Of a DNA stretch of 64,000 nucleotides, positions 1 through 64,000 are shown in pieces. Below the pieces are notes generated by a model, which was not told the origin of the DNA, did not search any database, and saw only the letters and a list, made by a program, of their open reading frames with translations. The position numbers were made by a program, and so were the translations under genes. Origin of the DNA: Cheiracanthium punctorium (lineage: Eukaryota; Arthropoda; Arachnida; Araneae; Cheiracanthiidae); contig JAWZYV010013281.1 in assembly GCA_038373885.1 (NCBI GenBank), positions 206,865 through 270,864 of the forward strand, written 5' to 3'. Each line of letters starts with the position of its first letter. The stretch's first letter is position 1.

Positions 1-548
1 CTCTGTGGTACCCTTCGCGCGGGGGGAAGTGAAAAACGGGGCGATCGAGAGGACGTTTTCGGAGTGGATGGAAAGACGCAGAGAATTTTTGATGCGAGGA
101 GAAAATTGAGAAACCTGCGAAGAGAAGGAACGGTCATCGCGAAAAAGTAGCAGACCCGCCGTGAGCCCAAACGGTTCTCGAACTGGCAAGTCAACGAATC
201 CTGAAACCTTCTCTGTTCATTAATGGAGGGCCAGTAAGCTTCTCGTCGAGAGAGCGAACCCAAACGGGTCAGCCCTGGGATCCGAGCCAAGAATGATCTG
301 CGATCCAGCCTCGGTCTGTCGACATTTGGTGGGTGAGCGCCCCCCTCCGGCCATGACTCTCAACGCCGCATACTTCCAGCGTAGCCACCACTACAGCGGG
401 CCCGCTTGTGAGTAGTAACTTTTGTGATTCCTTGTGTTTTAAGTCCTCGTATTCTCCGCCTGAGTTTACATGCATGCGGAAGGTGACTTCTATCCTGTCT
501 CTACGAGATTCTGTCGGATCCGCGGAACTAATTGTTTACTTTAATATT

Positions 549-756
549 TTCTATAAGTTTGTCAAATGTTATTTTAAATAAATTGTTTACTGTCACTGTT
601 ACTTAGAGTAAGCTTATTTGGGGAAGGGAGAAACAATAGGGGTTTGTTTACAGATTCTTCTTTAACTGTCCAAAGGAACCTGGCTTATGTTTAAGAATTT
701 TAAAAAGGGAAAGGGATAACACAACGCAAATGTTTACGAGTGAATGAGTCACAACA
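549..756 (+). repeat. Direct repeat copy 1 (LTR 3' part)
   Basis: Near-identical to 1459-1673. Shared landmarks include GTTTACTGTCACTGTTACTT and GTTTACGAGTGAATGAGTCA. It ends in ACAACA, directly before the primer binding site. Confidence 0.8.
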
Positions 757-761
757 ATAAT

Positions 762-779
762 TGGTGCCGTGACCAGGAT
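762..779 (+). promoter_or_regulatory. Primer binding site candidate
   Basis: TGGTGCCGTGACCAGGAT begins 5 bases after the LTR end. It starts with TGG, the complement of the tRNA 3'-CCA, as LTR-element primer binding sites do. The priming tRNA is not identified. Confidence 0.5.
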
Positions 780-1275
780 TCCTATGTTAATTTTTCTTCT
801 TACTTTTTTTTTGTTCGCGGTAATATGAGATATTTTAGTTCGGAATCCGACAGGATCATGTGAATGACTTTTGTGAGTGTAGGAGGTTCAAAGATACGAT
901 TGATTTATTTTTGAATTTTATGTGTTACGTAAAGTGCATCGTAGATGTTTCTTGGACTAGTAGTTGTCCTTAAAGAGTTTAATTTTTTTAGCTGTGAAGA
1001 AAAAAAAAAAGAGTGTACTGTGAAAGAGAGCAAATTTAATTTTTCATCATTTGATAAGGGTTGTAAGGTGTGAAAAAAAAAATCTTTAAATTTTCTTTGC
1101 TCTCCTAATGAAGTTTCTTTCCATGGTTTAGCTATTTAATCAATTTATTCTAATGTGTGTACATGTTTATGGTAATTTTAATATGTGTATATGTTTATGG
1201 AAATTTTAATGCATATTTTAATTTGGGTTTAGTGTTTTATTACAATTTTATTTTGTAAATGTGTTACTTGGCTAA

Positions 1276-1473
1276 TTGGCTAGGATTACTTTTACCCTAG
1301 TTCTTATCCCACTTTTTATGCCTTCTTTAAGAAGCGGTAATACAACAGAAAAAAATAAATTGCCCGAGATTGACCCAACTAGGGGAAATATGGCCACTGA
1401 ATTTATCGATAAAGTTACACCTTACCTGCCCTCTATCGAGATGTTTGATGGTCATTCTATAAGTTTTCTATAA
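1276..1473 (+). pseudogene. Truncated gag-like reading frame
   Basis: The frame carries an ATG at 1390 (MATEFIDKV...) and a segment ending YLPSIEMFDGHS, similar in style to the start of retrotransposon Gag proteins that lead into a 'P-x-F-x-G' motif. It runs straight into the second LTR copy, so only some 25 residues from the ATG survive. Assignment rests on position between the LTR copies more than on sequence. Confidence 0.35.
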
Positions 1474-1673
1474 GTTTGTCAAATGTTATTTTCAATAAAT
1501 TGTTTACTGTCACTGTTACTTAGAGTAAGCTTATTTGTGGAAGGGAGAAACAATAGGGGTTTGTTTACAGATTCTTCTTTAACTGTCCAAAGGAACCTGG
1601 CTTATGTTTAAGAATTTTAAAAAGGGAAAGGGATAACACAACGGAAATGTTTACGAGTGAATGAGTCACAACA
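1459..1673 (+). repeat. Direct repeat copy 2 (truncated 3' LTR)
   Basis: Matches 549-756 with only scattered differences. It is followed by unrelated sequence (CTTCAATATT). Confidence 0.75.
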
Positions 1674-1710
1674 CTTCAATATTCTAGAAATAACTTTAGA
1701 ATAGTTTAAA

Positions 1711-2131
1711 CAGTGGCGCACCCAGGATTTTAGTTTAGGGGGAGCTGGGCTACATACAAATACTGCTGAACTCGGTCATAGTGACCTCGGCTAGTTACAA
1801 GTCTCTTATAACGTCAAAATATTCGGTACCACTTGACTGTCCCATAGAACACAAGCAATGTAAATCATTATAGAGTCATAAATAATTATGTGATCTTTTG
1901 AGCGACGTTGTAACTGTGTGTAACAGTGTTTCAACTAACTGCAAGCATTTATTTAAAAACTTTTTTAAGTCTTTTTTGGTTAGAAATAATGTGAAGACAA
2001 TTAAAAAAAGAAAGAACTAAAAAAAATAATTCATTAGTGACAATTTTCATTTTTTAACGTCTTTCACTTCTAACTTTCTACCTTTAGGGGGGGCTTCAGC
2101 CACCATAGGCCCCTCCGTGGGTGCGCCTATG
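1711..2131. mobile_element. hAT-type non-autonomous element
   Basis: The termini CAGTGGCGCACCCA and TGGGTGCGCCTATG are inverted repeats. A perfect 8-bp target duplication AGTTTAAA flanks the element (1703-1710 and 2132-2139). An 8-bp duplication with CA...TG ends is diagnostic of the hAT superfamily. No coding capacity is seen. Confidence 0.85.
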
Positions 2132-2504
2132 AGTTTAAATGTTGATACCGATATAAAAGTAAGTAAAAGGTTCACCGAATCAGTTCTCCATGCTTGGACG
2201 CTTACGAATCACGCCAAACACCGCCATAGTGCTTATGTTCACAAAAATTTTCACCAGCTCTTTTTCTAAAGAAAAAATAATTTTCCTTACGTGTTACATT
2301 TATCAAAAGTTCGTCAAAATAGTGTATTGATGTCTTCTCCAATTTTTTTTCCAAAATTTTTTAAACTGCTTTTCGCGTGTGTGTTAGAGGTACTTTTAAT
2401 TGTTGTACGTGCAGTACTTTTTGTTCATAAATCTAATATTTAGATTAGAAGTAATTTTAATTTATTAAAGTACCAGAACTGTAAATCGGTGTTCCATGGA
2501 GCAT

Positions 2505-2673
2505 AGCTGCCAACCATTCTTGAATATAATCAACACCTTTTTGTAAACGGTATTGTTTAAAAACAGTAACCATGCAATGCAAGAAGCGCAGAAGTTTTGA
2601 AATGCTTTAAGACAAATCGCTTGTGTTCAAATTACTGTTTACGAAAAGTGGTTATTATATTCCTGACAGCTTT
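2505..2673. mobile_element. MITE, 'AATATAATTAACCAC' family
   Basis: It has inverted ends of the type GCTGCCAAC...GAATATAAT.AACCAC and AGTGGTTATTATATTC. Five copies occur in the window (2505, 3879, 5238, 27708, 34072), each about 160-190 bp, with the end motifs conserved and the middle variable. Confidence 0.6.
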
Positions 2674-2704
2674 GCATGGATCAAAGGCATTAGGTGTAAC
2701 CACT

Positions 2705-3145
2705 GCCTCCTAGACATAGAAAGCCTAACCGCTGCTACGTCACCAAGCCTCTACGTCATGAACTGGCCTTCTAAAGGTGACGTCATCACAGATTAAGTTT
2801 CATAAAGTAAAACTATTCGAAATTTCTGGTGAATTTACTCTCTCATAACAACATTTTGATGAATTGACATAGAAAAATTTATATTACAAAAAAGAGCACT
2901 TTTTATCTGTAACTAATTATATAATGTAACAAGGGAGTAAATCACAATGAATTGTTTTGTGTCACGAACGTATTTTAATTTTTATCTTTCACCTAAGATA
3001 CTTTTTAATATTTGTAGCATTCACCGGAAATCTGAAATAGTTTTACTTTATGAGAATGAAAGTGTGGTAACGTCATTCTTCGAAGGCCTAATGATGACGT
3101 CGAAGCATCAGCGCTCAGGCTTTCTGTATCTAGGTGGCGGTGGTG
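2705..3145. mobile_element. MITE with TGACGTCA-rich ends, copy A
   Basis: Ends are inverted: CCTCCTAGACATAGAAAGCC at the left and its degenerate complement at the right. Subterminal TACGTCA and TGACGTCATCA motifs face inward. About 430 bp. Related copies lie at 15935, 16368, 16798 and 34245. Confidence 0.75.
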
Positions 3146-3152
3146 TAACATC

Positions 3153-3315
3153 CAGAGCTGCCAAGTCTCCGGCTTTTTCCCGGGAGATTTCCCACCACAG
3201 TTTTTAGACAGTTTTATTTTGCATTAAATATTTAGACTTACTTCAAGCATAAATTTGTAAGTAAAAATTAGTGGTGGGAAATCTCCCGAAAAAAGCCGGA
3301 GATTTGGCAGCTCTG
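3153..3315. mobile_element. MITE, CAGAGCTGCCAAG family, copy 1
   Basis: A 163 bp hairpin-forming element. Its left arm, CAGAGCTGCCAAGTCTCCGG onward for about 45 bases, is mirrored at the right end. A second copy lies at 9360-9521. Confidence 0.8.
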
Positions 3316-3878
3316 GGTGTAAAATTTAAGGAATTTGATTAGAAGTGCTTTTCATTCGTTATATTTATGTTACATGCAAATTTTACCTCATAATTCAGAA
3401 TATAGTGGTGTAATACTTGGTACAGACGTTGTCTAAATACTTAATGCTACAAAATAAAGGTTTATAGTGTTTCGTTCTAGAAACCACATTTCTAATACAA
3501 TTTAGCCTTAGACTAGCTTTCCCTGTTTTAAGACAACTGCAACTAAAACTAATAAACAGAATGAAACCAGATTTCATATTATAGATTACAAAAGGTATTG
3601 AGATATAATTTCCAGAAAAAAAAAGTAGCACTATATCAATAGAGGAGATTTTGGCAGTGCTGTCAAGTATGCACACAAGTAATTTTCACAATCGAAGTAA
3701 ATTTAAGTCAAAAATTTACAAGATTACGTACAAGATTTGCATATTCCGTCGAATTTCATAAAAAGAACTGGACGACATGTAAAACCACTGCTTCGAGACA
3801 AAGACGCAAATCTTGTACGTCAAACGTAAGCGTACACGTGTGCTTGGAAAGATCCACTACACAGAGTCTCCACCGGCT

Positions 3879-4052
3879 TTAGAATATAATTAACTACTCT
3901 CTGTAAGCTGTACATTTTTAAGAAAAGCAATACATTTTTTTTCACATGGCAGTCGCCACGCGCGTTCGACATAGGAATTTTACTATAATCAAAGCCAAAA
4001 ATTCCTGTTTAAAAAAAGTGGTTAATTATATTCCGGGGCAGTTGGCAACTCA
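3879..4052. mobile_element. MITE, 'AATATAATTAACCAC' family
   Basis: Left end GAATATAATTAACTACT, right end AGTGGTTAATTATATTCCGG followed by GTTGGCAAC. Same family as the element at 2505. Confidence 0.6.
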
Positions 4053-4203
4053 GCATTGCAGAAGCAGTCTTTAGAAGCACGCGTGACGAACCAAGCATTT
4101 CGTTCTCAAGCACATCTCGTCGAATTTCTTTGCGCTCTTTCCAGCAATCGGTTAAATTCAAATTCTAACTGTAAAAATTTGTAACCACAAACCTTTAGGT
4201 GAT

Positions 4204-5056
4204 GGAATGAGGTGGCGAATTGTGGGGAGATTGGAAACATGACAGTCTTAAGTCCAGATTTGTAGAGTTCAATTTAACGCACAACGTCGTGTGCAACTTA
4301 TGGAAACAGTTCCAGGATACCGGATCCAAAGCCTGGAAGAATCGGAGAAACACTGGGCAAGGTCCTCCAAGAACCACGACTGCCAGAGAAGATCGCCATT
4401 TGTCCGTTTTTGCGAGGGTTAACAGGTGTGTTACGGCTTCTCAGCTTTCTCATGAGTTGTATTCTGTCACAGGAACCTGAGTTTCAAGGGTGACTATTTC
4501 CAGAAGACTTCATGAGAGAGGGTTGTTTGCAAGAGGACCTACTATTTGCATCCAGCTCACTTCTACGAACAGGAGAGTCCATTTAGCATGGCACAGAGAT
4601 TATAGAGATTGGAGTAGGGATCAATGGGCGACTGTTCTCTTCATTGAAGTGTCCCAGCTCAACCTACCACCAATTCTCGCCGTACGTGCATATGGATAAC
4701 CATTGACCCGCTACCTGCCCTCCAATGTCCACGAAATCGACCATTATGAGGCCGGAGATTTAATGGTCTGGGAAGGCATCATGTTAAAGAGCCACTGTGG
4801 CCGCTTTGAGGTATAGTGATGAGGTCTTGGAGCCCTATGTTCGCCTTTTCGCAGTGGTGCAGTTGGCCCTGTGTTAATTTTCATGGACGATAACCTGCAG
4901 CCAAATAGAGCTGATCTAATTGACGAATTTCTAGAAAGTGAAGATATTCTTCTTATGGACTGGCCAAGAAGATCTCCATATCTAAGCCCTACAGAGCATG
5001 TCTGGGACGATCTGTGGAGGCAATTGCAACTCGATTCATTAACATTGGTTCATTAG
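4204..5056 (+). pseudogene. Tc1-like transposase remnant (DD34E-type)
   Basis: A DNA-transposase pseudogene broken by stops and frame changes. The first part, 4220-4480, carries a paired-type helix-turn-helix region with a GPPRTTTAREDRHL segment typical of the Tc1 DNA-binding/linker region. A second frame (4490-4660) holds TISRRLHERGL and HLAWHRDYRDWSRDQWATV, the stretch leading to the catalytic core. The last part (4871-5056) carries MDDNLQPNRA and MDWPRRSPYLSPTEHVWD, matching the second Asp region and the final Glu (TEHVWD) of Tc1-type DDE enzymes. The first catalytic Asp falls where the sequence reads VLFIEVSQ and appears replaced. No terminal repeats were located with confidence. It cannot make a working enzyme. 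Confidence 0.85.
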
Positions 5057-5237
5057 TTTTGGGGAGATAATTGACCAAATCTGAAGTTTTTCTTAATTTT
5101 GAACATGAATTTAGGTTATGAAAATTTTCTTATGTTTAACTAGCAGTAAATCAGCCCATTAACTTTTAAAAAGGAAAGAGCTAGCGTTCCGTCAGCGTTC
5201 TTCCGACGACTAGTCAACAAGACATCACTATCAGCGG

Positions 5238-5400
5238 AGTAGCCAACCTTTAAGGACAGTAATTAACCACTGTCTTGCAAACAGTAACTTTCGGCTTAGA
5301 ATTTAGCAAAACATGGGAGCGTGGGGTAGTCTTCAAAAAACATTTTAAACGTATACTGTTTACAAAAAGTGGTTACTTGTACTTCGCAAAGGTTGGAGAC
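5238..5400. mobile_element. MITE, 'AATATAATTAACCAC' family (diverged)
   Basis: Left AGCCAACC...AGTAATTAACCACTGTCTTG, right TGTTTACAAAAAGTGGTTAC...GGTTGGAGAC. It lies directly before the mariner-like element at 5418. Confidence 0.5.
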
Positions 5401-5417
5401 TGTCTAGCAGGAATGTA

Positions 5418-6061
5418 CAGGGTGTCCGAAAAGTAATTGACACATTTCAAAAATTTACAGAAAAGCAACAGATTGTTTGACTATGCGGTTCGCAAAGTAT
5501 TGTTTTGCAGAATAAAGAATTTATTTTTCCATCTTAAAATAATTTTCTTCCAAAATGTGTTCATAGATGGCGCTGCATCGACATTTTTCAGCAATGAGAG
5601 CCAATAGGGAGTTTTCGTGAGTTTCAAATAGCATTGACGGTGCGGAAAAATTCATTCTAGCTAGGGCGACAGAAACTGAGAAAGTGCATTGCGTAGGCTG
5701 GTATTTCGAATCAAAATCCATAACTACATTTCATAGAAAGTTTTGTAACATATTTAAGGAAAACCCTCCACGTCGAAACACTATTTTGGTATGGCGTGAA
5801 AAGTTTTTAGAGGCTGGAAGCGTTTTAGACAGTGAAAGAAGTGGTTGGCTACGAAGATCGGATGTGACTGTACAGGACATCCGGGAAACTTTGTGTGAAA
5901 GTACAGCGCCACCTATGAATACAATTTGTAAGTGATTTTTCTTACGATGTCAAAAAAATTCTTGATCCTGTGAAGTACTACTGTGCAAACCGCATATTCA
6001 CAAAATAATTGTTTTCTTTAATATGAATTTTTTAAATGTGTCAAGGACTTTTCGGACACCA
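5418..6061 (+). mobile_element. Internally deleted mariner/IS630-type element
   Basis: The inverted ends CAGGGTGTCCGAAAAGTAAT and AGGACTTTTCGGACACCA are flanked by TA on both sides (5416-5417 and 6062-6063), as expected for Tc1/mariner insertion. Only the 5' part of a transposase survives inside, so this is a 644 bp deletion derivative. Confidence 0.8.
5684..5935 (+). pseudogene. Mariner-type transposase N-terminal fragment
   Basis: This frame encodes the first helix-turn-helix of an arthropod mariner-like transposase. Visible landmarks are the pattern TTFHRKFCNIFKENPPRRN, then VWREKFLEAGSV, then ERSGWLRRSD, matching the usual 'V.RKF...PP.R..I..W...F...G...SGRPR' layout. The frame is probably open further upstream (GTG at the window call instead of ATG), and it stops before the second helix-turn-helix and the catalytic domain. 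It lies wholly within the TA-flanked element. Confidence 0.75.
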
Positions 6062-6349
6062 TATGTAACTTACGTCGTAAAATTTATTCTCTTGAAAGTT
6101 TATTTAAAAAAACGTGCTCGTAGAGTTTATTGTAGTTTAAGAAACGCTATTGTTTAACTTCACTTATTTTTACTTCTTTATTAATAACTAGCTGAAATAC
6201 CCGTCCTCGACGGGTTAGAGAATGAAAATTTCCAAAAAGCAAGAACTTTCGTCAGCATTGTAGGAGTACACAGAATGGATGTAGTGTGTTGCCAAAGTAA
6301 AGAAAGCGAAGTTATAATTTTCATGTATTGTTAAAATATTACAGGTTAG

Positions 6350-7490
6350 AGAGTAACTAAGTAATATCATTTCATTCGCTTTAGTCGTAATTATGTGATG
6401 CGCGAACGAATATTTACGCATATTGAAATAATTTTCGCAAAATCTCAAAATTTAATCAACATTTTTGAAAAATTTGAAGCCTAGAATTTAAGTTGAGTGA
6501 CAACCTATGATGTCACCCAAATTCGTTTCATTCCCTGCAGTCTTTATTTCGTGATGCTGGAACAAATTTTCAGCATTTTAAAACGATTTTCGAAAAATCT
6601 CAAAATGTAAGCAAAATATTTTTAAAATTCAACGCCTATAAATTAAGATTAGCAACTACCTATAATATCACTCAATTTAGTATCATTCGTATTAGTCGTT
6701 ATTAAGTGATGTTTGAAGAAATATAAACGTATTTTGAGAGAATTTTCACAAAATCTCAAAATCTAATAAAAATGTTTAAAAAATTGGACTCCTATAGTTT
6801 ATGTTGAGCAACCATCTATCGTGTGACCAAATTTCATATCATTCGCTTTAGTCGTTATTACGTAATACGGGACCAAAGATTCACTCAGTTTTAAACGATT
6901 TTCACAAAATCTCGAAATCTGATGGATTTTTTTTAATTAGATGCTTATAGTTTAAGGTGAGTGACCACCTATCATTTCACCAAATATCATTTTTTCACCT
7001 TTGCAGTTATTACGTGATGTGCGAACACAAATTTACGCAGTTTGAAATGATTTTCGCAAAATTTCAAAATCTAATAAAGATTTTTTTTAATTCGACGCCT
7101 ATGTTTTAATTTGAGTGACCACCTATCATGACACCCAATTTCATATCATTCGCTTCTGTCGTTTTTACGTGATGCTTGAACACAAATTTATGCAGTTTGA
7201 AAGGATTTTCGCAAAATCTCAAAATCCAATCAGGATTTTTTAAAAATTGGACGCCTATGTTTTAAGTTAATTGACCACCTATCATGACACCCAATTTCAT
7301 ATCATTCGCTTCAGTTGTTTTTACGTGATGCTTGAACACAAATTTACGCAGTTTGAAAGGATTTTCGCAAAATCTCAAAATCCAATCAAGATTTTTTAAA
7401 AATTGGACGCCTATGTTTTAAGTTGAGTGACCACCTATCATGACACCCAATTTCATATCATTCGCTTCAGTCGTTTTTACGTGATGCTTA
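6350..7490. repeat. Tandem array, ~153 bp unit
   Basis: Seven or more head-to-tail units share the core GACCACCTATCATGACACCC followed by a TTTCATATCATTCGCTT block, then ACGTGATGC and TTTTCGCAAAATCTCAAAAT. Core occurrences start near 6500, 6655, 6808, 6960, 7115, 7268 and 7425. The right-hand units are most alike, so expansion is most recent there. The array is embedded in a longer repeat whose left edge reads AACTAGCTGAAATACCCGTC (6186) and whose right edge ends in TTTATATAGATAGATA (~7685). Confidence 0.85.
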
Positions 7491-7500
7491 AACAAAAAAA

Positions 7501-7568
7501 GCGTCACGGACAGAATGACAGAATGACAGAACGAAAGAATGACAGAATGACAGAATGACAGACAGACA
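7501..7568. repeat. GACAGAAT minisatellite
   Basis: Imperfect repeats of GACAGAAT run into GACAGACAGAC, sitting at the right edge of the tandem array. Confidence 0.8.
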
Positions 7569-7689
7569 AACTTTTTTTTGAGGGTCGCATCGGATTCCCG
7601 GGTGCTTGAAACGGATAGAAATCGCAAAATTTTTGAATTCCAAAAAATGTACAGACAAAAGTCTAATTTTATTTATATAGATAGATATT

Positions 7690-8840
7690 CTTCAAACAAT
7701 TTATTTTAGGTTTTACTCATTTATCGCTACTAAACGTATTATTTCTCACATTTCTAAAATGAATTTTAAAAATTGAATACTAATTTATGTATTCATAATG
7801 AAACACCTGCTCATGCAAATAATGTTCAAATAGAAGTTTTTTTTTTTTTTTTCCCAATGTGACAATACTGTTTTGAAAGCAATATGCATGAAGGTAGAGC
7901 CATTTTACATTCCACTTATGAACATACATCCACTTATGAAATATAAACTTTTAAGGCTCTGAACTTTTTTTTATAAATACTTTAATGAGCAAAGTATGCA
8001 AAAAGCATTTATCTACACTAGTGTACAAAAATAAAATAATTAAATGGACGGAATGTAAGACTGCCTTCTAAAAACGAAATTACGAAAACTAAAAATTACG
8101 AAAAACCTAATATCCCATAGGGGATTAAAATAAAAAAAAAAGGTCTCAGCTTTAAAGGAGGTTATTTCTTTTAAACCCATCTGATTAAAATTTAATTTAG
8201 TGATAAAGTTTAAAAAAAGACATAAAGGGAAATCGCGAAAGAGCAGACACGATAAAATCCTTAGTTTATAATTTCGTTTTAAAACTTTGGCAATAAAGCT
8301 CTGTATTAATAAAATGTGGTATAAAAGGATTGAATTTAAATTAGAATGTACCTGTTATTTTAACCGTTGGCGTGTAATTTTTGATATGCTATTGTTTTTT
8401 AATTAGAATTTTTATCGCAGCTATAATGTTTAAATGTCCGAGTTAAGAAAATACTTATTCTGTTATGCTCTTTTTCGATAACCATAGTTGCTATAATTAA
8501 ATAGATTAGATTTGATAGATAAAAGTCTACTGTGTGAACGACGAGTGAAAATAACGAATCATTCGTTTAAAAATGCATTAGAGTTTAAAATTTGTCTTAA
8601 CGTAAACATAAAATAAAGAAAAAAAAACAATTTTTAAAACTTTAGCGAAAAGGGAAAGAGGCATTTTAAGTTCTCATGTCTGAAAAATAACCTTAATCTT
8701 TTGATAGAACCTAAACTTCTGAAACATAAAAAATATAGTTTTGATATTTCATCTTGGTATACTAGAAAGTTACAAGTAATGTTTCAGCTAGTTAAACAAA
8801 TATAGATGCTTTGACCTAAATCGGAATGTCATATATATAT
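7690..8840. other. AT-rich stretch, no gene seen
   Basis: No ORF, splice-bounded exon, RNA gene or terminal repeat pair was recognised here. A poly-T run lies near 7838. Confidence 0.6.
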
Positions 8841-8843
8841 ATA

Positions 8844-9337
8844 CTGGGTGTTTCAAAAATGACCGGTATATTTGAAAAATCGATAAAAACAAAACGGGCA
8901 GCGATAGAAATAAACGGTTTGTTGCAATATGGTTATAACAACAGTAAATTTTCAGGCAGACATACACAAAATTAGTTACAATTTTCAACAACAGATGGCG
9001 CTGCAGGCGATTTGAAAGATGTAGAAGAAAACGAAGTCTGTGAGTTCGCCATTCTGTGAGTTCCGCCAATTCACAGCAAGCTTCCAATCTGCGAACAGCA
9101 CACGCTTACAGCAGAGACGACTTACAGAATGGTGAACTCACAGACTGCGTTTTCTTCTATATCTTTCAAATCGCCTGCAGCGCCATCTGTTGTTGAAAAT
9201 TGTAACTAATTTTGAGTTTGTCTGCCTGAAAATTTACTGTTGTTCCAACCATATTGCAACAAACGGTTTATTTCTATCACTGCCCGTTTAGTTTTTATCG
9301 ATTTTTCAAATATACCGGTCATTTTTGGAACACCCGG
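8844..9337. mobile_element. Long-inverted-repeat (foldback) element
   Basis: Two arms of about 217 bp (8844-9060 and 9121-9337) are near-perfect reverse complements around a ~60 bp loop. The ends CTGGGTGTTTCAAAAATGAC and its complement, with TA on both sides (8842-8843 and 9338-9339), suggest mobilisation by a Tc1/mariner-type transposase. Each arm contains CAACAGATGGCGCTGCAGGC. Confidence 0.85.
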
Positions 9338-9359
9338 TATATATATATATATACACACA

Positions 9360-9521
9360 CAGAGCTGCCAAGTCTCCGGCTTTTTCCGGGTGATTTCCCA
9401 CCACAATTCTTAAACGCTTTATATTGCATTAAATATTTGGACTTATTTTAAGCATAAATTTGTAAATAAAAATTAGTGGTGGGAAATATCCCGAAAAAAA
9501 GCCGGAGACTTGGCAGCTCTG
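9360..9521. mobile_element. MITE, CAGAGCTGCCAAG family, copy 2
   Basis: Same structure as 3153-3315: inverted arms of about 45 bp with CAGAGCTGCCAAGTCTCCGG at one end and its complement at the other. Confidence 0.8.
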
Positions 9522-9799
9522 TATATGTATTCAGGTAAACCACATTTGTTCAAGCCATATGCGATGAATGCAGCTCTAACTTCGCAATAAAACACAAACT
9601 AAACTTTTCAGTGGAATAAATGCATATTTTGAATATATCTACGTCCATGCTTTTCATAAGCATATTTTTAGGAAAGGGCTGTACAATGTTTTGATTACCA
9701 TATTTGGTAGAATTAAATGAAACATTCATTAATTCAGCAGAAGTTTTGTTAATTTTCGATAATAATTAATCGATTAAAAGGTAGAATTATGTAGTCCCA

Positions 9800-9940
9800 G
9801 ATTCTGCGGTGGTTAGCATACCACTCCTTATGGTTACAGATTTGGGTTCGATTCTGTCATTCCGAGTTGACTGTTCTCTGTAGATGTTGACAGCTATGGC
9901 CATAACTAAGACTATATAACGCCATAAATTCAATTCAAAA
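9800..9940 (+). repeat. tRNA-derived SINE (head region)
   Basis: The A-box-like stretch GTGGTTAGCATACC (~9809) and B-box GGGTTCGATTC (9844-9854) have tRNA spacing. The following sequence does not close a full cloverleaf, so this is a SINE head and not a tRNA gene. Confidence 0.6.
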
Positions 9941-10204
9941 CTTAAATAATATTGTACTTGGAAGCATTAATATTTCATCTGGTTTACAGCACTCTTAAGA
10001 ATGTTCGTATAACAATTAACCTTCACACTGAAACTGATGAGTGAAAAGTAAAACTTTAGATTTCAGGCTGAAACTGCTGAACTGTTGGTTTCGCCAATGT
10101 GAAATCTAAGTTAAGATGAAGTGTGAATGTCTTGTATTCGGGCCTACCTTGCGGCTGTCGATCTAACAGTTTGGAGTTTTAGTCGGTTTTATAGATATGT
10201 AACG

Positions 10205-10300
10205 TGAATTCGCGATAGAATCTCTTAAAAAGTGCTCCGACCAAGGCAACCTACCCCGTAGTCGTATATCTCTCGGGTAGGCTTGCATAATACAAAACAC
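10205..10300 (+). repeat. SINE body fragment (family B)
   Basis: The block ATAGAATCTCTTAAAAAGTG...CCGACCAAGGCAACCTACCCC is a variant of the body seen at 14860 (minus), 46889, 58415 (reverse) and 62992. No tRNA head is attached here. Confidence 0.5.
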
Positions 10301-10414
10301 ACTTCTGCTGGGACATGGCTGTTAAGTGATAGGCTCCCGTCAGGGGGAGATAATTTTTGTCGCCTGCTGGATGCTTTACAGTAAAATGGTCAACACCCTT
10401 GTAGTGGCGAACTC

Positions 10415-10550
10415 CTATACGGCAACTGCCAGTGACTGTGCACCTGCCTACGAGAGGTAATGTCTGGGGTTCGAATCCCCTTAATCCATGGTTAACTTTT
10501 CTCGTCACCCGTGTTGGTACTTCTGTTGTGTTATCTTGCGTGGTTATCAG
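10415..10550 (+). repeat. tRNA-derived SINE head
   Basis: It has an A-box-like CAGTGACTGTGCACCTG and a clear B-box GGTTCGAATCCCC at 10468-10480, with tRNA-like spacing. No intact acceptor stem is seen. Confidence 0.55.
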
Positions 10551-10848
10551 TGGATGTTATCTAGGATAAAATAATTGCTAAATGGAAATATAGGGCTACG
10601 AGACTGTCTTCGCCAAAACGAAAAAACTCATTGAATAAGATTCTTCCATGTGTTTTGAATTTAATTTCAAAGAACGTTCTAAGAAAACGTTCTAAGAAAA
10701 TATTGCAAAATTCGCAGGATTCGTGATTTTAATGTTATCTTTTAATCATATCGTAACGACAGGCTACATTTATGCGTGCATTACACTTTCTTGTTGATTG
10801 AATTGTGGCAGATTCATCGTGTAGTACCTGGAGTGTAGCTGACGACAT

Positions 10849-11037
10849 ATGCAGGCTACGGTGCTGATGTTTTGGTCAGACTAACTCTGTACCCGAATAG
10901 TCATGTGACCAAGTGGGTGTTATCCTCTTAGTCTGAGAAGTAAGATGGCCACACCCTGTGACCACGGAGGTCACATGACACTTCGAGTGCAAACGGATGT
11001 GACCAAAATGTCAGCACTAAAATCTGATTATCTCGTC
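10849..11037. mobile_element. MITE, 'GCAGGCTACGGTGCTGA' family, copy 1
   Basis: Inverted ends TATGCAGGCTACGGTGCTGA and GTCAGCACTAAAATCTG, with subterminal TCATGTGACC facing GGTCACATGA. Related copies are at 31291 and 32240. Confidence 0.7.
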
Positions 11038-11039
11038 AG

Positions 11040-12127
11040 TCACGACCTGGAGTGAATTACGCCAGTTTCATCTGCATTAAAAGTAATCTGAATGCGAAAC
11101 TTATCCATTTCTTTTGAAGCTTTTAACACGAAGCTGTGCTGAGATTACGGTGATAGAAAATGTCCTCCTATCTTTCTATCAAAAATGCTTCAGTTCTCAA
11201 TGCGCTGGAAGATCGATATATGAAGGAAATGTTGCATTTTGTCGAGCTTAAAACGCAACAATGAGGAAAAAAAGTATAAAAATGCTAAAAAGAAATACTT
11301 AGGGGATTTAAATCAGAATCATCTGAGCGTGCAAGCGAGAGGTGAAAGGAAAATATTGAAGCATAATCGATTCATCTACGGAGTGGAAAAATCTATATTT
11401 TACTTTTGTTACTTATCACAAGTGTATACATTTATTTTGCCAGTTTTTCTCGTTTTTTAAAGATATTTGTATGACAAGAAATATTTATCTCAGATAAAAC
11501 ATATTTTAGTATAAATAAACAGGAAAATAAAAATGTATTTATTCAATCTTTTCAATGAAGTGCCATTTCTATGTGTTGCTTTCAAGAATTTTGAATTTGA
11601 ACAAACGAAATATTTGAAAGTTATGTATGAAAGATGTGAAGTGCGGATATGTCTTGAAAGAAATACTTTCATACTTTTGATTTAGTTCCCAAAGTATTTA
11701 TTTCCTCCCACTGAAAGCCGGAACATACTTTGTTAAGAGAATTATTGCAATGTATTCAACACAGAAAAGAAAATTATTCCAAAAATGCTTTTGAAAACGA
11801 AATATTTTTGGGAAAGATACCAGGAAAATAATGTCATAATAGCGTAAATATTTCTAAAAAATAAAAACCCGTAATAGTTGTGAAATGTACTAGATTCGCA
11901 GTTGAAGAGTTTCACAAGTTTCTTGCTCATTTCACCAGCACATTGGACATTTATTTTTATCTCAAAAGTTTGGATATTTGGACAAAAATTGGGCATTTAA
12001 ATTTTATCTCAAAATGCAAACAAGAAAATAAATTTCAAAATCGTTTCCATGAAGTGCGAACGACCTTCCATATATGCACCCACAAGGATGTCCCAAAAAG
12101 GTGATAACACGATTTAATTCTTTATTT
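11040..12127. other. AT-rich stretch, no gene seen
   Basis: Short open frames only; none has recognisable residues or splice borders. Confidence 0.6.
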
Positions 12128-12868
12128 ATTAGCGATAAGTAATAGTCCAAGAGCCAGCGACCGCCAGACCTTCGTCATAGTATAAAAGCTGAAACTTTCT
12201 CTGCGCATACCCCTCAACAGAGGTAGGAACAATCGGCCACTATAAAGCTTGGATGATCGTGGCTTTGACAGGTAACAGGTGGCAAAGGTGTATAAAATTG
12301 CCGAAAATTTCGTCATTTCATAAAGATTAATTATTTTATATGTTCTTCTTCGCAGTACTAGAAATCACTTTATCCCTTGCAAGACACTTTTCCACCGTGG
12401 CAAATCCCCGCCAGACAATCTCAAAGTCATGGAAAACTGTTGTGTTCGTAAACTCCCGCGACGAAGTACGTCAAGCTGTCACAAAGTGCAAGCACATTTT
12501 ATACTGCTACTTCTGAACTTTCTTACGCGCGAACTTTCTTGCAGCGCGCTCGTAATAGAATTACGTTTTTCAAGACTTTGAGGTTGTATGGCGGGGGTTT
12601 GTCACGATGGAAAAGTGTCTGGCAAGGGATAAAGTGATTTCTAGTACTGCGAAGAAGAACATATAAAAAAATGAAGCTTTATGAAATGACGAAATTTTCG
12701 GCAATTTTATACACATTTGCCACCTGTTACCTGACAAAGCCACGATCATCCAAACTTTATAGTGGCCGATTGTTCCTACCTCTGTTGGGGGGTATGCGCA
12801 GAGAAAGTTTCAGCTTTTATACTATGACGAAGGTCTGGCGGTCGCTGGCTGTTGCTCTATAAGCAATG
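12128..12868. mobile_element. Long-inverted-repeat (foldback) element
   Basis: The left arm (12128-12440) and right arm (~12575-12868) are reverse complements over about 290 bp. Both contain CCAGCGACCGCCAGACCTTC, the block reading TTCAGCTTTTATACTATGAC on one strand, and ATCACTTTATCCCTTGC. The spacer is roughly 130 bp. The pair of 63-64 aa frames on opposite strands merely reflects the symmetry. No target duplication was identified. Confidence 0.8.
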
Positions 12869-13019
12869 TCAGTTGAAAAAATATTCAAAATAAGGGAGAA
12901 AAAATGCTATGTTAAGAAAAAAAATCGTCTTGTTAATTTTCAAAAAGTTACACTTTTAAAATATGTATACGACCCCCCCACCCCATGAACAAAAATTCCA
13001 ATTAGAAAAACGTGCTCTA

Positions 13020-13306
13020 TATACGCTTAAACCAAACGAGCGAAATTCGATCAGTCGGAGCGATTTTTAGCCCAGTTTTCAAAAGTGAGCTTCTCCTTCA
13101 GGAGCGTTTTTCGATCACAAGAGCGGAGCGAAATATAACAGTAAGCGAGGAGGGGAGTTATCAGTAAAAAGAGGAAGCGAGGAAAAGAATCCTCGGAAAA
13201 AAGACTGCCTAAAGAGCACTTTCGCGGAAATACCGGTAAGTTTCCATGGAAACAGATCGCTCCGCAATGTGACGTTTTTTTTCGCTCTTTGGGTTTAAGC
13301 GTGTAG
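13020..13306. mobile_element. MITE with ACGCTTAAACC ends
   Basis: Left ACGCTTAAACCAAACGAGCG mirrors right CGCTCTTTGGGTTTAAGCGT. It is more GC-rich than its surroundings, with internal GAGCGGAGCGAAAT motifs. Single copy in this window. Confidence 0.65.
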
Positions 13307-13366
13307 ACTAATGAGAAATAAATTACATAGAATTATTTTCTAAAAAGTGTCAATATCAAGAAATAT

Positions 13367-13412
13367 CAAGCATATATTTATCTTGATAGCGATATCAAGA
13401 TAAATATATGCT
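13367..13412. repeat. Short perfect hairpin
   Basis: AGCATATATTTATCTTGATA faces its exact complement across a few bases. No function is evident. Confidence 0.6.
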
Positions 13413-13511
13413 GATTTAAACCACTTTTCAATGACTCTAGAAGGGAAAAAATCACATCGGAACATCGTGTTAAAGTTACAGAAATTACTTAAGAAAATAA
13501 TTTTTTGCACA

Positions 13512-13965
13512 CTATACTCGGGGCAAAGCTGACCTGATTGTGGAAGTAAAGCTATAGACCGTGTGATTCCGCCGCTCTCAAATAGTACTTTCCGTTTGGC
13601 GAAGTTAATACAGAACTAATACATTTTTTTATCTATTAAATGCTAAAAATAAAGTGTCTGCTATAAAATAATTGCATATTTGTGTTTCTTCAATGCAGTA
13701 ATTAGAAGGATTAAGAAATTAAGTCAGTAATCAGATGTAACGCCATCCCAGACGCTTGACCAATTATCATTGGTCAAGCGTCACCTCTTTTGTGCTGGTG
13801 GGAATTGTGTAGTGCGGATTTGCCTTGTGATTGGGTTGCTTTGTGATGTTGACAGCCAGCTAATTGGAAGGAGAAACGAGATTCGGAGCGATACACCCGG
13901 TAAGTAGTGAAATGGTCCCTCTAGCCATCCCCACCACTATCATGTTAGGTTTGCCCCGAGTATAG
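13512..13965. mobile_element. MITE, CTATACTCGGGG family, copy 1
   Basis: The left end CTATACTCGGGGCAAAGCT and right end GGTTTGCCCCGAGTATAG are inverted repeats. TA at each end suggests a TA target. A 28 bp near-perfect palindrome CGCTTGACCAATTATCATTG(...) lies inside (13751-13778). Copies 2 and 3 are in the opposite orientation. Confidence 0.85.
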
Positions 13966-14045
13966 CAATAAACGTGTGCATTCAAATTCATGGATGGCCC
14001 CTGACTATTTATCAACCACATTAGTGTATGGCGCATTTTACTCAC

Positions 14046-14859
14046 GGAGAATTTTTTGTATGGGGTGTCGTTTATAAATTTAAAATGTGTATTTAAAAAT
14101 TAGCGAGAGGAAATTTTTCTTAACGTCGTCTTTTTTTCCTACCTTATTTTGAACATATTTTTCAATTTATATTGCTCACTTGTTTCTAATAGATAAAGAA
14201 TTAAAGACGGTTACGACCTTTTTGTCTACTTCGACGAAACATGAAGTAAAGATACTGTGCAACCTGAAGGCTTTCATGCTGAAATCGTGCCTTTAGAGAA
14301 GCAGTAAGTTTGCTCTTTCTTTTACAGTACATCTCTTCATTTTAATTGCTTCACATTTACACAATCTTTGATATATTCATAGGTTATAGGTTAGTGATAA
14401 CTGTGTGTAATAATTCTGTGTGTGCAATTGAACAAGCAAAAACAATATGATATTTGTGCGTATAATTCATGTTTAAAGACTATAATATTGTTGTATTTTT
14501 GTTATAAACAAGTTTTCTTTACCCTGCGAAATGTATACTACCATAATATTCGATTTCTAAATAAAGAATCCTACTTTGCGGAAATTCGCTTAGACTCGGG
14601 TAGTCTGGAACCGATTAACCGGGATAAACGAGAGGCGACTGTGCCATTAAATTGTAAAAATATGAACTTAACCTGTTGTTTTGCAGGCACCAGGAAAGGT
14701 ATTAGAAGCAAACCGAAGTCTGGAAATTTGCAGCATTCTGTCGATATTGCAACCAGGAGAAGAACAAGAGCAACTGTAAAATACAGTGTGAAGAAATTCT
14801 CTCTGACGCTCGTGCAGTTTGCCGAATCTTATTGAGCTCCGAGTGCGTTTTGTTTTGTG
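14046..14859. other. Unassigned stretch with a weak pogo-like fragment
   Basis: The 137-codon open frame at 14422-14835 has no recognisable domain. Its middle contains GATTAACCGGGATAAACGAG, reminiscent of pogo-type terminal sequences, so it probably reads through repeat debris. Confidence 0.4.
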
Positions 14860-14935
14860 TTACACAAAGGGCCTGCTGGAGAGGTGCCTTGGTCGAAGGG
14901 CTTTTTAGGGGTTCTAACACGTATTTACGCTACAT
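14860..14935 (-). repeat. SINE body fragment (family B)
   Basis: Read on the minus strand it gives ACGTGTTAGAACCCCTAAAA...CGACCAAGGCACCTCTCC, the same body block as at 46889-46985 and 62992-63060. Confidence 0.5.
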
Positions 14936-15476
14936 CTGGTGAAAACTGACCAGAACTTCAGACCATTATGATAGACACATGCATGGTAAAGGGTTACGCA
15001 TTTTCTGCTTCACATGGACTGTGAAGCAGAAAACGCGTAAATTTTTCTTTATGCGTTGTGTTATCAGCAATAACTCAGATGAGACTCCTCCAAGTTGACT
15101 TAACTTGATTTTATTGAAGAAAGTCAAAGTATTACAGTCCTTGGATGGCAAGGGGGCGGGGATGGACTGCGAATTCGCTGCCGATTAGTTTTTCAACTAG
15201 AACTCAAGTGATCTCCTCTCAGAGCAAAACAATTAGACGTAGCCAATAAAATTGGCTGTACAGCGCTAACAAAAAATAAAATATGCCAGCAAGCAAAAAG
15301 TAGGCGCACACATCCGGAGAGGTTAAGAATAAATCAGTGTATCAATTTTATAATCCAATCAATTAGGCACAGAAAATTAAATACTCCGGAAAAGTTAGTG
15401 GGGATCTAAGCTTGGAAATGAGACAGGTATCAGTCGTCTGTGGGCAGTTGTTGAGGCAGGGTAACGCCAACACCTC

Positions 15477-15931
15477 CTATACTCGGAGCAAACCTAACCT
15501 GATAGTGGAGGGGATGGCTAGAGGGACCATTTCACTACTTACTGCGTGTATCGCTCCGAATCTCGTTTCTCCTTCCAATTAGCTGGCTGTCAACATCACA
15601 TAGCAACCCAATCACAAGGCAAATCCGCACTACTCAATTTCCACCAGCACAAAAGAGGTGACGCTTGACCAATGATAATTGGTCAAGCGTCTGGGATGGC
15701 GTTACATCTGATTACTGACTTAGTTTCTTAATCATTCTAATTACTGCATTGAAGAAACACAAATATGCAATTATTTTATAGCAGACACTTTATTTTTAGC
15801 ATTTAATAGATAAAATAAATGTATTAGTTCTGTATTAACTTCGCCAAACGGAAAGAACTATTTGAGAGCGCCGGACTCACACGGTCCATAGCTTTACCTC
15901 CACTATCAGGTTAGCTTTGCCCCGAGTATAG
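15477..15931. mobile_element. MITE, CTATACTCGGGG family, copy 2
   Basis: Inverted ends as in 13512-13965 but the whole element is in the opposite orientation. The internal 28 bp palindrome is at about 15665-15692. It directly abuts a TGACGTCA-type MITE. Confidence 0.85.
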
Positions 15932-15934
15932 ATA

Positions 15935-16346
15935 TAGAAAGCCTTACAACTGCTACGTCATCAAGTTTTGACGTCATCATTTGGCCTACATTTAAAAGTT
16001 TGATTTTGACAAAATGAAGCTATTAAAAATTTCTGGTGAATTTACCCATGATTGGCAATATTTTAATAATTGGAGATAAAAAATATAATTTTACGACAAA
16101 TGGCAGTTTTTAACCTTAACTAATTAGATACTATTATAAGGAAATAGATCATACTGAATAATTTTGTATGAGAAAGATATTTTAATTTTAATGTTGAATA
16201 TAAGATATTTTCTAATATTTGTAGTATTTCCCAGAAATTTTTAATAGTTTTATTTTATGAAATGAAACCTTTTTAAATGTAGGCCAAATGATGACGTCAA
16301 AGGTTGATGACGTAGGAGTGGTAAGACTTTCTATATGTAGGAGGCG
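15935..16346. mobile_element. MITE with TGACGTCA-rich ends, copy B
   Basis: ATATAGAAAGCCTTACAACT...GACGTCATCATTTGGCC at the left and the mirror image ending TTTCTATATGTAGGAGGCG at the right. Confidence 0.8.
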
Positions 16347-16367
16347 TTGGTAACGCTCCGCGCAGAG

Positions 16368-16800
16368 GCACCACCTCCTAGATAAAGAAGGCCTAAGAAC
16401 AGAAACTTTTACGTCATCACTAGGTCCACTATAATGACGTCATCACACATTTATTTTCAAAAAGTAAAACTATGCAAAGTTTGTGGTGGATTTACTCCCG
16501 TATAAAACATTTTAATGATTTAAGATAGAAAATTTAATTTTACGACAAATGGGAAATTTTAACTATCACTAATTATATAATATGGTATAGAAATAGATCA
16601 TAATAAATAATTTTTTATCAGAAAGGTATTTTATTTTTTATCTTTAACTTAAGATATTTTGTAAAATTTGTATCATTCAACAGAAATTTGAAATAGTTTG
16701 ATTTTGTGAAAGGAAAAATGTGATGACGTCATCTTAGAAGACCTAGTGATGGCGTAAAAGGTTCTGTTCTCAGGCCTTGTATGTCTAGGAGGTGGTGCCT
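16368..16800. mobile_element. MITE with TGACGTCA-rich ends, copy C
   Basis: Ends CACCACCTCCTAGATAAAG and TGTCTAGGAGGTGGTGCC are near-perfect inverses; ATGACGTCATCA occurs inside each end. Confidence 0.85.
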
Positions 16801-17230
16801 AGGTACAGAAAGCCTGAGCGTTGAAGCTTTGACGTCATCATTAGGTCTTAAAGTAATGGCGTCACCACACTTCCATTCTCATAAAGCAAAACTATATCAG
16901 TTGTCTGGTGAATGCTACAAATATTAAAAAGTATCTTAAGTTAAAGATAAAAATTAAAATACCTTTGTGATACAAAACAATTCATTGTGATCTACTCCCT
17001 TATTACATTATATAATTAGTTACGGTTAAAAAGTGCCCTTTTTTGTAAAATTAAATTTTACATTTCAATTCACTAAAACGTTGTTATGAGAGAGTAAATT
17101 CACCAGAAATTTCGAATAGTTTTACTTTATAAAAATTAAACTGTGATGACGTCATCTTTGAAAGGCCTACTGATGACGCAAAGGCTTGGTGACGTAGCAG
17201 TGGTTAGGCTTTCTATATCTAGGAAGTAGT
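16798..17230. mobile_element. MITE with TGACGTCA-rich ends, copy D (reverse)
   Basis: It shares its first bases with the end of copy C and runs in the opposite internal orientation. It ends TCTATATCTAGGAAGTAGTG. Copies B, C and D thus form a contiguous 1.3 kb block. Confidence 0.8.
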
Positions 17231-17604
17231 GACCTTCGTCGAGCGAAAAACGGAGCAGGTTTTGGAGCAGCGTTACGCAGTCAAATTTTCGGTGCAACTG
17301 GGTAAAAACAGTGCGGAGAGGCTCGAAATGCTTCGGAAAGCCTTTTCTGTACAAAAAAAAAATATATTCGTCACGGCGGGGGGGGGGGGTTATTGACCAC
17401 GCGTATGCCACTATCCCCCCCCTCCCGTGAAATTGTTTTCTGACTACTTCCTGAAGCATCGATTCCTAAGAAATTTATTTCTGGTGTTGCTTAAAGCATG
17501 TATTCTATTGGAAATGGTGTATGTAGCATGCATAGGGTTAAATATTGATACTGAATAAATGATTTTAAAAAATCATTCCGGGAAATTTTGGGACAAGCCA
17601 TTCA

Positions 17605-17830
17605 GGTTGTGTAGTGGCTAGGGACCCATCCTACCACACCGAGGGTCCGGGTTCGATTACCGTAATGTGCTTGGGTGTTGTTTCATCCGTCCCTTCATAG
17701 GAGGCAATGCTGGTCCACCTATTAGGTGGTATAAATAAAGGGTGGTAAAACAAATAAAGAGACCAGTACTTCGGGCCTTAGTAGAAGCAAATAATTGATG
17801 GTCAAGTGCCCGCCCATTAAAAAAAACCCT
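17605..17830 (+). repeat. tRNA-derived SINE (family A)
   Basis: A-box GTGTAGTGGCTAGGG and B-box GGGTTCGATTACC (17649-17661), then a body with CGTCCCTTCATAGGAGGCAA, GGGCCTTAGTAG and GCCCGCCCATTAAAAAAAAC. The body recurs at 36225-36350. Confidence 0.7.
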
Positions 17831-18151
17831 TTTGGACAAACCCTGTACGTATGTGATATCTGTGAAACGTCACGTTGAAATGCTTCATCGACTACCGAGC
17901 ATTTTAACGTACTGGAACAATGTTCCTGAATAAAATTAGTTTATAAAAGTGTAAATTTGAAGTATTTTCGTTGTCCATGTATTGTTGAAAAATAATAAGA
18001 CTTTTGTGATTTTTTTCTTTTTTTGTAATTTTATAGTAACATTTAAAAAGTGGAAAGTAAAAGAATTTTGGTGCCCTGAAACCTCTGGGCCCTGGGCAAT
18101 TGCCTTATTTGCCTTGCCGTTAATAGGTCACTGGTTACAACACCCAGGAGA

Positions 18152-18417
18152 AGTAGCAGTAGGATTCTCTTTGACGATTTGAAATAGCATAGGAATGGAG
18201 GGTCGTAGACTTTGTCTTCATGCACCAATAAATCGCTACTAAAATCGTGTTGAAATGACAGTCATCATTCCGATTATAGTGTGGAGTAGCAGTAGGATTC
18301 TCTTTGACGATTTGAAATAGCATAGGAATGGAGGGTCGTAGACTTTGTCTTCATGCACCAATAAATCGCTACTAAAATCGTGTTGAAATGACAGTCATCA
18401 TTCCGATTATAGTGTGG
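18152..18417. repeat. 133 bp tandem duplication
   Basis: The segment beginning AGTAGCAGTAGGATTCTC is present twice head to tail with an offset of exactly 133 bases and no differences noted over the span compared, so it is recent or an assembly effect. Confidence 0.9.
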
Positions 18418-18419
18418 AG

Positions 18420-20170
18420 AAGGCAAATTGTTCTCTTAGAAAAAATCTTTCGCTAAAATTTACAGTTTAAAAACACTTGATTTATTTTACTGATGCAACA
18501 ATAGAAGCATAAGTCCATTGTTTATAGAACGTAGTTATAAATTTGATGTATGTTTCATAGTTTCTTTAAAAGTTATTATGAACAGGTGAAGACTACGCTT
18601 GCGACCATTGAATTCCTGTGCAATTCCGAACCCTACCTTTCCTAGAATTTTCTAATTCTGGTGATGCGACACTCTGCATATACATGAAGAAGCCTTGTTT
18701 CATAAAATCGTGTATTAGTCCCCCTGGGGTAGAACATTCGAGCTCTGCTGAAAAAGGAGTCTGAAAGGCGAATTTAGTCAGTAATGTCTTTATGGAATTT
18801 AGAAAAGTTACTTATGATGACTGGACAGAAAACTCTGATGATTTCATCATAATTATAGCATCTGAATGTTTAATATGTGAACATTCAGAGATAATGTGGG
18901 AATAAAAACTACAGTTATAAATTAGGTCTCTTAATCTTAAAATTTGACTACTCCATCCACTATTTCAGCTAAAGCAATTTTAAAACTCACTTTAAAGGGA
19001 AACTGTATAAGAATCGATAATGCTGATTTTGAATAATTTGTATTCAATAAGAAATAATTATGAAAAAGGATGTAATAAGGAAAAAAGAGTTGAATAAAAT
19101 ATCATTTTTAAATAATAAATACTCAAATGGAAATTGAACAAGAATATTAATAAAACACGTAAATATTTTATTTATTGCTTTCACAATGCGAAAAAGAAAA
19201 AAGAAATCCTAAAATAATATGCCTTTTAAATGCACAACTCTATTAAAAATCCAATTTAAGAGACTGCATTTTTTGTCTACATTATTTAGGTACATCTAGT
19301 TTAATTTTTGATGATTTCATTTTTTAAAGAATGATTTAATGAAAAAAAGACCTTTTAAAAATTCTATAACGAAGAAATAAAAGTCACTTTAAAAAAGTGC
19401 CCTGTTTATTATTGCTATTAAAATTTTATTATCTCTGAAATATAAATGAGATATTTCTTTTCTCAAAGAGATTAAGTTTAAAGGTAAAATAATTATCAAG
19501 TATTTATCACATGGGATTTTTTTGGAGGTAATTGTCCTAAAAAAAGTGATTATAAGAAAAGAAGCCAATAAAATAGAATACTAAGCAACTAAGTATTTTA
19601 TTTTAAATGATTTTTTTTCTTTTCAGTTTGAGTAGATACGAAAAATACAAATTCTGTATTTTATGCAGATTTAGCTTCTTTAAATTGAATTATTACATAA
19701 GATTTTAGAGAAGGAAACGAAAAAAAACATAGGGCTGCTTCGTCTCCCATAGAAACTTAAAAAATATTATGTCTAGCATCTTCTTACATCCAGTCCTAAA
19801 AGCTGAATAATGTTATCGAAACCTGAAATTTAAATTGCAGTAGTACTCATTAAATACTTCTCTGTTAAAATTTTGAACTCGTGTCCAAATGCGCTTTAAG
19901 TGACACAGAATGGCAATTCGTTCATAATTTATAAACTCGATTCGTGTTTATAAAATTCTGTTACTAGTTAATCTGAGATAAGGTCGGTAAAACGTAAATG
20001 ATGCTTGAGGGTACTACACTTTTTCCAGTATAGCTGTAAAAGATTAGATCGTTCAGCGGAAATTTGTATCTTCATTACTTTTGCACTAGCTAATTTTTCC
20101 TGATACTAGTAATTCGATATATTTCTTTTTATTATTCTTGAAAATTCATGCGAGCTAATAAAATACCAGG
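18420..20170. other. AT-rich stretch, no gene seen
   Basis: Long A/T runs and no ORF of note. No inverted-end element was recognised. Confidence 0.6.
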
Positions 20171-20409
20171 CGTAGAAGTATGAAACCGGAATTTCCCTAC
20201 AGATGGTGCTAGCGATCAGTTTAGTGACCGCAATGCTGCTTCTACTGCGCCAATATCTCCCTCTAACAGCTGATGAAGATTTTCAATAAACAACAACCCA
20301 ACTTCCACATATTCCGTTAGAGTTTTGTATAACCTTTAACATATCGAGTTTTGTGCCCATGAACTACGATTTGCTGACAACATTGGTCTTCTGTTATCAT
20401 TTGGAGAAA

Positions 20410-20880
20410 ATTGCTGCAGAAAAAAAGAAAAAATCGAATGCTTCTCGAAACTTACGGTGAACATGTTCTTGGTAAAACACAATGTTTCGAGTGGTTAAAA
20501 TATTCAAAAGTGGTGACTTTGACCTGAGAATCAAAGAGCATGGAAGACCACCGAAATCTATTATGAGCTGCTAAAACCTGGTGAAACTGTTAACACTGGT
20601 TGCTACCAACAGCAAATGATCGATTTAAATCGAGCATTACCCGAAAAACTACCGGAATATAGAAAAAGGCAATACAAAGTCATTTTGCTCTATGAAAATG
20701 CCCCTTCACATACAGCAAAACGGGTCGGCGAAACGATCGAGGCGCTCATTTGGGAAATACTAACGCGTACGGTTTATTCTCCAGATTTAACTCCGTCCGA
20801 TTATCAGCTATTCGCATGAACGGGACGCGCTCTCGCTGAACAACACTTCAGTTTGTATAAAACTGTACGAAAATGTCTCG
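20410..20880 (+). pseudogene. Mariner transposase remnant
   Basis: Pieces of a mariner transposase in several frames. The segment near 20440-20560 encodes LETYGEHVLGKTQCFEWLK and, after a stop, a stretch equivalent to the HGRPP linker. The second part, 20616-20819, carries LLYENAPSHTA, where mariners have the second catalytic Asp (usually 'HDNAPSHTA') and here read E, followed by YSPDLTPSDYQLF, matching the third catalytic region (usually 'YSPDLAPSDYHLF'). A stop replaces the next codon, then GRALAEQHFSLY continues. Much of the core between these parts is missing. It is inactive. Confidence 0.85.
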
Positions 20881-20968
20881 ATAACTGATTCGGTTCAAAA
20901 GAAGAACTGCGATTTTTTTTTTTTTTTTTTGCATGGCATTCATAAACTGCCGGAGAGTTGGGAAATAT

Positions 20969-21876
20969 AGTTACAAATTTTCGGGGCGACCCGCTGTTCT
21001 GGGACTTAAAATAGTTTAAAATTCGTATTCTACGCTTCAAATATTTAAATTTTCTTTTTGTTGCATCAAAATCGGTCAACTAGATCCGGAGATACGGAGG
21101 TTTCGGTTTCCCATTGTTTTTCTATGGAGGTTCTAGAAATCTCGAGAAATATTGGTCCTAGACCTTCGATAACTTAACTTTTGGGGACTTATTTTTGCGC
21201 CAAATTTGGCGACATTTCGCCAAAAGTCGCCAAGCTTGGCGACATTTTGGTCATTTAGCGCGATTTTCCCAATGAGGCCTGGAAGTTGTTTTTCCTGCAT
21301 CAAAAACGCATAATAACCTAGCATTTCTCTTCTGTGATATAATCAAAATTCCCGCTTTATGTAGAATCTTCGAGAAATAGACTTTTTTAGAAGCTTCTTG
21401 TACCTTCTGCGTCAGCTATAAATTGAAGCGCTTCAGAAGCCCCAGTTCAGTGTGAGCGAGCACCCGTACTGTGAATAGAGCTCTCTGAGTGAGAACGCTT
21501 GCTTTGTGAATTGATAGTGCTATAAAAGCTGTGTTTTGGCCTGCTTTTCGAAGCTTTTTTTTAAGTGCTGTGTGTAAATTCTTGAGGGATTGTTTGTGTT
21601 ATCCCTCGAATATTTCCACTGAATTTTTGACTGTGGAAGTGTTTTATTTTGTGTGAGAAATACAGCATTTGTGAGAGCTTCTGATCTAAGCTTATTGTTA
21701 AAATCACATTACTGTTTAATTGTGCTTGTGAATTTTGTTCAGCTGATTGTTCTACGAAGTTCTAGAAGCAATAAAGTTGTGTTCCATCCTGACCAGTGGA
21801 CTTTTTACTAGAACTTTCTACACCAACTGGACTTTAGAACGACGAACCCAGGAAACGAGCAGAGTGTTCTGCAACA
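20969..21876 (+). mobile_element. Solo LTR (Ty3/gypsy type), copy 1
   Basis: 908 bp, starting AGTTACAAATTTTCGGGGCG (copy 2 keeps the canonical TGTTAC) and ending TTCTGCAACA, flanked by ATAT on both sides (20965-20968 and 21877-21880). A TATA-like CTATAAATTGAAGCG lies at ~21415. It is inserted inside the mariner element. Confidence 0.85.
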
Positions 21877-21975
21877 ATATGTATAAATAGCAATGTAGAT
21901 TATTTTGAATAAAACATTTTTTATAATTTTCAAACAACAGACGTATAATTTTTACAATCCGGTGTCATACTTCTA

Positions 21976-22711
21976 CACCGGGTACTGAAAATGTAGCACT
22001 GAAACTCAAATGCAATGACCCTCAAAAACTGCGTGGATGGAAGACGAAAGTATCAGCAAACTTTAACATTAAAATTTGCATTAGTTGGAGTACGGCAACC
22101 ATGCATAATAAAATATAGAACGAACTTTTAATAGTTAATTTACGATATTTCGGAGATATTTCTTTTGAGGATGGATGCCATTTCAGTGAAATTGTGGAAT
22201 TGCTTCGTCGAGTTCATACAATAGGGTGTAATAATTTAACACAGCTCAGAAACATTCAGACTAAATAATACTTAACAGCAATACAATAATTTAATGCAGT
22301 AAGAATATGTTCAGTCTTCTGTCCCTCAAGCGGCGGCATGTCAACAGGCTCTATATAACATACTTTTGTCACTTTTATTTACTTACTCTGGAGAAAGTGA
22401 GTTTCTCATCCACATCTGCCTATATCGTAAAAGAAATCTACCTGGTGAAATGTTAACATTGATTTTTTTAAAACAAGATATTAGTATTAGTTCGATGAAA
22501 ATGAGTCATATATAATTAAATTATCTAATATATCCCTATGATTGCTTTATTAGTTGCATTAAAACTAGCTGCATGTTTCATAATAAACGTAAACGCTGGT
22601 TGGATGTCTAGAAATGATCCTGTTGACGTTCAAGTGGGAAGGCTGTATTTTAAGGTTTCGGTTAGCACAAGACGAGCACAAGTTTATTTACGATAACTGC
22701 AGATTTATATA
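21976..22711. other. No gene seen
   Basis: Between the mariner and the pogo-like element; no coding or repeat structure was recognised. Confidence 0.5.
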
Positions 22712-22977
22712 CCGTGAGACCTCTCCAAGCGGCTATCCCTGTACAGCGGCCACCCCTCCAAACAGCCAATTTTTCATGGCACGAATTTTTCAGCTCATAG
22801 ACCTAATGTTAAAATAACCTCTTTCAGCGGCCACCCGACCCCCCAGTCTGGCGACGGTAAGCGCATTTTAAATCCATTTAATAAAATCTAAAATTCATTT
22901 GAGGTTGATTTAAATTAACTAAACAGTATGTTTGTTAATTTGAAAAGTTTTCACAAATGAATTTTTGTGCCTTTCAG

Positions 22978-23174
22978 GCGCTAATTCCGTCCCTGACGAG
23001 GAACTTCCCGATGTTTGTAATGAAGATCCGGCTAAACTTTCAACTGAAGAGAGTTTTGGGAAAATCGATGATATTATCGAAAGTTCCGAAGCGGTTACAG
23101 GCGAATCGGTTAGAGATCTGCTTTTTGAAGTAAAAAATGAACTTGAAAAAAATGGTTGTTTCAGAGAAAAGTAA
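22978..23174 (+). pseudogene. Terminal exon of a pogo/Tigger-type transposase
   Basis: A 3' splice site with a pyrimidine-rich tract (TTTTTGTGCCTTTCAG) precedes a 197 bp open segment. It encodes about 64 acidic residues, beginning ANSVPDEELPDV and ending VKNELEKNGCFREK before a TAA. Its placement inside inverted ends of pogo type suggests the C-terminal tail of the element's transposase, downstream of the catalytic domain. Acidic, non-conserved tails are common there. The remainder of the gene is not in the window, so this copy is a remnant. An alternative is a terminal exon of a host gene captured between the ends; the phase (two bases completing a codon) fits either reading. Confidence 0.5.
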
Positions 23175-23230
23175 AAACTTAACACAGACACCAATTGTAT
23201 CCTTTTTTCAAGAAATGTAACAAAGCATTA

Positions 23231-23236
23231 AATAAA
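23231..23236 (+). terminator. Polyadenylation signal
   Basis: AATAAA lies 57 bases after the stop codon of the 22978-23174 exon, a normal distance for a short 3' UTR. Confidence 0.5.
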
Positions 23237-24153
23237 GTATTATTTTCTCTTTAGATAAGTTTTAAATTTCATTTTAAATAAGGAGTATGTGTCAGACTTG
23301 TTCATATTACGCATTATAGCAATTATCTTATAATAGTAAATAAAATCCTTGAGAGCGGCCATCCCCTCTGAGCGGCCAAATATTCCCGGTACAGTGGGTG
23401 GCCGCTCAGAGAGGATTCACTGTACATCCGTAAGAACAAATACATGCACCAACTCACGTTCTACGGGCGGAACGATATGTTATTATTAAGCATATGTTGT
23501 TAAATTATAACATACAGTTCAAGATTCCACTATAGTCCAATATCCCCGCAAGCGGCCAGCCTTCACGCTTCTCTTCCCATCTAGCTCTGTATCTCTCTGA
23601 AAAAACAAAAGCTGCTCCTTTTTCCAAAACCATCGGATGTCGTCCAAGTTGGGGGAAGGGGGGGGGGATGAAGCCAGCGGGGCTTGAAATACAAAGTTGT
23701 TGGACTTGCACAGGAACGGCGGTGCAGTTCTGTTTCCACATAAATTATAAGTAGTCTTAAAACAATTATAGCATTCAAATACTATTAGGTTGAGTAGCAA
23801 GTGTAAACAATTGTTTTGTGTTGGGAAATTGACAATGATATTTTAATATCGCTTTTCAAGAAAATTATGCTTGCATCCTGCTCATACGCTGCACAGCCGC
23901 AGTTCTGAGAATTGCCCGACAGTATCGATCGATCTATTGTGTTATGCACTTTAAATTTATGAGTTACAATTTTTAATTTAAACATCCAGAGTAAAACTAT
24001 TTCTAATTTTTAGGAACTGGAACATTTAATTGCTCATCAAGGAAAAATTGTTCAATAGAGTTGCATTTTGCACTTCACTGTTCTAGGAAATTGCTGAAAG
24101 AATCAATCTCCTGATGATTTAAACACGTTTAGAAGTTTAAAATTGCCAATAAG

Positions 24154-25180
24154 CAACAGTGACGGATCCAGAAAAAAAAAATTCTGGAGGGATCACAGCA
24201 TTTTTTCCCCATTTTCTTATAAATTCATATGAATTCAAAAAATAAGTCAATCTTCTAAATCAGTGCTCCCCAACCTTTTTATCGCCGCGGACCGGTCAAC
24301 GTTTCATAATTTTACCACAGCCCGCTGACGGGGGGGGGGGGGTTGATTGTTTATATGTTAGATTATTTCATCTAATAATTTTAATTTAATTATATTTAAA
24401 TGCCTTCAAAATGAAATACGGTTATACCAAATAATGAATATAAAGTGATTTAACATTTTAACTGCACTAAAACGCTAAATCAATGAGAACCTTGAGCTTG
24501 TTTCTCTTCCATCTGGGGGTAAGAGGAGACAACGACACCCGAAGAGTGTTGCTTGTCACTTTTTGATGGTTTAGCACGAAGAACGCATGCCTGGGTCTGC
24601 CGTACGCGATTTCTTGAGTTTACGTTGACAGACCTGTTTTTTTATTATTATTCATGCGTTCCATTTATTTCAAATTTTTAATATTCAATAATGTTGATGC
24701 TGCTATTGTTTTGATGTATGAATGATGTTATGTTTATTTATTGTTCAATAAAACACTCGTTTTATTATTATTATTATTATTTTACAGGAAAGCGCATTTA
24801 TTTTCAATTTTATAACTGCAATTTTAATTCATAATCTTGGAATGTTTACTAAACAATAAACGAAATCAAAATAGTAGTTACAATATTTCATCCGAAACTG
24901 AGGTATAAATTAGCATAAATCCGGGAGAAATACACCATAATAAATAAACTGGAAATATAATGTTCCTTCGGCGGCCCACAGGACCGATGTAATTGATCAC
25001 AGCTGCGTGGAAAATATATGTAGACGGCGGACCACTTACATTTTATTCTAAACAAACATAAACATTATGCGTACGACATACATGTGAAAGTGGCCGGCCC
25101 ATCGGAAAATTCCCCGGCTTCCAGGTGGGCGTATCCGGGTGAGTGGCGGCCCGGTACCGGCTCGGGATTGGGGTCCACTG
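24154..25180. mobile_element. hAT element remnants
   Basis: The clear element is 24261-25180. It starts CAGTGCTCCCCAACCTTTTT and CGCCGCGGACCGGT, and ends with GGCCCGGTACCGGC and ATTGGGGTCCACTG, an imperfect inverse of the start. This terminus type belongs to hAT elements of the CAGTG..CCAACC group. The flanking 8-mers do not match, so the target duplication has decayed or an end is misplaced. A second hAT-like start, CAGTGACGGATCCAG, lies at 24157. No transposase is seen. Confidence 0.6.
24763..24784. repeat. (TTA)n microsatellite
   Basis: Pure TTATTATTATTA run. Confidence 0.85.
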
Positions 25181-25189
25181 TTCATTAAT

Positions 25190-27705
25190 GTAAACATAGC
25201 TCGCCTGAGGGGAAATGATGTGTCCTTATGCCTCGTCCCTAAATCCGCTAATGATAAGCAGTGTTTCCATTTCTTTCCAAAAAGGGCAGAAGGGGAATTA
25301 AATCAAAGGCAGAGCAACCCGATATTCCACTGGATTCTTTAACTGTACAGCTAATGTTCTTATAAAAAGAGAATTTTTCTAACCATCAACTAGGTTTTCT
25401 TCATGAATTGCATATTATGTATAGAAAGGCCAAACATGAACTCTGAGTATAAGTAAGAGGTTACCAACGTTGTTTCCGTAAAATATTCGTGCAATGAAAA
25501 ATTTTATGTTTAAGAAAAATGCATGTAATTTTAAATATGTTTATTCAGTGAATGGTTTTAATCAATTTATGTCCACCTTCGTGCTTCTTATTATCGTGCT
25601 TACCTTTAAGTTAGTGATTTTTTCGGCTAATTATTTTTTACAGATAATTGATAATGTACCGTTAAAATAACTGTAATAATCACCATTTTCTAAAAACTGC
25701 CCCCCCCCCTCCAATCTAATTAAATGTTTTAATAGAAATCTTTCCCTTTACATTTTCAGAAAAAAATGTACATACAACATTTTCAATTTAGCTGCAGCTG
25801 TCTTCCTGTTATCTATGTTGCTGAAATATGTAATTATAATGCCGTCTCGTCTTAGTATGTTATATTCTAACGCTCTTTCCTATCTAGTGACAATGGAAAA
25901 AGGTTTTAGTTCTTAACATGATGCAGTGAATAATTTAACTGAAAAGATGAAATAGAAATATTTTTATGCTTATAAATTCTTTTTCGTAAATTATTAAACA
26001 GATTCATATTATTTAGATTTAGTTTATAGCTTTGGTTAATAAATAAAGAGACAAGGGTAAGGAATTCTGAGATCTACTTAAACGCATTTTTTACATATTA
26101 ATTTAAAGCTACTGAAGTATTAAAATACTCTGAAACAATACATACATATTTTATAGTTGCGTCAATAGATGGAAAAAAAAACTGAAAAGGAAGCAATGAA
26201 AACACACTTCACTCTCTCTCTGTCGTACACTTTATAAACAAAATTTACTTTAAAATAAAACATATGTACTCTTTTAAACCTTTCGTTGCCTGGTAAAAAA
26301 TTAAAAGAAATACGCTCCTTAAAAACTGCTTTTCTTGGAGAATGTTTTTTTTGTTCAATCAGGGATCCAATTTCTGCACAAAGCAAACAATATTACGTTA
26401 AAATTAAAACAACAAGAATTACAACTTTTGTTTCTCTTATGTTTTTAATGATACTTTTGTACAAAAAAAGCCGTCGTATAGGAAGGAAAAGAAAGCAATT
26501 CAAAGAAAAAAAATAAATAAGTGGAAAGGAAAAAAAAAACATAATAAGAAGAAAGACTAACTTGATTCTTATCATTTCACTAATGCTTAGTCTCTAGTTC
26601 TCAAAGGATATTTACGTCTTTTATTCCATGTTCGTTGTACTGAAGATAATGCCTACAGAAACGTAAAACAGGCATATAATAAATGATAATCTGCAATTAA
26701 AGGTTTTATTTTTACTTATTTCTATTGACTGTTTTCTTATTGATTTTGGTGCTCTTTTACTTAGGATATAGAAAAATGTTTTATGAAACGTCTGCATGTG
26801 TATCGATAAATGTATCGAGTATATTAGATTTCGTAACAGATAAGATGTCAAAGTGGATCACTTCAGAGAAATTAAAACTAATGGAAAAGATGTAATGGGG
26901 ACATTATGCCGTGTTGTAATAGCTATGTAATGTACATTGGTGTATTTGTTCCGAATGTTGCAGTGTTTTATTGTAATCGTTATTAGCAAGGAGGCTTGTC
27001 TGTATTATTTTGTAGTAAAGTGTTCCTAGTCTTAATCTGTTTTAGTTTACTGCCGAGAAACAAAAGGTTTATCTTTTCTTAGGAAATTATTTTCTGTTAC
27101 GAAATGTTAAAGGATTTTCCATAGGAAATAATCCTGTTTGCTTCCGTTAGAGTGGAGTAATTTGATTAACAAGAGAAGTCTGTTGTATTGAAAGAAGAGA
27201 TTATCAATTGTATAATATTTTAGTGATAACTGTGGTACCTGCAATTAGGCAAAAATTTATAGCATTAAAACTCAAATACTTTTGTTGTTTGGAAATAATG
27301 ACTTAAAATACTTTTCTTGTTTTCAGTTTAAGGAATAAAAAGAAAAAAGAAAGACTGACACTTTTCTTTTTTTTTCACATTCTCCTTGAAAGAAAAAAAA
27401 AATCTACAAGATTTTTCCTTTAAAACGTAATAAATAAGAATACTAGGTTCAAGTTTAGCTTGCTTGTAATTAAAAAACTATTTGAAAACTAACTCATTTG
27501 TTAAGAAAATGACGCTTCTTTTCGGTATACCAGATAAAAGATATTCTGTGATTTGCCAATTAAGCAAAAAAGAATTATATTCTTTAACAAAAATTTATGA
27601 ACCATATACGTCATCTGTTGAACCAATATGAATAACATGTTTTATTATTGAATCATATCATCCGCATAGGTAAAAATAGTTACTCAGAGCTACTGTAGTA
27701 TAACA
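25190..27705. other. AT-rich stretch, no gene seen
   Basis: Only short open frames rich in Phe, Lys and Ile, typical of AT-rich non-coding DNA. No terminal repeats were recognised. Confidence 0.6.
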
Positions 27706-27707
27706 AC

Positions 27708-27897
27708 AGAGCTGCCAACTGCTACGATTTATAAATATCCACTGTCTTTAAACAATACTTTTTGGCTTAAGATATAGCAGAATGTTTGTTCTGCGCGGCA
27801 GAACTGGTTATCGTTTTGAAAAAACACATAAAGAATATATTGTTTATAAAAAAAAGTGGTTAATTATATTCCTTAGTAGTCGGTAGTTAGGCAACAA
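27708..27897. mobile_element. MITE, 'AATATAATTAACCAC' family
   Basis: Begins CAGAGCTGCCAACTGCTACG and ends AAAGTGGTTAATTATATTCC with GTTAGGCAAC beyond. The start also resembles the CAGAGCTGCCAAG family, hinting that the two families share ends. Confidence 0.65.
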
Positions 27898-27899
27898 TA

Positions 27900-29973
27900 A
27901 CGTTATAATTAACCTCAAAGCTCTCTACAACAATAAATATGTATTTCTAGTTAAAAGCAATATGCGAGGTGAGGTGTATTTATTACTGTTATAGGTCTAA
28001 ATTCATTCGCAAGTTTTACATAGAATCAAATTTTGCTGGTGACTTCGTACTTATTTACATTTAATGTATTTTCAATGCACTACTCAAGCAATGCACAGGT
28101 GCTTTCGGACGTCTAAAAGTTAAAGAGACAACATTTTTCAACATTTCGATAGTAAACTTTCGAATTGGTCGATAAAGGGAATTTTAGAATTTATATTTTA
28201 TGTATCTTTATTGAGAAAGTAAATTTTTTTCATCTAGGTTTTGACTGCAATTTTATTCTCCATAAAATTTAAATTCGTGTATGGTCACTGGAGGAAGTAA
28301 TATTTTAGTTTAGAGCCTATCATAAAAGATAATGAAATTTTGTAGGCTATAAACTTCACGATATACTATTTCAGCGTTCTTTTATAAGTAATGATTTTAT
28401 AATTTTCCCAAGCAATTTTTGATGAATAATGGATTTTTTTTTGTTTGTAGCACCTTAAAACACTTACGCACAACAATACCAATTCTATAATAACGAGAAA
28501 GAAAATAAAGCTATTAGAAGCACACAAGTTAGATGTAATTGGATTCCATTTGTCAGTTTGTTTAAACCTTCTTTCGAGTAGGAATGAAATAATCATATTT
28601 CGTAATCAGTTTAGGTCTGTATAGTTGTTTGTTCCCCCCGTTTCTTACTTTTCAGACAGTTCAAGAATATTGTGAAAGTGATAGGCACAAATCTGAAGTT
28701 TTAACAATCTCCACCCTGCTTTAATTTTACTAAAATCTTTGTAAATTATGAAATGCATAATTTTATTATGAATGAATGGAAATTTTTGAACTTGTCTAAA
28801 GCATCCGAAAACCAAATGATAATACATAAACATTAAATAATACTTGGAATTTAAAACAAAATAATTTAATTATTTTTGAGAAGCTGTTGAAATGAAAGAT
28901 GAAACATTAATTCTACTTCAAGTGTCAAACTAGAATAGTATATGAGCTCTAAAACATTTTTGCATAAATGTATTCTTGCCAAGTTTATTTATTCAACGAG
29001 TATTCTCGTGAAAAGAATTATTCGGTATTAGTTCAGTCTGCTTTTGCTTTTTACAAGAATTACTCAAAAGTGCAGGAGTTAGATGTCTCTTTAATTTAAA
29101 ATAAAGCCATAATTTATCATTCTTTTATATATTAACTGATAAGAATCAAATGCAAGTTCCAAAAGTGAAATGAACTTTTTCACTTGAATAGCTTTTTTTT
29201 TTTTTTAAACTTTGAAGGTGCGATGAAACGGCAAAACAAAATACAAGTATATTGCCGTTCTCATTTGGCTAGAAGAGCTACATTCTAGATATTTTGATAT
29301 CCGATTTAGTATACAAAATTTTGCTGATAGTAAAATGCCTTTTAACTTATTATATTATTCTAATACAGAATTTTTACAGTTTACAGACTAATTAAATTCT
29401 AATAAAGAATTTTTACAGCAATTTTTACAGTTTACTTTTGACTCCATAGTAATATTCATTTACTGTTTTTCTTTTTGAATAATTAGAAAAAATATCATGC
29501 GAATGGCTTCAAAATTGGTAATGCGTCAACGAGCTTTTAGCCGATTTTGAGGATTATATCATCCAGATTATTGTTAGCGGTTGTGTTTCATGAAAGTAGA
29601 AAATTGAGGTTTTTACCATTGATGATCTCTAAATAGCTGTAATTATCTTCTATCTAGAAAATTATTACATATGCGGCATCTGTGTGACAGAAATTTTTAT
29701 ATTCTCAAGTCTTCCGCGAATTCAACATGTGTATGCTGTTAAATGTGTTTGACATATAACTTTCTACGTTATCCTTGCACTACAGTGAGCTTTTTGAAAA
29801 CAACAATTGGCGTTGTCCACTAAAAATTATATATTCAGTGCTAGCTTTACTTTGAAGACATACTTCTGTTGAAGCATGCTTTTGGGCTATGAAACAATGC
29901 ATGTATTTGTTAGCTGAAGCTTCAGCATCTATTCACACTTTTTTTTACAAGAATATTGGAAGCTGTGAACATT
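27900..29973. other. AT-rich stretch, no gene seen
   Basis: No ORF, exon, RNA gene or paired termini recognised. Confidence 0.6.
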
Positions 29974-29977
29974 ATAT

Positions 29978-30871
29978 TGTTACGAATTTTCGGGGCAACC
30001 CACTCTTCTGGGATTGAAAATTGTTTAAATTTCGTATTCTACGCGTCAAATTGTTAAATTTTGCTTTTTGTTGCATCAAAATCTGTCAACTAAGACGCGA
30101 AATACGGAGTTTTCGGTTTTCATATTCGTTTGTATAGCATTTTCTAGAAATCTTGAGAAATATTGGTCCTAGGCCTGTGGTAACTTCACTTTTGGTGACT
30201 ATTTTTGGCGTGAAATTTGGCGATATTTCGCCCAAAGCCGACAAGCTTGGCGACATTTCGTTATTTGGCGCGATTTTCCCAATGGGGCTTGTAAAGATAC
30301 TTTTCTGCATTACCATGCATAATAGCTCAATATTTCTCTTCTATGACGTAATAAAAATTCCCACCTTATATGGAATCTTCGAGACTCTTTTGGAAGCTTC
30401 TTGTAGCGTCTGCGTTGCCTATAGATACAAGCATTCAGAGGCCCCAGTTCAGAGTGCATCGAGCTTCGGATGAGTTATCTGCTCTTCTCTATGAACTGAG
30501 TAATAGAAGCGGTATTTCCGTGTGCGCTTTTGAAGCTTTGTTTTTAAGTGCTGTGTGCAAATCTTTCATTGCTTAGTTTTGAGGGATGGCTAGTGTTATC
30601 TCTATATTTCCACAGAATTTTACCTGTGGAAGTGTTTTATTTTGTATGAGAATTACAGCATTTGTGAAAACTTCGGTACTGAGTGGACTGTTATAAACGA
30701 GCTACTCGCCGTTAGTGCATGTGAATTTTGTACAGCTGACTGTTCGACTGAGTTCTAGAAGCAACAAAGTTTGTGTTCCATCCTGACAAGTGGAATATTA
30801 TACGAGAACTTTCTACACCAACTGGACTTTAAAACGACGAACGCAGGAAACAAGCAGAGTATTCTGCAACA
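29978..30871 (+). mobile_element. Solo LTR (Ty3/gypsy type), copy 2
   Basis: 894 bp, TGTTACGAATTTTCGGGGCA...GTATTCTGCAACA, flanked by ATAT (29974-29977 and 30872-30875). It is homologous along its length to copy 1, including GTGGAAGTGTTTTATTTTGT and TTCCATCCTGACAAGTGGA. There is no internal region, so it is a solo LTR. Confidence 0.85.
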
Positions 30872-31290
30872 ATATATAATGCTGTCAATTGATAGCTAAG
30901 TAATTATTGCCAAGCTCATAAGAGTCTGATGTCTACTTCTGTGAATGAAAATGGTCCACACATTTAGAAAATGGGAAAGTCCATATTATACGGAGATGAG
31001 TTTCATGTGCATAAACAGCATAATGATGTTACCGTTACGAAGTTTTATCTATTTTTCCATCGCTATTTCCAGTCAATTGCTAACAGCCAATTTCCAGTCA
31101 ATTGCTTGCAGTGTCAATTACTAACTTGTCTTTGTTCTGCAAATCAAGTTTATATCATCCTCTGGCAAGCAATAACTATCTTATCTTTTCTGCCTAACCT
31201 GGTTGCAGAATGTTAACGAAAAATTCTGCAGCTCAATAAGTTAGGTATTTGATTTCTTCTATTGGCGTGGATCTTTATCCTTGGATGAAG

Positions 31291-31480
31291 AGATATGCAG
31301 GCTACGGTGCAGACATTTTGGCCACACCCGCTTGCACCCGAAGAGTCATGTGACCAAAGTTGTGTGGCCATCTTAGTTTGAGATAACAACAGTAAAGTGG
31401 TCACACCCTCTAGGCTACACGACTCTTCGGGTGCAAACAATCGTGACGAAAATGTCAGCACCGCAGCCTGTATATTTCTT
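31291..31480. mobile_element. MITE, 'GCAGGCTACGGTGCTGA' family, copy 2
   Basis: AGATATGCAGGCTACGGTGC at the left, GTCAGCACCGCAGCCTGTAT at the right; internal ACCCGAAGAGTCATGTGACC faces CGACTCTTCGGGTGCA. Confidence 0.75.
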
Positions 31481-32239
31481 CAGCAACAGCTTTATCATAA
31501 ATGATCAGATCCAGTCTTGATCTTCTTGTCTTCGTAATAGTAAATGTTGGATTGCATAAAATAACCCGTATTCTGAGACAAACAAAAAGAAAACAACTCC
31601 TTTGGAGGCGATTTTAAGCTACAGAATTTTTCCTCAAACAATCCGCCATTTAAAGCCGATTCAGGGGCTCTACCACCATAGTATCGGAAAGCTTTAGCTA
31701 GCGAATATATCGAGCCTTCTTGTCTCATGACGTCACAGTCCGAGAAATATCCGATATGCCCTACCATGATCCTATCGTGATTGTTTCACTATCGTATTGA
31801 CTATCGGAAATAATGCTGTTTTTTCCCGACACGTTGGATGCAGGCGAAAACTTGCATTCCGATATAGGGGAGTACGAGATGGATGGGTTTTTATTGTGTG
31901 GATCGCGGAGTGTCAAGTACTTCCACAAAAGGACCCCTCTCCCTACCATTTTGGGTCTGTCAAAAACGGACTTCCACTCGTGATGGATGCCTTCGGAGTC
32001 TTCGAAAATTCTGAAGACAATGCCTTCGTTTAAGAAAAAGGGAAAGCCTAGTGTTTTGATTGGTTGATCGCTCTGAGTGTCGGACAGACCTCTAGCAAGC
32101 ACAAAAATACTCGCTTGTTTTATTCGACACTCATCGTGGTAGCACCAAAAGGAGAGTCGCGACTATTTATCCGAAGTATCTGACTATCCGTGAGCGAGAA
32201 ATATTCGTCTCTGATATTCTACGACTCCGCGGCCTAAGA
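31481..32239. other. GC-richer segment between two sibling MITEs
   Basis: About 760 bp with visibly higher GC than the surrounding DNA. It contains overlapping open frames on both strands (31797-32033 plus, 31761-32102 minus), none with recognisable motifs. Both flanks are MITEs of the same family. It could be captured DNA or the remains of a larger element. Confidence 0.45.
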
Positions 32240-32432
32240 GATATACAGGCTGCGGTGCTGACACTTTGATCACACCCTTTAGCACTCGAAGAGTTATGTG
32301 ACCTAGGGGATATGTCCATCTTACTATCGTTATCTCGGACTAAGATGATAGCACCCCTTTGGTCACATGATTCTGCGGGTGCAAAGGGGTGTGGCTAAAA
32401 TGTCAGCTCCTGAGCTTGTATATCTCGTCAGC
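32240..32432. mobile_element. MITE, 'GCAGGCTACGGTGCTGA' family, copy 3
   Basis: GATATACAGGCTGCGGTGCT at the left; right end GTCAGCTCCTGAGCTTGTAT. Confidence 0.7.
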
Positions 32433-32434
32433 CA

Positions 32435-34070
32435 CGATAAGGATGTATTGTTCCTGGTAAACGCAAGAAACAAACACAGCGTATTTATTTTATCTAGCTA
32501 TTATAGAATTTATTCTAAATGATGCTGTGCAATATCTAACAAAAAAAAAAATACTTTATTTTCCCTAGCACATTTCCATCCTCTCGTTAAATAGTTATTT
32601 ATTACATCGCATCAGAGTCGTTCCTTGAATCTTGTATACTAAAACTAAGTGTATAGATCTCCTAATCTGTTCTAATTGTATGGAATTGTTAAACAAAATG
32701 GAATGCAATAAACATTGACGAGTGAAAATATTTTGTTTATAAATTGCAATTTTATGATTACAGTTAGCAGTTAGTACTACTTTCAGGAATGTTATTGTAC
32801 CGTATGATGTAGAACAGAAGCATATGTCTTATTCATATAATGACTGAAGCCAGCCAAATTCTGAAGCTAGACCAAATGTCTAAAATTAATCACATTTGAC
32901 CCTGAGCCAAAATGTAATTCCACTAAAACTAAGCTGGCGCACTAAATAGATTAAGTTTAATATAAAACAACTGATGTATATATTTTTAAATATTCTGCAT
33001 AACCAATACCTGTTAGAAAATAAAAATACCTTGGCAACTTCCAATTTTTCTCAAAATTGAAATTCAACGTTAAATATCCCTTTTGCAATCACTATTTTCA
33101 TTTTGTGAGCTTCAAAAGTTTCAATATAATATCTAGCGGATAATTTTTAATTTTCCTTTGAAGATTAAAAGCGATTAAAAAATGAATAAAAAAATCAGGG
33201 GCATACCATTAAAAAGAACATGTTTATGTTATTATTTACATTTTATGAATATTATATTCATAGTTTATTTAAATTTATCTTTCATAAAAAACCAGTGTTG
33301 CGATTTTTTTTTTGAAAATTATAAAATATTAATATTAGATTTTTAAAGAAGTGATGATAACCCATGAGATTATAAAAGTTTGTGAATAAAGTAGGGTAAT
33401 TACTTTAAGTATAATATGCGTTAAAGGATAAAACATAAAAATTAATTATACACACATTATGCCCATAAACTTGTTTTTTATTATTAATAGTTAACATAAA
33501 AAAATGATACATTTTTAAAATTTATCTCTTTAATGTGAGACGATATGACGAAAAAATCGTCATTTTAGACAAGTTATACATACTAAAGGCATATTGTAAA
33601 TTAAATAAATAAATATGATTTTGCACCGTGATACCTTGCTAAAATACCCCCCCACACACACACACACACACCTTGATCTTATTTATTTATTTAAGAACTT
33701 TAAATTTCTGCTGCGATAAATGATTGCAGCGATTACAGATTTAAAACTAGTCTTTATTACAAAAACTTCTGAATTGTAACTAGAGATTCATTCACCCTAA
33801 TGAAAATTTCTGATTTCTGATTCCGTTATCTGAAAGAGACAACCCTAATTGATACTTCGCTGGATATTAGTGTACGCTTATTTATCACTACACTAGTGGA
33901 CAGTGGAGATATACCAATGGTATATATACTAGTGTGGTATATCCCAGTGTGGTATATATACTAGTGGAGATATACCAATGGTATATCTCCCAGCCAAGGC
34001 GCCGACACCTGGCTCCACTTTGAGCGAGGTGTCGACGGGTGGCAAGCCAAGGCAAACAGTATTACCTATT
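32435..34070. other. AT-rich stretch with local repeats, no gene
   Basis: It contains a (CA)n run at 33650-33672 and an irregular repeat near 33895-33990 built from GGAGATATACCAATGGTATA and TATATACTAGTG. No coding signal is seen. Confidence 0.6.
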
Positions 34071-34071
34071 T

Positions 34072-34250
34072 TTAGAACTGCCAACTGCTCCGGAATATAA
34101 ATAAACACTTTTTTAAAACAGCAATATCCCGATCAGATTAGGACGAGATTTCGAGTTAAACGTACGGCTTTATACCATATTGAAAAAAATGTTTACAAAA
34201 ATTTACTGTTTACTAATAGTGGTTGATTATATTTCGGAACAGTTGCAACA
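34072..34250. mobile_element. MITE, 'AATATAATTAACCAC' family
   Basis: AGAACTGCCAACTGCTCCGG...AATAAACACTTTTTT at the left; AGTGGTTGATTATATTTCGG and CAGTTGCAAC at the right. Confidence 0.65.
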
Positions 34251-34735
34251 CCTCCTAGATAAAGCAAGCCTAACAACTGCTACTTCACCAAGCTTCGACG
34301 TCATCACTAGGCCTACGTTTGAAGAGCAAGGCAAAGAATTCTACCATCCCCCTAATGCAAAATACAGATTTGCCAACTTTCAACACCTCCAACATACAGA
34401 AAGCCGAATAATTCAAGCTTTAACGTCATCACTAGGCTTACGAAGATGACGTCATCACAGTTTTATTTTCACAAAGTAAAGCTATTAAAAATATCTGTGA
34501 ATTTTACAAATATTAGCAAATATCTTAAATTAAACATTAAAATTAAAATACCTTTCTTATACAAATTACTCTCTATGATCTATTATCTTATCAAATTATC
34601 TAATGTCGTAGTTAAAATCTCCATTTGTTGCAAAATTAAATTTTTCATCTCAAATTATTAAAATTTTGTTAGGAATAAGTAAATTCACCAGTAATTTTTA
34701 ATAGTTTTATTTTGTGAAAATAAAACTTTTGAACG
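34245..34735. mobile_element. MITE with TGACGTCA-rich ends, copy E (rearranged)
   Basis: The left end CACCTCCTAGATAAAGCAAG is followed by a foreign or duplicated segment. A second start-like block then appears (CACCTCCAACATACAGAAAG, 34386), followed by GATGACGTCATCACAG and the usual internal sequence. The right end is eroded. Confidence 0.65.
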
Positions 34736-34739
34736 ACTC

Positions 34740-36055
34740 GGTAACAGTATCGCAGATCAAAGGAAGGGGGCAATGGGGTGACTTCCTGAATCCACATGAC
34801 CCTTAAAATCTGTTTAATTGTTTCACAAATCTAACCCACCATTAATATGGGCTTGACTTGCTTGCAGCGGAGAAGCCACGAAAGCGATTGCGTCAGTTCG
34901 ACGCTGAGTGCTTTGAAATTCGAGGTTTTATTGTATAAAATTAGTAATGCACTTATTTTTAGGAAAAAATTCTTAAAAGTAAATCTAGAGGTAGTCAAAA
35001 TCGTTTTTTTCGGCGAAATATGGCCCCCGAAATTTTTCGGGATCACATTACTTCCTCCGTAATACTCCGTACCAAGAAGTAAGGAAAAAAACAATGGAGG
35101 GCTTTTTCAAGTAAGAAAATCCTTGAATTATCGTAGCAATAGGAAATGTACGTGGTGTATCTGTATAAATTTTGTATTTGCTAAAATGTACAATTAACTC
35201 TACACGATTTATTTATTTACAGTTTTCCCTTTAACTGAGTTTTCCGGCTATCCGAGTCAGTCAGTTCACATTAACAGTGTCTGTGTAATACAAGCATTTT
35301 TTATATTTCAATTTCCGTTTATAGAAATACGTTGATATGGAATTCATTTTGTTCTTTACATTAGAGATTTCCCAAGTTGAGCATGATAATGCCCTACTTG
35401 GGAAATTTAACTTGACGTTTAGATCTCTAATGTGAACGTCATGCATAACTAGGAGTTATTTGTAGTACAGGAATTATTTGTTTTGTTTTACAAAAGACTT
35501 CTCAGGGATGACGCTTTGTAGACGGTAAGTCGAATGAAAAGGCGAGGTGGGTATGGTTAATCTCCTTTGACTTTTTTTTTTTGTAAAACCGTTCTATGTG
35601 TGTATACACGCAAGTAAGACATTTGTGTTAGAAAGATTTTTATAATCGATATCTCTTGCGCAACGCCTGTTTTTGTTGTAACTTTCTTAGCGTGGAGGAA
35701 AGCGAAAAGTGGGCGGTGATGATAACGATCCAGTTGATTGCGGTGGATGGAGGCTAATGTTTGATAAGACGACGAGCTTCTACAGCCTTCCATGTGACCA
35801 AGAACGACTCTACTTTCATTGCGAGGTCAGGAAAGGAGAAAGTAAGTAGATAATAATCGGTGGAAACTAAAACAGATTTCATTTATCTGATTTACTACCA
35901 AGTACGAAAAAACATCCTAGATACATAATTTTAGTTTAATAATGTATTCTTTATAGTCAAATGTCAGACACAGTAAAATACAACTAAAGTGCTACATATA
36001 CGACCTAGTTAATATTCAGAAAAGTTTTTCAGTTTTATTTTATTTTATTTATTTT
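34740..36055. other. No gene seen; one short hairpin
   Basis: A hairpin at about 35357-35434 pairs ACATTAGAGATTTCCCAAG with ACTTGGGAAATTT...CTCTAATGT. Short frames in 34831-35094 on both strands are shadows of one another without motifs. Confidence 0.5.
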
Positions 36056-36224
36056 TTATTTTTTTACAAGCCGGTTGCGAAGCGGCGCGTGAGCCGTAAT
36101 TTGCTCATTTCGGTCGCGAAGTGTCGCTGGTGCGCGTGTGGTTTGGAAGAGCCAATTTATTTCACTTTTGAAAACATTTTGAGTTTGGTCGCGAAGCGGC
36201 CATTTGCGGATAGACTGGTCGCCA

Positions 36225-36350
36225 TTGCCCGTCCTTTCAGAAGGGGTAATGCCGGCCGCCCATTGAGTCCCTATAATAAAATGGCCTGCAGTTTGGGCCT
36301 TGATAGTATCAAAGGCTCGTGGCCAGTGCCTGCCCATTGGAAAGAAAATG
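36225..36350 (+). repeat. SINE body fragment (family A)
   Basis: CGTCCTTTCAGAAGGGGTAA, GGGCCTTGATAG and GTGGCCAGTGCCTGCCCATT correspond to the body of the SINE at 17605-17830. No tRNA-like head precedes it. The GC-rich block 36065-36220 is unassigned; GGTCGCGAAG occurs in it twice. Confidence 0.55.
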
Positions 36351-36547
36351 TTAGGCAAGAAAATTAATAAGCAATCTGCTTATGATTTGTCATAAGAAGT
36401 GACTACAAACATTTTTCCAAATGTGACACCATACCCCATAGTTCCTCGGCCAGTTTTATCATACTGCTTAAAAAAAAGGCCTTCTGCTCAAAAACCCGCT
36501 GGCTGCGTAGCAGTTAAACGTCTCTTTATGTAGTTTTGGGTTTTTTG

Positions 36548-36753
36548 TCACTTTACTTCAATTCCTGCAGTTTCAGACTCACTTTCCTGTGCCTCGATGT
36601 CTGTAGAAGACGTAGGTTTTAGAAATTGCACAGTCTCATAATTTATCATGTTTTCCTTTGCAAGGTCTTCAGGATCAACAATTATATTATAATGTTCAGC
36701 TGACTCATTGTTTGAGGTTTTTTGACAGAAGACCCCAAGTAGGATATATACTG
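36548..36753 (-). CDS. Candidate terminal exon, unknown protein
   Basis: On the minus strand, TTACTGTCTGCAG looks like a 3' splice site and is followed by an open frame of about 68 codons to a TGA. The encoded tail starts with a short hydrophobic stretch (VYILLGVF) and continues as an acidic, serine-rich sequence (NIIVDPEDLAKEN, SSTDIEAQESESETAG, EVK). A hydrophobic segment followed by an acidic cytoplasmic-like tail would suit the end of a membrane protein, but no family is recognised. The open frame also extends upstream of the splice site to 36793. No companion exons were found, and the polypyrimidine tract is weak. It may be a real host exon, a decayed exon, or a chance frame. Confidence 0.3.
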
Positions 36754-36799
36754 CTGCAGACAGTAAATTAGCACAGCAAACGCGGAAAATCAAATATTA

Positions 36800-39390
36800 A
36801 GGTATATATAGGGGATTAGGTAAAATTTTAAACGGCGCAGTTTAATAAAAGGGGGGCAAATTTTCTTTCACACAGCTATTGCGATTGTTTTTGTGCTTCT
36901 CACTTCAAAATATATTTAAGTAAAATAAACTGGTATATTCGGTGGAAGATTTACTTTATTCACAATTACAGTACTTTAAAAGTTTTTCAATGTATTTTGC
37001 TGAAATTTGCCTACAGTCTTATCGGATGCGTAAAGTCAATGTTCGCAGCCGAGAAGTCTTATGTGATTCCAGGTAATTTTGATGCACTTCACTTTCAAAA
37101 AATATTTGCTGACGTGTTCTTATCCACCTTGCCATTTATGATCATCATTTTCCTTAGGGCATTTTATAATTTCTACATGTTTGTCTGATTATAGTCATAT
37201 AAAATAATGAGACTGTATTGTGTGGAACCACTTTTCTGAAGAAAAGAAGCCCAGAGAAACCTATGATAAACGGGGGGCGGGAGAGAAAGAAATTGAGGGT
37301 GTGGGAGAAGCAGAAACGATAACTTTTCATTTCTTCTGTTAACTATATTTCTAGAAAAGAAACAGGACTCATTCTAGGCGGGATCAGCAGGGAACGGCAC
37401 TCTTATTCCCTTTTTGTAGAAAAAATGCACCCTGTTGCCCTTTGATTCAAGTTATTACCTCGATGACGAAAAACAGACCCTTCTCTGCCCTTGAAGTTTT
37501 TTTATTTCTTTCCATATTTATTTTTAAATTTCTACCGTAAGTTTCTTTAGCCCTTTTATCTGTTCAGTTGTGGCTATAGTTTTTATCGTAATTTCCTTTG
37601 CCACTAATCCAATATGGTCAGTGTATGTAGGTGGTTGTAACCAGCTCAATCAACAGAAGAATAATAATAATAATATCTGTATAATAATCCAGAAAAAAAT
37701 TTAGCTATCGTTGTTATCTATTTTTAAATTTTGACAGACTGAAGAATTTTTACAAATTAGAAGTGCTTTTAATCAGTATGTTTATCGGCCTTTTTATGAA
37801 ATACAGTGCCTTTTAAAAATACTAATAATAATGCCCTTTTTTAAAACCTTTGCACCCTGCCCTTTTCCTCACCTAGAATGAGTTCTGAAAATGACATTAT
37901 TATTATTGTCTTTATTAGGGTAATTCCGAGAGAGTCGCCTCACCCGGGACAGATGCCGCACCCCTTGTATTTCTGGTAATTGTCAATAGATAGCAATCAC
38001 ACGGGCAGTATAGGTGTGCAGTGAGATTTTCTTAACTGGCGTATAGTAGGAATCCCGTTCAGTGCTTTAGCTGTAACTATAAAAATTTTATTTTGAGATA
38101 AGCGCATGATTTCACTATCCAAACTTTTAAACATGTTACGTTTTAGTTTTTTTATGCGCTAATTGGTGAATCCATGCATGATTTCGAAGTAAAAATTAAG
38201 TGTAGCACCTGTATAAAGTACAGTGTGTACAGTTACTGCACTTTCCATTGCGAAGATTGGCACCTGTGATGTGTTACGTCTGTACCGTACAAAATTGGAT
38301 ACATGCAACAGTTTCTTTTGTACGGGATGCCGCACAAAAGAAATCGTGGTATGTGTGGCTGTGGAGAGATAAATTAAATTTTTACTAAAAGTAAAATTTT
38401 AATTTATCTCTCCGTCTCTTATTTTTTATATTACTGAATTCATGTTAATGGAGAATATTTGCTAGATTTAATTAAGCGTTATTAACCTTTTTCTGTTTCA
38501 TTGTGACAAACTCATCAAGTTGGGCATGTTATTAGTCGTTAATTGTAATTGTAATAATTTTGCATTTTAACATTCTGTCTTGAAAGATTGATCTTAAAAA
38601 CCAGATTTATCTTAATTTTTTTTACAGATTTCATTTTATAACAGAATAAAACAATGTAAGAACAAAAGAATATAACAATGTTAAAACAAATCAGATAAAA
38701 TGAAAGTTAATTTACTCCCCCCCCCCTCAAATACACTAATGTCACGTTGTTGATGAAATAACAATTAAAATTCAATTAAAAAATAAGTATTTAACTTTAG
38801 TAGTGAACTGATTTAGTAATGAACTAATATTGATAGAAACCTACTAATACATCTTTGTACTCGTTGTTTCATTTTGTTATTACATGGGTAATTATAGTCC
38901 AGATATGAAAATTTATTTTAATATTTTTTATTTATTACTTCATTAAGTTCTTATGACAGTCGCGGCATAACTCCCGCACAAGACCGGCGTCTCACCCGTA
39001 GAAAGTTAGAAAAAAAATTCTTAAAAAATATTAATTATTTTTTTACATTTTTTGTCGCAGGACACATATATTATATTCTACATTAAATAGCACAGCATGG
39101 TTTATTTTACTGTATGTGTACTCTGGAATGTTTTACTCAACTTAAAAAAAATGTGCGGCATATGTCCCGGAATTATTCTATATGCTTTCAACAAAAGTTA
39201 CTTCAGGTGCGACATTCCTTTAATTAAACATTCCACAGAAGTTGACACAAAATACTCCGACAAAATTTGATGATCACTTTTACTTTCACAAATAATTGTC
39301 TAATCTATGAAAGGCTAAAAGGCTTCTTTCGGTATTTCGAGGCTTAATCCACTCTACGTATGCCATCTTTTCTGTCCGTTAAGAATCTTA
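36800..39390. other. AT-rich stretch, no gene seen
   Basis: No convincing exon or element. A perfect hairpin at 38367-38412 (GAGATAAATTAAATTTTTAC and its complement) and short (AAT)n runs near 37660 are the only structures. Confidence 0.55.
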
Positions 39391-39392
39391 TG

Positions 39393-39496
39393 CCCTAGTA
39401 GCACAATTAGTCCAAAAGACGTTTAAAACACGTTTTTTAACGTCGGAAAACGTGTTTCCAACGTAAACGTTTTTTGAACTAGTTGTGCTACTAGGG
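39393..39496. mobile_element. Miniature hairpin element, CCCTAGTAGCACAA ends
   Basis: A 104 bp element with inverted ends CCCTAGTAGCACAATTAGTC and GAACTAGTTGTGCTACTAGG, plus nested AACACGTTTTT/AAACGTGTTT pairing. Confidence 0.75.
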
Positions 39497-39499
39497 TGG

Positions 39500-40390
39500 G
39501 GGAGGAGAGCTTTTTCTATCTTTAGGGTTATAATCGGATTTTTTCTTTCTTTCAGTCCTGCTGTTAATGTTGATGTAGAAAAGAGATCTCTACCCCCACC
39601 TAATTCTTTTAATTTGTATATATATATATACACCCCCCCCCCTTCACTCACAGAAGGAACCTATTTAAATGTTGTTGCTAACTTTTCAACAGCGATTGTG
39701 ATATTACTTAATAGCAAGATAATAATAGATTAAAAATGCATTTAAATGTTTTAAAGTTAAATTTACTTTAATGATATTTAACGTTATTACATCTTGAAAG
39801 GAAATTTGTTTAAGTTGACCATCAGAGCAATCAATTTATACTGGAAAATTGCTACACCATGGTTGTTAACTTATGCTTATTTTACCGTGTAATTTATTGC
39901 TCTTGTTGTTGTCCACCTGCTATACGTGCCATTTGCTGTAGAGCCATGGCATGAAATGATACAAGCTGTACGTTTTATATTTATCACTACTGTAAATTAC
40001 CTTACGCCATGATGTCAGTGTCAATTGTATGTCCTGTGTATTACAAGCACACACAAAACACTACAAACGTATGAATTAGATTACAAATATGAGTTTTATA
40101 TTTCCTAAAATTACCAATAGAAAAGCTCTTGATTCTATAGAAGAATCACTTGATTGTGTGTATTTTTGGAGACATTTTTAAGTGTTAGGGCATTTTTTTC
40201 GCCCCAAGATGACACCTACAAAATGAAGATGGAGAACCCCATATAAAAAGCAAAGTTCCTAACTCACAGTATTAATAAAATATCCCTATCAGTTTTTACC
40301 AGTTTCCAGTGACATACGCCACGTTGTCGATAAACGTGTAAAATGCAGTGCTTAAAATTTTATGACACAAAAATACACAATTTTGCAAAA
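39500..40390. other. No gene seen
   Basis: A (TA)n/(C)n tract near 39618-39641; otherwise featureless. Confidence 0.55.
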
Positions 40391-40391
40391 T

Positions 40392-40672
40392 GATTATTTA
40401 CCTTTTATAAATCTTTAAAAGGGCAACTAATACAGAGAGCTAAATTCGTATTTAGCAGATTTTGATAATGTTGGCTAATAATTACAAACTAGTTTATTGA
40501 ATATATGCAAAATCAAGTAATTTAAACTAATTATACACAAAAATATCAAAATTATCAGGACTCTCTTGTCGAATTCTTACTCCAAGCACAAGAGGAAATC
40601 TTCCACTGTCTTCGGCAGACCGAAGTTGCCGACAACATGGGGCAATAGTTCTGTGGGGCTTATGCTCTTTCT
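40392..40672 (-). pseudogene. Duplicated tail of the SOCS-box exon
   Basis: This segment repeats 40674-40952 with an offset of 282 bases. On the minus strand it holds a second copy of the last two dozen or so codons of the SOCS-box gene, including the stop (TAA at 40577-40579), and of its 3' untranslated sequence. It lies just downstream of the gene and is not joined in frame to anything. It keeps an AATAAA (complement at 40493-40498) that the proximal copy has lost, so the gene may now depend on this copy for 3' end formation. Confidence 0.8.
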
Positions 40673-40860
40673 AAATCTTTTTCTCTCTATAAATCTTTTA
40701 AAAGACAACTAATACAGAGAGCTAAATTCGTATTTAGCAGATTTTGATAATTTTGGCTAATAATTACAAACTCGTGTACTGAATACATGGATACAAAATC
40801 AAGTAATTTACACTATTTATACACAGAAATATTAAAATTATCAGGACTCTTGTCGAATTC

Positions 40861-41374
40861 TTACTCCAAGCACAAGAGGAAATCTTCCACTGTCTTCGGC
40901 AGACCGAAGTTGCCGACAACATTTGGCAACAGTTCTGTGCGGCGTACGATCTTTCTCACTGCGCACCGAGCCAAATGACGAAGACTCCTTGGTTGGACTA
41001 CCTCTGTTACGCAGTTCAGCTTTCTCTCGGATAATTTTTGGTCTAAATCTTCGAAGGAGTAGTTCAGAAGGTGCAATTGCTGGAGAAATGTGCAAATGTG
41101 TTGCAGTACAGGTTTAAGTTCCTCGATGCACACTACGGGGTCGGGGATCACTTGGAAAAAAGCTTCAAGGCAATACTCGTAATCAGGTGCCTTTTCAACA
41201 TCTCGCACACACACCGTCACAACATTAATCACGAAAAGTACTAAGCAGATTCTCTTTCGGATGCTGTGCTCAATACCCTTAAATCTTCCTGCTATCGAAG
41301 AAAATAATGAGTCCAAGATGTTTAGAGTACAAGCGTAGCAGGTACCTGCATAACCTTCGTTGCAAACTTGAGAC
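40861..41374 (-). CDS. Terminal exon of a SOCS-box protein (ASB-like)
   Basis: On the minus strand a strong acceptor (CTTTTTTTTTTCTTCCACCAG) precedes an open segment of 170 codons ending in TAA. The last ~43 residues match the SOCS box. PRSLRHLARCAVRKIV fits the elongin-BC box pattern [ST]LxxL-C-xxx-V, with Ala in the usual Cys position, and FGLPKTVEDFLL fits the Cullin-5-box end. This layout, with an unfolded-looking region before a C-terminal SOCS box, is that of ankyrin-and-SOCS-box (ASB) or related substrate receptors of Cullin-5 ubiquitin ligases. Ankyrin repeats would be encoded in upstream exons, which were not identified at higher coordinates in this window. The intron holds MITEs at 41444 and 41611. 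The acceptor phase leaves one base completing the first codon. Family assignment is by eye; the exact subfamily is unknown. Confidence 0.75.
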
Positions 41375-41443
41375 CTGGTGGAAGAAAAAAAAAGAATGCA
41401 CTACTTATTATAAATAATTTGTTATCTATCAGTGGCGTTTACG

Positions 41444-41576
41444 AAGGGGCGGCCCGACACGGTAAGCAAGGTAAGCATCCCATCGGGGCGTCATCTTCAA
41501 ACTCAAAAACTCAGAAAAATTTGAGAATAAAAGAGGGCACCTTTTACGGTTGCCACAAATCCTAGGGCCGCCCCTG
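41444..41576. mobile_element. hAT MITE, GGGGCGGCCC family, copy 1
   Basis: Inverted ends AAGGGGCGGCCC and GGGCCGCCCCTG with a perfect 8-bp duplication CGTTTACG (41436-41443 and 41577-41584). Same family as 45313-45457. It lies in the intron before the SOCS-box exon. Confidence 0.9.
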
Positions 41577-41610
41577 CGTTTACGGACAAACGATCACACA
41601 TAAATATAAG

Positions 41611-41797
41611 AAATTTTGGTGCTTACGTATTATCCCGGCGGTCCGCTTAGACAAGCGATTTTTCGCCAAGATAATTGACGGACAAATGAAATTATTGCTG
41701 CTTCGGTATACGATTGGCAACAGTTTGCCAGCACATTTGACGTAAAAATAGTTTGGCGAGAATGGCCGCCGGGATAATACGTAAGTACCGAAATTTT
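41611..41797. mobile_element. MITE with TACGTATTATCCCGGCGG ends
   Basis: AAATTTTGGTGCTTACGTAT...CCCGGCGG at the left is mirrored by CCGCCGGGATAATACGTAAG...CGAAATTT at the right (about 32 bp arms). Single copy here. Confidence 0.8.
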
Positions 41798-41799
41798 AT

Positions 41800-42805
41800 A
41801 CAAAAGAAGTTATAAAAAATTGTTCAAATAAAAGTATATTTTAAAATTAGGTAAAGAAAAATTTTCATTCAATATTTTATAAACCGATGGGTGATTCACA
41901 ATAAATAATTGGAGTGAAAACCAAATTTTAAAGAAAATAATCCTTAAGTACATCATTAGAGTACGGTGAAATCCTCTTTCAAAAGTTTTATTTTGAAAAC
42001 ATAATTTGCCATTTTCTTAGATTTAAAAAATTGCACTTTTTCTCTACTGATGTACCCATGTATGTCCAGATTGTGTTTTCACAATCAGAAACAATTTACT
42101 CAGTGTTTTATAAATTAAGCAATTTTTTTTTTTTTTAGCCTAAAAACGATAGGAGTGTAGCCGAAAACAGTAACGATATATCATAGGGTAAAATAAAAAA
42201 AATTCTTTCAAAAACCACGTGTACTGAGAAAATGTATAGTAATTTGATAAGTTTTGAGAGACAGTTTTAAATAAACTTCTCTTCTTCTGAATTTATTATA
42301 AAAGAAATATGCAATAAGAATATGTGCTACCGACAGAAGTTAAGTGCTTTTAGTAGAAAGCCCGTATAGTAAAGCACCTTTAAGAGATGCCGTAAATATA
42401 TATTTATTTGGATTTAAACAAAAGATCAACGTAAAATCTGTGCGAAGCTCAGTAATCAATAATATTTTCTGTCATCACCTGGGAAATAATTCCCATTAAA
42501 ATCAAAGAATATTGAATATGGATTCTTTATTTTAACCGACTATTCTCGCAATAATTTTAGCAGTAGTAGCGCCATTTCGTTCAGTCCCAGGTTTTTGTAG
42601 ACATGATTTGTAGACATGAACTGTCTGGGGTGGGAGGACCAAGGTGGGGGGAAGGGGGAGATTAAAATCTCGAAATTCGCACAAGGTTTGCGATTTTTGA
42701 TAATTGATCGCCAAGTTTGCTGCCAAAAAATAACTTCAAAACCGAACCAAGTTTGGCGATATCTTCCGAATTTGGCTTGAAACCAGGAAAGTATACTGTT
42801 AAAAT
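41800..42805. other. No gene seen
   Basis: AT-rich. GC-richer debris at 42590-42780 contains CGCCAAGTTTG/TTTGGCGAT motifs resembling those inside the solo LTRs. Confidence 0.45.
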
Positions 42806-42809
42806 ATGC

Positions 42810-43745
42810 CTGGCGAAAATTGCAAAATAGTTTTAGTAGGCGATTTTAATATAGATTTCAATTCTAAATATGTGTTTTATGGAACAAGAAAGACAAACAC
42901 GTCACACTCATGGATTATGATGCCCATTCCAAACAGTATTTAAAATGGTAAAATTAATATAGTTGGAATATGCTTGGCGAAGATTGTAAAACAGTTTCAG
43001 TAGGCGATTTTAAGATAGATTTCGATTCCCAAAGATATGTTTTATGGAACAAGAAAGAGCTGATTCCTATTTTAACGCCCCCAGTCTCGTCAATCTAACA
43101 AAACTGTCGCACTTTGGAGAGCTTTGTAGTAGGTCTCGAGGAGTTATTCACAAGTTTCAACGCTCCCAAAAGAACTAGATGAAAACTAAAGTGAACAAAT
43201 TAGCGATAAAGACACCAGTTAAGGAATTTGAAGATACTTAATGATCAAAACTACTTTAATTGGCAACCCAAAATAAATAAATATTTAATGGAATGCTGTA
43301 CTTGCATGTTGTTCCAAATCTCCATTTTAATTCTAAATTAAGGTTGCCACATAAATACAAAAAGTCGTCATGGTAATTGAATATATATAGCTATCGCCAC
43401 CTTGGCTGGAGTCGGGGCGTTAAAGTAGAAATCAACCAGAGAAAATCAAACGCGGCGCACTCATGTATTGTGGTGCCCATTCCAAATAGTATTTAAAAGG
43501 GTGAGGTACAGTTGGAATGTGTTTGGCGGAAACTGTAAAACAAATCAGGCGCTTTTAAGGTAGATTTCGATTCCAAGGATTTGTTTTATGGAACAAGGGA
43601 GAAAATTACGGCACATTCATGAGTTATGATACACTTTCCAACTTAATATGGAAAAAGAGAAGAAAACGGTAGATGCATGGTTTATGATACGCTTTTAATA
43701 TATAGCACTTTAGTGCGTATTTAAAATCTGAAAGTGTATCAGCTT
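42810..43745 (+). pseudogene. LINE-type fragments with endonuclease-like motif
   Basis: Three degenerate, related blocks (about 42810-42975, 42976-43075 and 43440-43745) repeat a coding-like segment. The first reads CKIVLVGDFNIDFNSKY, then FYGTRK, then a stop. GDFN-D-F is the hallmark of the APE-type endonuclease domain of non-LTR retrotransposons (also carried by some Helitron-like elements). The second block reads VSVGDFKIDFDS and the third is out of frame. All are too short and broken to be functional. Reverse-strand relatives lie at 63218-63560, and part of the third block recurs at 59820-59945. Confidence 0.5.
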
Positions 43746-44286
43746 TTCTTACTCTCCCTCCCCCCCCCCATACGACATATTCTACCCCAGTTGTTAATGG
43801 AAGGTGCAATATCTTTGTGTGTGTTTATAAGGAGATTTGTATAAACATTTCTGTTATATGAAATTTAACAGCAAAACAAATGTTAAAAATTTAATATGCT
43901 ATAAAGCATTTTGACTTTGCCTCGAAATCAATTATTCTCCCAAAATGATTATCGAAAAGGAATTTGGAGATTTTCAGTTTAATTAGGAACAGCTTCTTAA
44001 AAAGAATCAAAAATCCTTGGATCATTGCAGAAAATTTATGGAATTAATCCTGTAATGATTTTTAAAAATACTTTTGCTAATTAATGAATCTGGAAACCAT
44101 TGTGATTGATTTTCAAGAATGTAAAGTTTGTGCAGTGAATAATGAATTAATTTGCTCCTCAAAGTAACGTTCTCAGAGATTCATCAAAGTTATTCCACGA
44201 AAATCCTTACGAGACCACATCAGCTAGAAAGGAAGTCGCATCTCAGGACGTTTTGTTGTCCGGTTTCTGAAGTAGGTAGTACTGAC

Positions 44287-44794
44287 CAGGGACTGATTTA
44301 CGGCAGGGCATTCGGGGTACGTGCCCTGGGCCCCCGATTTTTACGGGGCCCAGAACTTCCTTTTATGTAATCATAATAGCTACTAAAATTATCTCTCAAG
44401 TGAAAAATTTCTGATTACTTCATTTCATCACAAATATTCAAAATTTTCAATTTCATGTAACTTGTAACGCTAAAAATTATGCATTCGATTCGACATTCGA
44501 TAAATTCGATATTCGCAAATTCGTTCGGACACCTCAGCATGCTCCTCCTTTTATCTTTTCAAAGGTGTGTGACGGCTGTAAATACCCATAAAAACATTTC
44601 AAAATCGAAAAATTCATATAAGTGGTATCTGTCGTGACATTTTACTGATTTGTAAATGCTTACGTAGGGTTAACTTAGGAATGATAATTGGTTTTAACTT
44701 AATTTAATTAAGTAATATTCTGCGGAAAATTTTTGTGCAGGGGCCCCCAAAAGTATCTGTGCCCTGGGCCCGCAAGTGTGTAGATCGGTCCCTG
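44287..44794. mobile_element. hAT-type non-autonomous element
   Basis: 508 bp with inverted ends CAGGGACTGATTTACG and ATCGGTCCCTG, GTGCCCTGGGCCC near both ends, and a perfect 8-bp duplication GTACTGAC (44279-44286 and 44795-44802). Confidence 0.9.
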
Positions 44795-45312
44795 GTACTG
44801 ACCCTTTAAGTATCCAATCTAAAGTATCCCACTTCCGAACGTACCACTGGTAATCGCGAATAAGTGACAGATTAACGTGATTAGTTTTCTCTCCCGCTTT
44901 TGAAAAAAAAAAAAAAACGTTTCACCCCTCCCTCCCCCTTTTTCCGGCGGAGGCGTGGCGAAACGAAGGACTGGAAGTTTTACCGAAGTTTTGCTTACAT
45001 AACGGATCAAATTCCACTTTATGTAATTTAGGTAAAATTGAGGAAGAGAAATGTTTGGAAAGGCAGATCTTCCCTCTTTGTCACCTCAAAAACTAAATTC
45101 TGATATTCACAGAACTTCGTAAAATATAAAATATTTTATGAAGAAACCCTCTCATTTTGTACACCTGAAATTTTAAACTCCTTTAAATAATTAAATTTAT
45201 GAAAATAACTAGCCGCCTCTGGCGACTAGTTGGTTCGCCATTTTAATAAATCTTGTTCGGAGAGAATCTGTTTCTGACCGGCTTCCTTGGCACTGAAATC
45301 GATTGTTACAAA

Positions 45313-45457
45313 CAGGAGCGGCCCTAAGGTAAGTGGCGCGCCCTGCTAATGTGAAAAAGACGCCCGCTTTTAAGCTCTACTTAGTTTTTGAGTTCGAAAT
45401 GACGCCCCTTCGAAGCCGGCGACCAGATGCGATGCTTACCGTGTTGGGCTGCCCCTG
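45313..45457. mobile_element. hAT MITE, GGGGCGGCCC family, copy 2
   Basis: 145 bp with ends CAGGAGCGGCCC and GGGCTGCCCCTG and a perfect 8-bp duplication GTTACAAA (45305-45312 and 45458-45465). Its end is only ~90 bp from the palindromic element. Confidence 0.9.
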
Positions 45458-45545
45458 GTTACAAAATTAAAATGGTTAAATGATAAAAACTTACAAAAAG
45501 GTACCAATTATTTTCGGCCTATATTAATTCTGAAGAGCTTCCGGA

Positions 45546-45551
45546 TATATT
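45546..45551. other. Target site duplication (left)
   Basis: TATATT, identical to 59773-59778, directly outside the palindromic element. Confidence 0.8.
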
Positions 45552-45581
45552 AGTAGTGGTAAAAGGACAGTTCACCCCAGG

Positions 45582-45595
45582 GGCAGCCATGTTAA
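45582..45595 (-). promoter_or_regulatory. YY1/Pho-like motif near left terminus
   Basis: The minus strand reads TTAACATGGCTGCC, close to the AAnATGGCnGCC consensus of YY1/Pleiohomeotic. The same site sits at 59730-59743 near the right terminus. A motif match only. Confidence 0.3.
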
Positions 45596-46090
45596 TTGTG
45601 GGCAACTGTATAACTGCTTTCCCTGGGTTGAGCGGGGAAGGGGGGCGTGGTCGGACCGGATGTGGGGAGAGGATGTTCGAAGGGTTGATAAGAATTTTTT
45701 TCCTTTTTTTCAGATAAGGGGACTTGTAATTTTTTTCAGATTGTGACATATTTTTCAAATAAGGGGACTTGGAAAAATTTTCAGATTTGAACGCGCAACC
45801 TACAAAAGAATTCATAGGCTAATGATTGTTGTCCATTAGGCCGAGAATCCTTCAGGTATAAAATTGTAGGTGTATTGTGTTATATTTTAGTTTTGAAAAT
45901 GAATTGGGACTTTGATTAATTTTTCGAAGTTTATTTTTTTATTTATTTAGTTTTCTTTACCATTTAGTAATAGAACCAATGCAAATTGAATAAATGTTGC
46001 TTAATACATACTTCTAATGTTTAGCTAATTTTTGTATACCGTTTAAGATTATAGCATATATTTAATAAGTAACAGTTTACTAGAATATTA

Positions 46091-46805
46091 AAGTAGGGTT
46101 TAGGATACCCATACATTTTCTACAAATTTCTTCTACTGTTAGGGAAGTGAGAAAATTATACCATAGAACGATTTTAGTACGTATAGTTTTTACAAATAAT
46201 GATTTAGATAGTGTATGAACTTTTTTATCTAAACATTTTTTTTTTTCTTAAGAGATTTTTACCCAACTTAATATTTTTTTTTTTAATCAAGAGTTAATTA
46301 ATTTTAATTTTTTTTTAACCATGAGTTTTAATTTTAAGTTAAATAATTTTACAACAAATATTTTTTACCAAGTTTTAATTTTACAACAAATATTTTTTAA
46401 CCAAGTTTTAATTTTAAGTTACTAATTAATTTTACAACAAATATATTTTACCAAGTTTTAATTTTACAACAAATATTTTTTAACCAAGTTTTAATTTTAA
46501 GTTACTAATTAATTTTACAACAAATATTTTTTACCAAGTTTTAATTTTAAGTTATATAATTTTACAACAAATATTTTTTTAATCAAATGTTTTTAATTTA
46601 TCAAGAAAAAATTTTAATCAAGTGTTTTTAATTTATCAAGAAAAAAAAATTTAATCAAGAGTTTTAATTTTTGGTATATCCTATTTTTGTTAAGTAGCCG
46701 TTTAACATTAAAGTAAGGTTTAGGATACCCATACATTTTCTACAAATTTAATCTACGGTTAGGGAAGTAAGAAAATTATACCATAGAAAGATTTTACAAA
46801 TAATG
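46091..46805. repeat. Direct repeats around an AT-rich tandem block
   Basis: A ~105 bp segment with TTTAGGATACCCATACATTT occurs at 46091-46197 and again at 46702-46805. Between them lies a tandem array of TTTTACAACAAATATTTTTT plus CCAAGTTTTAATTTTAAGTT units (about 46320-46590). The right arm has the equivalent at 58600-59200 with a different unit count, which explains much of the arm length difference. Confidence 0.8.
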
Positions 46806-46888
46806 ATATAGTCTTATTTTCTATTGCGAGAAAAATCACTTTAGCCATATATCCCCCCAAAACTCAAGTTTTCGTATATTAAATGCAT

Positions 46889-46985
46889 GAATACGCGTTA
46901 GATCCCCTTAGAAAGTCCTCCTACCAAGGCACCCCTCATCCTAAGCAGATACCCCCGCGTGCAGGTTTGCCTTAAAACACAAACA
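46889..46985 (+). repeat. SINE body fragment inside left arm (family B)
   Basis: TACGCGTTAGATCCCCTTAG, TCCTACCAAGGCACCCCTCATC and GCAGGTTTGCCTTAAAACAC, then an A-rich tail. Its mirror copy is at 58412-58505, so it was present before the arms were duplicated. Confidence 0.65.
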
Positions 46986-47472
46986 AACAAAGTATTTATC
47001 TAAACATTTTTTCTTACCCACACATTTTTGATAAATCTTAGGCAGCGATTATACTAGTTTATATTTTCTATAGATCAATTAGAGAAAAAATTGCATTTTT
47101 AGTAATCCTACAAAACATTTTTACTGTATATCCCAAGTAGAGTAACTTGACTTATAGAATTTCAACACGATACGAGTTAGATTGTTTATGTGCAACACTC
47201 ATTTCAGATTGACTATGAAAGCATAATTTTATACATGCATTAATATTTTTAGAGGTATGCACTTAACCTATTTTATAGAAAGGTGAGCATAACTAGCACA
47301 AACTTTTAGACTAGATAGTACTATTGTTAGAAAGTTGAACTATTGGAAATAAAAATTGAAGATCCGTTTTAGCACAGTTGTATACTGCATGTACATAAAA
47401 TATCTTTCAATACTTAGATAGTTTAAATCACAAATCATTACTTAAACTAAAAAATACAAGGTTTTTACTTAC

Positions 47473-47633
47473 GTGAAGAGACATCTGGCGAAATCTTCTA
47501 GTCTCTGGACACAGTACCAACATCCATACGGCTAGCAAGTACGAAAAATAGAGTAATGATTTAAAATACATTAACTCTAAGTTCCGTCCCAGCTGACCAA
47601 TATCAAGACATTACTTCTTTTTGTCTTCATATG
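47473..47633 (-). ncRNA. Candidate outward-transcribed exon (left arm)
   Basis: On the minus strand CCTATTTCAG precedes a 161 bp segment ending in CTCTTCAC followed by GTAAGT. The right-arm counterpart is 57756-57909. Both splice sites are identical in the two arms, although about 50 bp of the segment between is not. An upstream donor (CAGG|GTAAGTG) lies at 48111. No conserved reading frame exists, so an untranslated spliced RNA or 5' leader is the best guess. No RNA evidence is available. Confidence 0.3.
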
Positions 47634-48204
47634 CTGAAATAGGTATATTATTTTGACACTAAAAACAAAACACATTTGAAGATATTAAACGCTTTAAAAG
47701 TAGTTTTTTTTTCTTATAACAATTTACCAGATTCACAATACTATTTTATGTAGGATAAAATTAGTTAGCAAGCGAAAATTTAATCTTAGTTAGAATTTAC
47801 TGAAATATAGATACCATGCATGCCTTATTTTCTATTAGGAGAAAGCCCTCAAACCCCAGTTTTTGTACACAAACTGCATAAAGTACTTCTACCGATAATG
47901 CTATTAATATTAATTACACTGGATTACCAACTTAAAATTTCGCAAAACACCAAAATACAGAAAAACATGCATTAACAAAACAAAACAAAAAAATCACACT
48001 TAAAAGTACAACACATCAAAAGTGCAACTATAAGAACCACATAATTATTTTCAATTAGAATTACGGTATCAACTTATATGTAACTAAAATAATAGAAAAT
48101 ATTACACTTACCCTGTACTTGTACACGCGAGAGGCGAAAATAATAAAAATATTTAAATAATTCGCAAATAATACAGCACACAAATCGCACAGCACAAAAA
48201 CAAC

Positions 48205-49489
48205 CACGTGCATATCCCTAGTACAGCTGATAAGAAATTGAGAGAGATAAGAAAGTGCCTTGACGCTCTACAGAGCCGGTACAATAAGAGTTGGCCAGTT
48301 TACCGATAAGATAAAACCAGGGAAGGTACTAGGGGAATACCGAATTGTGGGGACACGTGTTTCATTCTGCGTTCAAAAATGGGGACTTATGGATTAAGAT
48401 GTTTACTACTTAAAAACATGATTTAATTTTTACAAACGCATTGGAACTTTGTATAGGATATCTATTGAACACGTATTAAATACATTATGATTATTCTTCT
48501 GATCGACATTATATCCTAAATTAAAATATCAAAGTTAAGCTACAACGATTAATATATTTTACGTAGTTTAGGAAAATAATGAATCATTAAATTAATTTCC
48601 GTGAAACAATTAGCAAAGATCATTGTACTAAAACAAATTATTTTTGTTAAGTTTTGATAAATAACAGTAATAAATTATAGGCATTGCAGATGAATGAATA
48701 TTCACGTATAAAATAGGTATTAAAATTATTGTTTAAAACAATTTTTAGAATAATAAACTAAAATTTTTATTTAATAAAGTCATAAACTAAAATTATTAAT
48801 GAAAACTTGTTAATAAATTAAACATATCAAAATTTTTACACTCAGTTTTTTTATATACTTAAATTTTACATAGACATCCTTTTAATAAATGCATAAACTA
48901 AACTTATTGTTTAAAACAATTTTTTACAATAATAAACTAAAATTTTTATTTAATAAATTCATAAACTAAAACAATTTTTACAATAATAAACTAAAATTTT
49001 TTTAATAAAGTCATAAACTGAAATTATTAATGAAAACCTGTTAATAAACTAAACTGATTACTCTAAAAGATAGCTAATCACAACATATATCAGAAAAAAT
49101 ATAAGCAATTATAATACCTGAAAAATACCGGACAACACTCTTGTTGCATGCGGACAAAACATCGGTCAGCTCGGCTAAAGAATTCTTAGGTATCCGTTGC
49201 AGGAGAACTTACCTACGCCCAACCTACAAACTCTACAAATTTAACGGCAACTGATTTTCTCTTATCAGGTATCACAGATCAGATAAGAGATAAGGAAGTG
49301 ACATGCGCAGAAGACACGTGATAGTGACGTGTGCAAATCTGTGTTGATTGAATATCCGGTAGGTTTCTGGCAGGATGTACTATTTGCAATTAGGGGCAAC
49401 TCTTTGTAACAGGCTAAGACAAGTTAGATGATGCAATATCTACAGGGTTGAGAAAGTTTTAAGGTAGAGGGCGCTTGGGTAATCACGTG
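48205..49489. promoter_or_regulatory. GATA and CACGTG site cluster, left arm
   Basis: CACGTG occurs at 48205, 48354, 49315 and 49484. GATAAG (either strand) occurs at 48229, 48246, 48305, 49261, 49282 and 49289. All ten have counterparts in the right arm (55946-57202). The cluster lies between the ALKBH-like gene and the outward exon, where a divergent promoter would be expected. GATA factors and bHLH factors are the known binders of such motifs; use here is inferred. Confidence 0.45.
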
Positions 49490-49625
49490 ATTTTTTTTTT
49501 AAAGAACCAGTAAAGACATTTTAGTTAGATAAAATGGCCAGGTGTGTGTTGCGAGACTCCCTTTGCACTGTGTGCGCCTATACTTAAGACGTGTGTTTTA
49601 ATTGATTTTTCGCCGAGTTTAAAAA

Positions 49626-51146
49626 ATGTGTTTGCTTGAATACACTCCCGAGTTTTATACTCAAAGTGATGCTGATGTGTTGCTGCAAGAAATAATACAA
49701 TTGCCTTTAGATGTAAAGCCTCTGCAAAGTATTGAAAAGAAAATTTCCCCCGAGTTTTATACTGAAAGTGATGTTGATGTGCTACAGCAAGAATTGTTTC
49801 AGTTACCCCTGCAAAGTAGTGAAAAGAAAATTTCCTCGACCCGTAAAGTAATTACTTTTGCTGATGAAGGAATCAATTACAGTTTACCTGGAGCAACAGT
49901 CACTGTTTACTCTTGGATACCCATTTTGCAAAAAATACGTGAAGATCTACAGAAAGTGACAAATTATGAATTTAATATGGTACAAGTGAACTTTGGCTCT
50001 GAAGAACAACCTAAAATTGAAGACGGTAACTACGAAGATTTTAATCTAGACCTATCATCAGGTGTATGCATTCTAAGTTTTGGATCTAAACGAACTTTGG
50101 ATTTTAAACCAGCGAACTGTGAAACCACTACCATTAAATTAGAACATGGTTCAATGTGTAAGATATATCCCCCAACCAACAAACTTTTAACGCATGGTAT
50201 TCCTTCTGAACCTTATGTGACAGATCCGCACATTAACCTAACATTTGCCAAAATGTACATTTATGAGCCTTCCCCGAAAACGGCAAAGTTGGACAATTGG
50301 ACGGACGATCTTTACCATAGCTTATATGCTTCTGTAAATAGTACATGGCACTTGGAAAGACTTATCTACGTTTCACTTCACGATGAAAGAACTGACTTGA
50401 AGATCCATATTAGACAATTTATTCAGAATACCCAATTAGACTATATACCAACCGGTCAGGGAGTCGTGATGAACCCTTCCACATGGATCGAATTTATTGT
50501 AAAACTATTAGATTTTAATATAGGTCATAGCAATAGCTCTTTTATTTGTAATAATCAATTATCTGTATTTAATGACGATGGAAAATGTATCTTACAACAA
50601 ATTTACAAAACCGGAGATTCATTTACGTTAAATCCAATTTCCTTAACACTTTTAAATGATCAAGTATTAAAACTTTGTAAAATGAGAAATGAAATATTGG
50701 AGTGTATTCTAAAAACGCTATATACGACGACCCTGCCTCATTTAATTTTAAAATTAAAGCCGCAAAAATGTAACCGTGAACCCCATTGTAATTATGATGG
50801 GGCGAAACAACAATTAATGGATATGGTACATCAGGAAATTTTTAAAAACATAGGCCGGGTTCAGGATCATTCTTCGCAAAGGATACATGCCTGTTCGAAT
50901 AGAACACATGTTGATGAGCGAGAGGGTCTCATAAGTAGTAAAGCATGGTTTACGGTTGACATGCCATATATTGCAAGAGAGATATGCAAGAACAAATGTA
51001 CTTGTCATTATGACGGAGAATTTTTTTCAAACATTTTCATTGAAGACTATATGAAGTATCTTCAAAATGAGCTATTTAATACATTTTTTCAACCGTTTTC
51101 ATATTTTGCTAATTCCAAGGATGACAAAACATGTGTAATTATGTGA
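49626..51146 (+). CDS. ALKBH2/3-like pseudo-dioxygenase with CaaX end (left copy)
   Basis: A 506-aa protein. Residues 5-212 follow the AlkB family layout of DNA-repair 2OG/Fe(II) dioxygenases, closest by eye to ALKBH2/3: EYTPEFYTQSDADVL (N-terminal helix region, repeated at 42-57), then TFADEGINYS, SWIPILQKIRE, YEFNMVQVNFG, SFGSKRTLDF, LEHGSMCKI, PPTNKLLTHGIP and INLTF. The metal-binding HxD is lost (G134 and Y136 at those positions by my alignment), the distal His is kept (H190), and both 2OG-binding Arg positions read H202 and A208. It is therefore probably catalytically dead. Residues 213-506 are unrecognised and include a Cys cluster (C454, C458, C460, H461). The last four residues are CVIM, a farnesylation motif. 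The start ATG is in the same context as the right copy but lacks nine codons just after it. Confidence 0.8.
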   Translation: MCLLEYTPEFYTQSDADVLLQEIIQLPLDVKPLQSIEKKISPEFYTESDVDVLQQELFQLPLQSSEKKISSTRKVITFADEGINYSLPGATVTVYSWIPILQKIREDLQKVTNYEFNMVQVNFGSEEQPKIEDGNYEDFNLDLSSGVCILSFGSKRTLDFKPANCETTTIKLEHGSMCKIYPPTNKLLTHGIPSEPYVTDPHINLTFAKMYIYEPSPKTAKLDNWTDDLYHSLYASVNSTWHLERLIYVSLHDERTDLKIHIRQFIQNTQLDYIPTGQGVVMNPSTWIEFIVKLLDFNIGHSNSSFICNNQLSVFNDDGKCILQQIYKTGDSFTLNPISLTLLNDQVLKLCKMRNEILECILKTLYTTTLPHLILKLKPQKCNREPHCNYDGAKQQLMDMVHQEIFKNIGRVQDHSSQRIHACSNRTHVDEREGLISSKAWFTVDMPYIAREICKNKCTCHYDGEFFSNIFIEDYMKYLQNELFNTFFQPFSYFANSKDDKTCVIM

Positions 51147-51343
51147 TGTTATTGGTGTATAACTAGTATTGCAATTGTAAAAAATATATTAAAACCATTG
51201 TGATTATGTAGAAAAGGTACGCTTGCTTCTACAACAGTAAGATTTTACTCACTTGTGCATGCTTAGTTATAGAATACTCATTGAAAAGTTATTATTTTCT
51301 TAATTGTGTAAATAGTTTGTGTAATTTAAAATATATTTTTGTA

Positions 51344-51349
51344 AATAAA
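51344..51349 (+). terminator. Polyadenylation signal, left ALKBH-like gene
   Basis: AATAAA about 200 bases after the stop; the mirror copy is at 54060-54065 on the other strand. Confidence 0.55.
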
Positions 51350-51359
51350 TAAGTTTATA

Positions 51360-54050
51360 TATGCAAAAATTCTGTGTTTTCTTTGTGTGTGTTGATTACT
51401 TGCAAAATAAAAATCTATAAAATTTTACTGCAGCAAAAAGTGGTAAAGGTAGACATGTTTTAAGATTCTAGTGTTATACTTATCTTTTTTATACACTACA
51501 AGGTACAAAGTTACAAATTTAGCAAAATTTATTGAAGCATGTATTACGGATCAGGAATCTAACTACAAATAAAATGTTCTGATTAAAATCATAAACTTAA
51601 GTGTGATAGGTAAAACTGCGTTTCCTGAGAATTCACAACATTACTATTTTTTTTATAAAAAGAACTTAGCTAAAAAAGTTTGTCTGCATAATTTTATAAC
51701 TTAATCGATTTTACAGGTTTTTCAAAAAAAGTTCAGTGAGATAAAGAAACTTAGTATTTTTAAATAAAGATTTTTTGAGGTGTTCTTTAATGTAAAGATC
51801 TTACCACATTTTACTTGAAGTAACAGAATATTTTAAATCAGACACTATGTTTTTAAAACATTAGAGTATTAACTTAGCATATTTTTGTAATTTTTATTAA
51901 GTAATGGGCTTGAATAGTTTTATAATAAATATCAACTAAGTGCACATGTTACACATTTTACTGATTAAGATGGTTATGCTTACAAATTTTAAATAAATAT
52001 GCTCTTACTTTTATACATGTTACTTGTTCAAACTAAGTATACTTTTGATTTGTATACGTTTATGAGTTCTCATAAGTTATGAAATTATTTCTCGAAAGGA
52101 ACTTAGCTATGAGAACTTTGTAAATTTTGTAGAAGTAGTATGCTTAACATGTTTTTGATGAAATGCGGTATAGAAATAATCAGTTATTTTCGCATAGATG
52201 TATAAACTTATCTTTATGTAAACCATAACTAATTAAAAGTAATATAATTTATGTCTATACAAAGTGAGGGACTTAGACTATTTTTCAGAATTATCAAGTA
52301 AAGGATTTTACAAAATACTTAGTAAACTGCATTAATAGATTGTAAGTTGTATTTTTTTTTCTTTTAGAAGTTTTGCACATTGGTATATTTTATGTTCTGA
52401 TAAGTCGTTGAATATGTTCTTGAAATAAACTAACATATCTGTACTTTGAAAATTTTATTGAAGTGTTGAACTTTGGTATTTTTAGAATGTTACGAACTTG
52501 ATACATTTTTTCTGAAGTGCTAGATATGTGAAATTGGCTTTTTAGAAACATTGAATTATTCAACTTAGTACATTTCAGTTACTCTTTCAAGATAACGGAC
52601 TTAGAATTTTTTACAAATAGCAAGCTCGTAACTTGCTAAACGTGCTTCTTGCAAATATTTTTAAATACCGTTCTTAAAAATTATCAAAGTTGTAACTACT
52701 AAAAAGAAATAAACAAATTAAAATATAATAAATTAAGTATTTAAAAATATTTGCAAGAAGCACGTTTAGCAAGTTACTAGCTTGCTATTTGTAAAAAATT
52801 CTAAGTCCGTTATCTTGAAAGAGTAACTGAAATGTACTAAGTTGAATAATTCAATGTTTCTAAAAAGCCAATTTCACATATCTAGCACTTCAGAAAAAAT
52901 GTATCAAGTTCGTAACATTCTAAAAATACCAAAGTTCAACACTTCAATAAAATTTTCAAAGTACAGATATGTTAGTTTATTTCAAGAACATATTCAACGA
53001 CTTATCAGAACATAAAATATACCAATATGCAAAACTTCTAAAAGAAAAAAAAATACAACTTACAATCTATTAATGCAGTTTACTAAGTATTTTGTAAAAT
53101 CCTTTACTTGATAATTCTGAAAAATAGTCTAAGTCCCTCACTTTGTATAGACATAAATTATATTACTTTTAATTAGTTATGGTTTACATAAAGATAAGTT
53201 TATACATCTATGCGAAAATAACATTATTTCTATACCGCATTTCATCAAAAACATGTTAAGCATACTACTTCTACAAAATTTACAAAGTTCTAATACCTAA
53301 GTTCCTTTCGAGAAATAATTTCATAACTTATGAGAACTCATAAACGTATACAAATCAAAAGTATACTTAGTTTGAACAAGTAACATGTATAAAAGTAAGA
53401 TCATATTTATTTAAAATTTGTAAGCATAACCATCTTAATCAGTAAAATGTGTAACATGTGCACTTAGTTGATATTTCTTATAAAAATATTCAAGCCCATT
53501 ACTTAATAAAAATTACAAAAATATGCTAAGTTAATACTCTAATGTTTTAAAAACATAGTGTCTGATTTAAAATATTCTGTTACTTCAAGTAAAATGTGGT
53601 AAGATCTTTACATTAAAGAACACCTCAAAAAATCTTTATTTAAAAATACTAAGTTTCTTTATCTCACTTAACTTTTTTTGAAAAACCTGTAAAATCGAAT
53701 AAGTTATAAAATTATGCAGACAAACTTTTTTAGCTAAGTTCATTTTATAAAAAATTAGTAATGTTGTGAATTCTCAGGAAACGCAGTTTTACCTATCACA
53801 CTTAAGTTTATGATTTTAATCAGAACATTTTATTTCTATGTAGTAGATTAATGTTTCCATAGTACATGCTTCAATAAATTTTGTTAAATTTGTAACTTTT
53901 TACCTTGTAGTGTATAAAAAAGATAAGTATAACACACTAGAATCTTAAAACATGTCTACCTTTACCACTTTTTGCTGCAGTAAAATTTTATAGATTTTTA
54001 TTTTGCAAGTAATCAACACACATAAAGAAAACACAGAAAAGTTTTCGTAT
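51360..54050. other. AT-rich inner arms, no gene
   Basis: The 3' flanks of both genes and the palindrome centre. No ORF or known repeat was recognised. Sequence symmetry continues to the spacer. Confidence 0.7.
52669..52736. other. Central spacer of the palindrome
   Basis: 68 bp of A/T-rich unique sequence between the last paired bases (left ...TTTTTAAATAC and right GTATTTAAAAA...). It could be the loop of a fold-back intermediate. Confidence 0.85.
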
Positions 54051-54059
54051 TTAGACTTA

Positions 54060-54065
54060 TTTATT
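54060..54065 (-). terminator. Polyadenylation signal, right ALKBH-like gene
   Basis: AATAAA on the minus strand about 200 bases downstream of the stop codon. Confidence 0.55.
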
Positions 54066-54263
54066 TACAAAAATATATTTTAAATTACACAAACTATTTA
54101 CACAATTAAGAAAATAATAACTTTTCAATGAGTATTCTATAACTAAGCATGCACAAGTGAGTAAAATCTTACTGTTGTAGAAGCAAGCATGCCTTTTCTA
54201 TATAATCACAATGGTTTTAATATATTTTTTTACAATTGCAATACTAGTTATACACCAACAACA

Positions 54264-55811
54264 TCACATAATTACACATGTTTTGTCATCCTTGGAATTA
54301 GCAAAATATGAAAACGGTTGAAAAAATGTATTAAATAGCTCATTTTGAAGATACTTCATATAGTCTTCAATGAAAATGTTTGAAAAAAATTCTCCGTCAT
54401 AATGACAAGTACATTTGTTCTTGCATATCTCTCTTGCAATATATGGCATGTCAACCGTAAACCATGCTTTACTACTTATAAGACCCTCTCGCTCATCAAC
54501 ATGTGTTCTATTCGAACAGGCATGTATCCTTTGCGAAGAATGATCCTTAACCCGGCCTATGTTTTTAAAAATTTCCTGATGTACTATATCCATTAATTGT
54601 TGTTTCGCCTCATCATAATTACAATGGGGTTCACGGTTACATTTTTGCGGCTTTAATTTTAAAATTAAATGAGGCAGGGTCGTCGTATATAGCGTTTTTA
54701 GAATACACTCCAATATTTCATTTCTCATTTTACAAAGTTTTAATACTTGATCATTTAAAAGTGTTAAGGAAATTGGATTTAACGTAAATGAATCTCCGGT
54801 TTTGTAAATTTGTTGTAAGATACATTTTCCATCGTCATTAAATACAGATAATTGATTATTACAAATAAAAGAGCTATTGCTATGACCTATATTAAAATCT
54901 AATAGTTTTACAATAAATTCGATCCATGTGGAAGGGTTCATCACGACTCCCTGACCGGTTGGTATATAGTCTAATTGGGTATTCTGAATAAATTGTCTAA
55001 TATGGATCTTCAAGTCAGTTCTTTCATCGTGAAGTGAAACGTAGATAAGTCTTTCCAAGTGCCATGTACTATTTACAGAAGCATATAAGCTATGGTAAAG
55101 ATCGTCCGTCCAATTGTCCAACTTTGCCCTTTTCGGGGAAGGCTCATAAATGTACATTTTGGCAAATGTTAGGTTAATGTGCGGGTCTGTCACATAAGGT
55201 TCAGAAGGAATACCATGCGTTAAAAGTTTGTTGGTTGGGGGATATATCTTACACATTGAACCATGTTCTAATTTAATGGTAGTGGTTTCACAGTTCGCTG
55301 GTTTAAAATCCAAAGTTCGTTTAGATCCAAAACTTAGAATGCATACACCTGATGATAGGTCTAGATTAAAATCTTCGTAGTTACCGTCTTCAATTTTAGG
55401 TTGTTCTTCAGAGCCAAAGTTCACTTGTACCATATTAAATTCATAATTTGTCACTTTCTGTAGATCTTCACGTATTTTTTGCAAAATGGGTATCCAAGAG
55501 TAAACAGTGACTGTTGCTCCAGGTAAACTGTAATTGATTCCTTCATCAGCAAAAGTAATTACTTTACGGGTCGAGGAAATTTTCTTTTCACTACTTTGCA
55601 GGGGTAACTGAAACAATTCTTGCTGTAGCACATCAACATCACTTTCAGTATAAAACTCGGGGGAAATTTTCTTTTCAATACTTTGCAGAGGCTTTACATC
55701 TAAAGGCAATTGTATTATTTCTTGCAGCAACACATCCGCATCACTTTGAGTATAAAACTCGGGAGTGTATTCAATGTTAAAGTTATTTTCGATCGATTCA
55801 AGCAAAGACAT
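54264..55811 (-). CDS. ALKBH2/3-like pseudo-dioxygenase with CaaX end (right copy)
   Basis: A 515-aa mirror copy of the left-arm protein. The ATG at 55811 (AAAAATGTCTTTG) is preferred over upstream in-frame TTG at 55835. It starts MSLLESIENNFNIEYTPEF; the nine residues SIENNFNIE are absent from the left copy. Elsewhere only four residues differ: R for T, E for G, I for M and K for Q at left-copy positions 219, 392, 400 and 413. The HxD and Arg losses, the retained distal His, the N-terminal duplication and the CVIM terminus are identical. Both reading frames have stayed open over 1.5 kb, so the copies are either young or maintained. It converges with the left copy, the two stops being ~3.1 kb apart. 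Confidence 0.8.
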   Translation of the reverse strand: MSLLESIENNFNIEYTPEFYTQSDADVLLQEIIQLPLDVKPLQSIEKKISPEFYTESDVDVLQQELFQLPLQSSEKKISSTRKVITFADEGINYSLPGATVTVYSWIPILQKIREDLQKVTNYEFNMVQVNFGSEEQPKIEDGNYEDFNLDLSSGVCILSFGSKRTLDFKPANCETTTIKLEHGSMCKIYPPTNKLLTHGIPSEPYVTDPHINLTFAKMYIYEPSPKRAKLDNWTDDLYHSLYASVNSTWHLERLIYVSLHDERTDLKIHIRQFIQNTQLDYIPTGQGVVMNPSTWIEFIVKLLDFNIGHSNSSFICNNQLSVFNDDGKCILQQIYKTGDSFTLNPISLTLLNDQVLKLCKMRNEILECILKTLYTTTLPHLILKLKPQKCNREPHCNYDEAKQQLMDIVHQEIFKNIGRVKDHSSQRIHACSNRTHVDEREGLISSKAWFTVDMPYIAREICKNKCTCHYDGEFFSNIFIEDYMKYLQNELFNTFFQPFSYFANSKDDKTCVIM

Positions 55812-55945
55812 TTTTGAAACTCGGCGAAAAATCAATTAAAACACACGTCTTAAGTATAGGCGCACACAGTGCAAAGGGAGTCTCGCAACACACACCTGGC
55901 CACTTTATCTAACTAAAATGTCTTTACTGGTTCTTTAAAAAAAAT

Positions 55946-57202
55946 CACGTGATTACCCAAGCGCCCTCTACCTTAAAACTTCTCAACCCTGTAGATATTG
56001 CATCATCTAACTTGTCTTAGCCTGTTACAGAGAGTTGCCACTCAATGTACATCCTGCCAACGAACCTAGCGGATATTAAATCAACACAGATTTGCACACG
56101 TCACTATCACGTGTCTTCTGCGCATGTCACTTCCTTATCTCTTATCTGATCTGTGATACCTGATAAGAGAAAACTCAGTTGCCGTTAAATTTGTAGAGTT
56201 TGTAGGTTGGGCGTAGGTAAGTTCTCCTGCAACGGATACCTAAGAATTCTTTAGCCGAGCAGACAGATGTTTTGTCCGCATGCAACAAGAGTGTTGTCCG
56301 GTATTTTTCAGGTATTATAATTGCTTATATTTTTTCTGATATATGTTGTGATTAGCTATCTTTTAGAGTAATCAGTTTAGTTTATTAACAGGTTTTCATT
56401 AATAATTTCAGTTTATGACTTTATTAAATAAAATTTTAGTTTATTATTGTAAAAATTGTTTTAGTTTATGAATTTATAATAAAATTTGTTATATGTAAAA
56501 ATTGTTTAAACATAAGTTTAGTTAGTAAAAGGATGTCTATGTAAAATTAAGTCTATAAAAAAACTGAGTGTAAAAATTTTGATATGTTTAATTTATTAAC
56601 AAGTTTTCATTAATAATTTTAGTTTATGACTTTATTAAATAAAAATTTTAGTTTATTATTCTAAAAATTGTTTTAAACAATAATTTTAATACCTATTTTA
56701 TACGTGAATACTCATTCATCTGCAATGCCTATAATTTATTACTGTTATTTATCAAAACTTAACAAAAATAATTTGCTTTAGTACAATGATCTTTGCTAAT
56801 TGTTTCACAGAAATTAATTTAATGATTCATTATTTTCCTAAACTACGTAAAATATATTAATCGTTGTAGCTTAACTTTGATATTTTAATTTAGGATATAA
56901 TGTCGATCAGAAGAATAATCATAATGTATTTAATACGTGTTCAATAGATATCCTTTACAAAGTTCCAATGCGTTTGTAAAAATTAGATCATGTTTTTAAG
57001 TAGTAAACATCTTAATCCATAAGTCCCCATTTTTGAACGTAGAATGAAACACGTGTCCCCACAATTCGGTATTCCCCTAGCACCCTCCCTGGTTTTATCT
57101 TATCGGCAAACTGGCCAACTCTTATTGTACCGGCTCTGTAGAGCCTCAAGGCACTTTCTTATCTCTAAATTTCTTATCAGCTGTACTAGGGATATGCACG
57201 TG
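55946..57202. promoter_or_regulatory. GATA and CACGTG site cluster, right arm
   Basis: CACGTG at 55946, 56108, 57050 and 57197; six GATAAG/CTTATC sites near 56140-56170 and 57100-57180. Mirror image of the left-arm cluster. Confidence 0.45.
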
Positions 57203-57755
57203 GATGTTTACTTCATTCTGTGGTATATTTGTGAATTATTAAGTATTTTTATTATTTTCGCCTCTCGCGTGTACAAGTACAGGGTAAGTGTAATATTTTC
57301 TATTATTTTAGTTACATATAAGTTGATACCGTAATTCTAATTGAAAATAATTATGTGGTTCTTATAGTTGCACTTTTGATGTGTTGTACTTTTAAGTGTG
57401 ATTTTTTTTTTGTTAATGCATGTTTTTCTGTATTTTGGTGTTTTGCAAAATTTTAAGTGGGTAATCCAGTGTAATTAATAGCAATAGGCATTATCGGTAG
57501 AAGTACTTTATGCAGTTTGTATACAAAAACTGGGGTTTGAGGGCTTTCTCCTAATAGAAAATAAGGCATGCATGGTATCTATATTTCAGTAAATTCTAAT
57601 TAAGATTAAATTTTCGCTTGCTAACTAATTTTATCCTACATAAAATAGTATTGTGAATCTGGTAAATTGTTATAAGAAAAAAAATTACTTTTAAAGCGTT
57701 TAATATCTTCAAATGTGTTTTGTTTTTAGTGTCAAAATATTATGCCTATTTTCAG

Positions 57756-57909
57756 CATATGAGGATAAAAATTAATGAAAATGTGCTAGTTGGACCGGGA
57801 ATTAGGGATAATGTATTTTAAATCATTACTCTATTTTCCGGTCTTGCTAGCCGTATAGATGTTGGTACTTTGTCCAGAGACTAGAAGATTTAGCACGATG
57901 TCCCTTCAC
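57756..57909 (+). ncRNA. Candidate outward-transcribed exon (right arm)
   Basis: CTATTTTCAG before and GTAAGT after a 154 bp segment. An upstream donor (CAGG|GTAAGTG) is at 57284. Exon interior differs from the left arm over ~50 bp while both splice sites match. Function unknown. Confidence 0.3.
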
Positions 57910-58411
57910 GTAAGTAAAAACCTTGTATTTTTTAGTTTAAGTAATGATTTGCGATTTAAACTATCTAAGTATTGAAAGATATTTATGTACATGCAGTATA
58001 AAACTGTGCTAAAACGGATCTTCAATTTTTATTTCCAATAGTTCAACTTTCTAACAATAGTACTATCTAGTCTAAAAGTTTGTGCTAGTTATGCTCACCT
58101 TTCTATAAAATATGCTAAGTGCATCCATAAAAGACCTCTAAAAAGGTTGATTCATGTATAAAATTATGCTTTCATAGTCAAACTGAAATGAGTGTCGCAC
58201 ATAAACAATCTAACTCGTATCGTATTGAAATTCTATAAATCAAGTTACTCTACTTGTGATATACAGTAAGAATATTTTGTAGGATTACTAAAAATGTAAT
58301 TTTTTCTCTAATTGATCTATAGAAAATATAAACTAGTATAATCGCTGCCTAAGATTTATCAAAAATGTGTGGGTAAGAAAAAATGTTTAGATAAATACTT
58401 TGTTTGTTTGT

Positions 58412-58505
58412 GTTTTAAGGCAAACCTGCACGCGGGGGTATCTGCTTAGGATGAGGGGTGCCTTGGTAGGAGGACTTTCTAAGGGGATCTAACGCGTATT
58501 CATGC
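58412..58505 (-). repeat. SINE body fragment inside right arm (family B)
   Basis: Mirror copy of 46889-46985. Confidence 0.65.
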
Positions 58506-59501
58506 ATTTCGTATACAAAAACTTGAGTTTTGGGGGATATATGGCTAAAGTGGTTTTCTCGCAATAGAATATAAGACTATATCCAAATCATTATTTGTAA
58601 AATCTTTCTATGGTATAATTTTCTCACTTGCCTAACAGTAGATTAAATTTGTAGAAAATGTATGGGTATCCTAAACCTTACTTTAATGTTAAACGGCTAC
58701 TTAACAAAAATACGGATATACAAAAAATTAAAACTCTTGATTAATTTTTTTTTCTTGATAAATTAAAAACATTTGATTAAAAAAAATTTGTTGTAAAATT
58801 AATTATTTACTTCAAATTAAAACTTGGTAAAAAAAATATTTGTTGTAAAATTAATTATTAACTTAAAATTAAAACTTGGTAAAAAAATATTGTGTAAAAT
58901 TATTGTAAAAATATTTGTTGTAAAATTATTTAACTTAAAATTAAAACTTGGTTAAAAATAAATTAAAATTAACTCTTGATTAAAAAAATATTTGTTGTAA
59001 AATTATTTAACTTAAAATTAAAACTGTTGGTTAAAAATCTCTTAAGAAAAAAAAAATGTTTAGATAAAAAAGTTCATACACTATCTAAATCATTATTTGT
59101 AAAAAATATAGGTACTAAAATCGTTCTATGGTATAATTTTCTCACTTCCCTAACAGTACAAGAAATTTGTAGAAAATGTATGGGTATCCTAAACCCTACT
59201 TTAATATTCTAGTAAACTGTTACTTATTAAATATATGCTATAATCAGTATACAAAAATTAGCTAAACATTAGAAGTATGTATTAAGCAACATTTATTCAA
59301 TTTGCATTGGTTCTATTACTAAATGGTAAAGAAAACTAAATAAATAAAAAAATAAACTTCGAAAAATTAATCAAAGTCCCAATTCATTTTCAAAACTAAA
59401 ATATAACACAATACACCTACAATTTTATACCTGAAGGATTCTCGGCCTAATGGACAACAATCATTAGCCTATGAATTCTTTTGTAGGTTGCGCGTTCAAA
59501 T

Positions 59502-59620
59502 TTGAAAATTTTTTCCAAGTCCCCTTATTTGAAAAATATGTCACAATCTGAAAAAATTACAAGTCCCTTATTGAAAAATATTAATCTGAAAAAATACAAG
59601 TCCCCTTATCTGAAAAAAAG
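59502..59620 (+). repeat. Sub-terminal CAAGTCCCCTTAT repeats
   Basis: Three degenerate copies of CAAGTCCCCTTATCTGAAAAA close to the right terminus; the left end has two full and one degenerate copy at 45710-45785. The small frames covering them encode only the repeat (KSPYLKK) and are unlikely to be genes. Confidence 0.6.
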
Positions 59621-59772
59621 GAAAAAAATTCTTATCAACCCTTCGAACATTCCTCTCCCCACATCCGGTCCGACCACGCCCCCCTTCCCCGCTCAACCCA
59701 GGGAAAGCAGTTATACAGTTGCCCACAATTAACATGGCTGCCCCTGGGGTGAACTGTCCTTTTACCACTACT

Positions 59773-59778
59773 TATATT
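59773..59778. other. Target site duplication (right)
   Basis: TATATT, the partner of 45546-45551. Confidence 0.8.
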
Positions 59779-59819
59779 GGCCTTTATCAAAAAACGGAAA
59801 GAAAAAAAAAAGTATGAAA

Positions 59820-59945
59820 ATCTGAAACACTTTCAGATTTTAAATACGCACTAAAGTGCTATATATTAAAAGCGTATTGTAATCCATGGGTCTTCCCTAT
59901 TTTCTTTCCTTATTCCATTAAGTTGGAAAGTATATCATTATTCGA
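59820..59945 (-). repeat. Fragment of the endonuclease-motif repeat
   Basis: CTTTCAGATTTTAAATACGC, AAAGTGCTATATATTAAAAG and TTGGAAAGTATA match 43640-43745 (inverted) and 63235-63345. Confidence 0.6.
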
Positions 59946-62060
59946 GTGTGATTAAACACAATTAAAATTGATATTTCTAACATCCTTTTTCTGGATGTAA
60001 TATATTAGAAATAGATGGAGAAAAATGCACAGTTGCAAGTGAATGAAAATTTCAGAAACTTATTCTCAGGTGTATTGATAACCCAAGTATCAGACGATAA
60101 AATTACGATAAATTGCGCCAAGCGTTAGAATTATCTCCTCAAAATCGCACATCAACCATTTTATTTTTCGCCAAATTAAAAAGTTGCACGTTTTAGTCTC
60201 GAGAAATTTCCAAATCCTATTTTTCTTTTCAGTATTAAAACATTTCATTCGTGCTCTGATTTCACATGCACACGATATTTCAATTAAAAAATAACCTTAC
60301 AAATAATCTAAGAAAAATTGGCATTCTTTTATTTTTACTTCAAGAGTCTGAATCATTTAATAAACTTGTCAAATATGGCAACCTAGATATGCTTTATTCT
60401 GCCTTTTCCACTGTGGGGTTACGATTGCGAAATGGCCAGGTATGTCGGAACCCGTCCTGGAGAATTTCCATACAAAATCTGGTAGGTCTAGGATCACCCG
60501 TTTCGGAGCTACGCGAGAAAACAAGACAAACTAACTATAACCAACCAACTGACATTTTACAGGTTGTTTTATTTATATAGATTGATATTCTGTTTAGCGT
60601 GACATGTGTCAAGGTGTAATGCATGCAATGCAAAAAGAATAATAAAAGAATCTGTAAATGCGAATAAAAATTTGGCTGTAACCTTGCTCAGTGGTTTAAC
60701 ATTAGCGTCCATCTTCTACGGGCTCACTGATGTGCCCTCTTAAGAAAATATGATAGTTAATCCTTTTATACTTCATTAAAATCTTCTCTTAACCAGATAT
60801 GCGCTTACATTTTTACAAAAAAGAGATTAAGTTTGTAATAAAGTAAAAATAATGATTATTAAATTTTTCGGTAATGTACCCAACTTAACGACTCAAAATG
60901 ATTAGAATTTTCTATGTAATATTCTTTGAAAATTTTGTCCTTAGTTGCGAACATCTGATCTGAAAGGGTTAATATACTCTTTTTACACTAGAAAACATGT
61001 CACACCTAGAGGATTCTCGCTTATAAAGAAAATATGACAGTTTTCTTAAAAAAAAAAAAAAAAGAAAAAGAAAAAAACACGCTTATTTACTTTATAGTTA
61101 TTTTAGATGTATTAAAATTAAGGAAGAGGTTTTGGAAATTTACCTAGCAAATATTACATCTACAATCTACATGGTACATCAAGCATACTTAAATACACAT
61201 AATTATTTTAATTAAAAAGTCGCACCCCAGTGCATTTGAAACCCTCTTAGTTTCACACTCTTGCGGGGGGGAGCATAGAGAGAGAACAGAAAAGAAAACT
61301 ATAGCGGCTTGAAGTTTTTGATCACTTTTAAATGAGCCAGAAATTCCGATTTTAAAATCTCGGGAAAAAATGGCTCTCTCTGTATGGTTTGAAACATTAT
61401 CCATAACAATAACTTCGCAAAACGCGCTTAGGCTTCATGCACTTAGTAGAGGTCTAGTTTGGCGCGCCGACGAAGAACGAAGATTGTACACCGTGACGTA
61501 TAATCGGCTTCAAAACTTTTTTAAAATTGCACCTAAGCTTTCAACTGCTTATTTTTATCTGGATACTTCTTAACCTTTTACAGGCCAATGTCCCCGATTG
61601 GAAACATCAAATAAAAAAAGTATAGCAGATATAGTCAAAAGATGACTTGATTTTTTGAAACACAAGTTGCATTTCTATCATTAGTGGGAAACTGGATAAA
61701 AAATCATAAAAGTAGCCATTTTCATAATTTTTACAGAGCTGTCTTGATACAGCCCTCTCCCTCTTCAACCTTAATTCGTATCTTTACTTAAATTTATAAA
61801 TAAATCTTAATATTTACATAATATTTACATCTAAACATTAATTCTTAATATTTCACTTATTATTTAAACTACCCATCATCATATCCGTTTTTGAAACCAA
61901 TGTAAAAGTTTGTCAGAAATCACCAATTGCGAACACAGCCCAGTGAAAATTGTATACCCCCCCATTTTATATGACTAATATCATTTAATTAACGTATCTG
62001 AAAGCAAAATATACAAAAAATTAATTTAAAATTTTCCTGGATCTGCCTTCAGTCTGCGAA
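59946..62060. other. No gene seen; LINE-tail-like fragment
   Basis: 60420-60600 is GC-richer and ends TTTTATTTATATAGATTGAT, the same kind of end as at 7660-7685. The frame at 60266-60580 runs across it and has no domain. The rest is AT-rich without features. Confidence 0.45.
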
Positions 62061-62067
62061 AGATTCG

Positions 62068-62550
62068 CTATACTCGGGCAAAACTAACCTGATAGTGGAG
62101 GGGGAAGGCTAGAGGGGCAATTTCACTACTCACCAAGTGTATTGCTCCGACACTCGTTTCTCCTTCCAATTATCTGGCTGTCAACATCATAAAGCAACCC
62201 AATCAGAAGGCAAATCCGTACTACTAGCACGCCAGCACAAAAGAAGTGACGCTGGACCAATGATAATTGGTCAAGCGTCTGGGATGGCGTTACATCTGAT
62301 TTCTGACTTAATTTCTTAAGTCAGAAATCTTACAATTTAATCCTTCAGAATTAAATCTTCAGATTACTGCATTCAAGTAACACAAATATGCAATTATTTT
62401 ATAGCAAACACTTTATTTTAGCGCTTAATAGATGAAAAATGTGTAATTTCTGTAATAACCTGGGCAAACGAAAAGAAATTTTTGAGAGCGGCAGGCTCAC
62501 ACGGTTTTAGTTTTACCTCAACTATCAGGTTAGCTTTGCCCCGAGTATAG
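62068..62550. mobile_element. MITE, CTATACTCGGGG family, copy 3
   Basis: CTATACTCGGGCAAAACTAA at the left, AGCTTTGCCCCGAGTATAG at the right, with the internal GATAATTGGTCAAGCGTCTG palindrome half at ~62261. It carries a small extra duplication (ACTTAATTTCTTAAGT, TTTAATCCTTCAGAATTAAA). Confidence 0.85.
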
Positions 62551-62883
62551 TAACTTGTAGAGATACAATTTAAATTTTTTGAGCCAGTGATGTAACTTCA
62601 TTGCTTTAAAAACTGTTCAAATCTTGCATTATATTTCAAAAGAACATAATAAGTTTGGAATGATTCATGAGAAGGTTGTAAAGAAGAAAAAAAGAAAGAA
62701 AAGAAACGCTAAAAAGCAAATAATATATCGACTGTATGTTGATTACTAAATGTATCGTGAATGTGGTATACAAACAACATAAACCTATCCGATTTTGAGA
62801 AAATTTATTGTTTCAGTTTTTCGGTAGACATATTTTAAAAGTGTGCCACATCGGCAAGCTCATAATCAGGAACTTCACCAGTA

Positions 62884-63100
62884 GCCGAGAGCATAGCGCT
62901 CTGAACTGGGAGACAGAAGGCGTCTGGTTCAAAACCAGGTCGCGTCCGCCGACCTAACTGTTCTAGGTTTCCTCCGAAACTTAGTGTAGATACGGTTAAG
63001 ACCCCTTAGAAAGACCGCCACGGAGGGCACCCTACCCCATGGTCTAGAGCCTACGTGTAGCTAATTGGCCGTAATCCCACAACACAACATCATACTCGAG
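62884..63100 (+). repeat. tRNA-derived SINE (family B), most complete copy
   Basis: A-box GTAGCCGAGAGCATAGCG, B-box TGGTTCAAAACCAGG (~62928), then the body GGTTAAGACCCCTTAGAAAG, GGGCACCCTACCCCATGGTC and CGTAATCCCACAACACAAC. It links the tRNA head to the body fragments seen at 10205, 14860, 46889 and 58412. Confidence 0.75.
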
Positions 63101-63217
63101 ACTAAATTTTCATAGTCTTAAAAAAATCTCATTTTAACGTCAATTTATAGAGACTAGACGTCAAAGCCCGCTATGGAGGCACTTACAACGGGCGGTAGAA
63201 AAAATATTTGACAAAAA

Positions 63218-63560
63218 AATGAAGAAAATCTGAAACCCTTTCAGATTTTAAATACGCACCAAAGTGCTATGCATTAAAAGCGTATCATAATTTATGCGTC
63301 GTCCCTATTTTCTTCCTTATTCCATAAGGTTGGAAAGTGTACCATTATTCATGAGTGAGCAGTATTTTTCTTCCTTATTTTATAAAAACCATCTTTGTAA
63401 TCGAAATCTATCTTAAAATCGCCTACTAAAACTATTTTATAATCTTCGCTAAGTATATTACAACTATACTTCACCGTTTTAAATATTGTTTCGAATGTGC
63501 ATCATAATCCATGAGTGTGCCGTGTTTGTCCCTCTTGGGTTGATTTCTACTTTAATGCCC
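63218..63560 (-). pseudogene. LINE-type fragment with endonuclease-like motif
   Basis: On the minus strand a segment reads YKIVLVGDFKIDFDYKDGF, the same GDF-x-ID-F motif as at 42810-43075, followed by the repeat's downstream block. It is too short to encode a domain. Confidence 0.5.
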
Positions 63561-63635
63561 CAACTCTCGCCAAGGTGGCGATCATTAAGCATATAGACTA
63601 ACCGTGACGATTTTTTGTATTTATGCGGCAATCGT

Positions 63636-63860
63636 ACTCTCTTAAAAATTTAGAGTGACATTGTCACTCTTACAAAAAGTCACCGGCAAATGATCCCAGA
63701 TAGAGTGAGATAAGAGTGAGAAAACTGCATTATGACTCTTCATCGATAGGATTCTGTCACCCTAACTGCAAGAGTGAGACAATGTCACTCTTAGAGTAAG
63801 GGTGAAGGCGCTATCTGCTCACTCTAGCGAGAGAGTCACCACCTTCCCATGATGCGTTCA
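63636..63860. repeat. GAGTGA / TCACTC palindromic repeat cluster
   Basis: At least ten AGAGTGA or TCACTCT motifs in 220 bp, including the perfect 19-mer palindrome AGAGTGACATTGTCACTCT (63652-63670) and a near copy at 63759-63793. Confidence 0.6.
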
Positions 63861-64000
63861 CTTCAGTAGGAGTGAGTGCGTTGCTTCCACACCCAAACGA
63901 CGCCATGTTGGATGCCTGCAGTCTACACCTTCCAAACATAATGGAATACTTTTAGCTAACAGAAGTAAGTGAAACCTTATAACTTTTCTCTTATCGTAAA

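Follow-up and report, generated by a model that had tools for sequence, protein, structure and literature searches.

The window analyzed here is a 64,000-nucleotide stretch of DNA from the spider Cheiracanthium punctorium, and positions 45552-59772 within it form a 14,221-bp palindrome consisting of two inverted arms with a 68-bp spacer between them (Table 1). The arms are 97.4% identical at aligned bases (178 mismatches in 6,869, with 100 aligned bases beside the spacer excluded), and indels between them fall mostly within AT-rich tandem arrays; an inverted repeat of 7 kb at such identity does not arise by chance. The two ends are identical across their first 100 bases and start with AGTAGT, the element contains no Ns, and a search of it against Rfam returned no match at gathering score. 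A sequence-only reading that preceded this analysis had described the element by these coordinates, arms of about 7.1 kb and a 68-bp spacer, all of which proved exact on self-comparison; the AG...CT ends and perfect 6-bp duplication TATATT that it reported were both seen, the latter being exactly 6 bp. The same palindromic layout was found again at other loci, where flanks and duplications differ.

Table 1. Features of the palindromic element and its flanks, in window positions
Feature	Position	Strand
Left target-site duplication TATATT	45546..45551	
Left palindrome arm	45552..52668	+
Terminal ~240 bp, begins AGTAGTGG; found at many genome sites	45552..45791	+
Left-arm AT-rich tandem repeats	46276..46670	
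Left-arm ORF, 507 aa: ALKBH2-fold (motif lost), PC4/PUR-like module and helical tail	49623..51146	+
Central spacer, 68 bp; would-be hairpin loop	52669..52736	
Right palindrome arm	52737..59772	-
Right-arm ORF, 523 aa; same protein, open frame 16 residues longer N-terminally	54264..55835	-
Right-arm AT-rich tandem repeats	58778..59038	
Right target-site duplication TATATT	59773..59778	

Each arm carries a single long ORF (507 and 523 aa) whose product combines an ALKBH2 fold, its metal-binding motif missing, with a tandem PC4/PUR-like module and a helical tail. The structure model built from nine rows was usable (pLDDT 67.3), and that from five rows was useless (31.7). The repeated beta-beta-beta-beta-alpha unit of the PC4/PUR-like ssDNA-binding fold is present. 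Active AlkB dioxygenases possess the iron ligands HxD...H and a C-terminal arginine; in the palindrome protein HxD and the arginine are replaced, leaving it without the motif of an active AlkB. A Pfam scan took in 38 of the 50 ORF pieces of the window element together with the two long ORFs, that of the right arm being scanned apart and the remaining 11 lying outside the scan. Its sole match at E<=0.01 was 2OG-FeII_Oxy_2; within the same set neither PolB nor an rve-type integrase was matched, and the scanned ORFs likewise gave no match to a packaging ATPase. Capsid proteins escape the libraries used, even those of C1077, a Polinton of the same genome.

The palindrome protein is under purifying selection, with a pooled pN/pS of 0.233 across 13 open ORFs of at least 400 aa (two of them cut at the edge of the fetched sequence, broken copies excluded), and therefore seems to matter for the spread of the element. 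The lowest identity between copies is 96.1% in the ORF, 93.5% in the inner non-coding part and 91.1% in the outer middle. Among the 15 copies with a whole ORF in the examined pieces, 11 are open and four broken.

Searches of the host genome (2.53 Gb in 15,171 contigs) show that the element belongs to a family. The terminal 301 bp yielded 1,923 first-look candidates genome-wide (40 scored, 44 matches listed), so that the other copies of the terminal ~300 bp for which the sequence-only reading proposed a search turned out to be many. The protein yielded 3,495 first-look candidates, the best 82 of which were scored and are 96-100% identical; stop-free ORFs account for 76 of these 82, a figure biased upwards because the 82 are the best scorers. 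Eighteen ORF pairs occur within the 82, all of them convergent and separated by 2.1-3.2 kb, and in 12 of the 18 the pair spacing is 3,135-3,193 bp. Sequence was examined for seven paired elements and six single-ended stretches. Ten related elements were examined, six being palindromes without large loss and four having lost arm sequence. C13478, C8471, C1461 and C775 are collinear with the window arm, apart from small gaps, and reverse at the center of the window element. C2947, chosen via its ORFs, measures 14,885 bp from its ends alone. In C3336 and C3435 one arm is complete and the second has lost its inner part, with one breakpoint close to the spacer; at the deletion joins the aligned pieces share an overlap of 12 and 5 bases, respectively. 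C7349 is 7.6 kb long with a terminal repeat of about 0.66 kb, and its ends belong to two different sublineages. C1905 is 12.1 kb long with one arm rearranged. Relatives were also sought in IMG/VR, where none of 121 pattern matches was confirmed and the terminal pattern had no matches, and in phage records, where two matches at 23% were restricted to the AlkB part.

The sequence-only reading had offered two origins for the palindrome, a single head-to-head dimer formed by snap-back replication of a Polinton-like genome and then integrated, or a non-autonomous family. An inverted dimer with AG ends and a 6-bp duplication is what the former would produce, and a snap-back event may have founded the family. 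However, elements at different sites have a common unit of about 7.15 kb and a common central region, so a single dimer at this locus is unsupported; the many elements sharing that unit and center, the 18 convergent ORF pairs and arms that lack a recognized PolB or integrase make a one-off event very improbable. The latter branch is supported by the many copies and the absence of recognized PolB and integrase genes.

The case for Polinton involvement begins at the ends. Exact 6-bp duplications, every one different, are found in nine of 10 elements (TATATT, TTCAAA, TACAAT, GCCGTG, GAGAAG, GAGAAT, AACCCT, CCCATT and, in C2947, ACTGTA). Two Polinton features are present in the family, namely terminal inverted repeats with 5'-AG ends and, in these nine, the 6-bp duplication. 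An extra terminal AGT in C2947 was considered and rejected, being that element's own duplication read in reverse. C1905 has no duplication, and one of its flanks repeats the other in inverted orientation at 99.7% identity across at least 1.5 kb; it is perhaps an assembly fold-over. That the palindromes in general are such artifacts is scarcely credible given the differing flanks and exact duplications of the other elements and arm-to-arm differences of 0.3-2.6%, indels included.

The host genome contains potential donors of the missing functions, with 34 matches to protein-primed PolB (PF03175). The Polinton C1077 (14,410 bp, duplication ATCGCC) has terminal inverted repeats (TIRs) of 543 bp at 99.4% identity with ends AGTAGAGGGG, and encodes PolB, an rve integrase with a chromo domain and an A32-like ATPase. 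A 448-aa ORF of this element, which matched nothing in PDB or PHROGs, is perhaps its capsid gene. AlkB lies just within the left TIR of C1077 and a PC4 protein just within the right; C6156, C11358 and C7239 likewise have AlkB at their left ends, and C8736 has a PC4 gene close to one of its ends. At C6745, a full-length AlkB-PC4 fusion of 480 aa is encoded on the strand opposite to PolB and upstream of it, likely inside the same element; its homology with the palindrome protein spans residues 9-500 (35%, E 2e-93). This fusion and the AlkB of C11358 retain the HxD motif and the arginine. A relative of the fusion protein is named from another spider, Uloborus diversus. The palindrome protein is homologous, at the protein level, to AlkB and PC4 proteins borne by Polintons. 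Three Polintons (C8736, C1077 and C11358) served for a comparison of termini with seven palindromes. The C8736 terminus has 16-20 of its first 24 bases in common with the seven palindromes, and none of 20,000 column shuffles reached the best match, 15 of 19 at positions 6-24. Counting against dependence on these Polintons, only 10-15 of the first 24 bases match in C1077 and C11358, and BLAST of palindrome DNA against the examined pieces of C1077 found no match. Palindrome DNA matched L055 only in short, weak stretches. The Polinton link drawn in the sequence-only reading is supported by AGTAGT ends, 6-bp duplications in nine of 10 elements, resemblance to one of three Polinton termini and protein homology.

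Twenty-eight segment comparisons, not independent of one another, were possible between the two arms of an element, and in 21 of them the arms are mutually closest: seven of nine at the terminus, six of seven in the ORF, three of five in the inner part and five of seven in the outer middle. Mismatches are clustered on both measures in six of seven elements; the longest clean tract of C3435 was equalled in 1,306 of 5,000 shuffles. C8471 has a mismatch-free arm tract of 3.2 kb, and in C775 a block with 3-15% mismatch at about 1.25-2.9 kb has nearly clean stretches on either side. The cleanest third is the inner one in four of five full palindromes. Against the satellite interpretation developed below stand the seven of 28 comparisons in which the arms are not mutually closest, the differing ends of C7349, the missing duplication of C1905, and C1461, where polarity is reversed and the inner third is least alike. 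Across elements the arms differ by 0.3-2.6%, with indels present. Re-creation of the palindrome from scratch at each insertion was rejected, because arm differences form blocks. Chromosomal gene conversion, for which no hairpin is needed, would account for such blocks.

Taken together, we consider it most probable, at roughly 0.6, that the window element is a multi-copy, non-autonomous satellite of Polintons in the same genome, built as a palindromic inverted dimer of a ~7.1-kb unit. No replication or integration gene was recognized in it, and therefore it probably depends on the Polintons resident in this genome. The Polinton integrase and protein-primed polymerase would act in trans on the palindrome; the displaced strand could then fold into a hairpin of about 7 kb with a 68-nt loop, and this hairpin would recreate the duplex end at which protein priming starts. 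In adenovirus, replication involves jumping back on a repeated end triplet, a parallel to AGTAGT. Mismatch repair within the hairpin, or gene conversion between arms, would homogenize the arms in blocks. The protein, an ALKBH2 fold without its metal motif joined to a PC4/PUR module, may bind or otherwise handle DNA rather than repair alkylation damage. A Polinton parasite that is multi-copy and palindromic in an animal genome would keep a natural record of what protein-primed linear DNA undergoes in copying, folding and homogenization, and both arm homogenization and breakpoints at the loop can be tested from sequence alone.

Polintons are regarded as viruses no less than as transposons. A more specific form of the satellite interpretation, which we regard as tentative, would make the palindrome a satellite replicon whose genome is self-complementary. 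It would replicate through the 7-kb hairpin on Polinton machinery and would be a dimer since twice the 7.1-kb unit approximates the capacity of a Polinton particle; a virophage-like parasite of an animal Polinton, it would carry a Polinton-derived AlkB-PC4 protein that now handles the hairpin or acts as an interfering factor. The Polintons C11358, C5913 and C1077 are 14,452, 14,448 and 14,410 bp long, and C8736 about 14,467 bp with its left end estimated, while palindromes without large loss, members chosen by hand, measure 14,221, 14,173, 14,373, 14,040, 13,446 and 14,885 bp. Family members with losses measure 12.1, 10.5, 9.8 and 7.6 kb. Other paired TIR matches, at about 5.7, 11.6, 11.8, 11.9, 20, 23 and 35 kb, give no support for a size match. 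The agreement in length fits a packaging limit, although it concerns hand-chosen members, other TIR pairs differ in length and no capsid gene was recognized.

The strongest competitor, though a doubtful one, is a self-sufficient long-TIR transposon of foldback type, in which the AlkB-PC4/PUR-type protein would itself transpose the element or initiate its replication, with ordinary chromosomal gene conversion homogenizing the arms. In its favor, only one ORF is recognized in the element and it is the conserved part (pN/pS 0.233; lowest between-element identity 96.1% against 91.1-93.5% in two non-coding segments), and the fold match covers mainly residues 9-232, with the C-terminal part having no assigned fold. 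However, no nuclease or transposase domain was recognized in the protein, Polintons of this genome show such ends and this duplication length, and the Polintons that contain or adjoin homologues of the protein possess a PolB and an integrase of their own.

In one published account, Polintons are elements of 15-20 kb with pPolB, an RVE integrase, an FtsK-like ATPase and a cysteine protease (PMC4028283). The palindrome resembles Polintons/Mavericks and adintovirus-like elements in its AGTAG ends, TIRs, 6-bp duplication, AlkB and PC4 proteins and total length, but has no recognized PolB, integrase or ATPase, and its TIRs fill the element. No palindromic Polinton is mentioned in the accessible parts of the open-access literature searched (including PMC11071296, PMC6431247, and PMC4028283), which is no proof of absence. 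The accessible parts of that literature also hold no mention of an AlkB-PC4 module in Polintons. The module is common to Polintons and the palindrome, and by motif it looks active in C11358 and C6745 and dead in the palindrome. Non-autonomous Polinton derivatives, which keep ends and duplication and miss core genes, are a known kind, and the palindrome is alike in both respects; they are short, internally deleted copies, whereas the palindrome has a fully palindromic body of about 14 kb and a conserved protein gene in each arm. Foldback elements and other long-TIR transposons have very long inverted repeats around a small center, as does the palindrome, which differs in its Polinton-like ends, its 6-bp duplications, the doubling of its gene within the arms and the occurrence of that gene's homologues within or next to Polintons. 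Self-complementary parvoviral genomes and virophages, which illustrate a self-folding inverted dimer and possible reliance on the enzymes of another element, serve as working parallels only: the palindrome is an inverted dimer able to fold on itself and possibly enzyme-dependent, but no Rep or capsid gene is recognized in it, and its copies are integrated with 6-bp duplications. Its protein, lastly, departs from ALKBH2 and from PURA/PC4 proteins in that HxD and the C-terminal arginine are replaced and the domains of both are fused in a single chain.

In this genome's Polintons, an ALKBH2-like gene lies directly internal to one terminal inverted repeat (L051, L053, L054 and L057 among the fetched stretches). 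An end-to-end match to ALKBH2 was observed for the L054 copy only, and the reading frame of the L051 copy is broken. The 480-aa AlkB-PC4 fusion of contig C6745, which adjoins a gene for the protein-primed DNA polymerase (PolB), retains the active-site motif. The Polintons of C11358 and C5913 show 100% identity across 421 bp at the four ends compared, as listed, which may reflect either recent Polinton activity or two haplotypes at a single locus.

Features of the Cheiracanthium punctorium genome (G000)
Feature	Location	Remark
Polinton	C11358:444079-458530	
Polinton	C5913:1168774-1183221	
Palindrome-family member	C1905:205882-220959 (L007, L010)	flanks inverted copies of each other
Degraded, diverged family relative	L048 (C14455:293700-303617)	
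ALKBH2-like gene	L051:5664-6164	Polinton
ALKBH2-like gene	L053:606-1085	Polinton
ALKBH2-like gene	L054:1856-2437	Polinton
ALKBH2-like gene	L057:508-1020	Polinton
AlkB-PC4 fusion	L055:148-1587 (C6745)	

Within the palindrome family, the flanks of the C1905 member are 99.7% alike across at least 1.5 kb, and this locus may be either a larger inverted duplication or an assembly fold-over.

Elsewhere in the window, a tandem array (period ~156 bp) occupies 6363-7498, and a ~455-bp repeat occurs at 13512-13965, 15477-15931 and 62067-62551, with two copies inverted and 96% alike and the third at 81%. Among 79 ORF pieces outside the element, mariner-type transposase models, DUF4817 and a SOCS box gave single matches, the last of which we would guess to lie at 40861-41400 (-).

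Compared with the palindrome family, L048 has 77-82% DNA identity, and 43% protein identity to the palindrome protein (residues 343-506). One of the fusion's protein relatives P0004-P0006 comes from another spider, Uloborus diversus.
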